Assembly (NCBI GenBank): GCA_020832545.1
Contig: JAFIEK010000019.1
Span: forward strand, 1-64,000
Direction: 5' to 3'
Length of the DNA stretch: 64,000 nucleotides
Source of the DNA: Pararhodobacter sp.
Lineage (GTDB): Bacteria; Pseudomonadota; Alphaproteobacteria; Rhodobacterales; Rhodobacteraceae
Shown here piece by piece: positions 1 to 64,000 of this stretch. The notes beneath the pieces were generated by a model. It did not search any database. It saw only the letters and a list, made by a program, of their open reading frames with translations, and was not told where the DNA came from. The position numbers and the translations under genes were made by a program. Position 1 is the first letter of the stretch, and the number at the start of each line of letters is the position of its first letter.

Positions 1-52
<52 letters not shown>

Positions 53-136
53 AGGGGGGGGCCCGCTTTGGGGCCTGACCCGTGGCTCAGCGACGGCTCA
101 GCCGATCTCCGTCAAAGCCTCAGGTCACCGACAGGG

Positions 137-1291
137 TCAGCCGCGCGGCTGCGCGCGCTCCACCAGTTGCGCAAAGAAGCTGGCACCAACGGGAGCTATC
201 TCGTCATTGAAGTCATATCGCGGGTGGTGCAGCCCCGCGCCATCGCCCTGCCCCACAAACAGATAGGCGCCGGGCCGACGCTCCAGCATGAAGGCAAAGT
301 CCTCGGCCCCCATCACCGGCGCGCATTCGCCAGCAGCGCCGCTCACCTCTTCGGCCACAGAGAGGGCGAAGGCGGTTTCGGCTTCGTGGTTGACCGTCGC
401 CGGATAGCCGCGCTCAAAGGTGACCTCGGCACTTACGCCCATCGCCTGCGCCACCCCGTTGACGATGGCGTGGCAGCGTTTTTCGACCATAGCCTGCACA
501 GCCTTGTCATAGGTCCTGACCGTCGCACAGAACCAGCCGCTTTCAGGGATGATATTGTCGGCGCTGCCGGTATGAATCTGCGTGACCGACAGCACCAACG
601 CATCGGTTCCCTTGCGATTGCGGCTGACGATAGTCTGCAACGCACCTACCATCGCCACAATCGCGGCCACAGGATCGGCCGTTTCTTCGGGGTGGGCCCC
701 ATGCCCGCCGCGCCCGTTCACCTGCACCGTGAGCGTATCAACCGCCGCCAGAAGCGGGCCGGCACGCGTTTCAAACCGCCCGGCAGGCAGCCCCGGCGCG
801 TTGTGCAGTGCATAGATCTGGCTGATATCGAAACGCTCCATCACGCCTTCGCGCACCATCACATCGGCACCCCCGCCCCATTCTTCACCGGGCTGAAAGA
901 TCAGCGCCACACGCCCGGCGAAATTGCGGGTCTCGGCCAGGTAGCGCGCCGCGCCCAGCAGCATCGTCGTGTGCCCGTCATGGCCGCAGGCATGCATCTT
1001 GCCCGCAACCGTAGAGGCGTGGGGCAAGCCCGTCTCTTCAGTAATCGGCAGCGCGTCGATATCGGCGCGCAGGCCGATTGTCGGCCCCTCCCCCTGCCCA
1101 TTGATGATCGCCACGATCCCGCTTTCGGCGATCCCCTCATGCAGTTCATCCACACCGAACTCGCGCAGCCGGGCGGCGATGAAGGCGGCGGTCTGGTGGC
1201 AATCAAACCGGGTTTCCGGGTGCATGTGCAGATGCCGCCGCCACACGGTCAGTTCAGGGGCAAATTCGGCGATCCGGTTGAGGACGGGCAT
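137..1291 (-). CDS. M20 family metallo-amidohydrolase (hippurate hydrolase / N-acyl amino acid hydrolase type)
   Basis: The 384-residue product has the M20D carboxypeptidase layout. HLHMHPE lies near the N-terminus, MHACGHDGHT supplies metal-binding histidines, and GEEWGGGAD carries the catalytic or metal-ligand glutamates. The C-terminal part has the conserved MGAEDFAFM segment and ends in the usual HHPRYDFND motif. Such cytoplasmic enzymes hydrolyse N-acylated or N-benzoylated amino acids with divalent metal. The frame is open further upstream, but the start chosen (MPVLNRIAEF) fits where family homology begins. The exact substrate cannot be read from sequence. The gene diverges from mazG. 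Confidence 0.88.
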   Translation of the reverse strand: MPVLNRIAEFAPELTVWRRHLHMHPETRFDCHQTAAFIAARLREFGVDELHEGIAESGIVAIINGQGEGPTIGLRADIDALPITEETGLPHASTVAGKMHACGHDGHTTMLLGAARYLAETRNFAGRVALIFQPGEEWGGGADVMVREGVMERFDISQIYALHNAPGLPAGRFETRAGPLLAAVDTLTVQVNGRGGHGAHPEETADPVAAIVAMVGALQTIVSRNRKGTDALVLSVTQIHTGSADNIIPESGWFCATVRTYDKAVQAMVEKRCHAIVNGVAQAMGVSAEVTFERGYPATVNHEAETAFALSVAEEVSGAAGECAPVMGAEDFAFMLERRPGAYLFVGQGDGAGLHHPRYDFNDEIAPVGASFFAQLVERAQPRG

Positions 1292-1355
1292 GGTGGACTC
1301 CGGCTGAGGCTTGGGCGATACGGGGGCCATCTTCACCGAAAACGGGGCAGGTGCA

Positions 1356-2186
1356 ATGACTGATGACGTGGGGGCCGGGGCCCCTGGGGGCGGACTTCCA
1401 GCGCTGGCCGAGATCATGCGCCGGTTGCGCGCGCCAGAAGGGGGCTGCCCCTGGGATGTCGCGCAGGATTTCGACTCGATTGCACCCTATACGATCGAAG
1501 AGGCATACGAGGTCGCCGATGCCATTGCCCGGCGCGATTGGGCCGGGCTGAAGGGCGAATTGGGTGATCTGCTGTTTCAGGCGGTCTATCACGCACAGAT
1601 GGCTAGCGAGGCCGGGCACTTCACGCTGGACGACGTTGTTCAAGCCATCTCAGACAAGATGATCGCACGCCATCCGCATGTCTTTGGCGATACGCAGGTC
1701 AAGAGCGCCGAGGCCCAGACCCACGCCTGGGAAGTTATGAAAGCGCGCGAACGTGCAGCGCGGGCGCAAATTGGTGTGCTGGATGACGTGCCATTGGCGC
1801 TGCCCGCGCTGATGCGTGCGATCAAGCTGCAAAACCGCGCGGCAAGGGTGGGGTTTGACTGGCCGGAGATCGGACAGGTGGTGGACAAGATCACCGAAGA
1901 GGCACAGGAACTGGCCGAGGCGCGCGACGGGCTTTCGCAGGCCGAGATCACCGAAGAATTTGGCGATCTGCTGTTCGTCATGGCCAATCTGGCGCGGCAT
2001 CTGCAGATTGACCCGGAAGCCGCCTTGCGCGCGGCCAATATCAAATTCACCCGCCGCTTCCGTTCCATCGAGGCGGCGCTTGCTGCACAGGGACGCAGCC
2101 CTGCCGACAGCACGCTGGAAGAGATGGATGCGCTGTGGAATGCAGCTAAGGCTGTCGAGAAGAACCACAGACCTGAGAACCGGTAA
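1356..2186 (+). CDS. mazG: Nucleoside triphosphate pyrophosphohydrolase MazG
   Basis: The 276-residue protein has two tandem MazG all-alpha NTP pyrophosphatase domains. The first has the GCPWD motif, EEAYEV and GELGDLLFQ metal-binding helices, then HPHVFGD. The second repeats the pattern with EEAQELAEA and EEFGDLLFV. Known family members hydrolyse (d)NTPs to NMP and PPi and clear aberrant nucleotides. The start at MTDDVGAG was preferred over an upstream in-frame codon because homology begins just after it. It lies divergent from the M20 gene and 18 bases before the amidase gene, so it is likely co-transcribed with that gene. Confidence 0.92.
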   Translation: MTDDVGAGAPGGGLPALAEIMRRLRAPEGGCPWDVAQDFDSIAPYTIEEAYEVADAIARRDWAGLKGELGDLLFQAVYHAQMASEAGHFTLDDVVQAISDKMIARHPHVFGDTQVKSAEAQTHAWEVMKARERAARAQIGVLDDVPLALPALMRAIKLQNRAARVGFDWPEIGQVVDKITEEAQELAEARDGLSQAEITEEFGDLLFVMANLARHLQIDPEAALRAANIKFTRRFRSIEAALAAQGRSPADSTLEEMDALWNAAKAVEKNHRPENR

Positions 2187-2204
2187 CACAGGAAAGGAAG
2201 ACCG

Positions 2205-3071
2205 ATGCGTAACGTCACCCTCGCCGCGACACAGTTCGCCTGCTCATGGGATATCGACGACAACATCGCCAAAGCCGAAGACCTGGTGCGCCGCGCGGCT
2301 GCAGACGGGGCGCAGATCATTCTGCTACAAGAGCTGTTTCAAACCCCATACTTCTGCGCCGAGCAGCACTTTCGCCACTTTTCTCTGGCCCAAAATGCCG
2401 TTGAAGACCGGGCCGTGCGCCACTTTTCCAACATTGCACGAGAACTGGGCGTGGTGCTGCCAATCTCGTTCTATGAGCGGGCGGGCACGGCGCTGTTCAA
2501 TAGTCTGACAATGATCGACGCCGATGGCACGCTGCTGGGCACCTATCGCAAGACCCATATTCCGCAAAACCCGGGCTATGAAGAGAAGTATTACTTCACC
2601 CCGGGCGATACCGGATTTGTCACCTTTCGCACCCGGTTTGCCACCATCGGCTGCGGCATCTGCTGGGATCAGTGGTTTCCGGAATGCGCGCGGGCGCTGG
2701 TTCTGAACGGGGCGGAGGTGTTGCTTTATCCCACTGCCATCGGCTCGGAACCTGCTGACCCCGGTTATGAGTCCTCGGGCCACTGGCAGCGGGTGATGCA
2801 AGGGCATGCAGGTGCGAATATGGTGCCGGTCGTGGCCTCGAACCGAGTGGGAAATGAGACCGAAGGGAATACGCCCGTCAGCTTCTATGGCACCTCGTTC
2901 ATCACCGATGCGACCGGCGCTGTAGTGGCGCAGGCGGACCGCGCAAGCGAAACGCATGTGAGCGCCAGCTTCGATCTGGATGCGCTGCGCGATTTCCGGG
3001 CGGGCTGGGGCACTTGGCGCGACCGGCGCCCGGAGGTCTACGGGCCGCTGTGTGGCCACGGCCAGGGGTGA
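2205..3071 (+). CDS. aguB: N-carbamoylputrescine amidase
   Basis: This 288-residue nitrilase-superfamily enzyme has the full Glu-Lys-Cys triad: glutamate in LLQELFQTPYF, lysine in YRKTHIPQNPGY and cysteine in GCGICWDQWFPE. The length and the motifs EKYYFTPGD and YPTAIGSEP match plant and bacterial AguB, which converts N-carbamoylputrescine to putrescine, CO2 and ammonia in the agmatine route. A purine-rich ribosome site lies just upstream of the ATG. No agmatine deiminase gene is adjacent. A related carbon-nitrogen hydrolase specificity is possible but less likely. Confidence 0.9.
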   Translation: MRNVTLAATQFACSWDIDDNIAKAEDLVRRAAADGAQIILLQELFQTPYFCAEQHFRHFSLAQNAVEDRAVRHFSNIARELGVVLPISFYERAGTALFNSLTMIDADGTLLGTYRKTHIPQNPGYEEKYYFTPGDTGFVTFRTRFATIGCGICWDQWFPECARALVLNGAEVLLYPTAIGSEPADPGYESSGHWQRVMQGHAGANMVPVVASNRVGNETEGNTPVSFYGTSFITDATGAVVAQADRASETHVSASFDLDALRDFRAGWGTWRDRRPEVYGPLCGHGQG

Positions 3072-3111
3072 TCGCCCTTGCCGGGCGCATCCGCAACTGG
3101 CTCGATACGCT

Positions 3112-3885
3112 TTAGAAAAACTGCTCGCGGATCAGACGCTCTTCCAGCCCATGGCCGGGATCGAACAACAGGCGGTGGCGGATGTCAGGCTCTGACCGGA
3201 TCTCGACTGAGATAACATCACGCACCGATTGTGCATCGGCATCGGCCATGACCGGGCGCTTGGCCGGGTCCAGCACATCAAACCGCACCCGCGCCGATTT
3301 CGGCAAAAGCGCACCACGCCAGCGCCGGGGCCGGAACGCGGCCATCGCCGTCAGTGCCAGAACATCGGCCCCGATCGGCAAAATGGGCCCGTGGGCGGAA
3401 TAGTTGTAGGCGGTCGATCCGGCGGGCGTGGCCACCAGTGCACCGTCGCAGACCAGTTCTTCCAGTCTCACCCGCCCATCAACCGAAATCCGCAGCCGAA
3501 CCGCTTGCGGCCCCGCGCGCAGAAGCGAGACCTCGTTGATCGCCAGCGCCTCATGCACCTCACCGGTCACAGTAGTCGCGCGCATCATAAGCGGGTTCAG
3601 CACCTCTTCCCCGGCAACCGCCAGCCGCTCTTCCAACCGATCCTCAGCGTAGGCATTCATCAAGAACCCGACCGTGCCGCAGTTCATGCCATAAACCGGG
3701 GTGTCCAGTGACTGGCTGGCGTGCAAGGTCTCCAGCATGAAACCATCACCACCCAGCGCGACAATCACCTCGGCATCATGAAGCGGCACATCGCCATAGC
3801 GATCCACCAGCTCTGCACGCGCACTGATCGCCACCGGCGCGGCGCTGGCCAGAAAGGCGATAGCCTTCTTGTGTGATCTTGCCAT
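3112..3885 (-). CDS. nadK: NAD kinase
   Basis: The 257-residue protein is compact, as in alphaproteobacterial NadK. It carries the GGDG phosphate-binding motif ([10 protein letters not shown]), the conserved [10 protein letters not shown], the substrate site INEVSLLR and [21 protein letters not shown]. It phosphorylates NAD to NADP in the cytoplasm. The frame is open about 50 codons further upstream, but the ATG chosen is preceded by AGGAGGGG and starts at MARSHKK, where the family begins. It ends 41 bases from the convergent amidase gene and diverges from glyA. Confidence 0.93.
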
Positions 3886-4075
3886 GGCCCGCCCCTCCTG
3901 GCGCCGGACCAGAGAAGGGCCAACGCTTGCGCTCAGGTTTCGCAAATGCGCCCGATGCATGCAATCGGAAAGGAACAAATCGCATCCAACCCCATTTGCG
4001 GCGTTTTCGTCGCTTTTCGCCCGGCATGGCATGCGCTACATAGCGGCCAATCAAGTTTGGGCGCGGGAGACGGGC

Positions 4076-5365
4076 ATGACCACCACTGACAAGGGTTTTT
4101 TCACCGATACGCTGGCCGACCGGGATGCAGCGTTGTTTCAGGCCATTCAAAAGGAGCTTGGCCGACAGCGCGACGAGATTGAGCTGATCGCCTCGGAAAA
4201 CATTGTCAGCCGCGCGGTGATGGAGGCGCAGGGGTCAGTGATGACCAACAAATACGCCGAAGGGTATCCGGGCAAGCGCTATTACGGCGGCTGCCAGTTT
4301 GTCGATATCGCCGAGAACCTTGCGATTGAGCGCGCCTGCCAGCTTTTTGGCTGCGAATTCGCCAATGTGCAGCCAAACTCCGGCTCTCAGGCCAATCAGG
4401 GGGTGTTCACCGCATTGTTGCAACCGGGCGACACCATTTTGGGTATGAACCTGGCTTCAGGCGGGCATCTGACGCATGGCGCTGCGCCCAACCAGTCCGG
4501 CAAATGGTTCAACGCAGTGCAATACGGCGTGCGCCAGCAGGATCAGCGGATCGACTATGATCAGGTCGCGGAACTGGCGCGCGAACATCGGCCAAAGCTG
4601 ATCATCGCCGGTGGTTCAGCCATTCCGCGGGTGATCGATTTCGCCCGCTTTCGCGAGATCGCCGACAGTGTAGGCGCGTATCTGCTGGTTGATATGGCGC
4701 ATTTCGCCGGGCTGGTGGCAGGTGGCGTGCACCCCTCGCCCTTCCCGCATGCCCATGTCGCCACCACCACCACTCACAAGACCCTGCGCGGCCCGCGTGG
4801 TGGCATGATTCTGACCAATGACGCGGCGCTGGCGAAAAAGATCAACTCGGCCATCTTCCCGGGCATACAGGGCGGCCCGCTGATGCATGTGATCGCAGCC
4901 AAGGCAGTGGCCTTTGGAGAGGCGTTGCGGCCAGAGTTCAAGGATTACGCCGCGCAGGTGGTGAAGAACGCGCAGGCACTGGCCGACCAGCTGCAAAAGG
5001 GCGGTCTGGACATTGTAACCGGCGGCACCGACACGCATGTGATGCTGGTCGATCTGCGACCCAAGGGCGTGAAGGGCAACGCCACCGAGAAGGCTTTGGA
5101 GCGTGCGCATATCACCTGCAACAAGAACGGCATTCCGTTTGACCCCGAAAAGCCCATGGTCACCTCGGGCGTGCGGTTGGGCACGCCTGCAGGCACCACG
5201 CGCGGCTTTGGCGAGGCCGAGTTCCGGCTGATCGGTGACTGGATCGTCGAAGTGGTCGATGGGTTGGCCGCCAATGGCGATGACGGAAACGGCACGGTTG
5301 AAGCCGCGGTCACAGCCAAGGTCGCCGCGCTCTGCGCCCGCTTCCCGCTTTATCCGGGGCTTTGA
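4076..5365 (+). CDS. glyA: Serine hydroxymethyltransferase
   Basis: This 429-residue PLP enzyme interconverts serine and glycine with tetrahydrofolate. [23 protein letters not shown] and the PLP-lysine motif [14 protein letters not shown] are all present, and the C-terminal region is complete. The start MTTTDKGFF was chosen over an in-frame upstream codon because homology begins there and the upstream part overlaps the nadK start. The 190-base gap between nadK and glyA must hold both promoters; I see no clear riboswitch in it. Confidence 0.96.
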
Positions 5366-5404
5366 TCACAAGCCGGGGCAGCCTTCGGCCAAGAGATGGG
5401 CAAC

Positions 5405-5776
5405 TTACAGATACCCGCGCCAGACCAGCACACTGATGACACCGGCGATTGTGACCAGAAGTGCGAAGGAAACTGACGCGGCGACGCTCAGAAACAGGCG
5501 CCAGCGGCGTTCGCTGGCACCGAGGGCGTGCAGGTAGTTCACCAGCAGCCGTCCAGAGCGCTCAACCTGTGCCTCATCCAGCATCAACCGCAGCCGGGGA
5601 TGCGCGGCCATGGGCTCAGCCTCGGCCAGTTCGACGGCTGCGCGGCGCACCTTGCGCGGCAGCCGCCAGCCGCGCGCGCGCACAGCCTGCTCAAGACTGT
5701 CTCCGCGCGCGCCAAGGCGTTGCTGCATCAGGGTTGTGGCTTGCAGGGCAAGGCCGGGGATATCGGTGGCGGGCAT
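5405..5776 (-). CDS. Hypothetical membrane-anchored protein
   Basis: The 123-residue product has a charged helical N-terminal region rich in Arg and Glu, then one or two C-terminal hydrophobic segments (about residues 94-120), suggesting a tail-anchored inner-membrane protein. I do not recognise a named family. It converges on glyA with a 39-base gap. No strong ribosome site is visible, so the start is tentative. Confidence 0.65.
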   Translation of the reverse strand: MPATDIPGLALQATTLMQQRLGARGDSLEQAVRARGWRLPRKVRRAAVELAEAEPMAAHPRLRLMLDEAQVERSGRLLVNYLHALGASERRWRLFLSVAASVSFALLVTIAGVISVLVWRGYL

Positions 5777-5921
5777 GATGGACCGGACTGCGCGAGTTAA
5801 AGGCCGACAACGCTAGCGCAGCTGTGCATGGATTTGCAATCACCGACAGCTGTGCAGTTGCACCCCACACGTTTGCACCGTATCGCTGCTGCCGGAACTG
5901 ATCGATGTAAGGAGAGCCGCC

Positions 5922-6689
5922 ATGTTGCACCGGGTCCGGCACGGGGTTGGCACCGCCCTGCCACCACTTCTGATCGTTCACGGCCTTTTTGGTTCGGCCC
6001 GCAACTGGGGCGCGATCGCCAAACGGCTATCCGATTCGCGCGCGGTGGTGGCGGTGGACATGCGCAACCACGGTGCCAGCCCCTTTGCTGACAGCCACAA
6101 CTACGCCGATCTGGCGCAGGATCTGGCCGAGGTGATCGTGGCTGAGGGCCAGCCAATGGATGTCATTGGCCATTCGATGGGTGGCAAGGCTGCGATGGTT
6201 CTGGCGCTGACCCGGCCTGAACTGGTGAACCGGCTGGTTGTCGCCGATATTGCGCCGGTGGCCTATGCCCATAGCCAGTCGCAGTACATCACAGCCATGC
6301 GCGCGCTGCCACTCGATGGTGTGTCCAGCCGCACCGAGGCCAACACGCGTTTCAGCGCCCTCGTGTCTGATCCAGCCGTACGCGCCTTTTTGCTGCAGTC
6401 GCTTGACCTGCGTGCCAGCCCGCCGTGCTGGCAACTGAATCTGGATGTACTGGAACGCGAGATGGACGCCATCACCGGCTGGCCCGAGGATGACAGCTAT
6501 GCGCCCTTTGACGGCCCCACGCTGTTTCTGAGCGGCGGCGATTCCGATTATGTCCGCGCTGAGCACCGGCCCGGCATCAGGGCGTTGTTTCCCAATGCGC
6601 GCATGGCCAAGCTGCCGGGCGCGGGACATTGGCTGCACGCCGAGAAGCCCCGCGATTTTGAAGCGACGTTGCGCGTGTTCCTCGACTGA
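5922..6689 (+). CDS. Alpha/beta hydrolase, YbfF-like esterase
   Basis: The 255-residue hydrolase has the oxyanion segment HGLFGSARNW, VDMRNHGAS, the nucleophile elbow GHSMGGKAAM (Ser), the acidic-residue region LSGGDSDYV and the C-terminal catalytic histidine in GAGHWLHAEKP. This pattern is that of the YbfF acyl-ester hydrolase group. AAGGAG lies eight bases before the ATG. Natural substrate unknown; no signal peptide, so probably cytoplasmic. Confidence 0.88.
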   Translation: MLHRVRHGVGTALPPLLIVHGLFGSARNWGAIAKRLSDSRAVVAVDMRNHGASPFADSHNYADLAQDLAEVIVAEGQPMDVIGHSMGGKAAMVLALTRPELVNRLVVADIAPVAYAHSQSQYITAMRALPLDGVSSRTEANTRFSALVSDPAVRAFLLQSLDLRASPPCWQLNLDVLEREMDAITGWPEDDSYAPFDGPTLFLSGGDSDYVRAEHRPGIRALFPNARMAKLPGAGHWLHAEKPRDFEATLRVFLD

Positions 6690-6698
6690 GTGCCGCGC

Positions 6699-6875
6699 TC
6701 AGGCGTCCTGCAAACGGCTGGCGACCACCCAGCTGATCACCAGCCCCAGAACCGCGCCGATTCCAGCGGTGATCAGGATCGGGCGCACCTCATAAAAGCC
6801 CATGGACAGCGCGGCAACGACGCCGATACCGGCCAGCGTTGAGCCGATGAACAGGAAAAGGACCAGTCGCAGCAT
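6699..6875 (-). CDS. Small two-helix membrane protein
   Basis: A 58-residue reading frame has a good ribosome site (GAGGTGAAAG) directly before its ATG. The product has two hydrophobic stretches, about residues 3-24 and 32-51, joined by FYEVRP. It resembles small conserved rhodobacterial inner-membrane proteins of unknown role. It converges on the hydrolase gene and lies downstream of the lipoprotein gene on the same strand. Confidence 0.7.
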   Translation of the reverse strand: MLRLVLFLFIGSTLAGIGVVAALSMGFYEVRPILITAGIGAVLGLVISWVVASRLQDA

Positions 6876-6965
6876 CTTTCACCTCGGATTTGACAATGCC
6901 GCCAAGCTAGGTCGATGTACGGGCTTGCGTCCTTGATATGGCGCAAGCCCGCGCAAAAATGCGCC

Positions 6966-7292
6966 TTATTCCTCGCAACGGATGCGGGCATTGATCACGC
7001 CTGTATCCCCCTCGACCGAAGGCAGAAGCACCCGGCAACCCGTCGCCCGCTCTGCGGCTGCAACCATTGCCAGACGCAGGCCAGCATGCTGACCGCGCGG
7101 CACATATCCCATCCGCACCACCTGCACCTGCCCGCCTGCCCCCGTCCGACGCGACCACACGCGGTATTCGCGCCCCTCGATAGACACCACCACCGGCGCC
7201 TGCCCCAGATACAGCGGTCCGGGCGAGGCATCGCACCCGGATAGCAACACCGCGAAGGCAGGGGCCAAAAGCAACCTAAATCGTGATTTCAT
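6966..7292 (-). CDS. Small putative lipoprotein
   Basis: The 108-residue product starts with a lipoprotein signal: positively charged MKSRFR, a hydrophobic core and lipobox LLSGC with the acceptor cysteine at residue 20. The mature part has an IEGREYRVWSRR segment and two C-terminal cysteines that could pair. Function unknown. The start at MKSRF is preferred over upstream codons because it gives a normal signal length. Confidence 0.7.
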   Translation of the reverse strand: MKSRFRLLLAPAFAVLLSGCDASPGPLYLGQAPVVVSIEGREYRVWSRRTGAGGQVQVVRMGYVPRGQHAGLRLAMVAAAERATGCRVLLPSVEGDTGVINARIRCEE

Positions 7293-7408
7293 CCCGCCAG
7301 CATGCCGCATCAGGGTTAAGCGATGGTTAAGCCGTGTCGTGGCCGGGGAAATCGCCATATCGATGGCGCAATATACCCTCCGCGTCCGCCAATCTCGTCC
7401 GCACCCCC

Positions 7409-7437
7409 TTGCCCGCGCCCTACCGCGTTTGCTAAGA
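7409..7437 (+). promoter_or_regulatory. Candidate sigma-70 promoter of tRNA-Val
   Basis: TTGCCC, a 17-base gap and CTAAGA lie 9 bases before the mature tRNA. Spacing is ideal and the hexamers are moderate, so this is an inference from position and pattern. Confidence 0.4.
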
Positions 7438-7446
7438 GGCGCGTGC

Positions 7447-7522
<76 letters not shown>

Positions 7523-7709
7523 TTCAATCCGCTCTTTTCAGATCCTGCGTGAATGTGCCGAAAGCGCGCGCTCGCATGTGACAAGTTTCTGGGCTCACCG
7601 CAGCCATATGCATGGCGAACGCGGTCTCGTCGCTCGCAGGTGCGCATCATCCCATGTGCCAAGCATATTAACGTGGTCGATCGCGTCTGTCGCCGTGGGC
7701 AACTGCCCC

Positions 7710-8399
7710 TCAGGCTTCGTCCAGCGCCGCCGCGGCAAGGACCGGACCGGTCGGCGTTGCCTCTGGCGAGCCGCCCTCGGGTTCAAGGCTGACAGCCAGG
7801 GTCAGCCCCGGCGCCAGCACCGCGCGCACCTGCGTGACAGGGTCGCGCAACAGCCCGAGCGAGCGCGGCACGCCGGTTTCGTCTATCAGCCAAAGCTCAT
7901 AGTCCTGACCGGCTGGCGCAGCATCGCCCTGCGCACGCGTCAGTTCCAGCAGACCCGCTGCCCCATCCCAGCGCGCCGCGAAGCGCAGTTCGATCTGTTC
8001 GGCCGTCAAGTCGGCGCGCAGAACCACCGGCGCCGGTCCCGGCGGCCAGAGGGTAACGGCCAGAAAGACCACCGCCGCAATTGCTGCCGTGGCCAGCGCG
8101 CCGCCGCGCCAGCCGAGGCTGAACCAGCGCAGGCGCGGTGCGGGGGTCCTGGCGCCGAACAGCCGCGCCTCGATTTGTGGCAAGAGGTCGGGCGCAGGGG
8201 CCTCATCATACCCGTCATTCAGCGGCGCGAGACGGTCTTCCCACGCGCTGATTCGCGCGGCAAACGCCCCGTCCACCTCGGCGCGCTCGCGCGCGGCACG
8301 ACGGTCCTCGCCCGGCAACGTGCCGAGCACGTATTCGGCGGCAAGAAGCTCGTCATGCTCCTCAGGTCCGGCATCAGGGGGCAGCGTCGGATCGCTCAT
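7710..8399 (-). CDS. RskA-like anti-sigma factor
   Basis: The 229-residue membrane protein has a cytoplasmic N-terminal anti-sigma region (EEHDELLAAEYVLGTLPG, the hallmark of the RskA/anti-sigma-K group). One transmembrane helix follows at roughly residues 101-122, then a periplasmic domain with YELWLIDETGVPRSLG as in RskA C-terminal domains. It overlaps the ECF sigma gene by four bases (ATGA), so the pair is translationally coupled. It should hold the sigma factor at the membrane until a periplasmic signal triggers release. No zinc-binding HxxxCxxC motif is seen. Confidence 0.87.
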   Translation of the reverse strand: MSDPTLPPDAGPEEHDELLAAEYVLGTLPGEDRRAARERAEVDGAFAARISAWEDRLAPLNDGYDEAPAPDLLPQIEARLFGARTPAPRLRWFSLGWRGGALATAAIAAVVFLAVTLWPPGPAPVVLRADLTAEQIELRFAARWDGAAGLLELTRAQGDAAPAGQDYELWLIDETGVPRSLGLLRDPVTQVRAVLAPGLTLAVSLEPEGGSPEATPTGPVLAAAALDEA

Positions 8400-8968
8400 C
8401 GGTCCAGACACTCCTTCAGGCGCAGAAGGCTGCGGCGCAGCCAGGTTCGGATCGTGTTGAGCGGCACCTCGTGGCGCTCGGCGAGTTGCTGATAAGACAA
8501 CCCTTGCAGATAGGCCCCGCGCACGGCGGTGGCGCGGTCCGGCTCCAATTCGCCAAAACAGTCGACAACGCGGCGGGCATCGGCTTGGGCCAGCATCTGC
8601 CCCTCGGCATCGGGGCCGCTGGCAGGAAGCTGCGCGATCGGGTCCGCCTCGGGCGCGTCGCTGCGAGCGGTGACATGCGCGTAACCGCGTGCCTCGGGCC
8701 GGGCGCGCAGCCGGTCGAGCGCGACGTTGCGCGCGATGGCAACAAGCCAGCTCATGCCTTCGCCCCGCGTGCCATCGAACTGCGCGGCACGTTGCCAGAC
8801 TCGGACAAATACGTCTTGCAGGGCATCCTCGACCTCGGTTCTGTCCCTGAGCATACGAGTCAGCACACCGGTAAGTTTCGCCGCGCTCTGACGATAGAGA
8901 TCACGAAACGCCGCCCGATCCTGTCGGGAGACCTGATGAAGCAGCGGGGTCAGTAGGTCTTCGGTCAA
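8396..8968 (-). CDS. ECF RNA polymerase sigma factor (SigK-like)
   Basis: Region 2 (AFRDLYRQSA ... DALQDVFVRVWQRA, GEGMSWLVAIARNVALDRLR) and region 4 (AVRGAYLQGLSYQQLAERHEVPLNTIRTWLRR) are intact. The start is uncertain. A TTG at 8968 gives a 190-residue protein of normal ECF length; a GTG at 9019 would add 17 residues. No strong ribosome site decides it. The sigma gene heads a pair with its anti-sigma factor and diverges from the fasciclin gene, which is the likely target. Confidence 0.85.
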   Translation of the reverse strand: MTEDLLTPLLHQVSRQDRAAFRDLYRQSAAKLTGVLTRMLRDRTEVEDALQDVFVRVWQRAAQFDGTRGEGMSWLVAIARNVALDRLRARPEARGYAHVTARSDAPEADPIAQLPASGPDAEGQMLAQADARRVVDCFGELEPDRATAVRGAYLQGLSYQQLAERHEVPLNTIRTWLRRSLLRLKECLDR

Positions 8969-9100
8969 GCGTCGGTGCCATTCTTTATTTGTTTGCCAGC
9001 CTTTCTCATTCGCAAGCACCCTGTCAACCGGTGAAAGGAAGAGGATGGCAGCGGGAATGCGCAGGACTAATAAGATGGGGCGAAAAAACATCTGACCAGT

Positions 9101-9126
9101 GAAACTTTTCCGAACACCGCTCCGTA
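9101..9126 (+). promoter_or_regulatory. Candidate ECF-type promoter of the fasciclin gene
   Basis: GAAAC, 17 bases and CGTA lie 47 bases before the fasciclin ATG. This resembles generic ECF promoters (GAAC-like -35, CGTA/CGTT-like -10) and faces away from the sigma gene. Inference from pattern only. Confidence 0.35.
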
Positions 9127-9172
9127 TCTCCTGCACAACACGCCAATTCCGGCGTCAATGGGAGAATGAGTC

Positions 9173-10243
9173 ATGAAACTTTCACTTCGCGCAGCCCTGA
9201 TGACCGCAACCGTTTTTGTCGCCGCCCCGGCGGTTGCGCAGATGTCGGACAACCCCATGGTTGGCGGCGCAGCGATGCTTGCGGAACGCAACATCGTCGA
9301 GAATGCTGTCAATTCGGCTGATCACACAACGCTGGTGGCGGCCGTGCAGGCGGCCGGTCTGGTGGACACGCTGCAGACCGACGGGCCATTCACAGTCTTT
9401 GCACCCGTCAACGCAGCATTTGACGCGCTGCCTGCAGGCACCGTTGATACGCTGCTGATGCCAGAGAATGTCGGCGCGCTGACCGAGGTTCTGACCTGCC
9501 ATGTTCTGGGCGCCAACGCGATGTCGGATGTCATCGGCGGTATGATCGCTGATGGTGGCGGTGTGCATACCGTTGAGACGCTGGGCGGTTGCATGCTTGA
9601 AGTGCGATCAGCGAACGGCATGATCACACTGACGGACGAGACCGGCGGCACCGCGACGGTAACCATCGCCGACGTCGTGCAATCGAACGGCGTGATCCAT
9701 GTGATCGATCGGGTTCTGCTGCCTGCGGCTGATGATGGTGCGATGAACGCGGACGAAAACCCGATGGTCGGCGGTGCGCCGATGTTTGCCGATCGCAACA
9801 TTGTCGAGAACGCCGTGAACTCGGCTGATCACACCACCCTCGTTGCCGCTGTGCAGGCCGCAGGGCTGGTCGAGACGTTGCAAGGCGAAGGCCCGTTTAC
9901 CGTGTTCGCACCCACCAACGCCGCTTTTGACGCATTGCCGGCAGGCACCGTCGACACCTTGTTGATGGATGAGAACCGCCCTGCGCTGACACGAATTCTG
10001 ACCAGCCATGTCGTCGCAGGCAATATCTCGGCGGCAGAGCTTGCATCAATGGCGCGCGCCTCATCAGACGGCTTTCACCACTTCAATGCCGTCTCGGGTG
10101 CTGCGCTGTCCGCGCAGGTCCGCCCATCAGGTGCCGTCTACATCTATGATGAAAGCGGCAATGCCTATCTGGTCAGCGTTGCTGATGTGAACCAGTCCAA
10201 CGGCGTGATCCATGTCGTCGACGGCGTGCTTTTGCCGCGCTGA
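9173..10243 (+). CDS. Secreted protein with two fasciclin (FAS1) domains
   Basis: The 356-residue protein has a cleavable signal peptide ending AVAQ, then two FAS1 domains (about residues 30-175 and 200-355). Each has the signatures GPFTVFAP.NAAFDALPAGTV and a SNGVIHV..VLLP end. The two N-terminal halves are nearly identical, including NIVENAVNSADHTTL, pointing to a fairly recent internal duplication. FAS1 domains mediate adhesion or surface interactions. The location beside an ECF sigma and RskA-like factor mirrors mycobacterial mpt70/mpt83 control. Confidence 0.9.
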   Translation: MKLSLRAALMTATVFVAAPAVAQMSDNPMVGGAAMLAERNIVENAVNSADHTTLVAAVQAAGLVDTLQTDGPFTVFAPVNAAFDALPAGTVDTLLMPENVGALTEVLTCHVLGANAMSDVIGGMIADGGGVHTVETLGGCMLEVRSANGMITLTDETGGTATVTIADVVQSNGVIHVIDRVLLPAADDGAMNADENPMVGGAPMFADRNIVENAVNSADHTTLVAAVQAAGLVETLQGEGPFTVFAPTNAAFDALPAGTVDTLLMDENRPALTRILTSHVVAGNISAAELASMARASSDGFHHFNAVSGAALSAQVRPSGAVYIYDESGNAYLVSVADVNQSNGVIHVVDGVLLPR

Positions 10244-10253
10244 TGCGACCAGT

Positions 10254-10281
10254 GGCAAGGCGGGTCAAACCCCGCCTTGCC
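10254..10281 (+). terminator. Strong hairpin after the fasciclin gene
   Basis: An 11-bp perfect stem (GGCAAGGCGGG / CCCGCCTTGCC) with a 6-base loop begins 11 bases after the fasciclin stop codon. There is no T tract, so it may act as an attenuator or mRNA 3' stabiliser before the cytochrome b gene. Confidence 0.5.
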
Positions 10282-10320
10282 GCGCCTTCTGCTGGAAAGA
10301 TACCACTCAAGGAACAGTCG

Positions 10321-11175
10321 ATGTCGCGCCACGACCTATCCGCCAAAGGCCCGCTGATTTATCGCCAATCAATCTGGACGCGGGCAACCCACTGGATCTG
10401 GGCCGTCTGCCTGTTCTTTCTGATGCTCACGGGCCTGCAGATTTTCAACGCCTATCCCAAACTGGACATCGGCAAGGAATCCGGTTTTGAGTATGATAAT
10501 TCAGTCTTCGAGATCGGGGCGCGGCAGATCGGTGGTGAGGTGCGGGGTTTTACCCGCATGTTCGGGCGCGAACTGGACACCACTGGCGTGCTGGGGGTGT
10601 CGAACGGGCAGGTGCGCGCCTTTCCCGCCGCCGTCACGATCCCCTCGAACCGCGATCTGGCGACGGGACGGGTGATCCATTTCTTCTTTGCATGGCTTCT
10701 GGCCGGAACCCTGGCGATCTGGCTGGTTGCAGGCGTACTGACCGGGCATCTGCGGCAGCTACTACCGCGCACAGGCGATCTGCGTGCCTTGGGCCCGGAT
10801 ATTGCGAACCATGCCCGGTTGCGGTTTCACCACCGGCGTCGCTACGGCGCATTGCAGAAACTGGCCTATGCGGGGGTCATGTTCATACTGTTGCCGATGA
10901 TGTTTCTGACCGGGCTTTCGATGTCGCCCAGCTTCAACGCCGTCGCACCGTGGCTGCTTGATGTATTCGGCGGGCGGCAAACGGCGCGGACGCTGCATTT
11001 CCTGGTGATGCTGTTGCTGATCGGATTCTTCGTGATCCATATTCTGATGGTGCTCGCCTCGGGGCCCCTTAACGCACTGCGCTCGATGTTGAGCGGTTGG
11101 TACCGGGTCGACCCCGAACTGCAGTCGGGGGCAGACGAACCGGGCCACCAGCCCCCAACCCAAAAGGAAACCTGA
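10321..11175 (+). CDS. Di-heme cytochrome b561-family membrane subunit
   Basis: The 284-residue integral membrane protein starts with IWTRATHWIWAVCLFFLMLTG, the first histidine-bearing helix of Ni-hydrogenase or thiosulfate-reductase type b cytochromes. Further helices carry HFFFAWLL, FHHRRRYGALQKLAYAG and TLHFLVMLLLIGFFVIHI with candidate heme ligands. It precedes the Tat-exported molybdopterin gene by one base, so it is the likely quinone-linked membrane partner of that enzyme. The ATG was chosen because homology begins at YRQSIWTRATHW. Confidence 0.87.
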   Translation: MSRHDLSAKGPLIYRQSIWTRATHWIWAVCLFFLMLTGLQIFNAYPKLDIGKESGFEYDNSVFEIGARQIGGEVRGFTRMFGRELDTTGVLGVSNGQVRAFPAAVTIPSNRDLATGRVIHFFFAWLLAGTLAIWLVAGVLTGHLRQLLPRTGDLRALGPDIANHARLRFHHRRRYGALQKLAYAGVMFILLPMMFLTGLSMSPSFNAVAPWLLDVFGGRQTARTLHFLVMLLLIGFFVIHILMVLASGPLNALRSMLSGWYRVDPELQSGADEPGHQPPTQKET

Positions 11176-11176
11176 C

Positions 11177-11968
11177 ATGCGCCGCACGACACTCGACCGT
11201 CGCAGCTTCCTGCGGCGCAGCGTGCTCGGGGCCTCGGGCCTTGCGCTTGGCGGCTGCAAGGTGTTCGACAATGCGACTGTGCAAGGATCGGCGATGCGCG
11301 CGGTGTTCGAATCCGCCAGCAGCCTGACCTATCGCACGCAGCGTCTGCTGGGCGGTGGACACAGCCTTGCCCGAGAATACACACGGGCCGATATCCTCCA
11401 GTCACAGCATCCCAATGGCAGCGTTCTCCCCGACAGCGAAAGCTATCAAGCGATGGCCCGCAACGGTTTTGCCAATTTCGAACTGGCCGTGACCGGACTG
11501 GTCGACTCCCCCCTGACCTTGTCGCGCGAGAGCTTGCTTGCCATGCCCGCGCGCACCCAGATCACCCGGCATGATTGTGTCGAAGGCTGGTCATGCATTG
11601 CGGAATGGACCGGCGTGCCGCTTGGACAGGTGCTTGAACAGGCGCGGCCAAAGCCGAACGCGCGCTATGTAGTCTTTCATTGCCATGACGCCATCGAGCG
11701 AAGCCTCGCGGGGCCGGTCTACTATTATGAAAGCATCGACATGATCGATGCCTGCCACCCGCAGACAATTCTGGCCTATGGCCTCAACGGATCACCGCTG
11801 CCCATTGCCAATGGTGCGCCGCTGCGGGTCCGGGTGGAACGTCAACTGGGCTACAAGATGGCGAAGTATGTCCACACAATCGAACTGGTTGAAAGTTTCT
11901 CTGATCTCGGCCGCGGGAAGGGAAGTTACTGGGCCGATCGCGGCTATGAGTGGTATGCTGGCATCTAG
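11177..11968 (+). CDS. Tat-exported molybdopterin oxidoreductase (sulfite-oxidase / MsrP-like fold)
   Basis: The 263-residue protein begins with a twin-arginine signal (RRSFLRRS) followed by a hydrophobic stretch and LGGC, compatible with a lipoprotein site. The core has the molybdenum-cysteine segment TRHDCVEGWSCIAEWTG and the domain end YKMAKYVHTIELVE. It is periplasmic and coupled to the preceding cytochrome b, so a respiratory-chain-linked oxidoreductase is likely. Substrate unknown: sulfite oxidase, MsrP-like repair of methionine sulfoxide, or another role are all possible. Confidence 0.87.
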   Translation: MRRTTLDRRSFLRRSVLGASGLALGGCKVFDNATVQGSAMRAVFESASSLTYRTQRLLGGGHSLAREYTRADILQSQHPNGSVLPDSESYQAMARNGFANFELAVTGLVDSPLTLSRESLLAMPARTQITRHDCVEGWSCIAEWTGVPLGQVLEQARPKPNARYVVFHCHDAIERSLAGPVYYYESIDMIDACHPQTILAYGLNGSPLPIANGAPLRVRVERQLGYKMAKYVHTIELVESFSDLGRGKGSYWADRGYEWYAGI

Positions 11969-12134
11969 ACGCCAGTCAGCTCGCCAGACCTAAAATCTGA
12001 TCTGCCGCCAGCCGACGCATGTTTGCCGTCTGCGGCGGGTTGTCGGGCAGCGCGGACGGCGTTGGCGTCACCGGGCAAAAACCTCGTGCAGGCCATGCAT
12101 TTGCTTGCCAGCCTGTCGCACATCGCGTATCACG

Positions 12135-12320
12135 CAAATGCTTCGGTGCGGATATCTTACGTCCGCTGATAGGGAATTCGGTGAGGCTTCGCAGCCAAGT
12201 CCGGAACTGCCCCCGCAACTGTAAGCGGCGAGTGATGTCGGCGAATGCCACTGTGGTTCTGCCATGGGAAGGTCCGGCAAAGCGATGACCCGCGAGTCAG
12301 GAGACCTGCCGAAGTGTTCA
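12135..12320 (+). promoter_or_regulatory. Cobalamin (B12) riboswitch
   Basis: The conserved aptamer elements occur in order: AGGGAATTCGGTG, then CCGGAACTGCCCCCGCAACT (the B12 core), GCCACTG, GGGAAGG, GATGACCCGCGAG and CAGGAGACCTGCC. A GC-rich hairpin follows at about 12327-12352 and could be the expression platform before the receptor ribosome site. It should repress the corrinoid uptake operon when adenosylcobalamin is plentiful. The preceding 165 bases after 11968 show no supportable gene. Confidence 0.95.
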
Positions 12321-12376
12321 CCCTATCCCGGCGCGGGCGGCGTCGCGGGTAACGGTCAGTCCGTAGAGGTGACGCT

Positions 12377-14398
12377 ATGCACCGTCTGCGGAGGAATCTC
12401 CCGGACATCTTGTTCAACGGGCGCCCGCGTGCGCCACGAAGAGGGATGGCAGTCGTCATGTCCGATACTTTACCCCGTTTTTCTGTGGCCCCATGGCGCT
12501 GGCGTATCGCAGCGATGACCAGTGCACTGGCGCTGGCCGCGCCCGCCCCGGCGCTGGCGCAACAAGTCTTCGACCTTGACGAGATCACCGTCACCGCCAA
12601 CCGTGTACCGACCGAAATCCAGCGCTCGGGCGCATCGGTCACCATCGTCAACCGCGACGAGTTGGAGGCTGATGGCGAGGCCCGGCTGAGCGAGGTTCTC
12701 AACCGCCTGCCCGGTGTCAGTGTCACCCAATCCGGCGGCTTTGGAACAACGGCGCAACTGGCCATCCGCGGTGCCGGACCCCGGTATATCGCGGTTTATG
12801 TCGATGGCGTGCGCGTCGATGACCCCACCGGCATTACCAATGAGACCGATTTCGGCGCGTTTGTCGTTGACGATATCGAGCGGCTGGAAGTGTTGCGCGG
12901 CACGCAGTCGGCACTTTACGGCGGCTCGGCAGTGGGTGGCGTGATCAGCATCACTTCGCGCCGGCCGCAGCGTGACGGGTTCAGCCAGGAAGCGGCGGTC
13001 GAGGCCGGGTCAAACCGCACCTTTGGCGGACGCTACACGCTGGCCTTCCGCGACGAGCGGCTGGAAGCGGCGGTCACGCTTGCGCATCGGCGCAGCGACG
13101 GCTTTTCGGCCTGGGAAGGGCTGATGCCGGTGCCCGGCAATCTCGCCCCCGATGGCTTTGAGATGACGCGCCTGTCTGCAAACTTCCGCTATCAGGCGAG
13201 CGAGGCCTTTGCCTTTGGTTTCTCCGCCTTCGGTCAACGCACGCGCGCCGATTATGATGGCTACGGCGATGCCTTTGCCGACAACGAACTCAGACGACGC
13301 CAGACCGGAGGGCGTGTCTTTGCCGAATATGACACGGGCGCGGTGCGCCATGAGCTGTCGCTGACCCGCTACGACATCAAACGCCGGTTCTTCGAGGGCG
13401 GCGCGGATGCGGGCTGGTACGCGGGCGACCGCACCGGCCTGGCCTATCAGGGCACAGCGGAGGTCAATGACGGGCTGACGTTGGTCTGGGGGGCGGATAC
13501 CACGCAGGACCGGGGCGAATTCGAGGCCAGTCTTACCGGCCGCGAGCGCATGCGCACCACCGGCGCGTTTGGTCAGGTGCTCTGGTCGCCGATGGTGGGG
13601 CTGGATGTGTCGGCCTCGGCCCGCGTTGATCGCAGTGGCGATTTCGGCACCTTCACCAGCGGGCGGATCAGCGCCGCTTGGCAGGCCACCGACGGCGTGA
13701 CCCTGCGCGGCGCGTTAGCACGGGGCTTTACCGCGCCGTCGATCAACCAGCGCTTCGGGGCCAACTATGGCTTCACCATGGTCGCGCCGAACCCCGGCCT
13801 GCAACCGGAAACCAGCCGCAGCGCCGAACTGGGCGCCGACTGGAGCCAGGGCGGCGTGACGATGGGGGCCACCGTTTTCCGCATCGATACCGACAATGCC
13901 ATTGAATGGTGTGGCGACTGGGCTGACCCCTGCGGGTTTGCACTACCGCCCGGTTTCACCAATGCCTATCAGAACATTGCTGGCGTAACACGTCGCCAGG
14001 GGATTGAACTGGCGGCCAGTGCCGAGTTGAATGACCGTCTGACGCTGGGGGCGAATTATACCTATACCCACACCCGCACCCCGTCTGGCACGCAACTGAC
14101 CATGATCCCGCGTCATGTGCTGAACCTGTCGCTCGATGCCATTCTGACGGACCGTCTGTCGGGCACGCTTTCGGCCCGCCACGTGGCGGGGCGGGCGAAC
14201 CAGCAGGACTGGCTGGCCGGTGTCTCTCGCGAGATGCCTGCCTATACGGTGGTCAACACCAGCCTGCGCTACGCTGTGAACGATCAGGCGGATGTTATTG
14301 TGCGGGTCGATAACCTGTTCAACCGCCAGTATCAGCAGGTATGGGGCTATGGCACACCCAACCGCTCGTATTACCTTGGCGTCGCCGCGCGCTTCTAG
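12377..14398 (+). CDS. btuB: TonB-dependent corrinoid receptor
   Basis: The 673-residue outer-membrane receptor has a signal peptide ending APALAQ, a TonB-box-like DEITVTANR, the plug domain (LSEVLNRLPGVSV, VEVLRGTQSALYG-like motif) and a beta barrel closing with the terminal aromatic residue F. The start at 12377 has a clear ribosome site (GAGGTGA). In-frame ATGs at 12446 and 12458 would give a shorter leader. Control by the B12 riboswitch and the downstream btuFCD genes identify the cargo as cobalamin or a precursor. Confidence 0.92.
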   Translation: MHRLRRNLPDILFNGRPRAPRRGMAVVMSDTLPRFSVAPWRWRIAAMTSALALAAPAPALAQQVFDLDEITVTANRVPTEIQRSGASVTIVNRDELEADGEARLSEVLNRLPGVSVTQSGGFGTTAQLAIRGAGPRYIAVYVDGVRVDDPTGITNETDFGAFVVDDIERLEVLRGTQSALYGGSAVGGVISITSRRPQRDGFSQEAAVEAGSNRTFGGRYTLAFRDERLEAAVTLAHRRSDGFSAWEGLMPVPGNLAPDGFEMTRLSANFRYQASEAFAFGFSAFGQRTRADYDGYGDAFADNELRRRQTGGRVFAEYDTGAVRHELSLTRYDIKRRFFEGGADAGWYAGDRTGLAYQGTAEVNDGLTLVWGADTTQDRGEFEASLTGRERMRTTGAFGQVLWSPMVGLDVSASARVDRSGDFGTFTSGRISAAWQATDGVTLRGALARGFTAPSINQRFGANYGFTMVAPNPGLQPETSRSAELGADWSQGGVTMGATVFRIDTDNAIEWCGDWADPCGFALPPGFTNAYQNIAGVTRRQGIELAASAELNDRLTLGANYTYTHTRTPSGTQLTMIPRHVLNLSLDAILTDRLSGTLSARHVAGRANQQDWLAGVSREMPAYTVVNTSLRYAVNDQADVIVRVDNLFNRQYQQVWGYGTPNRSYYLGVAARF

Positions 14399-15212
14399 AT
14401 TGCTGGCGCTCGCCGCGTCCCTGTCACTTGGGGGCGTGGCGGCGCAGGCGGGGCCGCCCGAAAGGGTGGTCTCGATCAACCTGTGCACCGATCAGCTGGC
14501 GATGATGCTGGCCGCGCCCGGGCAACTGATTTCAGTCAGCCACATCGCCGCCGACCCGCTGATGTCCGTGATGGCCGAAGAGGCGGCGCGCTACCGGCTC
14601 AACTACGGGCAGGCCGAAGAGGTGCACGCACTCATCCCTGATCTTGTGCTGGCCGGGCCCTATACCTCGCGCTACACGGTCGGCCTGCTGCGGCGGCTGG
14701 GGGTAGAGGTGCGTGAACTGCCGATTGTCGAGCGGCTGGACGATATCCCGGAAACGCTTGCCTTGATGGGCATGTGGCTGGGTCGCGAGGATGCGGCCCA
14801 AACGCTGGTGGCCGAGTACCGCACGGGCCTTGCCGCGCTGGCCCCGGACCATGATCACCGGCCCCGCGCCGTGCTGCATTATGCCAACAACTACACCTCG
14901 GGAACGCAGACGCTGGCCCACCAGATCCTCAGCTTTGCGGGCTTTGCCAATATCGCCGAAGAGGCCGGGCTTTCGGGCGGTGGCACCTTGCCGATGGAAC
15001 AACTGATCATGCTGATGCCCGATCTGGTGATCTCGGGCCAGCGGTACCCCGGGCTGACCCGCGCCGAAGATGTGATCGACCATCCGGCAATGGAAGCGCT
15101 GCGCGACCGCCATGCGGGTGCCACCGTCACCGATGCCGAATGGGTCTGCGGCACGCCTGCCGTGCTGTCCGCCATCGCCCGCCTGACCGCCCTGCATGAA
15201 GGGGGAAGCTGA
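14349..15212 (+). CDS. btuF: Corrinoid-binding periplasmic protein of an ABC importer
   Basis: The 287-residue protein has a signal peptide ending AAQA and the BtuF/FecB-type periplasmic binding fold, starting with RVVSINLCTDQLAMMLAAP. It overlaps the end of the receptor gene by 50 bases and the permease gene by one base. It should pass corrinoid from the outer-membrane receptor to BtuCD. The start is the in-frame ATG giving a standard signal peptide. Confidence 0.88.
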   Translation: MAHPTARITLASPRASRLLALAASLSLGGVAAQAGPPERVVSINLCTDQLAMMLAAPGQLISVSHIAADPLMSVMAEEAARYRLNYGQAEEVHALIPDLVLAGPYTSRYTVGLLRRLGVEVRELPIVERLDDIPETLALMGMWLGREDAAQTLVAEYRTGLAALAPDHDHRPRAVLHYANNYTSGTQTLAHQILSFAGFANIAEEAGLSGGGTLPMEQLIMLMPDLVISGQRYPGLTRAEDVIDHPAMEALRDRHAGATVTDAEWVCGTPAVLSAIARLTALHEGGS

Positions 15213-16201
15213 TGCGCTTTTCTCTGCTTCTGGCCCTGCTGGGCGCGCTTGTCGCGGCGCTCTTTGCGGTGTCGCTGCTGGTCGGCCCCGCCGGGCTGAC
15301 GCCCGCACAATCGCTGGCCGCGCTGATCCGGGGCGAGGGGCTGGCCGAGACGCTGGTGATGCGCGAGATCCGCCTGCCGCGCGCCCTGCTGGCGGTGATG
15401 ATCGGTGCTTCGCTGGGGCTGGCGGGCGCGGCGATGCAGGGCTATCTGCGCAACCCGCTGGCCGAGCCGGGGTTGATCGGGGTTTCGGGCTCGGCCGCTT
15501 TGGGCGCGGTGCTGGCGTTACATACCGGGCTGGCGGCCAGCTTCATGCTAGGCCTGCCGCTGGCGGCCCTTGCGGGCGCGGCAGCGGCGGTAGGGCTCAT
15601 TCTGGTTCTGGCGGGGCCGGGCGGCGGGTCGATCACGCTCATTCTGGCGGGCATCGCGGTGTCAGCCATGGCGGGGGCGCTGACCTCGCTGGTGCTGAAC
15701 CTGTCGCCCAACCCGTTCGCGGCCTCGGAAATCATCTTCTGGATGATGGGTTCGCTGGCCGACCGCTCGATGGTGCATGTCTGGCTGGCGCTGCCCCTGA
15801 TGGTGGTGGGCTGGGCGTTGCTGGCCAGCCTCGGGCGTGGGCTTGATGCATTGACGCTGGGCGAGGACGCCGCCGCCACGATGGGCATCTCGCTGGTCCG
15901 GCTACGGCTGGTGCTGGTGGCGGGTGTCGCCTGTGTTGTGGGGGCGGGCACAGCGGTGGCGGGGGCAATCGGCTTTGTCGGGCTGGTGGTGCCGCATATC
16001 CTGCGCCCGGTGGTTGGCGCGCAGCCCTCAAAGCTGCTGGCGGCCTCAACACTGGGCGGTGCGGCAATGGTTCTGGCCGCCGATATCGCGGTGCGGCTGA
16101 TCCTGCCTGAACGCGATCTGAAACTGGGCGTGCTGACCGCCATTGTCGGCGCGCCGCTGTTTCTGCACCTCATCTACCGCACGCGGAGGGAGGGGTTATG
16201 A
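15212..16201 (+). CDS. btuC: Corrinoid ABC transporter permease
   Basis: The 329-residue polytopic FecCD/BtuC-family permease has around ten hydrophobic helices. Family signatures include IRLPRALLAVMIGASLGLAG, GYLRNPLAEPGLIG, and VAGAIGFVGLVVPHILRP, the loop that contacts the ATPase. Its ATG shares a base with the btuF stop, and it overlaps btuD by four bases. Confidence 0.94.
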   Translation: MRFSLLLALLGALVAALFAVSLLVGPAGLTPAQSLAALIRGEGLAETLVMREIRLPRALLAVMIGASLGLAGAAMQGYLRNPLAEPGLIGVSGSAALGAVLALHTGLAASFMLGLPLAALAGAAAAVGLILVLAGPGGGSITLILAGIAVSAMAGALTSLVLNLSPNPFAASEIIFWMMGSLADRSMVHVWLALPLMVVGWALLASLGRGLDALTLGEDAAATMGISLVRLRLVLVAGVACVVGAGTAVAGAIGFVGLVVPHILRPVVGAQPSKLLAASTLGGAAMVLAADIAVRLILPERDLKLGVLTAIVGAPLFLHLIYRTRREGL

Positions 16202-16965
16202 CCAACGCTCCCCTTCTCAGCTTGCGCGATTTCTCGGTCGCGCGCGGCCCCTGTGACGTGCTGCGCGATGTTTCGCTCGGCATTTCGGCAGGCGAATGTG
16301 TGGGGCTGATTGGCCCCAATGGCGCGGGCAAAACCACCTTGATGCGCGCAGCCCTTGGGCTGATGCCCGCGCGTGGCCAATCGTCACTGGCCGCCCTTGA
16401 CCGGCTGGCGCGCGCCCGCACCGTGGCGTGGATGCCCCAACAGCGTGAAATTGCATGGCCGGTCAGCGTGGAAACCCTGATCGCACTTGGCCGCAATCCA
16501 CACCGGGCACCGGGCCACGCACAAAGCGCCGAGGACCGCGCCGCCATCAATGCCGCGATTACACGGATGGGGCTGGAGGGGTTTCGCACCCGCGCCGCCA
16601 ACCAGTTGTCAGGCGGCGAGCAGGCGCGGGTGCTGATCGCCCGCGCGCTCGCACAGGAAACCCCGCTTCTGATGGCTGATGAACCCACCGCCGGGCTGGA
16701 CCCCGCCAACCAGATTACCTTGATGGAGCTGTTCGCCACTCAGGCCGCGGATGGCCATGCCGTGCTCACCTCGCTGCACGATCTAGGCCTTGCCGCGCGT
16801 CATTGCACCCGGCTTCTGGTGCTGCATCGCGGGCGACTGGTGGCCGATGGCCCACCAGAGGCCGTGCTGACCCCGGACCTGCTGGCCGAGGTTTTTCAGA
16901 TCAGCGCCCATTTTGCACAAAGCCCGCAAGGCCCGGTCTTTCAGCCGCTGGGGGTGATCCGATGA
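16198..16965 (+). CDS. btuD: Corrinoid ABC transporter ATPase
   Basis: The 255-residue nucleotide-binding subunit has Walker A GPNGAGKTT, Q-loop MPQQ, signature LSGGEQAR, Walker B LLMADEPTAGLDP and the switch histidine in LHDLGLAARH. It powers BtuC. It is coupled on both sides by 4-base overlaps with btuC and cbiZ. Confidence 0.94.
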   Translation: MTNAPLLSLRDFSVARGPCDVLRDVSLGISAGECVGLIGPNGAGKTTLMRAALGLMPARGQSSLAALDRLARARTVAWMPQQREIAWPVSVETLIALGRNPHRAPGHAQSAEDRAAINAAITRMGLEGFRTRAANQLSGGEQARVLIARALAQETPLLMADEPTAGLDPANQITLMELFATQAADGHAVLTSLHDLGLAARHCTRLLVLHRGRLVADGPPEAVLTPDLLAEVFQISAHFAQSPQGPVFQPLGVIR

Positions 16966-17648
16966 TTACGCTCACGCCTCCCTGGCTGGAGTATGACCTT
17001 GGCGCGCCGCATCAAGTGCTCAGCTGGTCCGTCAACCGCCCCGGCTATCAGACCGCGCGGCGCATCCTTTGGCGTGAGATCCGCAACGCCGATCTGCCAC
17101 CCGGGCTGGATGTGGGCGACTGGCTGGCGGGGGAGCTGGCAGTGCGCGGGGCCACAGATGCGATCTGCCTGCTGACCTCACGCCGGATCGACCGCCATGT
17201 GCTGCGCGATGCGCGTGAGGGCGAAGTGACCGCGCAGGCGCTGGCGACGGTCGGCCTGTCGAACGCAGAGCGTGTTGGCCACCGCATGGACCGCGCGGGC
17301 CGTGACTGGAACCGCGACCTTGGCGCGGTCTTTGGCACCATCAACATCGCCGTCAAGCTGAACCATCCGCTGTCGCAAACCGGCCTTCTTGAGGCGCTGA
17401 GCATCGCCACGCAGGCCCGTACCGCTGCCATCATGGATGCAGGGCATCGGCTGCCCACCGGCCCCGCCACCGGCACCGGCACCGACTGCATCGCACTCGC
17501 CGCGCCTGCGGGGGTGGATGACTACGCGGGCCTGCACACAGATACCGGGATCGCGCTGGGTCGCGCGGTTTATGACGCGGTATTGCAAGGCGCGCGCGAC
17601 TGGATCGGCACGATTGGCCGTGTGACGGATGAAAGGACGCAACCATGA
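16962..17648 (+). CDS. cbiZ: Adenosylcobinamide amidohydrolase
   Basis: The 228-residue product matches the CbiZ family: LSWSVNRPGYQTARRILWREI near the N-terminus, LLTSRRID, GTINIAVKLNHPLS and the C-terminal TGTGTDCIALAAP. CbiZ cleaves the aminopropanol arm of adenosylcobinamide, or of adenosylpseudocobalamin in Rhodobacter, to give adenosylcobyric acid for remodelling with the cell's own lower ligand. Its place directly behind btuFCD means imported corrinoids are salvaged and rebuilt. A cobT gene lies at 55.5 kb. Confidence 0.9.
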   Translation: MITLTPPWLEYDLGAPHQVLSWSVNRPGYQTARRILWREIRNADLPPGLDVGDWLAGELAVRGATDAICLLTSRRIDRHVLRDAREGEVTAQALATVGLSNAERVGHRMDRAGRDWNRDLGAVFGTINIAVKLNHPLSQTGLLEALSIATQARTAAIMDAGHRLPTGPATGTGTDCIALAAPAGVDDYAGLHTDTGIALGRAVYDAVLQGARDWIGTIGRVTDERTQP

Positions 17649-18271
17649 CCCTTGATGCGCTCATTGCATTTCTTGATCGCGGCGGCCCGGCGATGATGGC
17701 GATTGCTGTTCTGTCAGTCGCCACGCTGACGCTGATCATGTGGAAGATCTGGGATCTGGCGCGCCTTGGCGCATGGTCGCGCGCCGCGTCCGAGGCTGCG
17801 CTGACGGATTGGCAGACGGGCCGCACTGACGCAGCTCTTGGCCGCCTTGCGCCCCGGCGTGGTCTGCGCGCGGTGATGGCGCACCGTGCGATGAACAGCC
17901 TGCAGACCCTGCCTGAACCCGCCGCACGCGAAGAAACGGTGCGCGTGGCGCGGGGCGGGTTGATGAAAGCAAGACGCGGGTTGCGCGCGCTGGACCTGAT
18001 CGCCACCATCGCGCCGCTGATCGGGCTTCTGGGCACGGTTCTGGGGATGATCGAGGCGTTTCAGGCCCTGCAGGAAGCCGGGAACCGCGCCGACCCAGCC
18101 GCGCTGGCGGGCGGTATCTGGCAGGCGCTTCTGACCACGGCGGCGGGCATGGCTGTGGCGATCCCGGCCTCGATGGCGTTGAGTTGGTTCGACAGCGTGA
18201 CCGACCGCCTTCAGGCGGAAATGGAGGATATCGCCACCCGGATCTTCGTTACCCCACGGGCACCCGCATGA
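17645..18271 (+). CDS. exbB: ExbB-type proton channel subunit
   Basis: The 208-residue MotA/TolQ/ExbB family protein has an N-terminal helix (about residues 17-37) and two C-terminal helices. It carries the family signature LDLIATIAPLIGLLGTVLGMI and GGIWQALLTTAAGMAVAIPA. With ExbD and TonB it harvests proton-motive force for the outer-membrane receptor. It overlaps cbiZ and exbD by four bases each. Confidence 0.92.
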   Translation: MTLDALIAFLDRGGPAMMAIAVLSVATLTLIMWKIWDLARLGAWSRAASEAALTDWQTGRTDAALGRLAPRRGLRAVMAHRAMNSLQTLPEPAAREETVRVARGGLMKARRGLRALDLIATIAPLIGLLGTVLGMIEAFQALQEAGNRADPAALAGGIWQALLTTAAGMAVAIPASMALSWFDSVTDRLQAEMEDIATRIFVTPRAPA

Positions 18272-18651
18272 TCACCCTCGGCCCCGCCCGCCCACGCCGC
18301 CGGATGAGCCTGACCCCGATGATCGATGTGGTGTTTCTGCTTCTGATTTTCTTTATGCTGGCTGCGCGCTTTGGTCAGGACGGGGTATTGGTGTTGTCAG
18401 GTGGCGCAGGCGGCGGACAGAGCTGGTCCGGCCCGCCCCGACTGGTTGATTTCGCGCCCGCGGGCCTTTGGCTGAACGGCAACCCCATGCACACCGATGC
18501 GCTGCCTGATGCCCTGCTGCCCCTGATGCAGAACCCCGATGACCCCGTCATCCTGCGCCCGCGTGACGGGGCGAGCCTGCAAGACCTGAGCGACCTGTCC
18601 GAGCGCCTGCAAGCGGCTGGTCTGACCCGCCTCATTCTGGTGGAGCCGTAG
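18268..18651 (+). CDS. exbD: ExbD-type subunit, first copy
   Basis: The 127-residue protein has a short basic N-terminus, a single helix beginning with the conserved aspartate-containing LTPMIDVVFLLLIFFM, and a periplasmic domain. The aspartate is the proton carrier of the family. The operon has two consecutive ExbD genes, which suggests a heteromeric ExbD dimer. Confidence 0.9.
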   Translation: MITLGPARPRRRMSLTPMIDVVFLLLIFFMLAARFGQDGVLVLSGGAGGGQSWSGPPRLVDFAPAGLWLNGNPMHTDALPDALLPLMQNPDDPVILRPRDGASLQDLSDLSERLQAAGLTRLILVEP

Positions 18652-18652
18652 C

Positions 18653-19042
18653 ATGGAGTTCCAGCCGCCCCGCCCCCGCCCCCGCCCCCGTCGCGAGACT
18701 ATCCTGCCGATGATCAACGTGGTTTTTCTGCTCCTGATCTTTTTCCTGATGACCGCGCAGATTGCCCCCGCCCCCCCGTTTGACCTGACACTTCCTGAAT
18801 CCGGGGCCGAACCCGGCGATCTACCTGCCCGCACCCTTTGGCTTAGCGCCGACGGGACACTGGCCCATGACGAGTTGCGCGGCGATGCGGCGCTGGCAAT
18901 GCTGGCCGAAGGCGAAGGGCCGGTTCTGATCCGCGCCGATTCAGCAGTGGCCGCGGCCGATCTGGCGCAGCTGATGACGCGACTGTCAGCGCTTGGGGTC
19001 AGCGATCTGCGGCTGGCCACGCTGTCGCGGGGAGCGCCATGA
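18653..19042 (+). CDS. ExbD-type subunit, second copy with Asn in place of the channel Asp
   Basis: The 129-residue paralogue has ILPMINVVFLLLIFFLM. The position of the proton-carrying aspartate (PMID in the first copy) is asparagine (PMIN) here. The rest of the single-helix plus periplasmic layout is kept, and the N-terminus is a Pro-Arg repeat. With the first copy it may form a mixed dimer in which only one chain carries protons. The gene starts two bases after the previous stop and overlaps tonB by four. Confidence 0.88.
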   Translation: MEFQPPRPRPRPRRETILPMINVVFLLLIFFLMTAQIAPAPPFDLTLPESGAEPGDLPARTLWLSADGTLAHDELRGDAALAMLAEGEGPVLIRADSAVAAADLAQLMTRLSALGVSDLRLATLSRGAP

Positions 19043-20061
19043 AACCATTGATCGAAATCGCTCCGTTTCTGGCCCTGGCCGTCGCCGTGCATGTCGCAGC
19101 CTTTGCGCTGGTCGCGCAAGGCGGCGTCAGCGCCGGGGGCGATGGCGGGGACGGGCAGATCACGCTGGAAGGCGGCGATCCGGGGCTGCGCGGTATGATC
19201 GCAGACTGGGAGCGCCCGCCCGAGATGGCAGCGCCGCCCGCCGTCACCCAGCCGCACACGCCCTCAGACACCCTGCCCCAGCCGCAAGCCCAGACCGCAC
19301 CGGAATTGCCCGCCCTTTCCGCGATGGCGCATCCGTCGCGCATAGCCGACGAGACACCGGACAGCACCCCGCCGACACCGCCTGTCACTGTCATGCCTGC
19401 ACCCGCACCTACCGCCGAGATGCCGGAAACCACCGATCCGCTGCCGCCGCAAATGGCTTCCCTCGCCGCGCCTGCGCTCGCCGGGCTGTTCGAACGCACT
19501 GACCCAGCCAGTGAACCGGTGCCCGCCGCCCGCGCAGAAGCAACCCTGCCCGATACCTCCGCACCACCGCCTTTGCCACGGGCCGATGCGCCCCTGCGTT
19601 CCCCCCATCCCCCCGCGCGTCCGCAGCCGCAACCCCGGCGCGAGGCGCAGACCACGCGCGCCACGCCGCCTACCGCCGCGGCACCCGCCGCCCCGCCCGC
19701 GCAACGGGCTGCGGGCACTGGCAGCCAGGGGCATGAGGGGCAGGCCGGTCAGGCACGCGAAACCAGCCGTGCGCAAGTTGATACCGGTGGGCTGGTTGCC
19801 CAATGGGGCGGCGCGATCCGGTCCGCCGTGCAGCGCCAGCAACGCCATCCCGCCGGGATGCGCAGCGGGGGCGTGGTGCATCTGCGTCTTGACGTGCACA
19901 GCGACGGGCGGTTGCTGGCGGTGGCGATGCACCAAAGCTCAGGCCACGCCGCGCTTGATCAGGCCGCAGTCGAGGCTGTGCGCCGCGCCCGCCTGCCCGC
20001 CGCTCCGCAGGGGTTGAGTGGCAGTTACCAGTTTAACCTTCCGGTGCGCTTTCGCGGCTGA
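19039..20061 (+). CDS. tonB: TonB energy-transducing protein
   Basis: The 340-residue protein has one N-terminal membrane helix (about residues 6-26), a long Pro- and Ala-rich periplasmic linker, and a C-terminal TonB domain with MRSGGVVHLRLDVHSDGRLL and the ending YQFNLPVRFRG. It spans the periplasm to the TonB box of receptors. As the last gene of the riboswitch operon it is probably dedicated to corrinoid uptake. Confidence 0.9.
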   Translation: MKPLIEIAPFLALAVAVHVAAFALVAQGGVSAGGDGGDGQITLEGGDPGLRGMIADWERPPEMAAPPAVTQPHTPSDTLPQPQAQTAPELPALSAMAHPSRIADETPDSTPPTPPVTVMPAPAPTAEMPETTDPLPPQMASLAAPALAGLFERTDPASEPVPAARAEATLPDTSAPPPLPRADAPLRSPHPPARPQPQPRREAQTTRATPPTAAAPAAPPAQRAAGTGSQGHEGQAGQARETSRAQVDTGGLVAQWGGAIRSAVQRQQRHPAGMRSGGVVHLRLDVHSDGRLLAVAMHQSSGHAALDQAAVEAVRRARLPAAPQGLSGSYQFNLPVRFRG

Positions 20062-20186
20062 ACACTCGATTGCCGGCCTGAACCGTTTTTGTTTCCTCCA
20101 CGCGCAGCACAAATCGCAAATTATCCAAAATGGTCCGGTCGCCACACCAGATCATACTGTGAAAGCAATGATTTCCGGCAACTACT

Positions 20187-20293
20187 GGAACAGTTGTTGC
20201 GATACGGGCGTAGCTTTGTTAGCCTCCGAGCGCGAACATGACGATGCATTCACTGTTGTGTTACGCGCAATGATTGGTAAGTAAATCTTACCA
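20187..20293 (+). promoter_or_regulatory. Promoter region and palindromic operator before the TRAP operon
   Basis: The 254-base gap after tonB holds a sigma-70-like pair (TTGTTG at 20194, 17 bases, TGTTAG at 20217). It also holds an overlapping GGAAC-N17-CGTA element starting at 20187. A perfect 7-bp inverted repeat, TGGTAAG-TAAAT-CTTACCA, at 20275-20293 lies 22 bases before the dctP start codon. The TGGT...ACCA form fits a GntR-type repressor site. Inference; no regulator gene is adjacent. Confidence 0.45.
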
Positions 20294-20315
20294 CAATCCT
20301 TTGGGGAGGAATCAA

Positions 20316-21395
20316 ATGCCTAAAAAAACATCCTTGCTGCTTGGCACCGCCGCAGCAATCGGCGCCCTGTCGCTCATTGCCACGGCTGCCCATGCACAAG
20401 AGCGCGTGCGCTGGCAAGTGCCGATGAGCTTTGCATCAACATTGACCGCTCTGGGCGACACCATGCCTTGGGTTGCCGATCAGTTGCGCGCCGTATCCGG
20501 CGGCAATATCGACCTGCGCGTGGCAGAGCCCGGCGCGGTGATCCCGGCGCTGTCGATCTTTGAAAACGTGTCCGAAGGCAATGTCGATGCCGGTTATAGC
20601 TGGATGGGCTATGAGTGGGGCACCGTGCCGGCTTCGGCACTGTTCGGCGCAACACCCTTCGGCCTCGAGTCGGTAGAGTTCGTTGCCTGGATGACCCACC
20701 ACGGCGGCCAGGAACTGCTGGAAGAGCTGTTCCACGCCTATAACGTGCATCCGATCCTGTGCGGCACCATCAGCCCGGAAACCGCTGGCTGGTTCCGCAA
20801 CGAGGTTCCGACAGTCGAAGACCTGCAGGGCCTGCGTTTCCGCGCGGCCGGTGTCGGCGGCGAGATCTTCCAGGAATTCGGTATGTCCGTGACCTTGCTG
20901 CCGGGCGGCGAACTCTATCAAGCCCTTGAAACCGGCACGCTGGACGCCACCGAGTTCTCGCTGCCAACCGTGGATGAGCAGCTGGGCTTCTATCAGGTCG
21001 CACCCTACCTCTATCTGCCGGGCTGGCACCAGCCGTCGACCAACCAGTTCCTCTACATCAACCTTGATGTCTGGAACGGTCTTGAAGAGCAGACCCAGGC
21101 AATGCTGAACATGGCCTGCATGGCTGGCAACGCCTATGCCATCGGTCGCGCCGAGGCCCTTCAAGGTGCAGCTATGGCCCGCTTTGACGAGCGTGGCACC
21201 AATATCCGCACCTACAGCGACGAGCAGATCGCTGCTTTCCGCGAAGCGTCGGATGTGGTGATGGCGCGCTGGTCGGAGCAGGACGAGATGTTTGGCCGGG
21301 TCTACAGCTCGATGATGGAATTCCAGGCCGAACTGCGCCCGTGGAAGGAAATGGGCTACCTGCCCCGCGACTGGCAGACCCGTATCGGCGAGTGA
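20316..21395 (+). CDS. TRAP transporter substrate-binding protein (DctP / TakP-like)
   Basis: The 359-residue periplasmic protein has a signal peptide ending AHAQ and a strong ribosome site (GGGGAGGAA). Segments such as PGGELYQALETGTLDATEF and FYQVAPYLYLPGWHQPS closely resemble the TakP 2-oxo-acid binding group of TRAP proteins. Two cysteines (HPILCGT and MACMAG) could form a disulfide. Ligand most likely a small organic acid; the exact one is unknown. Confidence 0.88.
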   Translation: MPKKTSLLLGTAAAIGALSLIATAAHAQERVRWQVPMSFASTLTALGDTMPWVADQLRAVSGGNIDLRVAEPGAVIPALSIFENVSEGNVDAGYSWMGYEWGTVPASALFGATPFGLESVEFVAWMTHHGGQELLEELFHAYNVHPILCGTISPETAGWFRNEVPTVEDLQGLRFRAAGVGGEIFQEFGMSVTLLPGGELYQALETGTLDATEFSLPTVDEQLGFYQVAPYLYLPGWHQPSTNQFLYINLDVWNGLEEQTQAMLNMACMAGNAYAIGRAEALQGAAMARFDERGTNIRTYSDEQIAAFREASDVVMARWSEQDEMFGRVYSSMMEFQAELRPWKEMGYLPRDWQTRIGE

Positions 21396-21569
21396 TGCAG
21401 TCCTGACACCAGGAAAGGGGCCGTGCCGGGTATCGGCGCGGCCTCGACCACAAAAACGAGCACCGTTGCTGACCCCTCAAGGGTGCGGCACACAGACCGG
21501 ATCAAGGGCTTAACTGTCTTGCTTGACGGTAGCGGTGTGACAGGCTGACGAATTGGGGGCGAAAGCGTC

Positions 21570-22181
21570 ATGGCGGCACCGAAAACCGATTTCGAACTGG
21601 ATCTGGACAAGGTCGAGGATGCCGGCGCGCGCAGCCATGCGCTGGATTTTCCGCGCACCTTTGTTTCCGACGTGCTGGAAAAGTTCCTGGGGCTGATTTC
21701 CGGTGTCGTCAACTGGTTGTGGTTCACACTGGTGCTGATCATCGTCGCCAATGTGGTCATGCGCTATCTGTTCAACGTCAATTACATCTGGATCGAAGAG
21801 GTTCAGTGGCATATCTACGCCGTCGGCTTCATGCTGGGGATCGGCTATGCGATCATGCACGACAGCCATGTCAGGGTTGATGTTCTGGCCGCGGGCTTTC
21901 GCAAACGCACCCGCGCATGGATCGAGTTGTTCTGCATCGTATTCATCATATTCCCGCTGGTCTGGATCATCATCAGCTATGCCATTCCCTTCGTGGAAGC
22001 CTCATATCAGCGTGGCGAGCGGTCCTCAGCCCCAGGCGGGCTGGGCAACCGTTGGGCGATCAAGGCAATGATCATCGTGGCGTTCAGCTATATCGGGCTT
22101 GCAGCGTTGGCACGCTTGCTGCGGGTCAGCGCTTTCCTCTTCAGCTTCCCGCGCCCGATCCTCCGCAACGGCAGCAACTGA
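21570..22181 (+). CDS. TRAP transporter small membrane subunit (DctQ)
   Basis: The 203-residue protein has an unusual charged N-terminal extension of about 40 residues, then four helices with the DctQ signature IEEVQWHIYAVGFMLGIGYA. It pairs with the DctM subunit. The 174-base gap before it contains an imperfect GC-rich hairpin (about 21418-21449), a plausible site of differential mRNA stability between the binding protein and the membrane subunits. Confidence 0.88.
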   Translation: MAAPKTDFELDLDKVEDAGARSHALDFPRTFVSDVLEKFLGLISGVVNWLWFTLVLIIVANVVMRYLFNVNYIWIEEVQWHIYAVGFMLGIGYAIMHDSHVRVDVLAAGFRKRTRAWIELFCIVFIIFPLVWIIISYAIPFVEASYQRGERSSAPGGLGNRWAIKAMIIVAFSYIGLAALARLLRVSAFLFSFPRPILRNGSN

Positions 22182-22251
22182 AACCTCAACCGGAACAAGA
22201 CAGCCCACCGGCCGCGCCCCGCAGGGCTGCGCATAAGGGGACAAGGAACAA

Positions 22252-23610
22252 ATGCTGGAAACCAATGAAATTCTGGTGATAGCGATGCTCGTGTCGTTCA
22301 TCGCGCTCATCTTCACCGGCATTCCGGTGGCATGGGCGCTGGCCGGCATCTCCGTCGCCTTCAGCTTCATCGCGATCTACGGGTTCGAGATGTTCAACTG
22401 GGATACGTATTTCCTGACGGACATGCGTATCTTCGGTATTTTCGTCCAGCGGATCTGGGGCCAGATGTCGAACTGGATTCTGGTGGCGCTGCCCATGTTC
22501 ATCTTCATGGGGCTGATGCTGGAACGCTCAGGCGTCACCGAGAAGCTGATGGCGAACTTCATTCAGCTGTTTGGCCGGTTCCGGGGCGGGCTGGCGCTGG
22601 GGGTTGTGCTGATCGGGATCTTGCTGGCGGCCTCCACCGGTATTGTCGGGGCGTCGGTGGTTCTGCTGGCGCTTTTGTCGATGCCGATCATGTTGCGGCA
22701 AGGCTATAACAAGGGCTTTGCCTCGGGCGTGGTGGCCTCGGCAGGGACGCTGGGGATCCTGATTCCGCCATCGATCATGCTGATCATCATGGCCGATCAG
22801 ATGTCGGTTTCGGTGGGTAATCTGTTTATGGGCGCGCTGATCCCGGGGCTGATGCTGGGCGGGTTCTATATCGCCTACATCCTGATCGCAGCGACCATCT
22901 TCAAGAACCTTGCCCCTGCGCCCACTGGCCTGCCGCCGGTTACGGCAAGGCTGGTCTTCGATACCTTGCTGGCGGTTGTGCCGCCTATTCTGCTGATCTT
23001 TGCGGTTCTCGGCTCCATCTTTTTCGGCTTTGCCACGCCGACCGAAGCCTCAGGCGTGGGGGCTTTTGGCGCCACGCTTCTGGCGGCGGCCAATGGCAGG
23101 CTCAGTTGGGCCGTGCTGAAAGAGGTCGGGGTAAAGACCACCCTGACCACCGCATTCATTTTTGGCATTTTCCTCGGTGCGACGATGTTTGCAGTGGTCA
23201 TGCGCCAGCTGGGCGGGGATGAGTTCATCAGCCAGTCGCTGCAAAGCCTGCCCTTCGGCCCCTCAGGTGTGGTGCTGACCATTCTGCTGATCGCCTTCAT
23301 GGCCGGGTTCTTTCTGGACTGGCTGGAAATCTCGCTGATCATGCTGCCGCTGGTCTCGCCGGTGGTGGTGGCGCTGGGTTTTGATCAGATCTGGTTCATC
23401 GTTCTGTTCGCGGTGACGTTGCAAACCTCGTTCCTGACACCGCCGGTGGGGTTCTCGCTGTTCTATCTGAAAGGGGTCGCCCCACGCGAAGTCACCATTG
23501 TTGATATCTACAAGGGGGTTATTCCCTTTGTGTTGCTGCAGGTTCTGGCGGTGATCATGGTGTTCATGATGCCCCAACTCGTGCTTTGGCTGCCGTCCCG
23601 GATGCTCTAG
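22252..23610 (+). CDS. TRAP transporter large membrane subunit (DctM)
   Basis: The 452-residue DctM-family permease has about 12 helices and the signatures ASTGIVGASVVLLALLSMP, GTLGILIPPSIMLI and FATPTEASGVGAFGA. It forms the sodium-coupled transport channel with DctQ. An AAGGAA ribosome site precedes the ATG. Confidence 0.93.
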   Translation: MLETNEILVIAMLVSFIALIFTGIPVAWALAGISVAFSFIAIYGFEMFNWDTYFLTDMRIFGIFVQRIWGQMSNWILVALPMFIFMGLMLERSGVTEKLMANFIQLFGRFRGGLALGVVLIGILLAASTGIVGASVVLLALLSMPIMLRQGYNKGFASGVVASAGTLGILIPPSIMLIIMADQMSVSVGNLFMGALIPGLMLGGFYIAYILIAATIFKNLAPAPTGLPPVTARLVFDTLLAVVPPILLIFAVLGSIFFGFATPTEASGVGAFGATLLAAANGRLSWAVLKEVGVKTTLTTAFIFGIFLGATMFAVVMRQLGGDEFISQSLQSLPFGPSGVVLTILLIAFMAGFFLDWLEISLIMLPLVSPVVVALGFDQIWFIVLFAVTLQTSFLTPPVGFSLFYLKGVAPREVTIVDIYKGVIPFVLLQVLAVIMVFMMPQLVLWLPSRML

Positions 23611-23662
23611 CCACCGCAGAGACGCGCGGGGCGCGACCCACGCCCCGCAACAAGAATGCTCC

Positions 23663-23690
23663 GCGCCCGCCCAATCCGGCGGGCGCTTTT
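23663..23690 (+). terminator. Intrinsic terminator of the TRAP operon
   Basis: A perfect 9-bp stem, GCGCCCGCC / GGCGGGCGC, with a 6-base loop is followed by TTTT. It lies 52 bases after the dctM stop. Confidence 0.85.
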
Positions 23691-23703
23691 CATTCGCCGG
23701 CGG

Positions 23704-23793
23704 TCAGGACAGACTGAGGGCCAGCGCCAGGGCCAGCGCGACGGCATATAGCGTCAGAGCAAGGGCAAGAATGCGGGCAAGGGCAGGTCGCAT
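23704..23793 (-). CDS. Possible 29-residue hydrophobic peptide
   Basis: A short frame begins with an ATG three bases after the stop of the flavocytochrome gene and encodes a leucine/alanine-rich single helix (MRPALARILALALTLYAV...). The position suggests translational coupling and a small subunit of the reductase. Low sequence complexity means it could also be chance. Confidence 0.35.
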   Translation of the reverse strand: MRPALARILALALTLYAVALALALALSLS

Positions 23794-23796
23794 GGG

Positions 23797-25167
23797 CTAT
23801 ACCAGTTCAAAGATTTCATAGTCGATCCGATGCGTGGGCACGCCCAGCGCGCCCAATGCCTTGCGAACCGCCTCAGTCATCGGGGCCGGGCCGCACAGCA
23901 TATGCGGCCAGTCACGCGACTGGCCGGGCAAGTGACGCGCCAGCATGTCCTTGTCGATGCGGCCGCTTTCACCGCGCCAGTCGTCGGGGGGATCGTCAAG
24001 GACATGGATCAGCGTCAGGTCGATCTTGTGGCGCATCGCATCAAGCTCTTCACGAAAGCTCACGCTCTCCCAATCCGGGTTGGCATAGAACAGGATGACC
24101 GGTCGCGGATCCTCGCGCGCAACCAGCGCGTGCAGATTCGACAGGATCGGCGTGATCCCCACCCCTCCTGCGATCATCACGAACCCTCCGGCCTGCGGCA
24201 CGTGGTCTACTGAAAAGGCGCCATAGGGGCCATCGACATGGGCAATCGCGCCCGGTTCGGTCTTGATCAGCGCTGCCGTGTCATCGCCCAGCGGCTTGAT
24301 CGAGAACACAAGGTTTGGCCCGTGTTCAGGCGCGTTGGAAATGGTGAACGGGTGTTCCTTCAGCACGAACGGCGAGTGACCAATGCTCAACCAGGCGAAC
24401 TGGCCGGGCTTCCAGCGTCGCAGCGAAGCCCCCTCGGGCGTCAGTTCCAGCGAATGCACGCCGCCCCGGTGCTCAGTGTTGCGCACCACGCGCCAGGGGT
24501 TGCGCGTCAACTGCCAGGGTCGCCATAGCCGCACCCAGATCAAAAGCCCCAGCCACGCCAGCGTGACACCCGCCCAAAGCCAGCGTTTGTCCGGGTTGGC
24601 GGTGTAATTGCCCACGCCCAGCACATGCAACACCGCAGCCACAAAGCCGATGATCGCCAGCACAAGATGCAGGCCGCGCCACAGCTCGTAGCGCAGGCGC
24701 ACCAGCTTGCGAAACTGAGAAGTGAGGATCAAAAGCACAAAACACCCAAGCGCCACGCGCCCCGAGGTCAGCTCCCACCGCGCGTCCAGAGGATTGAGAA
24801 CGCCCAGCGCCGGTTGATGCCAGATGTAGAGAATGCCAAAATGCGCAAGCATGATCGCCACCGCGCCCCAGCTTAGATACCGGTGAAACAGATAGACGAT
24901 ATCGGCACCAAAGGGCCGGGTCAGCCATTTCAGCCGCCCGGTCAAGGCAAATTGCACCGCCACCAGCGCAAGCGCGGAAAACCCCAGCGCCATCGAAAAA
25001 TCCCAGGTGAAAGCACTGCCCAGCGGTCGCCCACCGGTGAACAAAACGGCAAATGGCAACCCGATAAAACCAACACCAAGGCCCAGCAACGCAACAACCT
25101 GCAACCAGAACAGCCCCGCTGAGCGGGCTGCGGGCGGGGCGGCAGCGGGGTCAGAGTTCTGCGACAT
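23797..25167 (-). CDS. Ferric-reductase-like membrane flavocytochrome
   Basis: The protein of about 456 residues has six N-terminal helices with the ferric-reductase transmembrane domain (FHRYLSWGAVAIMLAHFG, LWRGLHLVLAIIGF with histidine heme ligands). An FAD-binding domain with HPFTISNAPE follows, then NAD(P)-binding GGVGITPILS and the C-terminal MLCGPAPMTEAV. It should move electrons from cytoplasmic NAD(P)H across the membrane. Alternative starts lie 15 and 27 bases upstream (ATG and TTG). It is divergent from the oxidase operon, with 124 bases between. Confidence 0.88.
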   Translation of the reverse strand: MSQNSDPAAAPPAARSAGLFWLQVVALLGLGVGFIGLPFAVLFTGGRPLGSAFTWDFSMALGFSALALVAVQFALTGRLKWLTRPFGADIVYLFHRYLSWGAVAIMLAHFGILYIWHQPALGVLNPLDARWELTSGRVALGCFVLLILTSQFRKLVRLRYELWRGLHLVLAIIGFVAAVLHVLGVGNYTANPDKRWLWAGVTLAWLGLLIWVRLWRPWQLTRNPWRVVRNTEHRGGVHSLELTPEGASLRRWKPGQFAWLSIGHSPFVLKEHPFTISNAPEHGPNLVFSIKPLGDDTAALIKTEPGAIAHVDGPYGAFSVDHVPQAGGFVMIAGGVGITPILSNLHALVAREDPRPVILFYANPDWESVSFREELDAMRHKIDLTLIHVLDDPPDDWRGESGRIDKDMLARHLPGQSRDWPHMLCGPAPMTEAVRKALGALGVPTHRIDYEIFELV

Positions 25168-25214
25168 CACCGAAGCAACCATCTGCTTTGCCAAAGGTTC
25201 CCGTCATGGAGCCG

Positions 25215-25239
25215 GGAACCTTTCACGCGCGCAGGCGTT
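25215..25239 (+). promoter_or_regulatory. EcfG-type general stress promoter of the oxidase operon
   Basis: An exact GGAAC-N16-CGTT lies 52 bases before the first ATG of the cytochrome oxidase operon. This is the consensus for the EcfG sigma factor, which is encoded at 39.4 kb. It is the only full match I found outside the stress island. Confidence 0.75.
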
Positions 25240-25291
25240 AACAAAAAGCGCGCTTAACCTTGCCCGTGGCAGCACAGGAGAATGCCCACCC

Positions 25292-26029
25292 ATGGACCCG
25301 GCCACACCCTATTGTGGGCCTGCCCCTGGCCCAGCCACGCTGATGATCGCATGGAACCTGGACCCGACGCTACTTGCCATCCTCGCACTGGCCGGAGGGG
25401 TGGGCTTTGCGGCGTTGCGTCAGGTGCCGGGCCGCAGGGGCGCGTTCGGACTGGGCATGGGGGCGCTGGTGCTGGCATTCGTCTCGCCGCTTTGTGCGCT
25501 GACGGTTGCGCTGTTCTCGGCGCGGGCGGTGCACCATCTGGTGCTGATCGGGCTGGCGGCACCCGCGCTGGCGCTGGCCTTCCCGATGCGGCGCGTACCG
25601 CTGAAAGCGGCATGGGCCAGCTTGGCGGCAGCGCTTCTGGCCTGGCACATCCCGGCGATATACACGGCTGCATGGGACAGCGCCCTGATCTATTGGCTGA
25701 TGCAGGGCGCACTGCTGATCCCGGCATGGGCGTTCTGGAGCGCCGTTTTCACGCGATCTGACGCAGTTCTGGCCCCTTTCAGCCATGCTGCGTTGATTGC
25801 TGGACTTGCGGGACTGATGGGTTTTCTGGGCGCGGTCCTGACCTTCGCGCCGCGCCCGCTCTACCCTGAGCATCTGGCTGGCACTGACGCCTTTGGCCTG
25901 TCGCTGCTGGGTGATCAGCAGCTTTCCGGGCTGATCATGTGGATTCCGGGTATGCTGCCCTTTGCTCTGATGGCCGCCTTGACGCTACTCAAGGGCTGGC
26001 GGCAGGTGCAAAGGGAAGGCACGGTATGA
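25292..26029 (+). CDS. ctaG: Cytochrome c oxidase assembly factor, Caa3-type CtaG
   Basis: The 245-residue polytopic protein has the caa3_CtaG layout: ARAVHHLVLIGLAAPALALA, AWHIPAIYTAAWDSALIYWLMQ and FAPRPLYPEHL, with conserved histidines for copper. It probably helps load copper into the oxidase encoded downstream. An AGGAG lies 11 bases before the ATG. It overlaps the next gene by four bases. Confidence 0.85.
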   Translation: MDPATPYCGPAPGPATLMIAWNLDPTLLAILALAGGVGFAALRQVPGRRGAFGLGMGALVLAFVSPLCALTVALFSARAVHHLVLIGLAAPALALAFPMRRVPLKAAWASLAAALLAWHIPAIYTAAWDSALIYWLMQGALLIPAWAFWSAVFTRSDAVLAPFSHAALIAGLAGLMGFLGAVLTFAPRPLYPEHLAGTDAFGLSLLGDQQLSGLIMWIPGMLPFALMAALTLLKGWRQVQREGTV

Positions 26030-26532
26030 TCGCGATCCTGAAGTTCGTACATATCGCATCGCTCGCGCTGTGGTGTGCCGGGCTGCTGGCGCTGCCGGTT
26101 CTGTTACACCAGTATGGGCGCACTGCAGCGGCCCGCACCCAGACCGGTTTCAGCAGGTTGCGCCATCTGACGCATTTCAGCTATGTCGCTGTGCTCAGCC
26201 CCGCTGCGGTGGTCACCATTGCCGCAGGAACCGGCCTGATCTTCCTGATCGAAGTCGTTGATCCGTGGCTGCTGGCCAAGCTGCTCATGGTGGCGGGGAT
26301 GGCGCTGGTTCATGCCTGGCTTGGCCATCTGACCTCCCGGATCGGCCATGGCGACGGGGGCTATCGCCTGCCGCCACCGCTTCTGGGGTTGGTCTTGGCC
26401 CTGCCTCTGATCGCCACCGTGTTGTGGCTGGTGCTGGCCAAGCCCGATCTGGCACCCTGGCTGGACCGCCTGCCTGCCTTGCTGCGTGAGCCTCAGGACC
26501 GTGAATTGCCGCCCGGCGTGGTGCCGATCTGA
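26026..26532 (+). CDS. CopD-like four-helix membrane protein
   Basis: The 168-residue protein has four hydrophobic helices and histidines in KFVHIASLALWCAGLL and HLTHFSY, resembling CopD or small b-type cytochrome-like membrane proteins. It is coupled by ATGA to ctaG, so a role in copper or heme delivery to the oxidase is likely. Its end overlaps the opposite-strand DUF2231 gene by 40 bases. Confidence 0.75.
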   Translation: MIAILKFVHIASLALWCAGLLALPVLLHQYGRTAAARTQTGFSRLRHLTHFSYVAVLSPAAVVTIAAGTGLIFLIEVVDPWLLAKLLMVAGMALVHAWLGHLTSRIGHGDGGYRLPPPLLGLVLALPLIATVLWLVLAKPDLAPWLDRLPALLREPQDRELPPGVVPI

Positions 26533-27005
26533 TAATCAAAAACGAGCTTGCCCCCATGCCAACCCGTCATCGCCGTCATTCCGGCTGCCACGAAAGACAG
26601 CATCAGCCCCAGCGGCAACACAGCCTCGACCGGGCTGCCGATACGCAGCGCCCAGTTCGCGCCCAAAAGCGACAGCAGCATCACCGCCAGGATGAAATGT
26701 GTCCAACTTGCGCTGCGGTTGCGGATCCCGCGCACGATCAACAGCTCCATCGTGCCGGTAACACCCGCCAGGACCCCCATCAGGAACGCCCCAAAGGAAG
26801 CCCAGCCCGCAGCGAGCGCCCAGAAGGTGTCACCCGTCCACCAAAACAACAGGTCCGCCCCCAGCACGCTGAATGTCAGCGCGATAGGAAACGCCACCAG
26901 CATGGCATGCAGCGGGTGGCCGGCGATGGCGATCTTCGATTCCGTACTGTGCAGCGCGCGCCGTTCCTCGACCGGATCGTTGAGGGGGGTGGAATACTCT
27001 TTCAT
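26493..27005 (-). CDS. DUF2231 family membrane protein
   Basis: The 170-residue protein has four helices starting with the family signature AIAGHPLHAMLVAFPIALTF. It lies inside the oxidase cluster but on the other strand, so it interrupts the operon between the CopD-like gene and subunit II. Upstream, GGAAC-N17-CCTT differs from the EcfG consensus by one -10 base. Related DUF2231 genes often neighbour oxidase or stress genes; function unknown. Confidence 0.82.
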   Translation of the reverse strand: MKEYSTPLNDPVEERRALHSTESKIAIAGHPLHAMLVAFPIALTFSVLGADLLFWWTGDTFWALAAGWASFGAFLMGVLAGVTGTMELLIVRGIRNRSASWTHFILAVMLLSLLGANWALRIGSPVEAVLPLGLMLSFVAAGMTAMTGWHGGKLVFDYQIGTTPGGNSRS

Positions 27006-27020
27006 CAGGGACACTCCGTA

Positions 27021-27704
27021 CTGCGCTACAAGCACAAGGCGCTGACCCTCGGTTTGGTTCCAACAATGCTGGTCGGATGCGACGGCCCCCTGTCGACGCT
27101 TAGCCCGGCGGGGCCGATCGCGGCCGAAATCGCGTGGCTGTGGTGGGCGATGCTGGCGGGGGCGGCGCTGCTTACCCTGATGGTCGGGGTTCTGGTGGCG
27201 ATGAGTTTTGGCCGCCCGCGCGACATTCCAGAACGGCGGTGGACCGTCACACTGGGCGTGTGGTTCTCAATCGCCGTGCTGAGCGTGGTGCTGGCGACGG
27301 GGCTCTGGTTGGGCGAGCGCATTCTGCCGCGTGATGATGGGGCGGTCACGGTGCATGCCCACGGCTTTCAATGGGGCTGGCGCTTCACCCAGCCGGGCGC
27401 AGACGGCCAGCCAGTGGAAACACTGGACACACTCTACATCCCCGCCGGTCAGCCGGTGGATGTGCTGGTCACATCTGGCGATGTGATCCATGCTTTCTGG
27501 GTACCGCGCCTGGCAGGCAAGATCGACGCCATACCGGGGCGCGAGAACCGGCTGCGCCTTCAGGCCGACATGCCGGGCCGCTTTGACGGGGTCTGTGCCG
27601 AATTCTGCGGCCTTGGTCATGCCGTGATGCGGTTTGCGGTCATCGCCTACCCGCCGGACGCCCCGCCCGAGGCCCTGACCCAACTCGAAGGAGCCCCCGA
27701 ATGA
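27021..27704 (+). CDS. ctaC: Cytochrome c oxidase subunit II
   Basis: Two membrane helices (AEIAWLWWAMLAGAALL and WFSIAVLSVVLATG) precede the CuA cupredoxin domain with CAEFCGLGHAVM, which contains both cysteines, the histidine and methionine of CuA, and the upstream HAFWVPRL. The start is uncertain. A CTG at 27021 yields a textbook lipoprotein signal ending LVGC; TTG 27054 and ATG 27066 would remove it. No covalent heme motif is fused to the C-terminus. The gene is coupled to the next by ATGA. Confidence 0.85.
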   Translation: MRYKHKALTLGLVPTMLVGCDGPLSTLSPAGPIAAEIAWLWWAMLAGAALLTLMVGVLVAMSFGRPRDIPERRWTVTLGVWFSIAVLSVVLATGLWLGERILPRDDGAVTVHAHGFQWGWRFTQPGADGQPVETLDTLYIPAGQPVDVLVTSGDVIHAFWVPRLAGKIDAIPGRENRLRLQADMPGRFDGVCAEFCGLGHAVMRFAVIAYPPDAPPEALTQLEGAPE

Positions 27705-30214
27705 CCGCACCTGACAAGGGCTTCACCCTCTCGCCCAACCCACCGCAGCACGCCCTGCATCTGCACCGGGAACTGAATCGCGTCTGGGCCAATGATCGCG
27801 GCTGGTGGGGCCAGATCACGGCAGTGAACCACACCACGCTGGGCTTGCGGTTCATGGCCACAGCTTTGGTGTTCTTCGCCATCGGCGGTGTCTTGGCCAT
27901 GATGCTCCGGGCCCAGCTTGCCACACCGGCAGGGGTGTTTCTGGATACCGAACTCTACAATCAGATTTTCACGATGCACGGCAGCATCATGATGTTCCTC
28001 TTTGCCATTCCGATGCTGGAGGGGTTGGGGATCTGGCTTTTGCCCAAGATCCTTGGCACGCGCGACATGGCCTTTCCGCGCCTCACCGCACTGGGCTACT
28101 GGTGCTACCTGTTTGGCGGTCTGATCATGCTGACCGCGCTGCTGTTCGGCGTCGCCCCGCGCGATGGCTGGTTCATGTATACGCCGCTATCCGGCGCCAC
28201 GCACAGCCCCGGCATCAATGCCGATATCTGGCTTCTTGGCGTGACCTTCGTGGAAATCTCGGCACTGGCAGCGGCCATAGAAATCACCGTCACCATCCTG
28301 CGCCAGCGCCCGCCGGGCATGACGCTGACGAGGATGCCGCTTTTTGCGTGGTATATGCTGGGCACCAGCGTGATGATGCTGGTGGGCTTTCCGCCGCTTA
28401 TTCTGGGTTCGGTGCTGCTGGAGGTCGAGCGCGCCTTCAACTGGCCGTTTTTCGAAGTGGCGCGCGGTGGTGACCCCTTGTTGTGGCAGCATCTGTTCTG
28501 GCTGTTCGGGCATCCTGAGGTCTATATCATCTTCCTCCCCGCCGCAGGTGCCATTTCCACCATCATCCCGGTCATGTGCCGGACGCAGATCGTGGGTTAT
28601 GGGGCAATCGTTGCGGCCATTCTGGCGCTGGTGTTTCTGTCCTTCGGGCTGTGGGTGCACCACATGTTCACAGTCGGCATTCCGCATATGGCGCTGGCGT
28701 TCTTCTCGGCGGCCTCGGCACTGGTGGCGGTGCCGACGGCGGTGCAGATATTTGCATGGATCGGCACCATGTGGCGCGGGCAACCGCAAATGCACTTGCC
28801 GATGCTGCATATCATGGGCTTCTTTCTGACCTTCGTCATGGGCGGGCTGACCGGGGTGATGCTGGCCATTGTGCCGTTCAACTGGCAGGCGCATGACACA
28901 GCCTTTGTCACCGCCCATCTGCATTATGTGCTGATCGGCGGCTTTGTCTTTCCGATGATGGCCGCCGCAAGCTACTGGATGCCCCTCATCTCTGGGCGCG
29001 GGCGTATCAAGGGGCTGGGCGAGGCCGCGTTCTGGGTGATCCTGCTGGGCTTTCACGGCACCTTTTTCGTCATGCACCTGACCGGGCTGGTCGGCATGCC
29101 GCGCCGGATCGACACCTACCCTGACAACCCGGAATGGATATGGCTGAACCTGACGTCGTCGATCTTCAGCTTCGTGCTGACCATCGGCTTTGCCTTGTTC
29201 GCAATTGATATGGTGCTCCAAGCACTTCTGGGGCCACGCACACCGCGCGACCCCTGGAAAGGGCAGACACTGGACTGGGCAATGATGCGACCGACGCCCA
29301 GCTACACCTTCGCCTCGTTGTCGACCCGCCCCCTGACACCGGGGCAACCGGCGGGCGAGGTTGCGCTGAGGCTGGCGCGCGGCGAGGGGTTGTTACCCGG
29401 CGCGCCACGCGGGCGGCGCGAGTTTCTGGTAACCGAGATCGGCACCGGGCGGCCGGACCATGTGGCGATTCTGCCCGGAAATACCGCGCTGCCGTTGGCG
29501 ATGTCGGCCATGATCGGGGGCTTTGTCCTGTTGATGCTGGCGGGGCTATATATCCTCACGCCACTGGCACTTGCGGGCGTTGGCGTGCTGATCTGGCGCT
29601 GGGGGCGCAGCCTGACCACGCCGCACGATCATCCGCCCGTTTCCATCGCGCCTGAACTGTCGCTGCCGGTCCATCACCACAGCCGGGCGACGCTGGTGCA
29701 AAGCGGCATCGTTTGCCTGCTGGTCGCCAATGGCACACTCTTTGCCTCGCTTCTGTTCGGTCTGGGCTTTCTGACAGTTGTCGCGCCGAACTGGCCCGCG
29801 CCCCTGCCCCTGCGGGGCGGGATGACCGAGGCGATATTGACGGTCGCAGCCGTAGGCGCACTGGCGCTTGGATCGCTGGCCGTGCGGCTGCGCATCGGGG
29901 TAGTGCCCGCCATCACGGGGCTGGCAGTAAACCTGCTGGCGCTGGCGCTTGTGGCAACACTGGCCGCTATGGCGCTTCATGATCCGACCAACCATGCCCG
30001 CGATGCCTTGCGCGCGGTTCTGACTGGATATGCAGGCCTGCACGTTCTGATGAGTGCGGGCTTTGCGGGCTTTGTCTGGCAAATGGCGCTCCGGGGCGAG
30101 CTATCACCCAACCGTCCCGGCGTGGTGGCAAACTGGCGACTTGTTCAGGACTACACCACCGTCACCGCTGCAATCGTTGCGCTGGTGGTCATCTGGCAGG
30201 GGATCGCAGGATGA
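27701..30214 (+). CDS. Heme-copper oxidase subunit I + III fusion
   Basis: The 837-residue chain joins a complete subunit I (residues about 30-550) to a subunit III-like five-helix domain (about 640-837). Ligands are present: His93 and His408 for the low-spin heme, His406 for heme a3, and His271, His320 and His321 for CuB, with Tyr275 in HPEVY. The D-pathway Asp122 and Glu273 are kept. The position of the K-pathway lysine (AVPTGIK in aa3 enzymes) is Gln349 (AVPTAVQ), and the D-pathway Asn (N139 in Rhodobacter aa3) is Thr129. It reduces O2 to water; the electron donor is probably cytochrome c through the CuA subunit. Confidence 0.93.
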   Translation: MTAPDKGFTLSPNPPQHALHLHRELNRVWANDRGWWGQITAVNHTTLGLRFMATALVFFAIGGVLAMMLRAQLATPAGVFLDTELYNQIFTMHGSIMMFLFAIPMLEGLGIWLLPKILGTRDMAFPRLTALGYWCYLFGGLIMLTALLFGVAPRDGWFMYTPLSGATHSPGINADIWLLGVTFVEISALAAAIEITVTILRQRPPGMTLTRMPLFAWYMLGTSVMMLVGFPPLILGSVLLEVERAFNWPFFEVARGGDPLLWQHLFWLFGHPEVYIIFLPAAGAISTIIPVMCRTQIVGYGAIVAAILALVFLSFGLWVHHMFTVGIPHMALAFFSAASALVAVPTAVQIFAWIGTMWRGQPQMHLPMLHIMGFFLTFVMGGLTGVMLAIVPFNWQAHDTAFVTAHLHYVLIGGFVFPMMAAASYWMPLISGRGRIKGLGEAAFWVILLGFHGTFFVMHLTGLVGMPRRIDTYPDNPEWIWLNLTSSIFSFVLTIGFALFAIDMVLQALLGPRTPRDPWKGQTLDWAMMRPTPSYTFASLSTRPLTPGQPAGEVALRLARGEGLLPGAPRGRREFLVTEIGTGRPDHVAILPGNTALPLAMSAMIGGFVLLMLAGLYILTPLALAGVGVLIWRWGRSLTTPHDHPPVSIAPELSLPVHHHSRATLVQSGIVCLLVANGTLFASLLFGLGFLTVVAPNWPAPLPLRGGMTEAILTVAAVGALALGSLAVRLRIGVVPAITGLAVNLLALALVATLAAMALHDPTNHARDALRAVLTGYAGLHVLMSAGFAGFVWQMALRGELSPNRPGVVANWRLVQDYTTVTAAIVALVVIWQGIAG

Positions 30215-30516
30215 GCTGGCTGATGAAATCGCTTCTGGGGCCAGGGGTGTGGGGCGTATGTTTCTCGGCGGTCTATGGCTTGCATGGGCTTGGTTGCGCG
30301 CGCGGCTGGAGCGATCTGACCATTGCGCCCAGCTCCGTTCATCACTTCGCCATGCTGGGGACCTGGCTGGCCGGAATCGGGGCCTGCGCGCTGCTTGTCA
30401 TCGTGCTGCCCCGGGGCGGCGGGATGCAGAACCAACTGCCCCGCGCCGGGGCCTGGATCGGGCTGGGGGCAGTTGTGTTCACGCTTTTTCCGATTCTCGT
30501 TGCCAGCAGTTGCTGA
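30211..30516 (+). CDS. Small membrane protein of the oxidase operon
   Basis: The 101-residue product has three predicted helices and is coupled by ATGA to the oxidase fusion gene. I do not recognise a family; a small accessory subunit is plausible from position. It is the last gene before a bidirectional terminator. Confidence 0.75.
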   Translation: MSWLMKSLLGPGVWGVCFSAVYGLHGLGCARGWSDLTIAPSSVHHFAMLGTWLAGIGACALLVIVLPRGGGMQNQLPRAGAWIGLGAVVFTLFPILVASSC

Positions 30517-30555
30517 CACTGGCACCAGCCATCAAAGGTTTTCCAGAACATGAAA

Positions 30556-30578
30556 AAGGCCCGCAAAACGCGGGCCTT
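30556..30578. terminator. Bidirectional terminator between convergent genes
   Basis: A 9-bp stem AAGGCCCGC / GCGGGCCTT with loop AAAAC has A-rich flanks on one side and T-containing sequence on the other. It separates the oxidase operon from the PRC-barrel gene, which converge here. Confidence 0.8.
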
Positions 30579-30600
30579 CCTCATTCAGTCACAGTATGGA

Positions 30601-31653
30601 TCAGCCTTGATATTCGGGCATCGTTTCCAGCTGGTCGCGCGTCACATCAACATGAACACGCACGTCCTCATTGGCGTCATGCCACAGGATGTTCACCTCT
30701 TCCACAGGCAGGGCCACCGTATGCGAGCCCATCCCCAGGAAACCGCCAACATCGACCAGAACATGCGTCACAGCGTTCTGACCGTCCAGAACCAGGTCGG
30801 TCACGTTGCCGATATTGTCCTGGTTGATGTCATAGACATTGGCACCGGTCAGGTTTTCAGCCGTGCGCTCGTCAAGCTGAACTTCGGTGTAACCTTCAGC
30901 CGCCATCGTGCCGGCAGCACCAGTCTGCGTGCCCGGATCTGTCGCCGGATCAGTCTGCATCGTGGTGTCTTCTGTTCCCGGCTCCATCATGGACTCCTGC
31001 TGGTCAGCCGGGGCCATGTCCTGCTGTTGGTCCATCGCCTGACCCGTGCCGTACTGGCGCGGCTCAAAGCCCGCTTGTAGAATTTCTTCATTCCACTCGG
31101 GCAGCGCTTCCAACTGCTCACGCGACATAGAAGCCACAACAGAGAAGTCGTTCACGTCGCGTGCCGTACCATCAGCGGTGCCGGCATCATCGGCGACGAA
31201 ATACAGGTCGTCGAGGTCAACCATGACGGTGTGGGCGAAGAGGCCCAGAAAACCGCCGACATCCACCAGAACACCGCGGATTTCACCGTCCTTGGTCATG
31301 ACCACATCGTCGATATTGCCGATGTTGTCCCAAGCGTCACGCTGAGCGGTGAAGGCGTCAGAACTGGTCCAGCGGATGCTGCGGGCATCTTGGGCGCCCG
31401 TGCCCGCCGCGCCGGTTTCTGCGGCACCAGTCCGTTCAGCATCTTGCTGAGTGCGCAGCTGCTGCACCGATTCGTGATCAACCGCGTACAGGTTCATGCC
31501 AATAAAGTCCGAGGCAAGGAAAGCGGGGACCTGCATTTGCGCCTGATCCTGCACCTGACCCTGAGCGGGTGCGGATGTATCGGTGGCAGTTTGGGCATGT
31601 GCGCCCAGCGACGTCACGGCGACAAGTGCGGTGGTCAACATGAGTTTCTTCAT
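30601..31653 (-). CDS. Secreted protein with two PRC-barrel domains
   Basis: The 350-residue protein has a signal peptide (MKKLMLTTALVAVTSLGAHAQ) and two PRC-barrel domains, each with the VLVDVGGFLG segment (about residues 100-190 and 265-350). They are linked by a Gln, Met and Thr-rich low-complexity stretch. PRC-barrel proteins of this type are frequent general-stress targets in Alphaproteobacteria. AAAGGAG precedes the ATG, and an exact EcfG promoter with an AT-rich upstream stretch lies 54-78 bases upstream. Confidence 0.88.
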   Translation of the reverse strand: MKKLMLTTALVAVTSLGAHAQTATDTSAPAQGQVQDQAQMQVPAFLASDFIGMNLYAVDHESVQQLRTQQDAERTGAAETGAAGTGAQDARSIRWTSSDAFTAQRDAWDNIGNIDDVVMTKDGEIRGVLVDVGGFLGLFAHTVMVDLDDLYFVADDAGTADGTARDVNDFSVVASMSREQLEALPEWNEEILQAGFEPRQYGTGQAMDQQQDMAPADQQESMMEPGTEDTTMQTDPATDPGTQTGAAGTMAAEGYTEVQLDERTAENLTGANVYDINQDNIGNVTDLVLDGQNAVTHVLVDVGGFLGMGSHTVALPVEEVNILWHDANEDVRVHVDVTRDQLETMPEYQG

Positions 31654-31706
31654 CTGAAGTCTCCTTTAAGTTTCATTGCCCGATTGCTGCCGGGCTCTGA
31701 CCTTCC

Positions 31707-31731
31707 AACGCGTGGATGTCGGCAATGTTCC
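31707..31731 (-). promoter_or_regulatory. EcfG-type promoter of the PRC-barrel gene, with AT-rich UP-like element
   Basis: The minus strand reads GGAAC-N16-CGTT exactly, with the -10 54 bases before the ATG. Directly upstream of the -35 (31732-31788) lies the most AT-rich stretch I noticed in the window, including runs of A and T. This fits an alpha-CTD-binding UP element. Confidence 0.85.
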
Positions 31732-31783
31732 AAAGATTATGCAAATAGGAAGAAAAATTAATATTTTTTTCAAATACTTACAC

Positions 31784-31880
31784 AAAAACCGCCACGGCAT
31801 CGTCAGATGCGCGTGGCGGAAAGTGAGGGACAGAGTTCAAACCGGCCGGGCGTGCCCGAGTTCAGTCTGAGGGACAGATG
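31784..31880 (-). ncRNA. Putative stress-induced small RNA with two UCUGUCCCUCA motifs
   Basis: An exact EcfG promoter (31888-31913, minus) is followed not by a gene but, about 90 bases on, by an intrinsic terminator. Its stem is 31789-31801 with 31806-31819, 13 bp with one bulge and a GTCA loop, followed by TTTTT. The predicted transcript is about 97 nt. Near its 5' end and again 44 nt downstream it carries the same 11-mer, TCTGTCCCTCA (minus strand, 31868-31878 and 31824-31834), a C-rich sequence suited to pairing with G-rich ribosome sites. Alternatively the hairpin only ends the upstream operon. Confidence 0.6.
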
Positions 31881-31887
31881 TCAGGGT

Positions 31888-31913
31888 AACGCACAGTGCG
31901 GGCGATCGGTTCC
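31888..31913 (-). promoter_or_regulatory. EcfG-type promoter with no downstream protein gene
   Basis: The minus strand reads GGAAC-N17-CGTT exactly. It lies just past the stop of the holin-like gene and 235 bases before the PRC-barrel start, with a terminator in between. It therefore most simply drives the small RNA at 31784-31880. Confidence 0.75.
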
Positions 31914-31922
31914 CCAGCGCAA

Positions 31923-32294
31923 TCAGCGGCGGCGGTTTTTGATCTGCATCGCTACGGCGAGACCGAACAAAAAGGCCTCGGCAACGGGCGGAAAGGCACC
32001 CGTGGGCTGGTAAAGCCCCCCCTTGCCCGCCGTGTGCCGCAAACGTGCGTCAACACTTGTAAAACGCGGCTGGCGTGGTGCAAGGCCAAGGACAAGCAGC
32101 CCGACGCCCAGCAACACACCCGCCACCAACAACGAGGCGGCCAGCGCATTAAATGCCTCTTCCACCACAAGCCAGAGTGCGGAAAGAAGAAAGCCGACAC
32201 CAATCATGACCAGCACGCCGCCCGCAACCAGAAAGGCGGTGCGGCGCGCGGTTCCCCGTGCGACTTCCCGGGCTTCGGCGAGCGGCGGCAGCAT
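31923..32294 (-). CDS. Phage holin-superfamily / DUF1469-like membrane protein
   Basis: The 123-residue protein has two adjacent helices (about residues 22-47 and 50-70), as in the YqjE/holin-X group that is often paired with a DUF883 protein. Its ATG overlaps the DUF883 stop (TGATG). Function unknown; probably an envelope stress protein. Confidence 0.75.
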   Translation of the reverse strand: MLPPLAEAREVARGTARRTAFLVAGGVLVMIGVGFLLSALWLVVEEAFNALAASLLVAGVLLGVGLLVLGLAPRQPRFTSVDARLRHTAGKGGLYQPTGAFPPVAEAFLFGLAVAMQIKNRRR

Positions 32295-32704
32295 CAGCGA
32301 CGCCCCAGAAACAGCCCCACCAGAAGACCCATCCCGGCAGCCATACCCAGCGCCGTCGCCGGGCGGTCTGCGGTGAAGCGCTCGGCCTCGGCATAGGCGT
32401 CGCCTGCGTAATCGGCAACAGCCTCATAGCTCTCTTCGCCAACACGGCGTGCCTCACGCACTGCCTGCGAGGCTTTCTGCTGCCCCGCCTCGGCAACTGA
32501 CGAGGCCAGGTCTTCCAGCTGCATGCGCAACAACGACACCTGTTCCGCCAGATCATCGCGTGCTGCGCTGGCCGTGTCCCTCAGGTCACTCGCCGCAGCA
32601 GACGCTGTTTTTTTTGCATCGTCTGCGTGCCCGCGCGCCTTGTCAGCGATTTTTCCAACCCGCGCCTCGGCGGCTTCGGCCTTTTGTGCAGAATTTGCAG
32701 CCAT
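32294..32704 (-). CDS. DUF883 (YqjD/ElaB-type) tail-anchored protein
   Basis: The 136-residue product has a long Ala-rich amphipathic helix (residues about 5-100) and a C-terminal membrane helix (ATALGMAAGMGLLVGLFLG). This matches the YqjD/ElaB family of inner-membrane, ribosome-associated stationary-phase proteins. The start MAANSAQKAE has alternatives 12 and 51 bases upstream. I find no exact EcfG motif before it although it sits in the stress island. Confidence 0.8.
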   Translation of the reverse strand: MAANSAQKAEAAEARVGKIADKARGHADDAKKTASAAASDLRDTASAARDDLAEQVSLLRMQLEDLASSVAEAGQQKASQAVREARRVGEESYEAVADYAGDAYAEAERFTADRPATALGMAAGMGLLVGLFLGRR

Positions 32705-32785
32705 GTCTCTCTCCATTCGGTTCGTCAGCCCCGCCCGGGCGATCATCGCCTGCAAGCGGACTGCAATAAATTCCAGAAATTCAGA

Positions 32786-32810
32786 GCGCTTCGCTGGTTT
32801 TGCGAAGCGC
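32786..32810 (-). terminator. Terminator of csbD
   Basis: A perfect 9-bp stem GCGCTTCGC / GCGAAGCGC with a 7-base loop, 50 bases after the csbD stop. It is followed on the minus strand by a T-containing stretch. Confidence 0.6.
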
Positions 32811-32860
32811 CCGGTCAGGATGGGTGCCTGCGCGACACCTGTCAGGTTCGGCGGTCGATG

Positions 32861-33058
32861 TCAGACAGACTTCGACCAGTCGTTCACCTGGTTCTCGGCC
32901 TCTTCCTTGGCGATGCCGTATTTCTCCTGGACTTTGCCCACCAGTTGATCGCGGTTGCCATCAATCTGCTTGAGTTCGTCATCTGTCAGCTTGCCCCACT
33001 TCTCCTTGGCAGATCCGGTGGCTTGCTTCCACTTGCCTTTGACTTGATCCCAATTCAT
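32861..33058 (-). CDS. CsbD family stress protein
   Basis: The 65-residue protein is a canonical CsbD-like (YjbJ) sequence: MNWDQVKGKWKQATGSAKEK, GKLTDDELKQIDG and the helical end EEAENQVNDW. These small hydrophilic proteins are strongly induced in general stress responses; their molecular role is unknown. An exact EcfG promoter lies upstream. Confidence 0.93.
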   Translation of the reverse strand: MNWDQVKGKWKQATGSAKEKWGKLTDDELKQIDGNRDQLVGKVQEKYGIAKEEAENQVNDWSKSV

Positions 33059-33097
33059 GGTGCTTTCCTTTCGGTTCCGTATTGGATGTGTCTGAAG

Positions 33098-33123
33098 AAC
33101 GCATGAAACCGCCTTCAGGTTCC
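33098..33123 (-). promoter_or_regulatory. EcfG-type promoter of csbD
   Basis: The minus strand reads GGAAC-N17-CGTT exactly, with the -10 40 bases before the csbD ATG. It is divergent from the next motif 28 bases away. Confidence 0.85.
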
Positions 33124-33151
33124 CTGCCTCAAGACCCACGCCCCCTGCCCT

Positions 33152-33176
33152 GGAACCGATAAAAGGCAGGGCCGTT
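33152..33176 (+). promoter_or_regulatory. EcfG-type promoter of the AI-2E family gene
   Basis: An exact GGAAC-N16-CGTT whose -10 ends 55 bases before the ATG of the transporter-like gene. Confidence 0.85.
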
Positions 33177-33231
33177 GTTGTTATGGATCGGTGCGCACAA
33201 AGCGCAGTCGAAAGCTGCGCAAAGGACCGAA

Positions 33232-34350
33232 ATGCAAGATTTCACTGACGACCCGCCGAAGCCGCACGCCGCCCGGCGCCGCAAGTTGCCGCTCTGGCAC
33301 CAGCTCGTTTATTGGGCGGCGGTGCTGGCTGCATTTCTTGGTCTAATGTGGCTGCTGTCGGGCATCTTGTTGCCCTTTCTTGTCGGCATCGGTGTGGCGT
33401 ATTTCCTTGATCCGGTCGTACAAAGGCTTAACCGATGGGGCACGCCGCGTATACTGGCGGCGGCGCTGATGATCGTTTTGCTTATGGGGGGGATCATCCT
33501 GCTGCTGGTGCTGCTTCTGCCCATGCTTCTCACCGAGGGTGCCGCATTGTGGCGCGAATTGCCGGGCCTCTTTGAACAGGCCAAGTCCACGCTCGCCCGG
33601 CAACTTGACGAACCCGGCACCGCAGAAGAAGACAGCGCGTTCCAGCAAATGCTCGGCAATGCCGGCGAGGCGTTGCGCGAAAACTACCAGACACTGGTCG
33701 CGGGCCTGTTCCACGGTGTTTCAGGGCTGGTGCGGTTTGTCGTGTTTTGGGTGATCATGCCGGTGGTCGCCTTCTATCTTTTGATCGACTGGCCCCGCGT
33801 GGTGCGCAATGTCGATGAACTTCTGCCGCGCGAACACGCCGTCACAATCCGCCGCCTCGCCGGTGACATCGACGCTGTGATCGCCGGGTTCGTGCGCGGT
33901 CAGGTCATCGTCTGCGGGCTGCTGGCTGCCTATTATAGCGTGGGGCTGACGCTTGCGGGGCTGAACTATGGCCTGTTTATCGGGGTGGTGGCGGGGCTGA
34001 TCTCGTTCATTCCCTATATCGGGGCATTCATCGGCGGTTCGCTGGCGATCGGGCTGGCGCTCTATCAGTTCTGGGGGGAACCCTGGCTGATCGGCATAGT
34101 GGTGACGATCTTCCTGATCGGTCAGTTCCTGGAAAGCCAGGTTCTGGTGCCTAAACTGGTGGGGCGATCGGTCAATCTGCACCCCGTCTGGTTGATTTTT
34201 TCGGTTATGGCGCTTGGCACGCTGTTCGGACTGGCCGGAGCGATCGTGGCGGTGCCAGTGGCCGCAGCGCTGGGCGTGCTGATCCGCTTCGGGGTTGCCC
34301 GCTATCAGGAGAGCGCGCTTTATCGCGGTGAGACTGGCCTTTACAAATAG
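33232..34350 (+). CDS. AI-2E/PerM family membrane protein
   Basis: The 372-residue polytopic protein has the family layout. N-terminal helices contain LLPFLVGIGVAYFLDPVV, a cytoplasmic or periplasmic helical loop follows, then a C-terminal block with GLNYGLFIGVVAGLISFIPYIG and LVPKLVGRSVNLHPVWLIFS. Members are called putative autoinducer-2 exporters or PerM permeases, and some work as sodium/proton antiporters under salt stress. AAGGA precedes the ATG chosen; the EcfG promoter suggests stress induction. Confidence 0.88.
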   Translation: MQDFTDDPPKPHAARRRKLPLWHQLVYWAAVLAAFLGLMWLLSGILLPFLVGIGVAYFLDPVVQRLNRWGTPRILAAALMIVLLMGGIILLLVLLLPMLLTEGAALWRELPGLFEQAKSTLARQLDEPGTAEEDSAFQQMLGNAGEALRENYQTLVAGLFHGVSGLVRFVVFWVIMPVVAFYLLIDWPRVVRNVDELLPREHAVTIRRLAGDIDAVIAGFVRGQVIVCGLLAAYYSVGLTLAGLNYGLFIGVVAGLISFIPYIGAFIGGSLAIGLALYQFWGEPWLIGIVVTIFLIGQFLESQVLVPKLVGRSVNLHPVWLIFSVMALGTLFGLAGAIVAVPVAAALGVLIRFGVARYQESALYRGETGLYK

Positions 34351-34370
34351 TTCAGCCCAGGTCTGAAACA

Positions 34371-34404
34371 CGAAAAGGCCCGGCACCAGCGCCGGGCCTT
34401 TTCG
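34371..34404. terminator. Bidirectional terminator
   Basis: A perfect 14-bp inverted repeat (CGAAAAGGCCCGGC / GCCGGGCCTTTTCG) with a 6-base loop gives A-tract and T-tract ends in both directions. It closes the AI-2E gene and the small minus-strand gene that converge here. Confidence 0.9.
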
Positions 34405-34435
34405 TCATTGCGGTCATGATCCGGTCGCGGCTGGC

Positions 34436-34537
34436 TCAGTCGTTCGGCACCCAGCGGACCAAAGCACCCAGACACGCAAGCAGAAAGAACGACATCGAAA
34501 AGCCTAAGCCCATAAGAAGAAAAAGAACTGCGGTCAT
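34436..34537 (-). CDS. 33-residue membrane miniprotein, EcfG-controlled
   Basis: The small frame has a near-perfect ribosome site (GGAGG, five bases before ATG) and encodes one hydrophobic helix, MTAVLFLLMGLGFSMSFFLL..., ending in ALVRWVPND. It has its own EcfG-type promoter 59 bases upstream and a bidirectional terminator downstream, so it is a complete one-gene unit. I do not recognise a family; the size resembles small regulatory subunits such as KdpF or CydX. Confidence 0.75.
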   Translation of the reverse strand: MTAVLFLLMGLGFSMSFFLLACLGALVRWVPND

Positions 34538-34596
34538 GTGAGCCTCCGGTTTCTGGCCGGTGCTTACACGCCCGGCCAAGATGGTTGCGCAAGGTC

Positions 34597-34622
34597 AACG
34601 CACCGACCGGCCAATCGGTTCC
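34597..34622 (-). promoter_or_regulatory. EcfG-type promoter of the 33-residue protein
   Basis: The minus strand reads GGAAC-N17-CGTT exactly, with the -10 59 bases before the ATG. Confidence 0.85.
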
Positions 34623-34771
34623 TTTCCGCCGATGGCGCGACGGAAAGCGGCGCAGGGACTTTTCATTGTCACACTTCAATGCAAAAATACATTTTGCTTG
34701 AACTTTTTGTGCTCGCTTCTTCGTACTCGCTTTTTTCGCTGCCTCTTTCGGGACGGTCTCTGGAGGGACTA

Positions 34772-35119
34772 TTGCAACACCATTGTCTTGTATTTCTTCA
34801 GTCACCCCTGATTGCACAGGATCTGGCGCTCACCATGCAGGATATCACCGGCTTCGGCTCGATCTTCGCGGGTTCGCTGGATGAGGCCGAAGCGCATGTC
34901 GACGCTTTGCCGCAGGACAACCCGCTGCCCTTTGCCTTCGTCCATCTCAGCCCCTCAGCGTACCAGCCCAGCCGCCTGAATGCACAGTTGCGCGCACGTG
35001 GCGCCAAGGTGGTTCTGATCGGTCATGCCGCTGAACTGGAGGCCGAGGCAGGGGAATGGCCGGTGCTGAAGCAGCCCTTTTCCTCGGCTCAGGTGGTCGA
35101 ACTGATCTCGCGCCTGTGA
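34772..35119 (+). CDS. Degenerate receiver-like protein lacking the phospho-aspartate
   Basis: From a TTG start with GGAGG just before it, the 115-residue product looks like a CheY-like fold. The alternating strands are CLVFLQSPL, FAFVHLSP and KVVLIGHA, and the terminal lysine-proline loop is VLKQPFSSAQVVELISRL. At the usual phospho-Asp strand the sequence is FAFVHLSP, with no aspartate, and the acidic N-terminal pair is also missing. It may act as a phosphorylation-independent partner. The upstream 230 bases are AT-richer than the neighbourhood. An in-frame ORF extends further up without support. Confidence 0.6.
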   Translation: MQHHCLVFLQSPLIAQDLALTMQDITGFGSIFAGSLDEAEAHVDALPQDNPLPFAFVHLSPSAYQPSRLNAQLRARGAKVVLIGHAAELEAEAGEWPVLKQPFSSAQVVELISRL

Positions 35120-35192
35120 AATTGCGCACCCATATGCAACCTGCCGCTCTGCTGCGCGTTTGTGTGAAGCGATGCAGTCAGGCAGGGGTGGC

Positions 35193-36470
35193 ATGAACCG
35201 GTTCAAGGCTTTCCGGCTGATCGCCGTCGCGGTGCTGCTGACAGTTCTCGGAGGCTTAGCTGTGCTCAATCTGACGCCAGACCGGCGCGAGCTTGATCGC
35301 CCGGTGCCGCATGCCGCAGGAACTTCGGACGCCGAATTCCTTCGCACGATGGCCGGGCTCTATGGTTCTAATCTGTTGACCGGAACCCAGATTGAAACGC
35401 TGGTCAACGGAGACCGGATTTTCCCTGCCATGCTCGATGCGATTGCAGCGGCCGAGCAAAGCGTGAATTTTGAAACCTATGTCTACTGGTCCGGCGACAT
35501 TGCCGTGCGGTTCGCCGACGCTTTGAGCGAACGAGCCCTAGCCGGGGTCGAGGTGCGGGTACTGCTGGACTGGGTGGGATCCGCCCAGATGGACCCGGCG
35601 CTTATCGACCGGATGGAGGCGGCAGGTGTGCGGGTGGTGCGGTTTCGTCCAGTGCGCTGGTACACGCTGACACGTGTCAATAACCGCACCCATCGCAAGC
35701 TTCTGGTGGTTGACGGGCGCGTGGGTTTCACCGGCGGCGTGGGGGTGGGCGACGAATGGCTGGGCGATGCCCGGCACCCCGATGAATGGCGCGAGACGCA
35801 TTACCGCGTGACCGGCCCGGTGGTGGCCATGATGCAGGGCGCCTTTGCCGAGAACTGGGTAGAAGACACCGGCGAGGTACTTCAGGGTCCGCGCCATTTT
35901 CCTGCTTTGGAGCCCGTGGGCGATATGGTCGGGCAGCTTGTGACCTCGTCCACCGGCAGCCGAAACTCCATCCATCTGATGCTGATGACCGCAATCGCCT
36001 CTGCAGAAAGCCATCTTCGCATTACCAGCCCGTATTTCGTGCCGGATGACGTGGCCATCAATCAGTTGCTGGAAGCCCGCGCGCGCGGTGTCACGGTTGA
36101 TATCATCGTGCCCAGTGCTCATACTGATTTCGCCCTGGTGCGCCATGCCTCGCGCCATTTCTGGGGGCCATTGCTGGAGGCTGGGGTGGGCATCTACGAG
36201 TATCAGCCGACCTTCATTCATGCCAAACTGTTGATCGTGGATACGGGCTTTGTTTCTGTCGGCTCAACCAATTTCGACGAACGATCATTCCGGCTCAATG
36301 ACGAGGCCAATCTGAACGTGTTCAACGCCGAGTTCGCACGCGAACAGATCGAAATCTTCGAGCGTGACCTTGCGCAATCGGTGCGGATCACTGTTGATAG
36401 CTGGGAGCGACGCCCCTGGCGCAAACGGGCGGGCGACTGGTTCTGGAGTTGGTTTCGCCCGCAGCTCTGA
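35193..36470 (+). CDS. Cardiolipin synthase-like phospholipase D family protein
   Basis: The 425-residue protein has an N-terminal membrane helix (about residues 6-27) and two PLD catalytic motifs: HRKLLVVDGRVGFTGG and HAKLLIVDTGFVSVGSTNFDERS, both with intact HKD residues. This is the ClsA/ClsB-type arrangement that makes cardiolipin from phosphatidylglycerol in the inner membrane. It precedes a PLDc_N protein, so membrane lipid remodelling under stress is likely. No EcfG motif is seen immediately upstream. Confidence 0.88.
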   Translation: MNRFKAFRLIAVAVLLTVLGGLAVLNLTPDRRELDRPVPHAAGTSDAEFLRTMAGLYGSNLLTGTQIETLVNGDRIFPAMLDAIAAAEQSVNFETYVYWSGDIAVRFADALSERALAGVEVRVLLDWVGSAQMDPALIDRMEAAGVRVVRFRPVRWYTLTRVNNRTHRKLLVVDGRVGFTGGVGVGDEWLGDARHPDEWRETHYRVTGPVVAMMQGAFAENWVEDTGEVLQGPRHFPALEPVGDMVGQLVTSSTGSRNSIHLMLMTAIASAESHLRITSPYFVPDDVAINQLLEARARGVTVDIIVPSAHTDFALVRHASRHFWGPLLEAGVGIYEYQPTFIHAKLLIVDTGFVSVGSTNFDERSFRLNDEANLNVFNAEFAREQIEIFERDLAQSVRITVDSWERRPWRKRAGDWFWSWFRPQL

Positions 36471-36518
36471 TCGCATGTCGCGCGTTGCGCTGGCTTAACA
36501 ACACACAGGAGAGAACAT

Positions 36519-36704
36519 ATGAATGTCCAGTATTCAGGCTTCCTAGGTCTTATCCACCTTGCCCTTGTGGTCTGGGCGGCAGTGTCCATCATTGGATCGA
36601 ACGTCTCTAATGGGGCCAAGGTTCTATGGATCCTGCTGGTGCTGGTGTTCCCGGTGGTCGGGCTGATCATCTGGCTTGTCGCGGGTCCTCGCAGCAGGGC
36701 CTGA
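36519..36704 (+). CDS. PLDc_N domain two-helix membrane protein
   Basis: The 61-residue product has two helices with the pattern LIHLALVVWAAVSII and KVLWILLVLVFPVVGLIIWLVAGPR, matching the N-terminal domain of cardiolipin synthases as a free-standing protein. AGGAGAG precedes its ATG. Placed 48 bases after the synthase gene, it may be an accessory unit of that enzyme. Confidence 0.85.
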   Translation: MNVQYSGFLGLIHLALVVWAAVSIIGSNVSNGAKVLWILLVLVFPVVGLIIWLVAGPRSRA

Positions 36705-36733
36705 CCAGCCCCCAAATAAATTTCAGCACCCAG

Positions 36734-36758
36734 GGAACCATGTCCCGCGCCGCGCGTT
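36734..36758 (+). promoter_or_regulatory. EcfG-type promoter of a putative small RNA
   Basis: Exact GGAAC-N16-CGTT, followed only 38 bases later by an intrinsic terminator stem. No open frame of any size begins in between. Confidence 0.8.
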
Positions 36759-36764
36759 GGCAAG

Positions 36765-36829
36765 ATGATCCAATGATCCCTCCCTCCTTGACTGACTGAC
36801 CGCCGACAGTGTCGGCGGTCAATTTTTTT
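36765..36829 (+). ncRNA. Putative EcfG-dependent small RNA with anti-Shine-Dalgarno-like CCCTCCCTCCTT
   Basis: A predicted transcript of about 65 nt starts 6-9 bases after the -10. It contains a repeated ATGATCC and the unpaired C-rich stretch CCCTCCCTCCTT (36778-36789). It ends in an 11-bp perfect terminator stem (36797-36807 with 36811-36821) plus seven T (36823-36829). C-rich single-stranded segments of this sort are the targeting loops of Caulobacter GsrN and Rhodobacter CcsR RNAs. The size, autonomous promoter and terminator argue for a real small RNA; no experiment is known to me. Confidence 0.7.
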
Positions 36830-36852
36830 GCCCGTTCAATCATTCCATGACA

Positions 36853-37332
36853 TCAGCTTGGCGTGCAGTGGCGGTCCATCATGGCAAGCTGGGTATCGCG
36901 CATAGCCTCCAGTGAGTTCCTCTGTTCGGCGTCTTTGGTCGCGACGATGGCTTGCTCATAGCCTTCAAGAACATGTTTCTCACCCTGAACCAACGCATCC
37001 ATGATGTTCACATCGATCGTGTCAAACCACGAGCGCATCTCGACCAACCCGCGATTCATAGCGCCGAAAACCGACCCGTCGCGCGAAGGGTCATGCCCAT
37101 CGCGTGCCAGCATCTCACCGATTGCGCGCGAGTGGCGTTGATGCATGGTGCGGAAGTCCTCGGCAATGGTACGAAATCCGGGCTCAGCCTTTTCGACAAC
37201 CTTGTCGAACCCCGAGATCGTATCAACGAGCCGGGTGTGCAATTCGGCCAGAGCCGCAGTCCCAGAGTCGGTTCCGTGCTCATTCTCGGCAGGACTGCTT
37301 GCAGTTTTGGGGTGAAGGGGGAAGGGTTCCAT
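36853..37332 (-). CDS. DUF2383 / PA2169 family four-helix protein
   Basis: The 159-residue all-helical protein (LAELHTRLVDTISGFDKVVEKAEPGF, RAIGEMLARDGHDPSRDGSVFG) fits the PA2169/DUF2383 ferritin-like group, frequently stress-associated. GGAG lies shortly before the ATG. I see no exact EcfG motif directly upstream; it could be reached by read-through from the DUF1328 gene past the hairpin. Confidence 0.8.
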   Translation of the reverse strand: MEPFPLHPKTASSPAENEHGTDSGTAALAELHTRLVDTISGFDKVVEKAEPGFRTIAEDFRTMHQRHSRAIGEMLARDGHDPSRDGSVFGAMNRGLVEMRSWFDTIDVNIMDALVQGEKHVLEGYEQAIVATKDAEQRNSLEAMRDTQLAMMDRHCTPS

Positions 37333-37371
37333 GGTTCAGTCTCCGGTTGGTAAAGGGGGCTGAAAAACAGA

Positions 37372-37401
37372 AACGGTCGTCGCCGAAGGGCGACGACCGT
37401 T
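37372..37401 (-). terminator. Terminator of the DUF1328 gene
   Basis: A 13-bp perfect stem with a GAAG loop lies just after the DUF1328 stop. On the minus strand it is followed by TTTCTGTTTTT. Confidence 0.8.
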
Positions 37402-37427
37402 CCGGCAGATCAAGTTCAGAATTCAGC

Positions 37428-37601
37428 TCAGACGGGTGGCTGTCCACGTACTGCGCGCGCCACCATCGCCACGATGAACAACACCACGAAGATGAAAAAC
37501 AGCACTTGCGCGATTGACGAGGCAGCCCCGGCAATACCGCTGAAACCCAGCGCCGCAGCGATAAGGGCGACGACGAGGAAGGTGAGGGCCCAGCCCAACA
37601 T
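37428..37601 (-). CDS. DUF1328 small membrane protein (YtjA family)
   Basis: The 57-residue product has the family signature [42 protein letters not shown] in two helices and a short basic end. YtjA-type genes are classical general-stress genes in Alphaproteobacteria. An exact EcfG promoter lies 36 bases upstream. Confidence 0.93.
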
Positions 37602-37636
37602 GGCAAACTCCTTTGTGTACTTTCTGTTGTCAGGTC

Positions 37637-37662
37637 AACGCGCAAGACGCTCGTTTCGTTCC
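37637..37662 (-). promoter_or_regulatory. EcfG-type promoter of the DUF1328 gene
   Basis: The minus strand reads GGAAC-N17-CGTT exactly, 36 bases before the ATG. Confidence 0.85.
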
Positions 37663-37722
37663 ATTTGGCGTCGTTGTTTGCCGAAAGGCGATTGGCTGGT
37701 GCAGACAGCGATCAACACCGGC

Positions 37723-37747
37723 GGAACCCCTGTGTGTGCGATGCGTT
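37723..37747 (+). promoter_or_regulatory. EcfG-type promoter of the 99-residue membrane protein
   Basis: Exact GGAAC-N16-CGTT, 82 bases before the ATG at 37830, and divergent from the DUF1328 promoter 60 bases away. Confidence 0.8.
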
Positions 37748-37829
37748 GAGTCAGCGACACAACTGCTGTTCGGGTCCATATGAGTTTGGCCTTCGAAAAG
37801 CGGATGTATAGAATGAAAGGAGTGCTGCC

Positions 37830-38129
37830 ATGTCTGCATCCAAAACAAACCTGCAAAAGCAAAAACGCCGGCACGCAGGTCCGCTTATCGGGATTTCGCT
37901 GGCCTTGGCGGTAGGGACGGTGCTGTTTCTGGGCTTTCTGGCTTACAACGCCGATACCGAAGACGAAGCCGCACCGCCACAGGCCCAGACTGAAGAGCCC
38001 TCTGCGCGTCCGGCTGTCGGCGCTCCGGCAACACCTATGGATGACCCGGACCCCGCGCCCAGCGTGGTTGAACCGACGCCAGAACCTGCGGATCCCGTGA
38101 CCGATCCGACCCCGGCACCTGTAGAGTGA
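37830..38129 (+). CDS. Single-helix membrane protein with Pro/Glu-rich periplasmic tail
   Basis: The 99-residue product has a basic N-terminus, one helix (about residues 18-39) and a low-complexity tail rich in Pro, Ala, Asp and Glu. No family recognised; the tail resembles a periplasmic spacer. GGAGTG precedes the ATG. Confidence 0.75.
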   Translation: MSASKTNLQKQKRRHAGPLIGISLALAVGTVLFLGFLAYNADTEDEAAPPQAQTEEPSARPAVGAPATPMDDPDPAPSVVEPTPEPADPVTDPTPAPVE

Positions 38130-38156
38130 GCGCTACCTATAGACTTAACCAGAATT

Positions 38157-38223
38157 CCGGCGGCAAAATCGTATCTGCCGCCGGGTTGAACGCAGAACGC
38201 CCCGCAACTGGATTGCGGGGCGT
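38157..38223. terminator. Two hairpins between convergent genes
   Basis: A 9-bp stem CCGGCGGCA/TGCCGCCGG (38157-38184) and a second 9-bp stem ACGCCCCGC/GCGGGGCGT (38197-38223) lie between the Pro-rich protein gene and the 3' end of phyR. Neither has a good T tract, so they may be terminators or mRNA-end stabilisers. Confidence 0.55.
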
Positions 38224-38283
38224 GTGCATGCGTGTCCGGGGTAGAAAATGATCCAGCGTCCAGATAGGGGCTTGCCCGGCGTC

Positions 38284-39114
38284 TCAGGACACCAGTGTGT
38301 CGGTTGTCGCAAAGAACATCGCTTGCGACACAGCCGAGCGCACTTGTTCCACGGTGAAGGGTTTGGCGATCAGAAATGCCGGTTCAGGCTTCTCGCCGGT
38401 CAGCAACCGGTCAGGGAACGCGGTGATGAAAATCACCGGCACATCGCCCAGTTCCTTCAGCAGAATATTCACCGCATCAATGCCCGACGAGTTGTCGGCC
38501 AACTGAATATCCGCCAGAATAAGGTCCGGGCGCTCTTTCCTGCCCAGCGCCACTGCCTGGTCGCGGGTCCGCGCAATGCCGGTGACATGATGCCCCATAT
38601 CGGTGACGATATTGCGGATATCCATGGCAATCAGCGGTTCGTCCTCGATGACCATGACCTTGCCGCGGATGGCAGATTCCATCTCGCGCAGGGCGATGGT
38701 GATCAGTTCCTCGGCCTCTTCCTGAGTGACATCCATGATGCGGGCGATTTCGTCATGACGGAATTCCTCGACCGAGCGCAACAAAAGCGCCTCACGGGTA
38801 TTCGGTGTCAGCGCGGCCAGCATTGCCTGGGTCCGCTGTTCCAGCCCCGGGCCGTCACTTGCCTCGACCGGTGTGCCCGTCGAGCTCCAGACCAGATGGA
38901 ACGCACGAAAGAGCGCGACGCGCGGCGTATCATCGCCGGACAGGATGGAGCGATCTGCCAGAATGGCCTCAAGCGTGGCGGCAGCGTAGCGATCACCGGT
39001 GTCCTGATTGCCGGTAAGCGCGCGCGCGTAGCGGCGCAGGTAGGGAAGCTCTGCCGCGATCCGCAGGGCCATGTCCGGGGTTTGCTCGCGGGCGGAGTTT
39101 TGAGAGTCTGTCAT
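38284..39114 (-). CDS. phyR: General stress response anti-anti-sigma regulator PhyR
   Basis: The 276-residue protein has the diagnostic order for PhyR. A sigma-factor-like N-terminal domain comes first (residues about 1-145: LPYLRRYARALTG, LTPNTREALLLRSVEEFRHDEIARIM). A receiver domain follows with acidic pair Glu157-Asp158, phospho-acceptor Asp202 (LILADIQLAD), Thr231 and Lys251. Once phosphorylated, PhyR binds NepR through the sigma-like domain and frees EcfG. It is divergent from nepR-ecfG and has its own EcfG promoter, implying positive feedback. Confidence 0.97.
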   Translation of the reverse strand: MTDSQNSAREQTPDMALRIAAELPYLRRYARALTGNQDTGDRYAAATLEAILADRSILSGDDTPRVALFRAFHLVWSSTGTPVEASDGPGLEQRTQAMLAALTPNTREALLLRSVEEFRHDEIARIMDVTQEEAEELITIALREMESAIRGKVMVIEDEPLIAMDIRNIVTDMGHHVTGIARTRDQAVALGRKERPDLILADIQLADNSSGIDAVNILLKELGDVPVIFITAFPDRLLTGEKPEPAFLIAKPFTVEQVRSAVSQAMFFATTDTLVS

Positions 39115-39141
39115 TACCACTCACTTTTTTTTCAGTATGCC

Positions 39142-39166
39142 GGAACCAAACGCGGTGAGTGGCGTT
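39142..39166 (+). promoter_or_regulatory. EcfG-type promoter of nepR-ecfG
   Basis: Exact GGAAC-N16-CGTT on the plus strand, 83 bases before nepR. It overlaps the phyR promoter on the other strand: each -10 lies inside the other's spacer. Confidence 0.85.
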
Positions 39167-39173
39167 CGGTTCC
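39149..39173 (-). promoter_or_regulatory. EcfG-type promoter of phyR
   Basis: Exact GGAAC-N16-CGTT on the minus strand, 34 bases before phyR. It is interleaved with the nepR promoter in a 32-bp segment (39142-39173). Confidence 0.85.
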
Positions 39174-39248
39174 AAGCCCGGCGAGAAATATTCGCCATCA
39201 CCTTATATCGTGTGTATCATCACGCCTGACTGAAAGTAACCATAAGGA

Positions 39249-39431
39249 ATGTCCCAAATCGAGCATCCCAACCGTCGCCGCCCCGCACCCCGCGCGGTCT
39301 CAGAAGCGGTGGAGAAGCAGATCGACGAGAATCTGAAGAGGCTTTACCAGCAGTCGCTTGAAGCCGACCTGCCCGATACGCTCAAAGAGCTTGTTGCCAG
39401 GTTGCGCGACGAAGGGAAGCCTCAACGATGA
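39249..39431 (+). CDS. nepR: Anti-sigma factor NepR
   Basis: The 60-residue protein has the two NepR helices: EAVEKQIDENLKRLYQQSLE and LPDTLKELVARLRD. These clamp EcfG and switch to PhyR-P. It overlaps ecfG by four bases (ATGA), the usual arrangement. Confidence 0.95.
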   Translation: MSQIEHPNRRRPAPRAVSEAVEKQIDENLKRLYQQSLEADLPDTLKELVARLRDEGKPQR

Positions 39432-40000
39432 GTTCATCTGATGCCCAACCGTCCGATCCGCGCGAAGAAATAATCGAGCATTTGCCTGCATTGCGGGCCT
39501 TTGCCCTCAATCTGACCCGCAACAGTTCTGCGGCAGATGATCTGGTTCAGGACACCCTCCTGAAAGCCTGGACCAAGTTTGACCTCTATCGCCAAGGAAC
39601 CAACCTGCGTGCATGGCTCTTTACCATTTTACGCAACAGCTTTTACTCGGAGCGCCGGAAGGCCGCGCGCGAGGTAGCTGATGTCGATGGTATTCTCGCC
39701 GGTCGGCTGGCAACCAAGCCTGATCATGACGGGCGGCTTGCGCTGTCGGATCTGGCGAAGGCCTTTGCCAAACTGCCCGATGAGCAGCGCGAGGTTCTGG
39801 TTCTGGTGGGCGCGCTGGGGTTCTCCGTCGAAGAGGCGGCGGCAACCTGCGGCTGCGCCGTGGGCACGGTGAAAAGCCGCGCCAACCGGGGTCGCCGCGC
39901 GCTGGCGCAGATGCTTGGCCTGGAAGCTGGCGAAGGTATGGACCTGACCGACAGCGCAACGCGGGCCGTCATGTCAGCGCAACAAGCCGCCACAAGCTGA
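39428..40000 (+). CDS. ecfG: General stress ECF sigma factor EcfG
   Basis: The 190-residue sigma factor has region 2 (LRAFALNLTRNSSAADDLVQ, DTLLKAWTKFDLYR, LRAWLFTILRNSFYSE) and region 4 (LPDEQREVLVLVGALGFSVEEAA, GTVKSRANRGRRAL). It belongs to the ECF15/EcfG group by sequence and by the nepR and phyR neighbours. Its expected promoter, GGAAC-N16/17-CGTT, occurs eleven times in this window. Confidence 0.96.
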   Translation: MSSSDAQPSDPREEIIEHLPALRAFALNLTRNSSAADDLVQDTLLKAWTKFDLYRQGTNLRAWLFTILRNSFYSERRKAAREVADVDGILAGRLATKPDHDGRLALSDLAKAFAKLPDEQREVLVLVGALGFSVEEAAATCGCAVGTVKSRANRGRRALAQMLGLEAGEGMDLTDSATRAVMSAQQAATS

Positions 40001-40009
40001 GTGCGCGCC

Positions 40010-41806
40010 ATGGACCTGCGCCGCCTGCCCTACCTGCCCAGATTGACGGACCGGTTGGCGGTCAGGCTTGTGCTATTGCTGACGATTGCGCTATTGCCGC
40101 TGGGTCTGGTCGCTGTGCTGACCACCGCCCAGACTGTTGTCGATGCCCGACGCAGCGCAGAACGGGCGATGGTCGGCATGACGGTCGAGGCCGTTGCCGG
40201 CAAGCGCGCCCTTGTCGAAAGCGCCTTTGCATCAGCCAACACGCTAGGGCCGGTGGTGCTGGAGCGTCTGGACAGCATGGACGAATGCAGCACCGTATTG
40301 TCAGAGTTCATGCGTCGCTCGGGAGTGTTCAGCTTTGTCGGGCTTATTGAGATGGATGGACAGGTGCGCTGCCGGTCCGGCGGCGATCCGACTAACCTTG
40401 CCGGAACCGAAGCGTTCGAACGCCTGCTCGAACGCCCGGCGGCGAGTGTCACGGCACGGCGACAGGGGATGCTGAGCAATGAGCCTGAGCTGATCGTCAT
40501 GCAGCCCATCAGAGAAGGAATTGAACTTCGCGGCTTCATGATGATTGCACTGCCCCAGCGCCGCGTGGAACTTATGCGCCGTCCGTCGGAAGAGGCAGGG
40601 CCGGCTTCGACAATTCTGTTCAATCACCACGGTGAACTGCTGACAAACGGCAACGCGGACGACCCCGAGGTCATGCTGCCCACCGACCGCTCACTTGCTC
40701 AGATCGCCCAACGCAACGAAGAACGGATCTTTTATGGCCAGACAGAGGCCGGGGACACCGCCACCTTCGCCGTGGCTGAACTGATCCCCCGCCGCCTGTA
40801 TGCCTTGGGCACTTGGCCCGAAGCCACGCGAATTCCCGCCGGTGTGAGCGCCGTGATCAGTCCACTGGTTCTGCCCGTGCTGATGTGGATCGCCAGCCTG
40901 GGCGTGGCGTATTTCGCTGTCTACCGGCTGGTTCTGCGCCATGTGCGCACCCTTAACCAACAGATGCGGCGCTTTGCGCTGGGTCATCGCGATACCCCGC
41001 CCAAGATCCTTTCAGACGCGCCGTCGGAGCTGCGCGAGGTCAGCGCGACTTTCCAGAAGCTGGCGCGGATACTTGCGCGCGATGAGGCCGAACTGGAAGC
41101 CTCGCTCGCCGAGAAGACAGTCCTGCTCAAGGAAATCCACCACCGCGTGAAGAACAACCTGCAACTGATAGCCTCGATCCTGAACCTGCAGATGCGTCAG
41201 GTGCGCGATCCTTCGGCGCGCGCGGTGTTGCAAAGCGTGCAGGACCGGGTGATTGGCCTGGCGACGATCCACCGCAGCCTCTATCAGTCCGAACGCCTGT
41301 CCGAGGTGCGTGCGGACAAACTGATCGACGAGATATCGCGCCAGTTGCTCGCCCTTGGCGCCGCACCTGGCAGCGGCATTGCCGTGCGTACGCGTTTTGA
41401 TTCGGTTTTGATGTCGACTGATCGGCTGGTTCCATTGTCGCTATTGCTGACCGAGGCCGTGACCAATGCGCTGAAGTATGTCGGTCGCCCGCCAAACGGT
41501 GGCGCGCCCTGGCTGGAGATCGCCCTGTGCCTCGAGGGCGATGAGATCGAATTGCTGATCAGGAATTCGCTGAGCGCGCAGGACGAGCCGACCGAACCTG
41601 ACACTCAGGATTTCGACAGCACGCGCCTTGGGGCCGATCTGATCGAGGTGTTCGCCATGCAGTTGGAGGGCACGCTGGAGCAAGGCAAAATCAAGACCGA
41701 TGACGGGCCGGTCTGGCAACTGAGCCTGCGTTTCGCACGCGAAACCATAGCCGACAGTGCGACAGGACTTGCCGAGGCGCAGGAACAACCGGCAGCCGCC
41801 GAGTAG
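40010..41806 (+). CDS. HWE/HisKA_2-type sensor histidine kinase (PhyK-like)
   Basis: The 598-residue membrane kinase has helix 1 at about residues 17-37, a periplasmic sensor region, and helix 2 at about 284-311. The phospho-acceptor region EIHHRVKNNLQLIASILNLQ (His near residue 377) and an ATPase domain with LLLTEAVTNALKYVG follow. HisKA_2 kinases beside ecfG are the usual phospho-donors for PhyR. It starts 9 bases after the ecfG stop; a GTG at 40001 is an alternative start. Confidence 0.9.
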   Translation: MDLRRLPYLPRLTDRLAVRLVLLLTIALLPLGLVAVLTTAQTVVDARRSAERAMVGMTVEAVAGKRALVESAFASANTLGPVVLERLDSMDECSTVLSEFMRRSGVFSFVGLIEMDGQVRCRSGGDPTNLAGTEAFERLLERPAASVTARRQGMLSNEPELIVMQPIREGIELRGFMMIALPQRRVELMRRPSEEAGPASTILFNHHGELLTNGNADDPEVMLPTDRSLAQIAQRNEERIFYGQTEAGDTATFAVAELIPRRLYALGTWPEATRIPAGVSAVISPLVLPVLMWIASLGVAYFAVYRLVLRHVRTLNQQMRRFALGHRDTPPKILSDAPSELREVSATFQKLARILARDEAELEASLAEKTVLLKEIHHRVKNNLQLIASILNLQMRQVRDPSARAVLQSVQDRVIGLATIHRSLYQSERLSEVRADKLIDEISRQLLALGAAPGSGIAVRTRFDSVLMSTDRLVPLSLLLTEAVTNALKYVGRPPNGGAPWLEIALCLEGDEIELLIRNSLSAQDEPTEPDTQDFDSTRLGADLIEVFAMQLEGTLEQGKIKTDDGPVWQLSLRFARETIADSATGLAEAQEQPAAAE

Positions 41807-41959
41807 CCGGCGCGCCCGTGACGGGCTGCGTCGTGTAGGGTTACTTTCATCGGGATAGCGGATCGTCCTCTGCGCGCGGAATTGGCGGCCAAGGATCATC
41901 GTGCATACACTGACCGGCAGGCAAAGTTCGGTCTTGCCGCCCTGGGGTCGAGGCTGATA

Positions 41960-41977
41960 TCGTTTCCACACAAACGA
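41960..41977. promoter_or_regulatory. Palindromic operator before the enamidase gene
   Basis: The perfect inverted repeat TCGTTT-CCACAC-AAACGA lies 17 bases before the enamidase ATG. A MarR/NicR-type repressor encoded three genes downstream is the natural candidate to bind it. Inference from pattern and context. Confidence 0.5.
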
Positions 41978-41993
41978 AATTGAAGGGATCCTC

Positions 41994-43163
41994 ATGGCCG
42001 CTGAAGCACAGGAACTGCCGGCAAAAGGCCGGTTACTGATCCGCAATATCGGTCTTTTGCTGAGCGGTGATCTGGACAAGCCCGTTCTGGACAGCGATTG
42101 CCTGCTGATAGAGGACGGGGTGATCGCCGGATTCAACGCCGATGATGCCGACAGTGAGATTGACGCGCAGGGCTGCGCCGTCATGCCAGGCCTGATCGAC
42201 AGCCACACGCACCCGGTCTTTGGTGACTGGACCCCGCGCCAGAACCAGCTTGGCTGGATAGAGATGAATGTGAACGGCGCGGTGACCAGCTTTCTGTCCG
42301 CGGGCGAGGTGCATCTGCCGGGCCGCCCCAAGGATGCCGAGGGCGTGCGCGCACTGGCCATGGTGGCGCAGCGCTGCTTTCTGAACTTCCGCCCTGCCGG
42401 GGCCAAGGTGATCGCAGGCGCACCGGTGCCCGAGATGGATTTCGACCGTGAATTCTACGCCAGCCTCAAGGCTGCGGGCATCCACCGCATCGGCGAGATT
42501 GGTCTGGGGACCGTCGCCAAGGGCGCAGATGCCGCGCGGGTCACCGGCTGGTGCCGTGAACTGGGGATCGAGACGATCATGCACACCGGCGGGCCGTCGA
42601 TTGCCGGTTCGCATCTGGTCACGGCGGACGATGTGTTGATGGCGCAACCTGACGTGGTCAGCCATGTCAACGGCGGCCCCACCTCGATCCCGCATGAGGC
42701 GGTACGCGAGCTGTGCAAACACGCCACCGGCGCGCTGGAGGCCGTGCACAACGGCAACGAGAAATCCGCCATCGTGGCACTGGAAGCGACGCTGGAGGCC
42801 GGGCGTCTGGCTGATTTCCTGCTGGGTACCGACGCACCTGCCGGTTCCGGCGTTCAGCCCAACGGCATGCTGCGGATGATAACGCTGCTGGCCAGCTTTG
42901 GCGGGCTGCCTGCTGAACAGGCGATCTGCTGCGCCACCGGCAACATCACCCGCAAGCGCAAACTGGATCAGGGCATGCTGGAAGCCGGTCGCCCCGCTGA
43001 TATCGTCTTCCTTGACCGCCCCGATGGATCAGATGGCAAGAACGTGCTGGAGGCCATGGCGATGGGCAATATCCCCGGCATCGCGGCGGTGATGATCGAC
43101 GGCAAGATGCGCACCGGGCGCTCGCGCTCTACCCCGCCATCGGCCCGCGTGCCGCGCATCTGA
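41994..43163 (+). CDS. ena: Enamidase (6-oxo-1,4,5,6-tetrahydronicotinate amidohydrolase)
   Basis: The 389-residue amidohydrolase aligns by eye with Eubacterium barkeri enamidase. GLIDSHTHPVFGDWTPRQ carries His71 and His73, and GRPKDAEGVRALA, GEIGLGTVAKGADAA, MHTGGPSIAGSHLVTADDV, SHVNGGPTSI and GTDAPAGSGVQPNGMLR follow. It opens the reduced pyridine ring of tetrahydro-6-oxonicotinate to 2-formylglutarate and ammonia in the reductive nicotinate pathway. Its neighbours, a DUF1185 protein and a MarR regulator, are in the same unit. Confidence 0.88.
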   Translation: MAAEAQELPAKGRLLIRNIGLLLSGDLDKPVLDSDCLLIEDGVIAGFNADDADSEIDAQGCAVMPGLIDSHTHPVFGDWTPRQNQLGWIEMNVNGAVTSFLSAGEVHLPGRPKDAEGVRALAMVAQRCFLNFRPAGAKVIAGAPVPEMDFDREFYASLKAAGIHRIGEIGLGTVAKGADAARVTGWCRELGIETIMHTGGPSIAGSHLVTADDVLMAQPDVVSHVNGGPTSIPHEAVRELCKHATGALEAVHNGNEKSAIVALEATLEAGRLADFLLGTDAPAGSGVQPNGMLRMITLLASFGGLPAEQAICCATGNITRKRKLDQGMLEAGRPADIVFLDRPDGSDGKNVLEAMAMGNIPGIAAVMIDGKMRTGRSRSTPPSARVPRI

Positions 43164-43175
43164 AGGAGGGGAAAC

Positions 43176-43760
43176 ATGCAAGCCAAGATCCGCAAAATCG
43201 CCGTTTTCCTTGAGGAAACGCATCTTGAGATGGGCAGGGCCATCAGCCCCGCCACCCGCAAGGCCACGGCTGTCGCGGTGATCGAAAATCCGCTGGCCGG
43301 GCGATATGAGAGTGACCTCGAAGGGCTGATGCAGATCGGCGCCGAGATGGGCGATCTGCTGGGCCGCCGCTGCGTGGAAGCGCTTGGCATTGCGCCAGAG
43401 GCAGCCGAGAGCTACGGCAAGGCCGCGATGGTGGGCGAGAATGGCGAGCTGGAACACGCTGCCGCCATCCTCCACCCCCGGCTTGGCGCGCCCTTGCGCG
43501 ATGCGGTGGGCAGTGGCGCGGCGCTGGTGCCCTCGTCCAAGAAGATGGGCGGGCCGGGCCAGCCGCTGGATGTACCGCTGGGGCACAAGGATGCGGCCTA
43601 TGTGCGCAGCCATTTCGATGCAGCGGTGGTGCAGCTCAATGATGCGCCGCGCGCAAACGAGATCATGGTTGCTGTTTCGGTCACCGATTCAGGCCGCCCC
43701 CTGCCCCGCGTTGGCGGGCTGACAACGGATGAAATCGTCGGTAAGGATGGCTTGCGATAA
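43176..43760 (+). CDS. DUF1185 (amino acid synthesis family) protein, copy 1
   Basis: The 194-residue protein has the family motifs AVIENPLAGRYESDL, GYGKAAMVG-like SYGKAAMVGENGELEHAAA, LVPSSKKMGGPGQPLDVPLGHKDAAYVRSHFD and the terminal DEIVGKDGLR. A clear paralogue lies at 47256-47840 on the other strand in the same pathway. Biochemical role unknown; two copies within one catabolic cluster suggest a heteromer or two successive steps. Confidence 0.88.
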   Translation: MQAKIRKIAVFLEETHLEMGRAISPATRKATAVAVIENPLAGRYESDLEGLMQIGAEMGDLLGRRCVEALGIAPEAAESYGKAAMVGENGELEHAAAILHPRLGAPLRDAVGSGAALVPSSKKMGGPGQPLDVPLGHKDAAYVRSHFDAAVVQLNDAPRANEIMVAVSVTDSGRPLPRVGGLTTDEIVGKDGLR

Positions 43761-43777
43761 CTGCGGGGAGGCAGCGC

Positions 43778-44245
43778 TTGAATACGCCTGACGAGATCGA
43801 AACCGCTGACATGCCACCCGCACGCCGGGGGCGGCGGCGGTATGTACTGGATACCCAGACGGGCTTCCTGTTGCGAAAGGCCCAGCAACGCCACCTGAGC
43901 ATCTTTTCAGCGCATATGGCAGAGGGGCTGACAGCACAGCAATTCGCCACGCTGGCGAAATTGCTGGAAGTGGGGCCCTCGTCGCAGAACTCGCTGGGCC
44001 GCCAGACGGCGATGGACAATTCCACCATTAACGGCGTGGTCAAACGGCTGCACCAGCGCGGGCTGATCGACAAGATCCCCTCGCCCGACGATAACCGCAT
44101 GCATCTGGTGCGACTGACACCTGAGGGCGAGCGCGTCACCAACCGCGTGTTGCCGCTGGCGCAGGAAATTACCCGGCTGACGCTGGCGCCGCTCACGCGC
44201 AGCGAACAAGCGACACTGGTGCGGCTGTTGCGCAAGATCGGCTGA
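43778..44245 (+). CDS. MarR family regulator, NicR-like
   Basis: From a TTG start with GGGAGG upstream, the 155-residue product has the winged-helix MarR core. It carries the segment YVLDTQTGFLLRKAQQRHLSIF typical of NicR/BpsR regulators of nicotinate catabolism in Pseudomonas and Bordetella. The wing is SPDDNRMHLVRLTPEG. It is the last gene of its unit and probably represses both catabolic units when inducer is absent. Confidence 0.85.
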   Translation: MNTPDEIETADMPPARRGRRRYVLDTQTGFLLRKAQQRHLSIFSAHMAEGLTAQQFATLAKLLEVGPSSQNSLGRQTAMDNSTINGVVKRLHQRGLIDKIPSPDDNRMHLVRLTPEGERVTNRVLPLAQEITRLTLAPLTRSEQATLVRLLRKIG

Positions 44246-44275
44246 GGGGCGCTGAACGCAATTTCCTGATCGCGT

Positions 44276-45541
44276 TCACCCACCCACCAGCGCAAGGCTC
44301 AGCCATGGCACCAGTGCCAGCACAACCAGCGCCACACAGGCGACCAGAAAGAACGGGATTGCCACGTAGAAGACCCGCATCGCGCTGACCCCGCTGACCG
44401 AGGCCGCGACATACAGCCCGATCCCTACCGGCGGCGACAACAGTCCTAAAATCAGGTTCACCGACACCACCACGCCGAAATGCAATGGATGGATGCCGTA
44501 GACTTCGGTCGCGATCGGCAAGAGGATCGGCACAACCATGATCAGCCCCGGTATCCCGTCAATCACCGTGCCCACGATCAGAAGCAGCACCAGCACCAGC
44601 AGCATGAAGGCCACCGGCGTTGTTGCAACCGATTGGATCCACGCCGCTGCCGTCTGCGGCACCTGACCGAAGATCAGCACCCAGGAAAACACCCCCGCCG
44701 CCGCCACCAGAAACAGCACCAGCGCCGAGTTCAGCCCTGTCCGCAGAAGGATCATCGGGAAATCGCGCAGCTTCAGCGACCGGGTATAGAACATGCCGAT
44801 CGCGGTGGCCACCACCGCACCGATCGCCGCCGCCTCGGTCGGCGAGCCAAAGCCGCCGATGATCGTGCCGATGATTACCAGCGGGATTGTCAGCATCGGA
44901 AGTGCATCACGCAGGGCGACAAACCGCGCGCGCCAGCTCAATTTTTCGCCTTGCGGATAGTTGTAACGCCAACCCAACGCCGCCACCGTCAGAATGAACA
45001 GCGTCGTCAGCAACAGCCCCGGCAGGATCCCGGCGATCAGCATGTCGCGCACCGCCACCTGTGCCAGCACCGCATAGACCACAAACACGATGGAGGGCGG
45101 AATAATCGGCCCCAAGAGCCCACCAAAGGCCGTCAACCCCGCTGCAAACCCCTTGTCATAGCCCGCGCGCTGCATCTCGGGCACCATCACCTGGCTCATC
45201 ATCGCAATCTGTGCCGTGGCCGAACCCAGGATCGAGGCCACCATCATATTGGCCAGCAAGTTGATATAGGCCAGCCCACCCTTGAGCGCGCCGACAAAAA
45301 CCGCCGCCAGCCGCACCAGCCGCGTGGTGATGCCCGCACCGTTCATCAACTCACCGATCAGGATGAACAACGGGATCGCCAGCAACCCGAAATTATCCAG
45401 CGACGAAAACAGCTTGAGCGGGTAGCTATCCAGCAGCAGCGGGTTGCCCGTCTCATAGATGAACACCAGTGCTGCAACGCACAGGATCAGGCCGATCGGC
45501 AGGCCGATCACCAAAAGCAGCATGAAGGCCAGCGTGGTCAT
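44276..45541 (-). CDS. TRAP transporter large subunit (DctM), catabolic cluster
   Basis: The 421-residue polytopic DctM protein has GSATAQIAMMSQVMVPEM, GLLGPIIPPSIVFVVYAVLAQ and GGFGSPTEAAAIGAVVA signatures. It ends the long minus-strand operon and converges with the MarR gene. Cargo likely a pyridine carboxylate or a ring-cleavage acid. Confidence 0.92.
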   Translation of the reverse strand: MTTLAFMLLLVIGLPIGLILCVAALVFIYETGNPLLLDSYPLKLFSSLDNFGLLAIPLFILIGELMNGAGITTRLVRLAAVFVGALKGGLAYINLLANMMVASILGSATAQIAMMSQVMVPEMQRAGYDKGFAAGLTAFGGLLGPIIPPSIVFVVYAVLAQVAVRDMLIAGILPGLLLTTLFILTVAALGWRYNYPQGEKLSWRARFVALRDALPMLTIPLVIIGTIIGGFGSPTEAAAIGAVVATAIGMFYTRSLKLRDFPMILLRTGLNSALVLFLVAAAGVFSWVLIFGQVPQTAAAWIQSVATTPVAFMLLVLVLLLIVGTVIDGIPGLIMVVPILLPIATEVYGIHPLHFGVVVSVNLILGLLSPPVGIGLYVAASVSGVSAMRVFYVAIPFFLVACVALVVLALVPWLSLALVGG

Positions 45542-45545
45542 GGGG

Positions 45546-46127
45546 TCAGCCCTCGCTCTTGGTGAATTCCTGAGCCAGCGGACGCGGCTCGATCAGGCCC
45601 AGATCTTCGACCAGATTGGTCAGTGCATGCACGCTCAGCGTCAGGGCGAACCATGGCATGATCAAAAAGAACCAGACAAACCGCAGACCCAGAACAGGGG
45701 TCATTTCGGTATAGATGAAATTGAAGGTCGCCATTTCGAATTCGCCGACATCGAAGCCCGCAGCCATCAACCCCGGCAGGTTGAACCAGCGCCAGCAAAG
45801 CCAGAGCAGCACAAAACCGAAACAGGCCGCCAGCGCCGAGATTATCATGCGCAACACACGCACCACCGGCTTCTTGGCCAGTTCATGCAAGATCAGCACC
45901 GCCGGGTCCGTACGTGCGCGCAGCATGAGCGAGGCGCCGACAAAGCCTGCCAGCGTCATCGACAGGATCGCCAGTTCATCGGCCCATGCCAGTGTGATGT
46001 TAAACAGCCGGAAGGAAACATTCATCAGCACAAAAATCGCCACACCTGCGATGAGCACCATCAGCAGTAGGCGCTCGATTCTGGTCAGCGCGTCTGAGAT
46101 CCGGCGCAGCATTCTGACAAGGGGCAT
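45546..46127 (-). CDS. TRAP transporter small subunit (DctQ), catabolic cluster
   Basis: The 193-residue protein has four helices with a DctQ core (FNITLAWADELAILSMTLAGFVGASLMLRAR). It is four bases upstream of the DctM gene and works with it. Confidence 0.88.
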   Translation of the reverse strand: MPLVRMLRRISDALTRIERLLLMVLIAGVAIFVLMNVSFRLFNITLAWADELAILSMTLAGFVGASLMLRARTDPAVLILHELAKKPVVRVLRMIISALAACFGFVLLWLCWRWFNLPGLMAAGFDVGEFEMATFNFIYTEMTPVLGLRFVWFFLIMPWFALTLSVHALTNLVEDLGLIEPRPLAQEFTKSEG

Positions 46128-46162
46128 TCAATCCTCCGCGCAGGCGGCACGCAATCTGAAGA

Positions 46163-46196
46163 TGCGGGGCGCGCGCTGTCACAGCCTCGCCCCGCA
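46163..46196 (-). repeat. Intercistronic hairpin after the TRAP binding-protein gene
   Basis: A 9-bp stem TGCGGGGCG / CGCCCCGCA with a 16-base loop sits between the binding-protein and small-subunit genes. No T tract follows, so it likely protects the upstream mRNA rather than terminating. Confidence 0.5.
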
Positions 46197-46206
46197 AATG
46201 GCTTCA

Positions 46207-47184
46207 TCAGAAGCCGGCGACCAGTTCACGCAAGCGCGCGACATAGGGGGTCTGCTCGGCCCAATGGGCATCCCAGCGCTCAACTATATCGCCAAAGAAC
46301 TCGGGGCCGACATCATCGGTGATGTTGATACCCGCAGCCTCGCGCAGGCGCTCCAGCTTGCCGGCTTCTTCATCGACAAAACGGTCGATGGTGCGATCGC
46401 AATGCAGCTGGATGGCATCGCCGATCAACGTGCGATCCTCTTCGCTCATCCCGCCCCAGACGCGGGCCGAGACCAGCGCGACCATGCCGAACATGTGGTG
46501 GTTGGTGACCATCATGTTGGGCGCGTGCTCATAGTAGCGGAAATTGATGATCGATTCGAAATCCATGTCGATGGCGTCGATCTGGCCATTGGCCAGCGCG
46601 TCATAGACCTGCGTCAGTGGCATCGGTGCCGGGGCCGCGCCGAACATCTCGAAGAAGGTGCGGATTGCGGGCGCGGGCGTGATGCGGAAGCGCATACCGC
46701 TCAGATCAGCGGCCGAGGAAACCGGCTGTCGCGTCATCAGCTGGCGCATCCCGGTCATCGCATAGCACACGCCCACGGTGCCGGTGGCACGCGGCAGGTC
46801 TTCAAGTATCTCGCGCGCGGGTTCCGAGCGCAGCACCGCCGCCGCATCGGCGATATTGTCGACGAGGAAGGGTGCGTGCAGGGCAGCCATATTGGGCACC
46901 CGTGTCGTCACCTCGGCGGTGGTCAGCCATGCCATGTCCAGCGCGCCGGTCTGCAACTGCTGCAGCATCGTCGCCTCGTTGCCCAGCTGCCCCGAGGGGA
47001 AAGCCACGACCGAGAACCGCCCGTCAGACACTTCCTGAAGCGTGTCATTGAGCGCGGCAACCTCCTGGTTCCACACATGGACCGGCGGCGTGATCAGCCC
47101 CAGCCGGAATTCGCGATCCTGCGCCACGGCGGGCAGCGCAAAGCCGACCCCCGCCACTGCGGCAACCAAAGTCTTCCAGTTCAT
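46207..47184 (-). CDS. TRAP transporter substrate-binding protein (DctP), catabolic cluster
   Basis: The 325-residue periplasmic protein has a signal peptide ending AVAQ and the DctP pattern: LGNEATMLQQLQTGALDMAWLT, MRFRITPAPAIRTFFEMFGA and YDALANGQIDAIDMDFESI. An AAGGAGACGAGGA ribosome site precedes the ATG chosen. It should give the cluster its substrate specificity. Confidence 0.88.
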   Translation of the reverse strand: MNWKTLVAAVAGVGFALPAVAQDREFRLGLITPPVHVWNQEVAALNDTLQEVSDGRFSVVAFPSGQLGNEATMLQQLQTGALDMAWLTTAEVTTRVPNMAALHAPFLVDNIADAAAVLRSEPAREILEDLPRATGTVGVCYAMTGMRQLMTRQPVSSAADLSGMRFRITPAPAIRTFFEMFGAAPAPMPLTQVYDALANGQIDAIDMDFESIINFRYYEHAPNMMVTNHHMFGMVALVSARVWGGMSEEDRTLIGDAIQLHCDRTIDRFVDEEAGKLERLREAAGINITDDVGPEFFGDIVERWDAHWAEQTPYVARLRELVAGF

Positions 47185-47255
47185 TCCTCGTCTCCTTGTT
47201 GAATTCCGCCCGGTTGCCCCGGGCCTGTCAGACAACCCACCTTGGCCATCCACCC

Positions 47256-47840
47256 TTATCGCAGACCGTCCTTGCCCACGATTTCCGTTTTGTCCAGCCC
47301 GCCGACACGCGCATGGATACGCGATCCGGTGGTCATGACAAGCACCAGCGCCAGCTCATTCGCGCGCGGGGCGTCATTCAGCCCCACTTCCATCGCATCG
47401 AAATGACTGCGTACATACGAGGCATCGACATGCGTGATCGGCACATCCAATCGTGTGCCCACGCCGCCCACCTTCTTGGTCGAGGGCACGATGGCCTTGG
47501 CATCACCCAGAACTTCGCGCATCGCATAGCCGCCCGGCACATGCCACAACGCGCCGTGTTCCAGCTCGCCCGCCGCGCCGACGATGGCACCTTTGCCATA
47601 GCCCTCAACCACCGAGGGATCGCCGCCCAGCACCTCGATCATACGCCGCGCCATGGCCAGCCCCAATGGCTCCAGCGTTTTCATGAAGCCTGCGATATCG
47701 GCCTCGTAGCGCCCGGCAAAGGGGTTCTCGATAACGCTGATCATCGCTACCCTGCGCAGGGGCTCGCGTGCGACTGGCCCGCCCTCGTGAAAGATTTCTT
47801 CAGACAGGATGGCCTGTTTGCGGAGCTTGATTTCAGACAT
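47256..47840 (-). CDS. DUF1185 (amino acid synthesis family) protein, copy 2
   Basis: The 194-residue paralogue of the protein at 43176 has the same length and motifs: VIENPFAGRYEADI, EGYGKGAIVGAAGELEHGA, IVPSTKKVGGVGTRLDVPI, ASYVRSHFDAMEVGLNDAPRANEL and EIVGKDGLR. It overlaps the UPF0280 gene by eight bases and is part of the operon for heteroaromatic breakdown. Role unknown. Confidence 0.88.
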   Translation of the reverse strand: MSEIKLRKQAILSEEIFHEGGPVAREPLRRVAMISVIENPFAGRYEADIAGFMKTLEPLGLAMARRMIEVLGGDPSVVEGYGKGAIVGAAGELEHGALWHVPGGYAMREVLGDAKAIVPSTKKVGGVGTRLDVPITHVDASYVRSHFDAMEVGLNDAPRANELALVLVMTTGSRIHARVGGLDKTEIVGKDGLR

Positions 47841-48720
47841 TCAGCAACTTTCCCATTGATATTCCGTCGGCTTCCCCGGCCAACGGCACACGGCCCACCA
47901 GCCGTACCCGGCCTTGCAACACCATCACCGCACCAAGTACATGGCCCGCACCCAGCATGGCATCGGCCATCAGTTCCCCAGCGTCAAGCGCCTGAGTTAC
48001 CTCGGTGTCAGACAACTCACCCACCGCCACCGTCACCTGCCGTGCGCCCAGATCGCTGTCAGGCGACAAATCATGCGCGGGTGAACGGGCAATGGCAGAG
48101 TGACTGGGCAGGTCAACGGCATTGGCCAGCAGCGTGGCGGCAAAATCGGCGGTGGGTGCGTCCGTGGCAAGCACCGTCACGCTGTCGGCAATGCCCAGCG
48201 AATGGCTGCGGCCCTTCGCCCCACTGGTCGCCACGCCCCGGCAGGCATGTGCCGCGCCGATTTCCAGCACGCCGGGCGAGGCCGGGTTGAGCGGGTCAAC
48301 CACCACGCCCAGCCGCCATGCCGTGGCCCCCGGTGCGAGGAAAAGCGCAATGTCGCCGCCATTGTTGACTGATGCGCGTGTCAGGCCCGGCACCAACATG
48401 GCAGCCAGCACCGCCTCGGCCACCGCCCCGGCGACACCGGCCATAGGTGTGACAAAGGTCGGAGAAAAGCGCGCGGCAGCCTGCCACATCCGCCGCGCAA
48501 TGGGGCCTTGCAGAGGGCACTCCCCCGCGCGCACCGGCTGGCGGAGCAGCGGCAGTTCCGCCACCAGTTCCTCCAGCAAGCCATCGAACCGCGCCACCGC
48601 CCGGCGATACGCCTCAGCCACCGCCGCCTCCGGCCCCTCAGCCTGCACGATCAGGTCGATCGGGCCATGGCCAAGGTGCAGGCGGCGCCCGTCCGGCAAA
48701 AGGCGATGGTGCATGCTCAC
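47833..48720 (-). CDS. UPF0280 family protein (ApbE-like fold)
   Basis: The 295-residue protein matches UPF0280. ARRMWQAAARFSPTFVTPMAGVAGAVAEAVL and the VNNGGDIALFL motif recall the flavin-transferase ApbE fold, and GVATSGAKGRSHSLGIADSVTVLA follows. The start is GTG with a 4-base overlap (GTGA) with the reductase stop; an ATG two codons on is possible. It may install or support a cofactor on the adjacent reductase, but this is inference from fold and position. Confidence 0.82.
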   Translation of the reverse strand: MSMHHRLLPDGRRLHLGHGPIDLIVQAEGPEAAVAEAYRRAVARFDGLLEELVAELPLLRQPVRAGECPLQGPIARRMWQAAARFSPTFVTPMAGVAGAVAEAVLAAMLVPGLTRASVNNGGDIALFLAPGATAWRLGVVVDPLNPASPGVLEIGAAHACRGVATSGAKGRSHSLGIADSVTVLATDAPTADFAATLLANAVDLPSHSAIARSPAHDLSPDSDLGARQVTVAVGELSDTEVTQALDAGELMADAMLGAGHVLGAVMVLQGRVRLVGRVPLAGEADGISMGKLLNV

Positions 48721-50228
48721 GGTTTACGGTTCCAGCTGAAGTGATGCGGCAGCACCGGCCAGTGCCCCTGATCGGTGCCAAGGCTCAACTGCCGGTCACT
48801 CACCTCGGCCAGGGGCCGGATCGAGGCCATATGCCCGCCCAAGGCCTCATAATCCGACAGGCGCATGGTGAACTCAATCGGCGCCACCAGCGCCGGTGTG
48901 GGCACGTAACCGAATGAATTTTCAGGCATTTGCGTGACATCCACCATATAGGTGATCCCGCCGCCCGGCCAGATATAGACCGCCGCCCCGCCCGATGTCA
49001 CATAGGTCAGCATATCGCGGACCGAGCGGGTCAGCTTTACCGGGTTCTCGGTCACACCCGCGCGCAACGACCCGCCAGCGCCACCGATAAACACCACCGA
49101 GCATAACGCCGGTTCGCAGTTTTCCTGCACCCGCACCACGGAATCGCGCACGGCCTCCGGCATCTCGGTCACCACCGGGTGCAGCGCTTCATCCAGCACG
49201 AAATAGTCTGAGTGATCGCCGGTGGTCGACACCATCAGCATCTTCATCCCCGGCTTCGCCACCTTGGGGTCGAAACGGTCAATGATCGTCAGCGGGTCAT
49301 CAATATTGGTGCCGCCCCAGCCCTGCCCCGGCCCTGCCACGCGGAAATAGCGGCCCGGCGTGCTTTTCTGGCCCTTGATCTTGATGCCGGTGGGCGGCAC
49401 GTCCAAGAGCTTGCCTGCCTGATGCTCGGACAAAACGCCGGTGATATGGTCATCGACCACCACCACCTCATCGACATGGCGGAACCATTGTTGCGCGAAC
49501 ATGCCGATCGCGGCGGAACCACAGCCCACCCGCATCCGCTCTTCGCGCTGACCGTCGATGATCGGGGCCTTGCCCGCCTCGACCACAATCGACACACCAT
49601 CATCAACCTGCAGCTCCACCGGCTGGCGGTTGCACAGATGCAAAAGCGCTTCGCAGGTGGCGCGGCCCTCTTTCTTGGAACCACCCGTCAGGTGGTGCAC
49701 GCCACCAAGGCTCATCATCTGGCTGCCGTATTCGCCGGTCGTGACATGGCCCACAACCTCGCCCTGAAAACGTACAGTCGCCGTCTCAGGGCCGAGGTGG
49801 CGGTCGGTGTCGATCTTCAGCTTGACGCCGCAGTAGGAAAATATCCCCTCGGTCACCACCGTCACCATATCCACCCCGTCCATCTGGCTGGAGACGATGA
49901 AGGGCGCAGGCTTGTAATCCGGGTAGGTGGTGCCCGCACCAACGGCGGTCAGAAACCGCTCTGGCGGCTGGACGAGCTCACCATCCCATTCGCGGCCCTT
50001 GTCCAGAAAGCTGACCAGCTCGCCACCCGATTGCACTGCCCGGTCCAGAATAACCAGCGGGTCAACGCGGGTCAGCACGCCCTCGACATTGGCATAGCGG
50101 TCACAGGCGCCTGCACGACCCTCGGCGATGAAGCACAGGACCGGGCAGGCATCGCAGCGGATCTTTTCGGGCTTCTCGCGCCGCGTGCGGGGAGCTGCAG
50201 GAGGTAAGGTAGTGGTGTCATCGGTCAT
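48717..50228 (-). CDS. hnr: 6-hydroxynicotinate reductase
   Basis: The 503-residue protein matches the iron-sulfur 6-hydroxynicotinate reductase family. The N-terminal cysteine cluster is Cys25, Cys28, Cys32 and Cys42. Further motifs are MDGVDMVTVVTEGIFSYCGV, GEYGSQMMSLGGVHHLTGGSKKEG and MRVGCGSAAIGMFAQQW. It uses reduced ferredoxin to convert 6-hydroxynicotinate to tetrahydro-6-oxonicotinate, the substrate of enamidase. Finding it in an apparently respiring alphaproteobacterium with a cytochrome oxidase is noteworthy. Confidence 0.9.
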   Translation of the reverse strand: MTDDTTTLPPAAPRTRREKPEKIRCDACPVLCFIAEGRAGACDRYANVEGVLTRVDPLVILDRAVQSGGELVSFLDKGREWDGELVQPPERFLTAVGAGTTYPDYKPAPFIVSSQMDGVDMVTVVTEGIFSYCGVKLKIDTDRHLGPETATVRFQGEVVGHVTTGEYGSQMMSLGGVHHLTGGSKKEGRATCEALLHLCNRQPVELQVDDGVSIVVEAGKAPIIDGQREERMRVGCGSAAIGMFAQQWFRHVDEVVVVDDHITGVLSEHQAGKLLDVPPTGIKIKGQKSTPGRYFRVAGPGQGWGGTNIDDPLTIIDRFDPKVAKPGMKMLMVSTTGDHSDYFVLDEALHPVVTEMPEAVRDSVVRVQENCEPALCSVVFIGGAGGSLRAGVTENPVKLTRSVRDMLTYVTSGGAAVYIWPGGGITYMVDVTQMPENSFGYVPTPALVAPIEFTMRLSDYEALGGHMASIRPLAEVSDRQLSLGTDQGHWPVLPHHFSWNRKP

Positions 50229-50232
50229 GGCG

Positions 50233-53001
50233 TCAGCTCTTCACATCATTGAGGGCGCGCAGCACCTTGTCAGGCGTTGCGGGAAGGTGGCGCAGGCGCG
50301 CGCCCGTGGCATCGCGCACCGCGTTCAGGATCGCGGGCGCGGTGGGAATAAGTACCTGCTCGCCGATGCCCTTGGCCCCGAACGGCCCGTGCGCATCCGG
50401 GTCTTCAATGAGGATCGAACGCACGCGCGGCACGTCGCCCGCCGTGGGTATCAGGTAATCATGCAGGTTTTCCGTGCGGCCGGGGATGAATTCTTCCATC
50501 AGCGCAAAGCCCAGCCCCTGCGCCGATCCGCCTTCGATCTGGCCTTCCAGCAGCGTGGGATTGATCGCGCGGCCCACATCATGGGCGCAGACCAGATCGC
50601 GGGTACGGATCAGGCCCAGTTCGGTATCGACCTCCACCTCGGCCAGATGCGCGCCCCAGCCATAGGCGGCATAGGGTTCGCCCTGCCCGTTTTCATCGAG
50701 CGGGCTGGTGGGCGGGTCATAGGTTTCCTCGGCCATCAGGACATAGCCCAGCGCGTTGGCCTCCTCGCTTAGCGTCGCCAGATCAAGCCGGGCATCCCCG
50801 GCGGCGATCACACTGCCCTCCAGCGTCAGCCGTGCCCGCTCGCCCGCGTTCAGTCGCCGCAGGATCTGCCCGCGCAGTGCCGCCCCGGCACGCAGCGATG
50901 CCGCGCCCGAAACAAAGGTCTGACGCGAGGCCGAGGTCTTGCCCGCATCCGGCGTCAGGTCAGTATCGGCACCAACCAGCGTGAAGGCCGAGACCGGCAG
51001 GCCCAGCGCCTCGGCGCAGATTTGGGTGATGACGGTGTTCGAGCCCTGCCCGATATCCACCGCCCCCTGATGCAGCACCAGTGAGCCATCGGCTTTCAGC
51101 CCCACCCGGATGGTCGAGGGGTTCGGCAGCGATGTATTCCCGCAGCCATACCACATCCCCGCCACCCCGACCCCGCGACGCAGCGGCCCGCCGATGCGGG
51201 CCTGCTCAGCGTTGAACGCGGCGCAGGCAGCGCGGCGCGCCACCCAATCCTCGCGCAATGCCTCAAGACAGGCGCGGATGCCCACGCCCTGCGCAAACAC
51301 CTGCCCTGTTACCGTGGGTTGGCCCACCCCTAGTGCGTTCAGGATGCGAAATTCCAGCCGGTCCATGCCAACAGCATCGGCCAGCTCATCAAACAGGCTT
51401 TCCTGCACGACCGAGCTTTGCGGCACACCGAACCCCCGGAACGCGCCGGAGGGCGCGCAATGGCTGTGCACCGCAACCGAGCGTGCGTTGTAATGCGGCA
51501 CGCTGTAAGGCCCTGAGGCATGCACCGGAACCCGGTTCGCTACCGTCGGCCCCCATGAAGCATAGGCGCCGGTGTTGAAATGGCCCAGAAAGTCCATCCC
51601 CACCAGCTTGCCCTCCGCATCCGCGCCGATACGCGCGGTGATCTGCGAGGGGTGGCGCTTGGTCGAGGACTGGATGGATTCCGTGCGCGTATAGACCATG
51701 CCGCAGGGCGCACCGGTCACCCATGCGGCCAACGCGATATAGGGCTGCACCGACAGATCCAGTTTCGAGCCGAAACCGCCGCCCACTGCCGAGGGTAGAA
51801 TGCGAATGGAATCGACCGGCAGCCCCATGATCAGCGCCAGATCATCGCGGTCCATATGCGGGGCTTGGGTGCAGGCAAACACCTCCAGCCGGTCGCCGAC
51901 ACGACGCGCGAAACCGGCCTCAGGTTCGATATAGGCATGTTCGACAAAGCCGCTGGAAAACTGTCCCTCAACCACCGCCGCTGCGCCCTTGAGCGCTGAC
52001 CCGGCGTCGCCACGGCACACCAAGCCCTTGACCAGCACATTGCCCGGCCGACCCTCATGCACTTGCGGCGCATCTGCATTCAGCGCAGCCTCAATCGTCA
52101 GCGCGGCGTCAAGCTCCTGCCATTCCACAGGAAAACCGGCCAGATCCAGCGCCTCGACCACCTCACGCGGACCGACAACCGCCGCCACAGCCTCACCCTT
52201 GAAGCGCGCGACCCCTTCAGCAAAGACCGGCTGATCGGCCAAGGGCGGGATAACGCCATGTAGGTTTCGGCCCGGGATATCGGCGGCCGTCAGAATGGCG
52301 CGCAGTTCAGGATGCGCGGCGCGATAGAGGTCCAGATTTCTGAGAGTGAATCGCGCATGATGAAACGGGCTACGGATTGCACGCACCAGCAGGGTTTCGG
52401 TGGGCCAGCTATCGGCCCCGAACGCATCGGTCCCCAGCACCTTTGGCAGGCCGTCCAGTCGCTCGATTCGCGCGCCCACCGCGCCCTGGGCCGCAGATGG
52501 GGCGTCAGCCTCGCAATCAAGGATTGCCTGCACGATCTTGGAATAGCCAGTACAGCGACACAGAACGCCTGAAATCGCCTCCTCCACCTCGGCCTCGGTC
52601 GGGTGCGGATTGCTCCGCAGCAGGGCCTCGGCAGAAACCAGCATGCCCGGCGTGCAGATGCCGCATTGCGCCGCGCCATGTCGCAGGAACGCACGTTGCA
52701 AACGGCCCGGTATGCCCGGCGCTTTTGCCAACCCCTCCACCGTTTCAATCTGCCGCCCCTCGGCCTGAGCGGCGGGCATCAGGCAGGCGCAGACCGGTGC
52801 GCCATCCAGCAGCACGGTGCAGGCGCCGCAATCGCCCGCGTCGCAGCCGATCTTGACCCCCTCGCAATCGAAATCTGCCCGCAAGACGGCACTGAGGCGG
52901 GCCTGCGGTGCCACCTGGGCCCGGCGCCGCGCACCATTGAGGGTCAGTGACAGGGTCATACCCTCATTCTGGCGAGCTTTCAGCGGGGCGGCATCGCGCA
53001 T
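50233..53001 (-). CDS. Molybdenum hydroxylase, fused 2Fe-2S and Mo-binding subunits (nicotinate dehydrogenase type)
   Basis: The 922-residue chain begins with a xanthine-dehydrogenase-type 2Fe-2S domain. Its plant-type cluster is Cys53, Cys58, Cys61 and Cys73; the second cluster is CGICTPG and CRCTGY. The Mo-cofactor domain follows with AVGGGFGSKLDLS, HCAPSGAFRGFGVPQ, AGMWYGCGNTSLPNP, VDIGQGSNT and the active-site glutamate in GAKGIGEQ. With the FAD subunit it should hydroxylate an N-heteroaromatic acid such as nicotinate, giving 6-hydroxynicotinate. The start at 53001 is two bases from the previous stop; ATG 52959 is an alternative. Confidence 0.9.
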   Translation of the reverse strand: MRDAAPLKARQNEGMTLSLTLNGARRRAQVAPQARLSAVLRADFDCEGVKIGCDAGDCGACTVLLDGAPVCACLMPAAQAEGRQIETVEGLAKAPGIPGRLQRAFLRHGAAQCGICTPGMLVSAEALLRSNPHPTEAEVEEAISGVLCRCTGYSKIVQAILDCEADAPSAAQGAVGARIERLDGLPKVLGTDAFGADSWPTETLLVRAIRSPFHHARFTLRNLDLYRAAHPELRAILTAADIPGRNLHGVIPPLADQPVFAEGVARFKGEAVAAVVGPREVVEALDLAGFPVEWQELDAALTIEAALNADAPQVHEGRPGNVLVKGLVCRGDAGSALKGAAAVVEGQFSSGFVEHAYIEPEAGFARRVGDRLEVFACTQAPHMDRDDLALIMGLPVDSIRILPSAVGGGFGSKLDLSVQPYIALAAWVTGAPCGMVYTRTESIQSSTKRHPSQITARIGADAEGKLVGMDFLGHFNTGAYASWGPTVANRVPVHASGPYSVPHYNARSVAVHSHCAPSGAFRGFGVPQSSVVQESLFDELADAVGMDRLEFRILNALGVGQPTVTGQVFAQGVGIRACLEALREDWVARRAACAAFNAEQARIGGPLRRGVGVAGMWYGCGNTSLPNPSTIRVGLKADGSLVLHQGAVDIGQGSNTVITQICAEALGLPVSAFTLVGADTDLTPDAGKTSASRQTFVSGAASLRAGAALRGQILRRLNAGERARLTLEGSVIAAGDARLDLATLSEEANALGYVLMAEETYDPPTSPLDENGQGEPYAAYGWGAHLAEVEVDTELGLIRTRDLVCAHDVGRAINPTLLEGQIEGGSAQGLGFALMEEFIPGRTENLHDYLIPTAGDVPRVRSILIEDPDAHGPFGAKGIGEQVLIPTAPAILNAVRDATGARLRHLPATPDKVLRALNDVKS

Positions 53002-53002
53002 T

Positions 53003-53836
53003 TCAATCCTCCAGACAGCGTTCAAGGCAGCGGCGCACCAGAACCGGCACGGCAGCGCGGCGATAAGCATCATCGGCGCGCACATCGCTGATAGGTGCGA
53101 GGGGTGCGAAATCCTCAGGGCGCAGGGCCGAGGCAAGTTCGGCGCGTGTCAGCCCCGCCAGCCGCGCCTCAAGTGCGGGCAAGCGTTGCGCCACCGGTGA
53201 ACAGGCCCCCACCGCCACCGCCGCCCGCACGATAGAGCCATCCGCTGCACACTCGACACGCGCTGCCACCATGGCAATCGAAATCACCAGATACCGCCGC
53301 GCGCCCAGCTTCAGAAACGCCGAGCGCCCGGCGACCGGCGGCACATGCACGGCCACCACAAATTCCCCCGGCCTCAACGCAACGCGGCGCACCCCTGTGA
53401 CAAATTCGGCCAGCAGCATACGGCGGGTGCCGCCCGGCCCCGCAACCTCCACCGTGGCATCCAGCGCCATCAGCGCCACCGTGCCATCAGCCGCAGGCGA
53501 GGCATTGCAGATGTTGCCCGCAACCGTTCCAGCATTCTGGATCTGCGGTGACCCCACCTCGCGCCCGGCCTGTTGCAAGGCCACGTAGGCTGGTGGCAGA
53601 TCGGTGCGCTGCACATCGGTCCAACTGGCCAGCGCCCCGATCCGCAGCCCCGCACCGGTCAAGGTGACGCCGCGCAATGCGTCGATCCCGGTGAGATCCA
53701 GAAGCGGTGTGCGCGCCGCCGACGCCCCCAGCATGGGGTACACATCTGTCCCGCCAGCAACGATGCGCAGGCCCGGCGCGCCTTCAAGCACGGCCAGAGC
53801 CTCAGGTACGGAACGGGGGCGGTGGAATGCTGGCAT
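53003..53836 (-). CDS. Molybdenum hydroxylase FAD-binding subunit
   Basis: The 277-residue CoxM-type protein has the FAD motifs IVAGGTDVYPM and GNICNASPAADG (TIGGN-like), and a C-terminal CO_deh_flav domain. It transfers electrons from the fused subunit to the acceptor. The frame is open a further 16 codons, but MPAFHRPRS fits the family. It is the first gene of the minus-strand operon. Confidence 0.9.
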   Translation of the reverse strand: MPAFHRPRSVPEALAVLEGAPGLRIVAGGTDVYPMLGASAARTPLLDLTGIDALRGVTLTGAGLRIGALASWTDVQRTDLPPAYVALQQAGREVGSPQIQNAGTVAGNICNASPAADGTVALMALDATVEVAGPGGTRRMLLAEFVTGVRRVALRPGEFVVAVHVPPVAGRSAFLKLGARRYLVISIAMVAARVECAADGSIVRAAVAVGACSPVAQRLPALEARLAGLTRAELASALRPEDFAPLAPISDVRADDAYRRAAVPVLVRRCLERCLED

Positions 53837-53869
53837 GGTCTGGCTTCCCGCTGGATCTGCATGGCGACA

Positions 53870-53889
53870 AACTTGGCCGCACACAAGTT
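53870..53889. promoter_or_regulatory. Inverted repeat before the minus-strand catabolic operon
   Basis: The perfect repeat AACTTG-N8-CAAGTT lies 33 bases before the first gene of the operon. Candidate operator, but its half-site differs from the TCGTTT repeat before enamidase, so they may not share a regulator. The rest of the 304-base gap up to fpr contains AT-rich sequence and the fpr promoter. Confidence 0.4.
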
Positions 53890-54079
53890 ACTTTCACTCT
53901 GGCAGAGCCCATCAGTTCGCACAAGAATTTTCTCAACACTCGCCACAAGAACAGCTTCCCGCGTCAAATACAGCCAAAAATCCACCACAAGCCGCGAGTA
54001 TTGCAGATTTTTTCGCCAAATCGTCCGCGCCAACATGGCCTGCGGTCACCGGTGCAGAAAAGTCGCCTCTCGATTATTG

Positions 54080-54108
54080 TTGGTACACGAACAAGTTTAT
54101 GCTATAGA
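54080..54108 (+). promoter_or_regulatory. Candidate sigma-70 promoter of fpr
   Basis: TTGGTA, 17 bases and TATAGA, ending 32 bases before the fpr ATG, in an AT-richer stretch. Confidence 0.5.
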
Positions 54109-54140
54109 GACGCGAACCCATATTGATCTGAAGGTACGAC

Positions 54141-54950
54141 ATGTCGCTTGATTCCATTCTGTCCGCTCCGTTCCTGGCCCCCGCAAATTGCCACGCGCAA
54201 ACTGTGACTGAGGTTGAGCATTTCACCGACCGGTTGTTCCGGTTCCGCATGACCCGGCCCGCAAGCTTTCGCTTCCGTTCAGGCGAGTTTGTGATGATCG
54301 GGCTGCCCAACGCCGAGAAACCTGTCTTTCGCGCCTATTCCATTGCGTCTCCCTCATGGGATGACACACTGGAATTCTATTCGATCAAGGTGCCCGATGG
54401 CCCGCTGACCGAGCATCTACAAAACGTTAAGATCGGTGACACGGTCCTGATGCGCAAGAAACCCACCGGCACGCTGGTTCTGGATGCGCTCCTGCCCGGC
54501 AAACGGCTCTACATGATGTCAACTGGCACCGGCATTGCGCCCTTTGCATCGCTGATCCGTGACCCTGAAACCTATGAGAAATTCGAACAGGTGGTTGTCC
54601 TGCACGGTTGTCGCGAAAAGCCTGAACTGGCCTATGGTGAGGAACTGGTCGCGCAGACCCTGGCCGACCCGCTGGTGGGGGAACTGGCACAGGGGCGGCT
54701 GCACCACTACACCTGCCTGACCCGCGAAAGCCACCCGCGCCAGATGCGTATCACACAGGCGCTGGAGCAAGGGTATGTCTCTCGCGACCTGGGCATGCCG
54801 CCGCTGGACCCGACAGATGACCGCGTGATGATCTGCGGCTCAATAGACATGCTGCGCGACTGCCGAGCAATGTGTGAAGCGACCGGGATGACAGAAGGTT
54901 CGAACAGCGCGCCCGGCATCTTTGTTGTCGAACGCGCCTTTGTCGATTGA
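54141..54950 (+). CDS. fpr: Ferredoxin/flavodoxin-NADP+ reductase
   Basis: The 269-residue enzyme has FAD-binding RAYSIASPSWDD, the KPTGTL loop, STGTGIAPFASLIRDPETYEKF, and the C-terminal MICGSIDMLRD...FVVERAFVD typical of bacterial subclass I Fpr. It exchanges electrons between NADPH and ferredoxin or flavodoxin. It diverges from the 6-hydroxynicotinate reductase operon, whose enzyme needs reduced ferredoxin, so it may supply it, although fpr is also a housekeeping gene. Confidence 0.94.
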   Translation: MSLDSILSAPFLAPANCHAQTVTEVEHFTDRLFRFRMTRPASFRFRSGEFVMIGLPNAEKPVFRAYSIASPSWDDTLEFYSIKVPDGPLTEHLQNVKIGDTVLMRKKPTGTLVLDALLPGKRLYMMSTGTGIAPFASLIRDPETYEKFEQVVVLHGCREKPELAYGEELVAQTLADPLVGELAQGRLHHYTCLTRESHPRQMRITQALEQGYVSRDLGMPPLDPTDDRVMICGSIDMLRDCRAMCEATGMTEGSNSAPGIFVVERAFVD

Positions 54951-54996
54951 TCAGCGCGGCCCCTGCATTTTTCAGTCAGGGGTGCGCCTGGACAGT

Positions 54997-55089
54997 TCAG
55001 ACCGGCGCAAGGATCATCACTATAATCGCATAGATCATGAAAGCCGCGACGCCGCCCAGCATCAACCACAGGTTGAGATATTGGTGCAT
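54997..55089 (-). CDS. 30-residue single-helix membrane peptide
   Basis: A short frame with a ribosome site (CCGGAG, eight bases upstream) encodes MHQYLNLWLMLGGVAAFMIY... with one hydrophobic helix. It converges on fpr. The sequence is less repetitive than random GC-rich frames, so I consider it probably real; function unknown. Confidence 0.5.
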   Translation of the reverse strand: MHQYLNLWLMLGGVAAFMIYAIIVMILAPV

Positions 55090-55126
55090 TGGATTTTCTC
55101 CGGAAAGATGAACGCTGACAAGCGGT

Positions 55127-55435
55127 TCAGACTTTCCGGAGCGGTGGCGCGCGGGGTTGCGCGTTCAAACGGCCAGCGCATTTGCACTGTCGGAATGCAA
55201 CGGGGCGCAGTCCCGGCGGGCCAATTGACCAATGGATCTGTGCGAACCGGGCAGGCAGGCTTTCCTGCGGGTCGTCCCCCTCGCCGGTGGCGCGCTCGCT
55301 TTTTCGGCTGATCGCCTCGACCAGAGCATCGGATTCGAGCAGGTGTTGATCCGGCTGCACCTCGCCGGGCCCGGCCTGCGCGACCGGCGCCAGCAGGATC
55401 AGGGCGAGGAATGCAAGAAGGCGTGCTAGCAGCAT
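55127..55435 (-). CDS. Putative exported small protein
   Basis: The 102-residue frame starts with a signal peptide (MLLARLLAFLALILLAPVAQA) followed by an acidic segment and a basic end with two close cysteines. No family recognised. It lies between cobT and the 30-residue peptide on the same strand. The C-terminal half has poor coding character, so the frame could be partly spurious. Confidence 0.5.
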   Translation of the reverse strand: MLLARLLAFLALILLAPVAQAGPGEVQPDQHLLESDALVEAISRKSERATGEGDDPQESLPARFAQIHWSIGPPGLRPVAFRQCKCAGRLNAQPRAPPLRKV

Positions 55436-55504
55436 CAGGGCCTACCGGTTCTGTCAGGGCTGACAGGTGGATACCGCGCGGCGAATGTCAATGCACAACG
55501 CCGT

Positions 55505-56533
55505 TCAGCCGCCGGAAACCCCTGCTTCGGCAAAGGTGGCCATGCCGTCATGCACCGCCAATGCGGCCCGCAGAACGCCCAGCGCCACTGCCGCGCCGGA
55601 ACCTTCGCCCAGCCGCATATCCAGCGCCAGCACCGGCCGCAGGCCCAGCGCCTCCAGCAGCCGCTTGTGCCCCGGCTCGGCGCTGCAATGCCCGGCCAGA
55701 CAATGGGCCAGCGCGTCGCCAAACGGGTGCAGCACAGCCGCTGCGGCGGTGCAGATGAACCCGTCCAGAATGACCGGCACCCGTGCTTGCCGCGCAGCAA
55801 GGATCGCGCCACAGATCGCCGCCTGCTCGCGCCCGCCAAAGGCTGCCAGCAGGGCCAGCCCGTCGTGCGGATCGGGTTGGTGCAGGGCTAGCCCCTCCTC
55901 AATGACGCGCGCTTTCAGCGATACGCCCTGGGCATCAGCCCCGGTGCCCGGCCCCGCCCAGTCTCGCGCGTGGCCGCCAAACAGCGCGCGCGCAAGGGCC
56001 GCCGCCACGGTGGAATTGCCGATCCCCATCTCGCCCAGCAGCAGCACATCAATGCCCGTCGCCACAGAGGCCGCACCCTGCGCCATGGCCTCCAGCACCT
56101 CGGATTCGCTTAGGGCTGGGCCTGCGGTGAAATCTCCGGTCGGGTGCTCAAGCGACAGCTCGACAACCGACAACTGCGCTCCGCTCGTCCGGCACAACTG
56201 GTTGATCGCCGCCCCGCCTGCCCGGAAATTGGCCACCATCTGCGCGGTGACTTCTTGCGGATATGGGTTCACACCGCGCGCGCAAATCCCGTGATTGCCA
56301 GCAAAAACCAGCGCCTGAGCCTGCCTGATCTGTGGTCGCTCGCAACCTTGCCAGCCAGCCATGAATACTGCCATTTCCTCAAGTGTACCCAGGCTTCCCG
56401 GCGGCTTGGTCAGGCTGGACTGCCGCGAGCGGGCAGCCTTGGACGCGACGGTATCGGTTGCGGGCAGCCCCTGTGCAAGGCGGGTCTTCAGGGTGGCGAA
56501 ATCGGGGGCAGGCAGCAGTGCGTCCATGGTCAT
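55505..56533 (-). CDS. cobT: Nicotinate-nucleotide-dimethylbenzimidazole phosphoribosyltransferase
   Basis: The 342-residue CobT has the conserved N-terminal LTKPPGSLGTLEE, VFAGNHGICARGVNPYPQEVTAQM, GEMGIGNSTVAAAL, ILDGFICTAAAAVLHP, and the active-site glutamate region MRLGEGSGAAVAL. It activates the lower ligand of cobalamin as alpha-ribazole phosphate. With CbiZ at 17 kb it supports corrinoid remodelling. Start codons at 56533 and 56527 are both possible. Confidence 0.93.
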   Translation of the reverse strand: MTMDALLPAPDFATLKTRLAQGLPATDTVASKAARSRQSSLTKPPGSLGTLEEMAVFMAGWQGCERPQIRQAQALVFAGNHGICARGVNPYPQEVTAQMVANFRAGGAAINQLCRTSGAQLSVVELSLEHPTGDFTAGPALSESEVLEAMAQGAASVATGIDVLLLGEMGIGNSTVAAALARALFGGHARDWAGPGTGADAQGVSLKARVIEEGLALHQPDPHDGLALLAAFGGREQAAICGAILAARQARVPVILDGFICTAAAAVLHPFGDALAHCLAGHCSAEPGHKRLLEALGLRPVLALDMRLGEGSGAAVALGVLRAALAVHDGMATFAEAGVSGG

Positions 56534-56691
56534 TCTCGGTTGTTCATCGGCGCTTGTGGCACGAATGGCGCGCCCCGGCAATCAGACCTGCGCAGAAGGC
56601 CCCCTATGGAACGGCACCAACCGAAAAGCCTTTTACCAATTATTGACGGCCTGCGCGCTATGAATGCCAAATGGCTGGAATGCAGGGCGAT

Positions 56692-57009
56692 ATGTTCGGA
56701 TACGCGACAGTACCAACAGTTTTAGCAGGTGCGGGGCTTGCCCTTTTGGCCCTGCTATCTCTGCAACCGCAATCCGGCGCGCCATCCTACGCCCTCTTGT
56801 TCCCGCCGTGGGTTTCAAGGGCCGAGGCCCTGAACCACGCCGCAATGTTCGACGCCGCACTCACAGACATCCGGCTGGGGGGCAGGTTGATCGTGCTGCA
56901 ATCCGATATCGCGCCGCCCCGCTTCTACGCCCGTGGTGCGCTGGTCATCAGTGCCCGCGCCCCGGACCTTTGCGCGCCAACCTTTCCCTCCAAGGACGAC
57001 CGGACATGA
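56692..57009 (+). CDS. Small membrane-anchored protein coupled to a chemoreceptor
   Basis: The product of about 105 residues has one N-terminal hydrophobic helix ([19 protein letters not shown]) and a periplasmic part with [20 protein letters not shown]. It overlaps the chemoreceptor gene by four bases (ATGA), so they are translated together. No family recognised; a signal partner of the receptor is plausible. Confidence 0.6.
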
Positions 57010-58604
57010 ACCCCACTGCCACCCAACCCGTCAGCCTTGAGGATATCCGCATCCGGGCGCAGCAGTTCATGCTGATCTTCCTTTGGGTGCATGTCCCGCT
57101 TGGCACTGCGATTGCGGTCAGCGGCGGGCAGGGCGGCATGGTGGTTCCGGCGGCTCTGGCTGCCCTTGCGGCACTGTCCACATTGGCCTGGCGGCGCAAT
57201 CCACGCGCCCAGAGCGTGCCGGTCACAATGGCTGTCAGCCTGGCCCTGATTGTTGCTTTGCTGGTGTATCAGCTCACCGGTCACCCTTGGCAGATCGATG
57301 CGCATTTGTATTTCTTCGCCTCTTTCGCAACGGTTGGCGTCTTCTGTAGCTGGCGCCCGCTGGTTGCCTATGCTGCGGTAGTAGCAATGCACCACCTGCT
57401 GCTCAACGCCTTGATTCCCGCTGCCATCTTTCCCGGCGCAGGTGATCTGAGGCGGGTTGTACTGCATGCAATGGTGTTGATCGTGCAGGCAGTCGCATTG
57501 ATCTGGCTGACAAGCCGCCTGGTGGAGGCATTTGATGCTGCAGGCAAGGCCGTCGACGCCGCGCAGGCCTCCCAGTCCGAGGCCGAGCACCTGGCACGTG
57601 AACGCCGTGCCGCCGATGAACGCAACGCCGCGCTGCGCTCGGCACAGGCCGCGCAGCACGAACGCGTGGCGCGCGATATCACCGCCGGGCTGGAGCGTCT
57701 GAGCGCAGGCGATCTGACCCGGCTGATCGACAGCCCCCCCGACGATCCCTTCCCCATAAATCATGAGGCGCTACGCCGCAGCTTCAACCACGTCGTGGAG
57801 CAACTCAACGGTGTGATGACGCGCATCGGTTCGGTCGCTTACGGGGTGAGGGCGGGTTCGGACGAGATTGACAATGCCGCACAAGATCTGTCGACCCGGG
57901 CTGAGACACAGGCAGCCACACTGGAACAATCTGCGGCCGCCCTGAGACAAATATCGGAAAGTGTGCGTTCAACCGCCGAACGCGCCGCCGAGGCAGAGGC
58001 CGAAGGGCGCGAAAACCACACCCGCGCCGTAAACGGCGCACAGATCGTGAAAGATGCGATCACGGCAATGCGCACAATCGAACACAGCACCGAACAGATC
58101 AACCGGATCATTGATGTGATCGACACCATCGCCTTTCAGACCAATCTTCTTGCACTCAACGCCGGTGTCGAAGCCGCGCGTGCAGGCGAAGCCGGGCGCG
58201 GTTTTGCCGTCGTCGCTTCAGAAGTGCGGGGCCTCGCGCAGCGCGCAGCGGACTCGGCGCGCGACATTCGCGGGCTGATTGCCGAGAGCGGTGAACATGT
58301 CCAGACCGGCGCATCGCTGGTTGCCAGCACCGGCGCGAGCCTGGATCAGATTGTCGCCACGGCCACGCGGATGCAAGGGTTGATCGCTGACATCGCGACA
58401 GCCGCGCGCCAGCAATCTGCAGGGCTGGAAGACATCAACGCCGGCGTGTCCCAGCTCGATCAGGTCACCCAGCACAACGCCGCCGTTGCCGAGAAAACCA
58501 CTGCGGCGGCGGCTGCACTGAAACAACGTTCCGCCGCCCTGGTCTCGGATTTGCGGGGTTTTACAACCGCTCACCCCTCCGCACAGTTTTGGGCTGCGGA
58601 ATGA
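57006..58604 (+). CDS. Methyl-accepting chemotaxis protein with polytopic N-terminus
   Basis: The 532-residue receptor has an N-terminal block of about six helices (residues 15-175) instead of a periplasmic ligand domain. A coiled coil and HAMP-like region ([13 protein letters not shown]) follow, then the MCP signalling domain with hairpin tip [21 protein letters not shown] and [23 protein letters not shown]. It probably senses membrane or cytoplasmic state. The C-terminus has no CheR/CheB-binding pentapeptide. Confidence 0.92.
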
Positions 58605-58864
58605 CCGAGCGCACCATCCCCGGTCCAACGATCACCCTGAAAACGGCAACAGACGCGCACAACCAGAGCTATACTTGTGCGCAGGGGGAAAGCCTGAACC
58701 GTGAATTTGTGCTGGACGCAGAGGTCCGCAGAGCAGACTGCCCGGTCTGTGCATTCCCTATCGCCGGTTCGTTCAGCGAGTGGGGCGAAGCAGGTTTCCA
58801 CCATCGCTCTGCACCGCTCAATGCCGAGGCTACGCAGGCACTGGTGACCAGGCACCGAACCACA
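58605..58864 (+). other. Unassigned gap with an ambiguous plus-strand frame
   Basis: A frame begins with ATGA overlap at 58601 and reads [20 protein letters not shown]... with CPVC, but it runs on antisense through 460 bases of the acylase gene. Coding is possible only for the first 85 residues or so. I see no other gene here. Confidence 0.3.
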
Positions 58865-61231
58865 CTATCGGGCAGGCGTCAGAACAATCACCCGTTCGGT
58901 CACCGCATCAACCGCCGCACGGGAATAGCTGAGCGGCTTGTAGGTGCCGGTCAGCCAATCGTGCTGCAGATCGGTGTAATGGTCGGATTGCGGGTCGCCC
59001 GACTGACCCGGCAGGTTGATGAACAGGCTATTGTCCCATGCGCCGACATCAACCACCATCCGCACCGATGGCCCGGTGATGGCGGCGAAATCAGACGGAC
59101 GATACGCGGCATACATCGGCGTCGATCCGCTGCCGCCAAGGTTCATCGGCTCAAGCCGCAGGCCAGCAACCCCGGGACAGACCGGGGCCAAGGCGTGGGT
59201 CAATGCCAGCCGGTGTACCCTGCCCCACTCCCAGCTTGCCGGGTCATCGCCCAGCGTGATCTTGCAATCACACCATGCCGCAACCAGCGTCTGCTCCAGA
59301 AGCGTGTCCAACCGGGCGTCTGACCCCGGGCCAAACCAGGCGCCCGGTCGCTCCAGCAGGTCGGTCACCGACTGGATATCGCCGGGCTGCAACAGGGCTG
59401 CCATGACGTTGTCAGCGCCGAAAGCCCGATAGAGGGCGGGTTTGAGATGGCGCGTCACCCAGACCTCATAGAGCGCGGCGGGCGACGAGGTCGCGCCACA
59501 GACATGGTCCCAGCCCGCCAGATGCGCCTGTGCGGCACGCGCCTCCTCGCTGCCCAGAACCGCAGCTGCGACTACGCGACATCCACGCGCCGCCGTGTAC
59601 GAATAAAGGTCATTCTGAAGCGCGCAGGCCTCTTCCAGTGTGTGCCCGGAGCTGGCCCCGAGGACGGCATGAATACGCTCCGCACGGCTTTTGTCGATCC
59701 ACTCATAACCGATGCCGGAGGCATCATGGTTCCAGCCTGCGGGCAGGTTCATTTCGTTGGCAGTGGCGACAAAGCCCGCCTCCGGATTGACCGCCGAGGG
59801 CAGTTCATCAAGCGAGCGATAGCCTGCCCATTCATAGCGCCCGTCGCCCGGCACAGGCACCAGCCCGTTCCAGTTGGGCCTGAGCGGCGTGGCCCCGACA
59901 GCCTGCCAGGCGATGGTACCGCTGGTGTCGGCATAAAGATGGTTGATCGACGGCGTGCCCCAACCGCGCAGGGCGGTCTGATACTCCGCATGGGTGCGCG
60001 CATGCATCACCGACAGGCTGGCCATATAGGGGGCCGCGCCCGGCTCGGTCCAGACGGTGCGCAGCCCATAGGCGCGCTGGTTGGCCGGGTCTTCGTGCAG
60101 CACCGGGCCGTGACGCGTGAAGCGCAACATGTGCGATTGATCAGCATAGCCCCGCACAGTGAAGCGTTCCTCAACCTCTTCCATCTCGCGCCAGACACCC
60201 TCATGGCGATAATGCTGTGGGGCACGCGAGTTGGTGTCATAGACCATGACGTCTTCCTGATCCGCACCGAAGATGGTGATCGAAAAGGCGATCTGCCCGT
60301 TGTGGCCCATCGTGATACCAGGCACCGCGGGTTCGCCCGCACCGACCACATCGAAGCCCGGCATCGACAGATGTACAAGGTAGCGCACCGACGGCAGGGT
60401 ATGCGCACGGTGCGGGTCCATCGCCATGATCGGTCGGCCTGTCGCAGTGCGCGATGGTGCAACCGCCCAGTTGTTGGACCCTTCGCTGTCGGCCGCCTGC
60501 ACCACATCGCCCAGCGCATCCACAGCGCGCCAGAGCCCGGCCTGATCGAGCGTTGCCGCCAGCCGTTCGGGCGAGAAGGACACGGGCGCGGTGGCCAGCT
60601 TGAAGGTATCGAGAACTGCCAACGGGATGCTGGCAAGGTCCAGATCCGGTGCGCCCTGCGGATCAACCGGCGGCAACACCTGCTTGCGCAGCGCGTCCAG
60701 AACAGCGGCCTTGTCACCGCCATGGCCCAGCACCTTCGCGCGGATTACCTCGGACAAAGCGTTGCGGGTCAGGCAATGGCTGCGAATGCGCACGACATCT
60801 GCAGGCGCCCAGCGCGCGGGGCGGGTGTTCATCTGCTGAAACTCCACCGGCAAGGGCGCGCGCCCGGCCTCAACCTCGGTCAGATAGGCGTTGATCCCGG
60901 CGGTGAAGGCGGTGCAGATATCCTCGGAATCGGGGGCATAGGCGGCCCATTCCGCCGCCATGTCACCGCGATAAAGGAACAATCGCGCGGCCTGATCCTG
61001 CGCCAGATAGCCCGGTCCGAAATCTGCTGCCAGAAGCCCCAGCCCCCGCTTGCGCCACAGATCGATCTGCCACAGCCGGTCACGCGCGGCGTTGAAGCCC
61101 TGCGCGAAGAACAGATCAGGCTGGTTCGCGGCGCGGATATGGGCCAGACCAAAGCGATCCACGGCAATCTCGACCGGCTCGGCCAGACCCTCCAGCGTAT
61201 GCGTCCCGGATGATTGATTGGTTGACTTCAT
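58865..61231 (-). CDS. Penicillin acylase family (Ntn) hydrolase
   Basis: The 788-residue proenzyme has the S45 family order: alpha part (VDRFGLAHIRAANQPDLFFAQGFNAARDRLWQIDLWRKRG), spacer, and the autoproteolysis site EGS-NNWAVAP, with the nucleophile Ser starting the beta chain. MDPHRAHTLPS, MGHNGQIAFS and the beta-chain segment ATANEMNLPAGW follow. No N-terminal signal peptide is visible, unlike most periplasmic members, so it may act in the cytoplasm. Substrates in the family range from beta-lactams to acyl-homoserine lactones. Confidence 0.9.
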   Translation of the reverse strand: MKSTNQSSGTHTLEGLAEPVEIAVDRFGLAHIRAANQPDLFFAQGFNAARDRLWQIDLWRKRGLGLLAADFGPGYLAQDQAARLFLYRGDMAAEWAAYAPDSEDICTAFTAGINAYLTEVEAGRAPLPVEFQQMNTRPARWAPADVVRIRSHCLTRNALSEVIRAKVLGHGGDKAAVLDALRKQVLPPVDPQGAPDLDLASIPLAVLDTFKLATAPVSFSPERLAATLDQAGLWRAVDALGDVVQAADSEGSNNWAVAPSRTATGRPIMAMDPHRAHTLPSVRYLVHLSMPGFDVVGAGEPAVPGITMGHNGQIAFSITIFGADQEDVMVYDTNSRAPQHYRHEGVWREMEEVEERFTVRGYADQSHMLRFTRHGPVLHEDPANQRAYGLRTVWTEPGAAPYMASLSVMHARTHAEYQTALRGWGTPSINHLYADTSGTIAWQAVGATPLRPNWNGLVPVPGDGRYEWAGYRSLDELPSAVNPEAGFVATANEMNLPAGWNHDASGIGYEWIDKSRAERIHAVLGASSGHTLEEACALQNDLYSYTAARGCRVVAAAVLGSEEARAAQAHLAGWDHVCGATSSPAALYEVWVTRHLKPALYRAFGADNVMAALLQPGDIQSVTDLLERPGAWFGPGSDARLDTLLEQTLVAAWCDCKITLGDDPASWEWGRVHRLALTHALAPVCPGVAGLRLEPMNLGGSGSTPMYAAYRPSDFAAITGPSVRMVVDVGAWDNSLFINLPGQSGDPQSDHYTDLQHDWLTGTYKPLSYSRAAVDAVTERVIVLTPAR

Positions 61232-61395
61232 CAGGGCATCCCCTCGTTCCCGGAACCGCCATGCCGACGGCAGGGGGCAATCATGGCGCGAAGCCAGAAC
61301 AGGAACAAGGCGATCATGTTGTCATTTCATACTGACGAAGCAAGAAACCGGTCGAAGCCGCCGCACCGCCAAAGCCAACTCGGTCCAGCCCGGGG

Positions 61396-61893
61396 CTATC
61401 CGGCGGGCGTGAACGGGCAGCGCCCCGGTTTGATGTCGATCAGCGGTGTGCCCGACACGCACTCAAGACCGCGCACGATCAACCTGTTCCCCTCGCGTCG
61501 AACCAGCGCCACGCTCGACAGGCCGATCGGGTTCGGCCGGATCGGTGAGCGCAGTGCGAAAGTGCCGCGCGGACCGGTGCCATGCCGGGGGTTCTGCACG
61601 AGCAGGTCTCGCCGCGACAGATGCAGCCAGTACAGAACATCAAGATGGGTAAAGGCCTCGATCCCGTCCAGCGCCCGTGACCAGTTCGGATCAACGACAA
61701 GGGCACATTCCGGGCCGTCATCCCTGCCTTGATGCGGGCAATCCGCACGCCGGGGCCAGGGGGTTTCGATATGGCCGATGAAGGCCAGCGTGGCATCAGT
61801 TGGCAACGGTGCATCGTTGGCCAGTTCCTTCGGACGGATCGCCTGCCAGCCATTCTCGGTGCTATCGGACGGAGGCACGTGCTGGTCAGCCAT
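61396..61893 (-). CDS. trmO: tRNA (N6-threonylcarbamoyladenosine37-N6) methyltransferase TrmO
   Basis: The 165-residue protein matches the TrmO/UPF0066 family: IGHIETPWPRRADCP, ALDGIEAFTHLDVLYWLHLSRRD and FALRSPIRPNPIGLSSVALVRREG. It methylates t6A37 of tRNA-Thr. The frame is open 56 codons further upstream, but the start MADQHVPPS is closer to the family start. Confidence 0.88.
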   Translation of the reverse strand: MADQHVPPSDSTENGWQAIRPKELANDAPLPTDATLAFIGHIETPWPRRADCPHQGRDDGPECALVVDPNWSRALDGIEAFTHLDVLYWLHLSRRDLLVQNPRHGTGPRGTFALRSPIRPNPIGLSSVALVRREGNRLIVRGLECVSGTPLIDIKPGRCPFTPAG

Positions 61894-62276
61894 TTCACAA
61901 GACCTTTCCTGGTTCCCTGATGTCACAGCCGCACAGATGACAGGCCCGCGGCGAGACAGCACAGGTCCCGGCAAAGCCGGCAAGGTATGCAGCAGCGGAA
62001 AAAAACATTCGCACCGGGCCATGACCATATCGAACTTCTCATCGCTCACAAGCGCGATCAACCCCAGCCACCCCGCCGCCGCCTTTGGACCTATTCCCTG
62101 ATAAGGCCTGCCGGTTTTGTGGAGCGCGGCGCAATCAGCAGGGGCTTCAACCCGGTGCCTACCCAGTGACGGATCAAGCTACTGAGCCAGATTTCAACGC
62201 CCCGGCCCACTGCGGATCCTGTTTAAGGGCGATCCGGCCCTGGTCTTGCAGCCCGCTTTGAAACACCTGTTCTGCC
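61894..62276. other. Intergenic stretch without recognisable gene
   Basis: Between trmO and the acyl-CoA dehydrogenase gene, both on the minus strand, I see no convincing frame, tRNA or strong terminator. The first 168 bases continue the trmO frame but lack family similarity. Confidence 0.5.
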
Positions 62277-63407
62277 TCAGCCCATCCCCCGCAGAATCAG
62301 CATTTTCTGGATATCCGAGGTGCCCTCGTAGATCTGGCAGACACGCACATCGCGGTAGATCCGCTCCACCGGAAAATCCGCCGTGTAGCCATAGCCACCG
62401 AAGGTTTGCAATGCGTCGGAAACAATGCGCTCGGCGGCCTCGGAGGCAAAGAGTTTGGCCATCGCCGCTTCGGTCAGGCAGGGCTGGCCGGCGTCTTTCA
62501 GACTTGCGGCATGCAGCACCAGTTGGCGCGCGGCCTCCAGCTGGGTGCGCGCATCAGCCAGCCGAAAGCCCACCGCCTGATGATCGATCAGCGGTTTGCC
62601 GAATGAAACTCGCTCGCGCGCATAGGCCACAGCGCCATCCAGCGCGGCCTGCGCCATGCCCACCGATTGCGCGGCAATGCCGATGCGTCCGGTCTCCAGC
62701 GACGACAGCGCGATGCGATAGCCCTCACCCTCGGCACCGATGCGCAGATCTTCCGGGATCTCCAGACCGTCAAAACGCAGCGCGCAGGTGTCCGAGGCCG
62801 CCTGACCCAGCTTTTCCTCAACCTTCGCAACGTGATAGCCTGGCGCGTCAGTCGGGGTCAGGAAGGCGGTGATGCCCGATTTCCCCTCATGCCCCTGCAT
62901 GCGTGCAAACAGGATCGTCCAACCCGCGATCTGGCCTGAGGTGATGAACACCTTCTCGCCGTCCACCACATAGCTGTCACCCTTGCGCACCGCACGGGTG
63001 CGGATCGCGGCGGCATCAGACCCCGCCTGCGGTTCGGTCAGTGCAAAAGCACCGATGAATTCCCCGGCGGCGGCGGGCGTCAGAACCCGCGCCTGCTGCT
63101 CAGCCGAGCCATAGCGTTGCAGGATCGCGTTGAAGGGCGCGTTATGGACGCTCATCACCGTGGACACCGCGCCATCCCCGGCTGCGATCTCGATCAGCGC
63201 CAGCGCATAACTGACGTAGTCCGCCCCCACGCCGCCCAGATCTTCGGGCACGGTCATGCCAAGAAAGCCAAGATCGGCCAGCCCCTTCAGCACCTCGGGT
63301 TCGATCGCGCGGGCGCGGGCGCGGGCATCGGCGCCCGGTGCCAGCACCTTTTGTGCGAAATCGCGCGCGGTGTCGCGGATCATGCGCTGTTCGTCATTCA
63401 AAACCAT
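62277..63407 (-). CDS. Acyl-CoA dehydrogenase
   Basis: The 376-residue flavoenzyme has the standard order: FAQKVLAPGADARARA N-terminal helices, AFALTEPQAGSDAAAIRTRA, VFITSGQIAGWTILFARM, QTFGGYGYTADFPVERIYRDVRVCQIYEGTSDIQ with the catalytic glutamate in YEGTSDIQ. It introduces a trans-2 double bond into acyl-CoA and passes electrons to ETF. Short- or medium-chain specificity is likely but not proven. GGGAGGG lies before the ATG chosen. Confidence 0.93.
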   Translation of the reverse strand: MVLNDEQRMIRDTARDFAQKVLAPGADARARARAIEPEVLKGLADLGFLGMTVPEDLGGVGADYVSYALALIEIAAGDGAVSTVMSVHNAPFNAILQRYGSAEQQARVLTPAAAGEFIGAFALTEPQAGSDAAAIRTRAVRKGDSYVVDGEKVFITSGQIAGWTILFARMQGHEGKSGITAFLTPTDAPGYHVAKVEEKLGQAASDTCALRFDGLEIPEDLRIGAEGEGYRIALSSLETGRIGIAAQSVGMAQAALDGAVAYARERVSFGKPLIDHQAVGFRLADARTQLEAARQLVLHAASLKDAGQPCLTEAAMAKLFASEAAERIVSDALQTFGGYGYTADFPVERIYRDVRVCQIYEGTSDIQKMLILRGMG

Positions 63408-63459
63408 GCGACCCTCCCTGCCCGCTCTGCAAGCGGGGCTTGTGCTTTTGCAGAAATCC

Positions 63460-64000
63460 TCATTCGGGGTAAAGCACGCAGGCGACCTCATGTCCCGCGC
63501 CCACACGCCGACGCTTTGGAGACGAGTAGTGCGGGAAGTGCACGACCAACGCGCCCGCGTCTTCGGTGATCTGTGCGGTTTCGGCGAGCGAAGCCGGTCG
63601 CGTCGCCAGCACGTCGGCCAGTTGCGCGCGCGCTGCCGCCGCGCCTTTCGGCGCAGGCAGGCGCACCGTCAGACCGTCACGTTCCGGCGTGCCCAGAGCA
63701 TCACGCGGCTTTGCCGTCAGGTCCCATTCGGCCAGCGCGGCGATCACGTCGCGCCCCTCCCAGCCGCAAACCGGGGTGGCCAGCGGGCAACGGTTGTGGA
63801 AGCGGCAGCCGTTGGGGACGTCGATGGCGGAAGGGATCTCGCCTGCCGATTCCAGTGGCGGTTTTTCAACCGACGGGTCAGGTTCAGGCGAGGCATCAAG
63901 CAGCAGGCGGGTATAGGGGTGTTTGCGCTCGGATATGACCTTCTCGGTCGGCCCCACCTCGACAATCTCACCCAGATACATGATCGCGGTGCGGTCAGCG
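63460..64000 (-). CDS. Oligopeptide/dipeptide ABC transporter ATPase, C-terminal part (cut by window end)
   Basis: The visible 180 residues are the C-terminal part of a DppF/OppF-type ATPase: RTAIMYLGEIVEVGPTEKVI, HPYTRLLLDASPEPDP and the oligo_HPY domain with CRFHNRCPLATPVC and final CVLYPE. The catalytic half lies beyond the window. A linker of about 70 residues before the last cysteine is longer than in standard DppF. Confidence 0.88.
   Translation of the reverse strand, partial: ADRTAIMYLGEIVEVGPTEKVISERKHPYTRLLLDASPEPDPSVEKPPLESAGEIPSAIDVPNGCRFHNRCPLATPVCGWEGRDVIAALAEWDLTAKPRDALGTPERDGLTVRLPAPKGAAAARAQLADVLATRPASLAETAQITEDAGALVVHFPHYSSPKRRRVGAGHEVACVLYPE

Follow-up and report, generated by a model that had tools for sequence, protein, structure and literature searches.

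Does the short interval behind the PLDc_N gene of this Pararhodobacter sp. contig hold a small RNA (sRNA) gene driven by the stress sigma factor EcfG, or only the end of the PLDc_N message? In the window (the whole 64,000-nucleotide stretch of DNA analysed), the interval and its neighbours are laid out as follows.

36519..36704, plus strand: PLDc_N gene; the sRNA candidate starts 30 nt past its stop, in its likely 3' UTR
36734..36758, plus strand: EcfG-type promoter GGAAC-N16-CGTT of the candidate, a motif match (GGAAC at 36734-36738, N16, CGTT at 36755-36758)
36764..36829, plus strand: predicted sRNA of ~65 nt, its start set by promoter spacing and by the onset of conservation
36767..36778, plus strand: weak 4-bp hairpin GATC/GATC in the predicted fold, formed by the doubled ATGATC
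36773..36795, plus strand: core, containing CCCTCCCTCCTT and identical at 23/23 positions in the relative G004
36778-36789, plus strand: CCCTCCCTCCTT, proposed anti-Shine-Dalgarno seed within the core
36797..36829, plus strand: intrinsic terminator with an 11-bp stem (arms 36797-36807 and 36811-36821), a 3-nt loop and T7 (36823-36829)
36853..37332, minus strand: DUF2383 gene, convergent to the candidate
38284..39120, minus strand: phyR
39249..39431, plus strand: nepR, so named because it lies between phyR and ecfG rather than from a family search
39428..40000, plus strand: ecfG, with sigma-70 regions 2 and 4, called EcfG from its place beside phyR

The candidate lies 1.5 kb from phyR and 2.6 kb from ecfG; in G004, it lies ~5 kb from phyR. 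We place it in the likely PLDc_N 3' UTR because there is no other plus-strand terminator in 36450-37450, and the terminator at 36797..36829 probably also ends the PLDc_N mRNA. On the opposite strand, a 15-bp minus-strand terminator (37370-37403) separates DUF1328 from DUF2383, and transcription of the latter may therefore depend on read-through or on a promoter of its own. Elsewhere, the window carries a cobalamin riboswitch (12127-12327, 127.2 bits).

The anatomy proposed in the initial annotation, an EcfG promoter followed within 40 bases by an 11-bp stem with T7 and no open frame, was present throughout: the gap from promoter to stem is 38 nt (sequence GATGATCCAATGATCCCTCCCTCCTTGACTGAC), and no frame longer than 8 codons starts between them in the window (the longest in G004 has 12 codons). 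The doubling of ATGATCC that it described was found at 36765 and 36773, but the first repeat in G004 reads ATGATCA, so that the doublet common to both species is limited to ATGATC. Minimum-energy folds of both species place an open C-rich linker between the 4-bp hairpin and the terminator, with folding z-scores of -5.13 for the window RNA and -6.0 for the G004 RNA. Mean unpaired probability of CCCUCCCUCCUU was 0.85 in the window versus 0.68 in G004, where the ensemble has three inner bases of CCCUCCCUCCUU predicted mostly paired.

The promoter match does not stand alone. GGAAC-N15-18-CGTT sites number 12 in the window, versus a mean of 1.68 expected and a maximum of 8 in 100 shuffles; the window is an EcfG regulon island. 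No sigma-70-like promoter was found in 36450-37450. We compared 16 genomes of the genus over 19 stretches (the window, locus L005 of G004 and, from 14 further genomes, 17 stretches taken around ecfG or PLDc_N). Only in the window and G004 was such a promoter followed within 250 nt by a terminator, without an intervening frame of at least 40 codons. A pattern of EcfG promoter plus T6 within 30–60 nt gave one match in the window's own genome and one in the control, the window site falling outside the pattern at a distance of 64 nt. A 32-bp near-palindrome between phyR and nepR (39142-39173) consists of two overlapping EcfG promoters that face each other head to head; the same 32-bp arrangement recurs in 12 of the 20 stretches inspected (11 genomes of the genus).

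To judge conservation, we searched 18 genomes of the genus, including the window's own (12 of good completeness, 6 below 90% complete). The candidate was found in one relative, G004, at the same place, and was not found in the other 16 at the sensitivity of a DNA search. PLDc_N and DUF2383 flank it in G004 as in the window, with the convergent layout kept, and G004 is the only relative found with these two genes side by side. There the core is identical at 23/23 positions, in agreement with the earlier expectation that the C-rich segment would be kept where the flanks are. The promoter boxes are identical at 9/9 positions and the spacer at 9/16; identity falls to 0/5 at 36759-36763, and returns to 7/8 over the first eight RNA bases (36764-36771). 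Stem and loop agree at 20/25 positions with all pairs kept, versus 52/109 in all other non-coding columns examined and 141/185 in the PLDc_N coding sequence. Conserved boxes and a conserved RNA core amid drifting surroundings are the trace expected of an sRNA gene. The stem pair changes between the two sequences (one two-sided, one one-sided) were equalled in 243 of 500 shuffles and are too few for a test of covariation. PLDc_N is present in five further genomes of the genus, with no such RNA behind it in any; DUF2383 does not adjoin PLDc_N in the stretches searched from four of them, and in the fifth (G008, outside that adjacency search) another sequence directly follows PLDc_N.

Beyond the genus, a DNA search covering 295 genomes of the family, with the own genome among them, returned two other genomes only, each with a short partial match (38 and 29 bases). 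We also scanned 394 family genomes with a model, R1, built from the window and G004 sequences, using strict filters and scoring at most 10 candidates per genome. R1 scored its source sequences at 119.8 bits (window) and 120.6 bits (G004), versus at most 25.3 bits elsewhere in the genus; across the family it gave matches in the own genome and in 29 others (33 non-own places), and no EcfG-type promoter accompanied any of the 29 places viewed (260 bases examined each). Fifteen of these 29 were rejected as copies of one unrelated gene, small and very conserved, in which CTGCTCGATAGGTTTCTTGCCTGTATGAAACCTGCCTCAAT is followed by a terminator. They are L153:1501-1588 and 14 more of the loci L148-L176, spread over different genera of the family; L153 gave no Rfam match above cut-off (best Hrs13, 24.7 bits versus 52). 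A pattern joining the EcfG box to CCTCCTTGA was likewise discarded as chance, with the own genome and 6 others matched in 394 family genomes versus 7 reversed-control matches. The exact 17-mer core occurred in 35 stretches of a contig collection that may omit the window's own genome; the one with an EcfG promoter and T run, HLUCCA12, is very probably G004. No convincing copy beyond the window and G004 was found in the samples searched, and the candidate looks lineage-specific.

How does the predicted RNA relate to known families? GsrN of Caulobacter activates katG, and the loop of a 5' hairpin holds its C-rich tract. According to PMC5869019, BLAST finds homologs of GsrN in Caulobacteraceae only, and position near phyR-nepR-ecfG is one criterion by which GsrN-like RNAs of Rhizobiaceae were called. 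Compared by description, the window RNA has in common with GsrN and GsrN-like RNAs an EcfG/SigT-type promoter, a C-rich segment and a place near phyR-nepR-ecfG (PMC5869019); the C-rich tract lies in a predicted linker, however, not in a 5' hairpin loop. Promoter and proximity to the locus were the GsrN-like features found, and the hairpin-loop tract was absent from the predicted fold. CcsR1-4 of Rhodobacter sphaeroides are described as stress-linked, Hfq-dependent RNAs with an anti-Shine-Dalgarno motif (PMC7866481, PMC3927594), and CcsR-related RNAs as showing CCUCCUCCC in each of several hairpin loops (PMC3927594); the window RNA has a single linker, lacks this 9-mer and forms no such hairpin. 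The claim of a C-rich targeting loop like that of GsrN and CcsR thus stands for the composition and the single-stranded fold but not for the loop, the stretch being a linker between the 4-bp hairpin and the terminator. Likewise, the initial annotation was right that the locus sits beside PLDc_N, but its view that it is unlike known ones is tempered by the phyR-nepR-ecfG genes 1.5–2.6 kb off, which it left out of account and whose proximity is a GsrN-like criterion in PMC5869019.

The aR8 family (suhB/MmgR, RF00519; SisA-D of Caulobacter) has the same plan as the window RNA: a weak hairpin, a single-stranded C-rich core with CCUCCCU, and a terminator. The aR8 core UUUCCUCCCU and the window's AUCCCUCCCU agree in 8 of 10 letters, and the layout is present in the minimum-energy folds. 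RF00519 aligned over its full length, at 23.7 bits for the window and 27.6 bits for G004, below the gathering score of 41; the model is loose at E <= 1, with matches in 13 of 14 control genomes. In PMC12559287, SisA represses a target in E. coli with Caulobacter Hfq, an anti-Shine-Dalgarno 10-mer pairing upstream of the start codon. That paper reports no promoter motif common to SisA-D, whereas the window RNA has an EcfG promoter. By analogy, the predicted RNA is a combination of a GsrN-like promoter and place with an aR8 seed type.

SorX and SorY (RF02784, RF02651) also resemble the window RNA, with CCUCCCU-N4-GACU before the terminator. Twelve of 15 core positions match, at the only place in the window with at least 12 (P = 0.005, dinucleotide shuffle; P = 0.0007, base shuffle; comparison chosen after looking), so that common descent may be possible. 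The SorX/SorY Rfam models left the window RNA unmatched up to E 10 and gave G004 13.8 and 13.7 bits; neither RNA reached the gathering scores of 46.6 and 111 bits. With R2, a SorX/SorY-type model from 25 sequences of the genus, the window scored 18.1 bits (E 0.0071) and G004 17.5, while unrelated places in the same search scored 21.5, 18.4 and 18.1; better-scoring matches in L139 and L140 are antisense at a DUF1328 gene start and were set aside as unrelated. Genes apart from the candidate, elsewhere in the window genome, score as SorX-like (71.3 bits) and SorY-like (62.5 bits, cut-off 111). SorX/SorY-type sRNAs with CTCCCTGTTGGACT are widespread in the genus, with tandem pairs in several loci; we first took them as aR8, but Rfam names the two tested window-genome copies SorX and SorY. 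The loci are as follows.

L023, L043: SorX/SorY-type loci of the window genome
L024, L029, L038, L046, L056, L057: further SorX/SorY-type loci

The RNA would work like GsrN, aR8/SisA or SorX/SorY, but its sequence gave no assignment to one of these families. As to Hfq-class features, an hfq gene is present in the window genome and in G004, and the terminator has a T7 tail.

Possible targets were sought as AAGGAGGG before an ATG, of which there were 16 in the window genome (G000; reversed control 6) and 19 in G004 (control 2). The 19 include the complement of the sRNA itself and count one site twice; 30 of the 35 rows became loci. Three genes have the motif in both species: UspA, the divergent DUF6455 gene and a DUF1150 gene (Pfam assignments on the window-genome copies).

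L203, L201 (window genome) and L188, L186 (G004): divergent UspA and DUF6455 genes with AAGGAGGG ribosome sites, possible shared targets

In the window genome, the complement at UspA runs for 13 contiguous bases over the Shine-Dalgarno sequence (-34.1 kcal/mol), followed by GATCAT and the start. One of 478 background sites was better, the longest background match being 10; in G004 the complement is 8 bases and 14 of the 478 sites (of the window genome) were better. For DUF6455 and DUF1150, 50 and 128 background sites were better in the window genome, and 5 and 74 in G004. This background spans ~1/10 of the genome, includes doubtful frames and omits the starts of the three genes; because UspA came from a genome-wide pattern search, ~9 better sites would be expected genome-wide. 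Given the way the sites were selected, the UspA mRNA, though the leading candidate target in the window genome, is a hint only. One G004 frame (orf_79444, -35.9) was dropped since it reads only 8 codons.

What, then, is the locus? The rival we take most seriously, though we think it unlikely, makes it the tail of the PLDc_N mRNA and nothing more: the EcfG promoter beside the terminator would serve no further purpose, and the RNA would have no function in trans. The RNA begins 30 nt past the PLDc_N stop with the sole plus-strand terminator in 36450-37450, and relatives without the RNA suggest that it is dispensable to the neighbourhood, but a terminator alone leaves the 23/23 pre-stem sequence and the 9/9 boxes unexplained. 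Somewhat more improbable is that the stress sigma factor of this lineage drives a mimic of the ribosome's anti-Shine-Dalgarno end: GAUCCCUCCCUCCUU, which resembles the 16S rRNA tail, would at high abundance mask ribosome-binding sites broadly, and the stress response would brake strong-SD messages as a class instead of a few selected targets.

Very little probability attaches to the core being a tiny reading frame. An ATG at 36773 would give MIPPSLTD and a stop; G004 has MIPPSLTE, with an in-frame GTG there giving 12 codons. Frame and stop are kept in both species with one internal difference (D to E), yet a single difference cannot demonstrate selection on codons, no evident ribosome-binding site precedes the ATG, and we know of no partner for the 8-codon product. 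Equally far-fetched is action in cis on the convergent DUF2383 mRNA, whether as antisense or as partner of a read-through transcript with the seed complement. The convergent layout is kept in G004 and no minus-strand terminator lies behind DUF2383 in 36450-36853, but the RNA ends 24 nt before the DUF2383 gene end, where only a read-through mRNA would overlap it, and cis antisense would have no need of conserved sequence.

We consider the locus probably an Hfq-class, EcfG-driven, trans-acting sRNA of ~65 nt behind PLDc_N, pairing with Shine-Dalgarno regions via CCCUCCCUCCUU. We favour this because boxes and core are kept in full against 52/109 in other non-coding columns and 0/5 just before the start; because EcfG-type sites are enriched, the fold is stable in both species and the seed is largely unpaired in the window; because neither a sigma-70-like promoter nor another plus-strand terminator lies in 36450-37450 and Hfq is present in both genomes; and because known RNAs with this layout use a segment of this kind for repression (PMC12559287) or are driven by EcfG from a place close to that locus (PMC5869019). 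It is weakened by having two species only, by the lower unpaired probability in G004 and by the five genomes with PLDc_N but without the RNA. The predicted sRNA gene is well supported, the proposed mechanism drawing on anatomy and precedent, and the EcfG-controlled sRNA with an exposed anti-Shine-Dalgarno stretch proposed in the initial annotation is supported as the best reading. In the general stress pathway, PhyR releases EcfG under stress; EcfG would then transcribe the sRNA from 36734-36758, as the promoter match and established pathway knowledge suggest. With Hfq, CCCUCCCUCCUU would pair with purine-rich Shine-Dalgarno regions and lower translation, given its complementarity and the SisA precedent. 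Through the sRNA, the general stress response would gain a post-transcriptional arm, as with GsrN, which activates katG in Caulobacter.

EcfG-driven stress sRNAs are described in Caulobacter and predicted in some Rhizobiales (PMC5869019); we found no EcfG-controlled sRNA of Rhodobacteraceae in the open-licence literature, and PMC5830050 reports no major general-stress role for R. sphaeroides PhyR. If the reading is true, a lineage-specific EcfG sRNA with an aR8/Sor-type anti-Shine-Dalgarno sequence would point to repeated recruitment of such RNAs by the stress sigma factor; the candidate locus near phyR-ecfG supplies a concrete RNA for testing.
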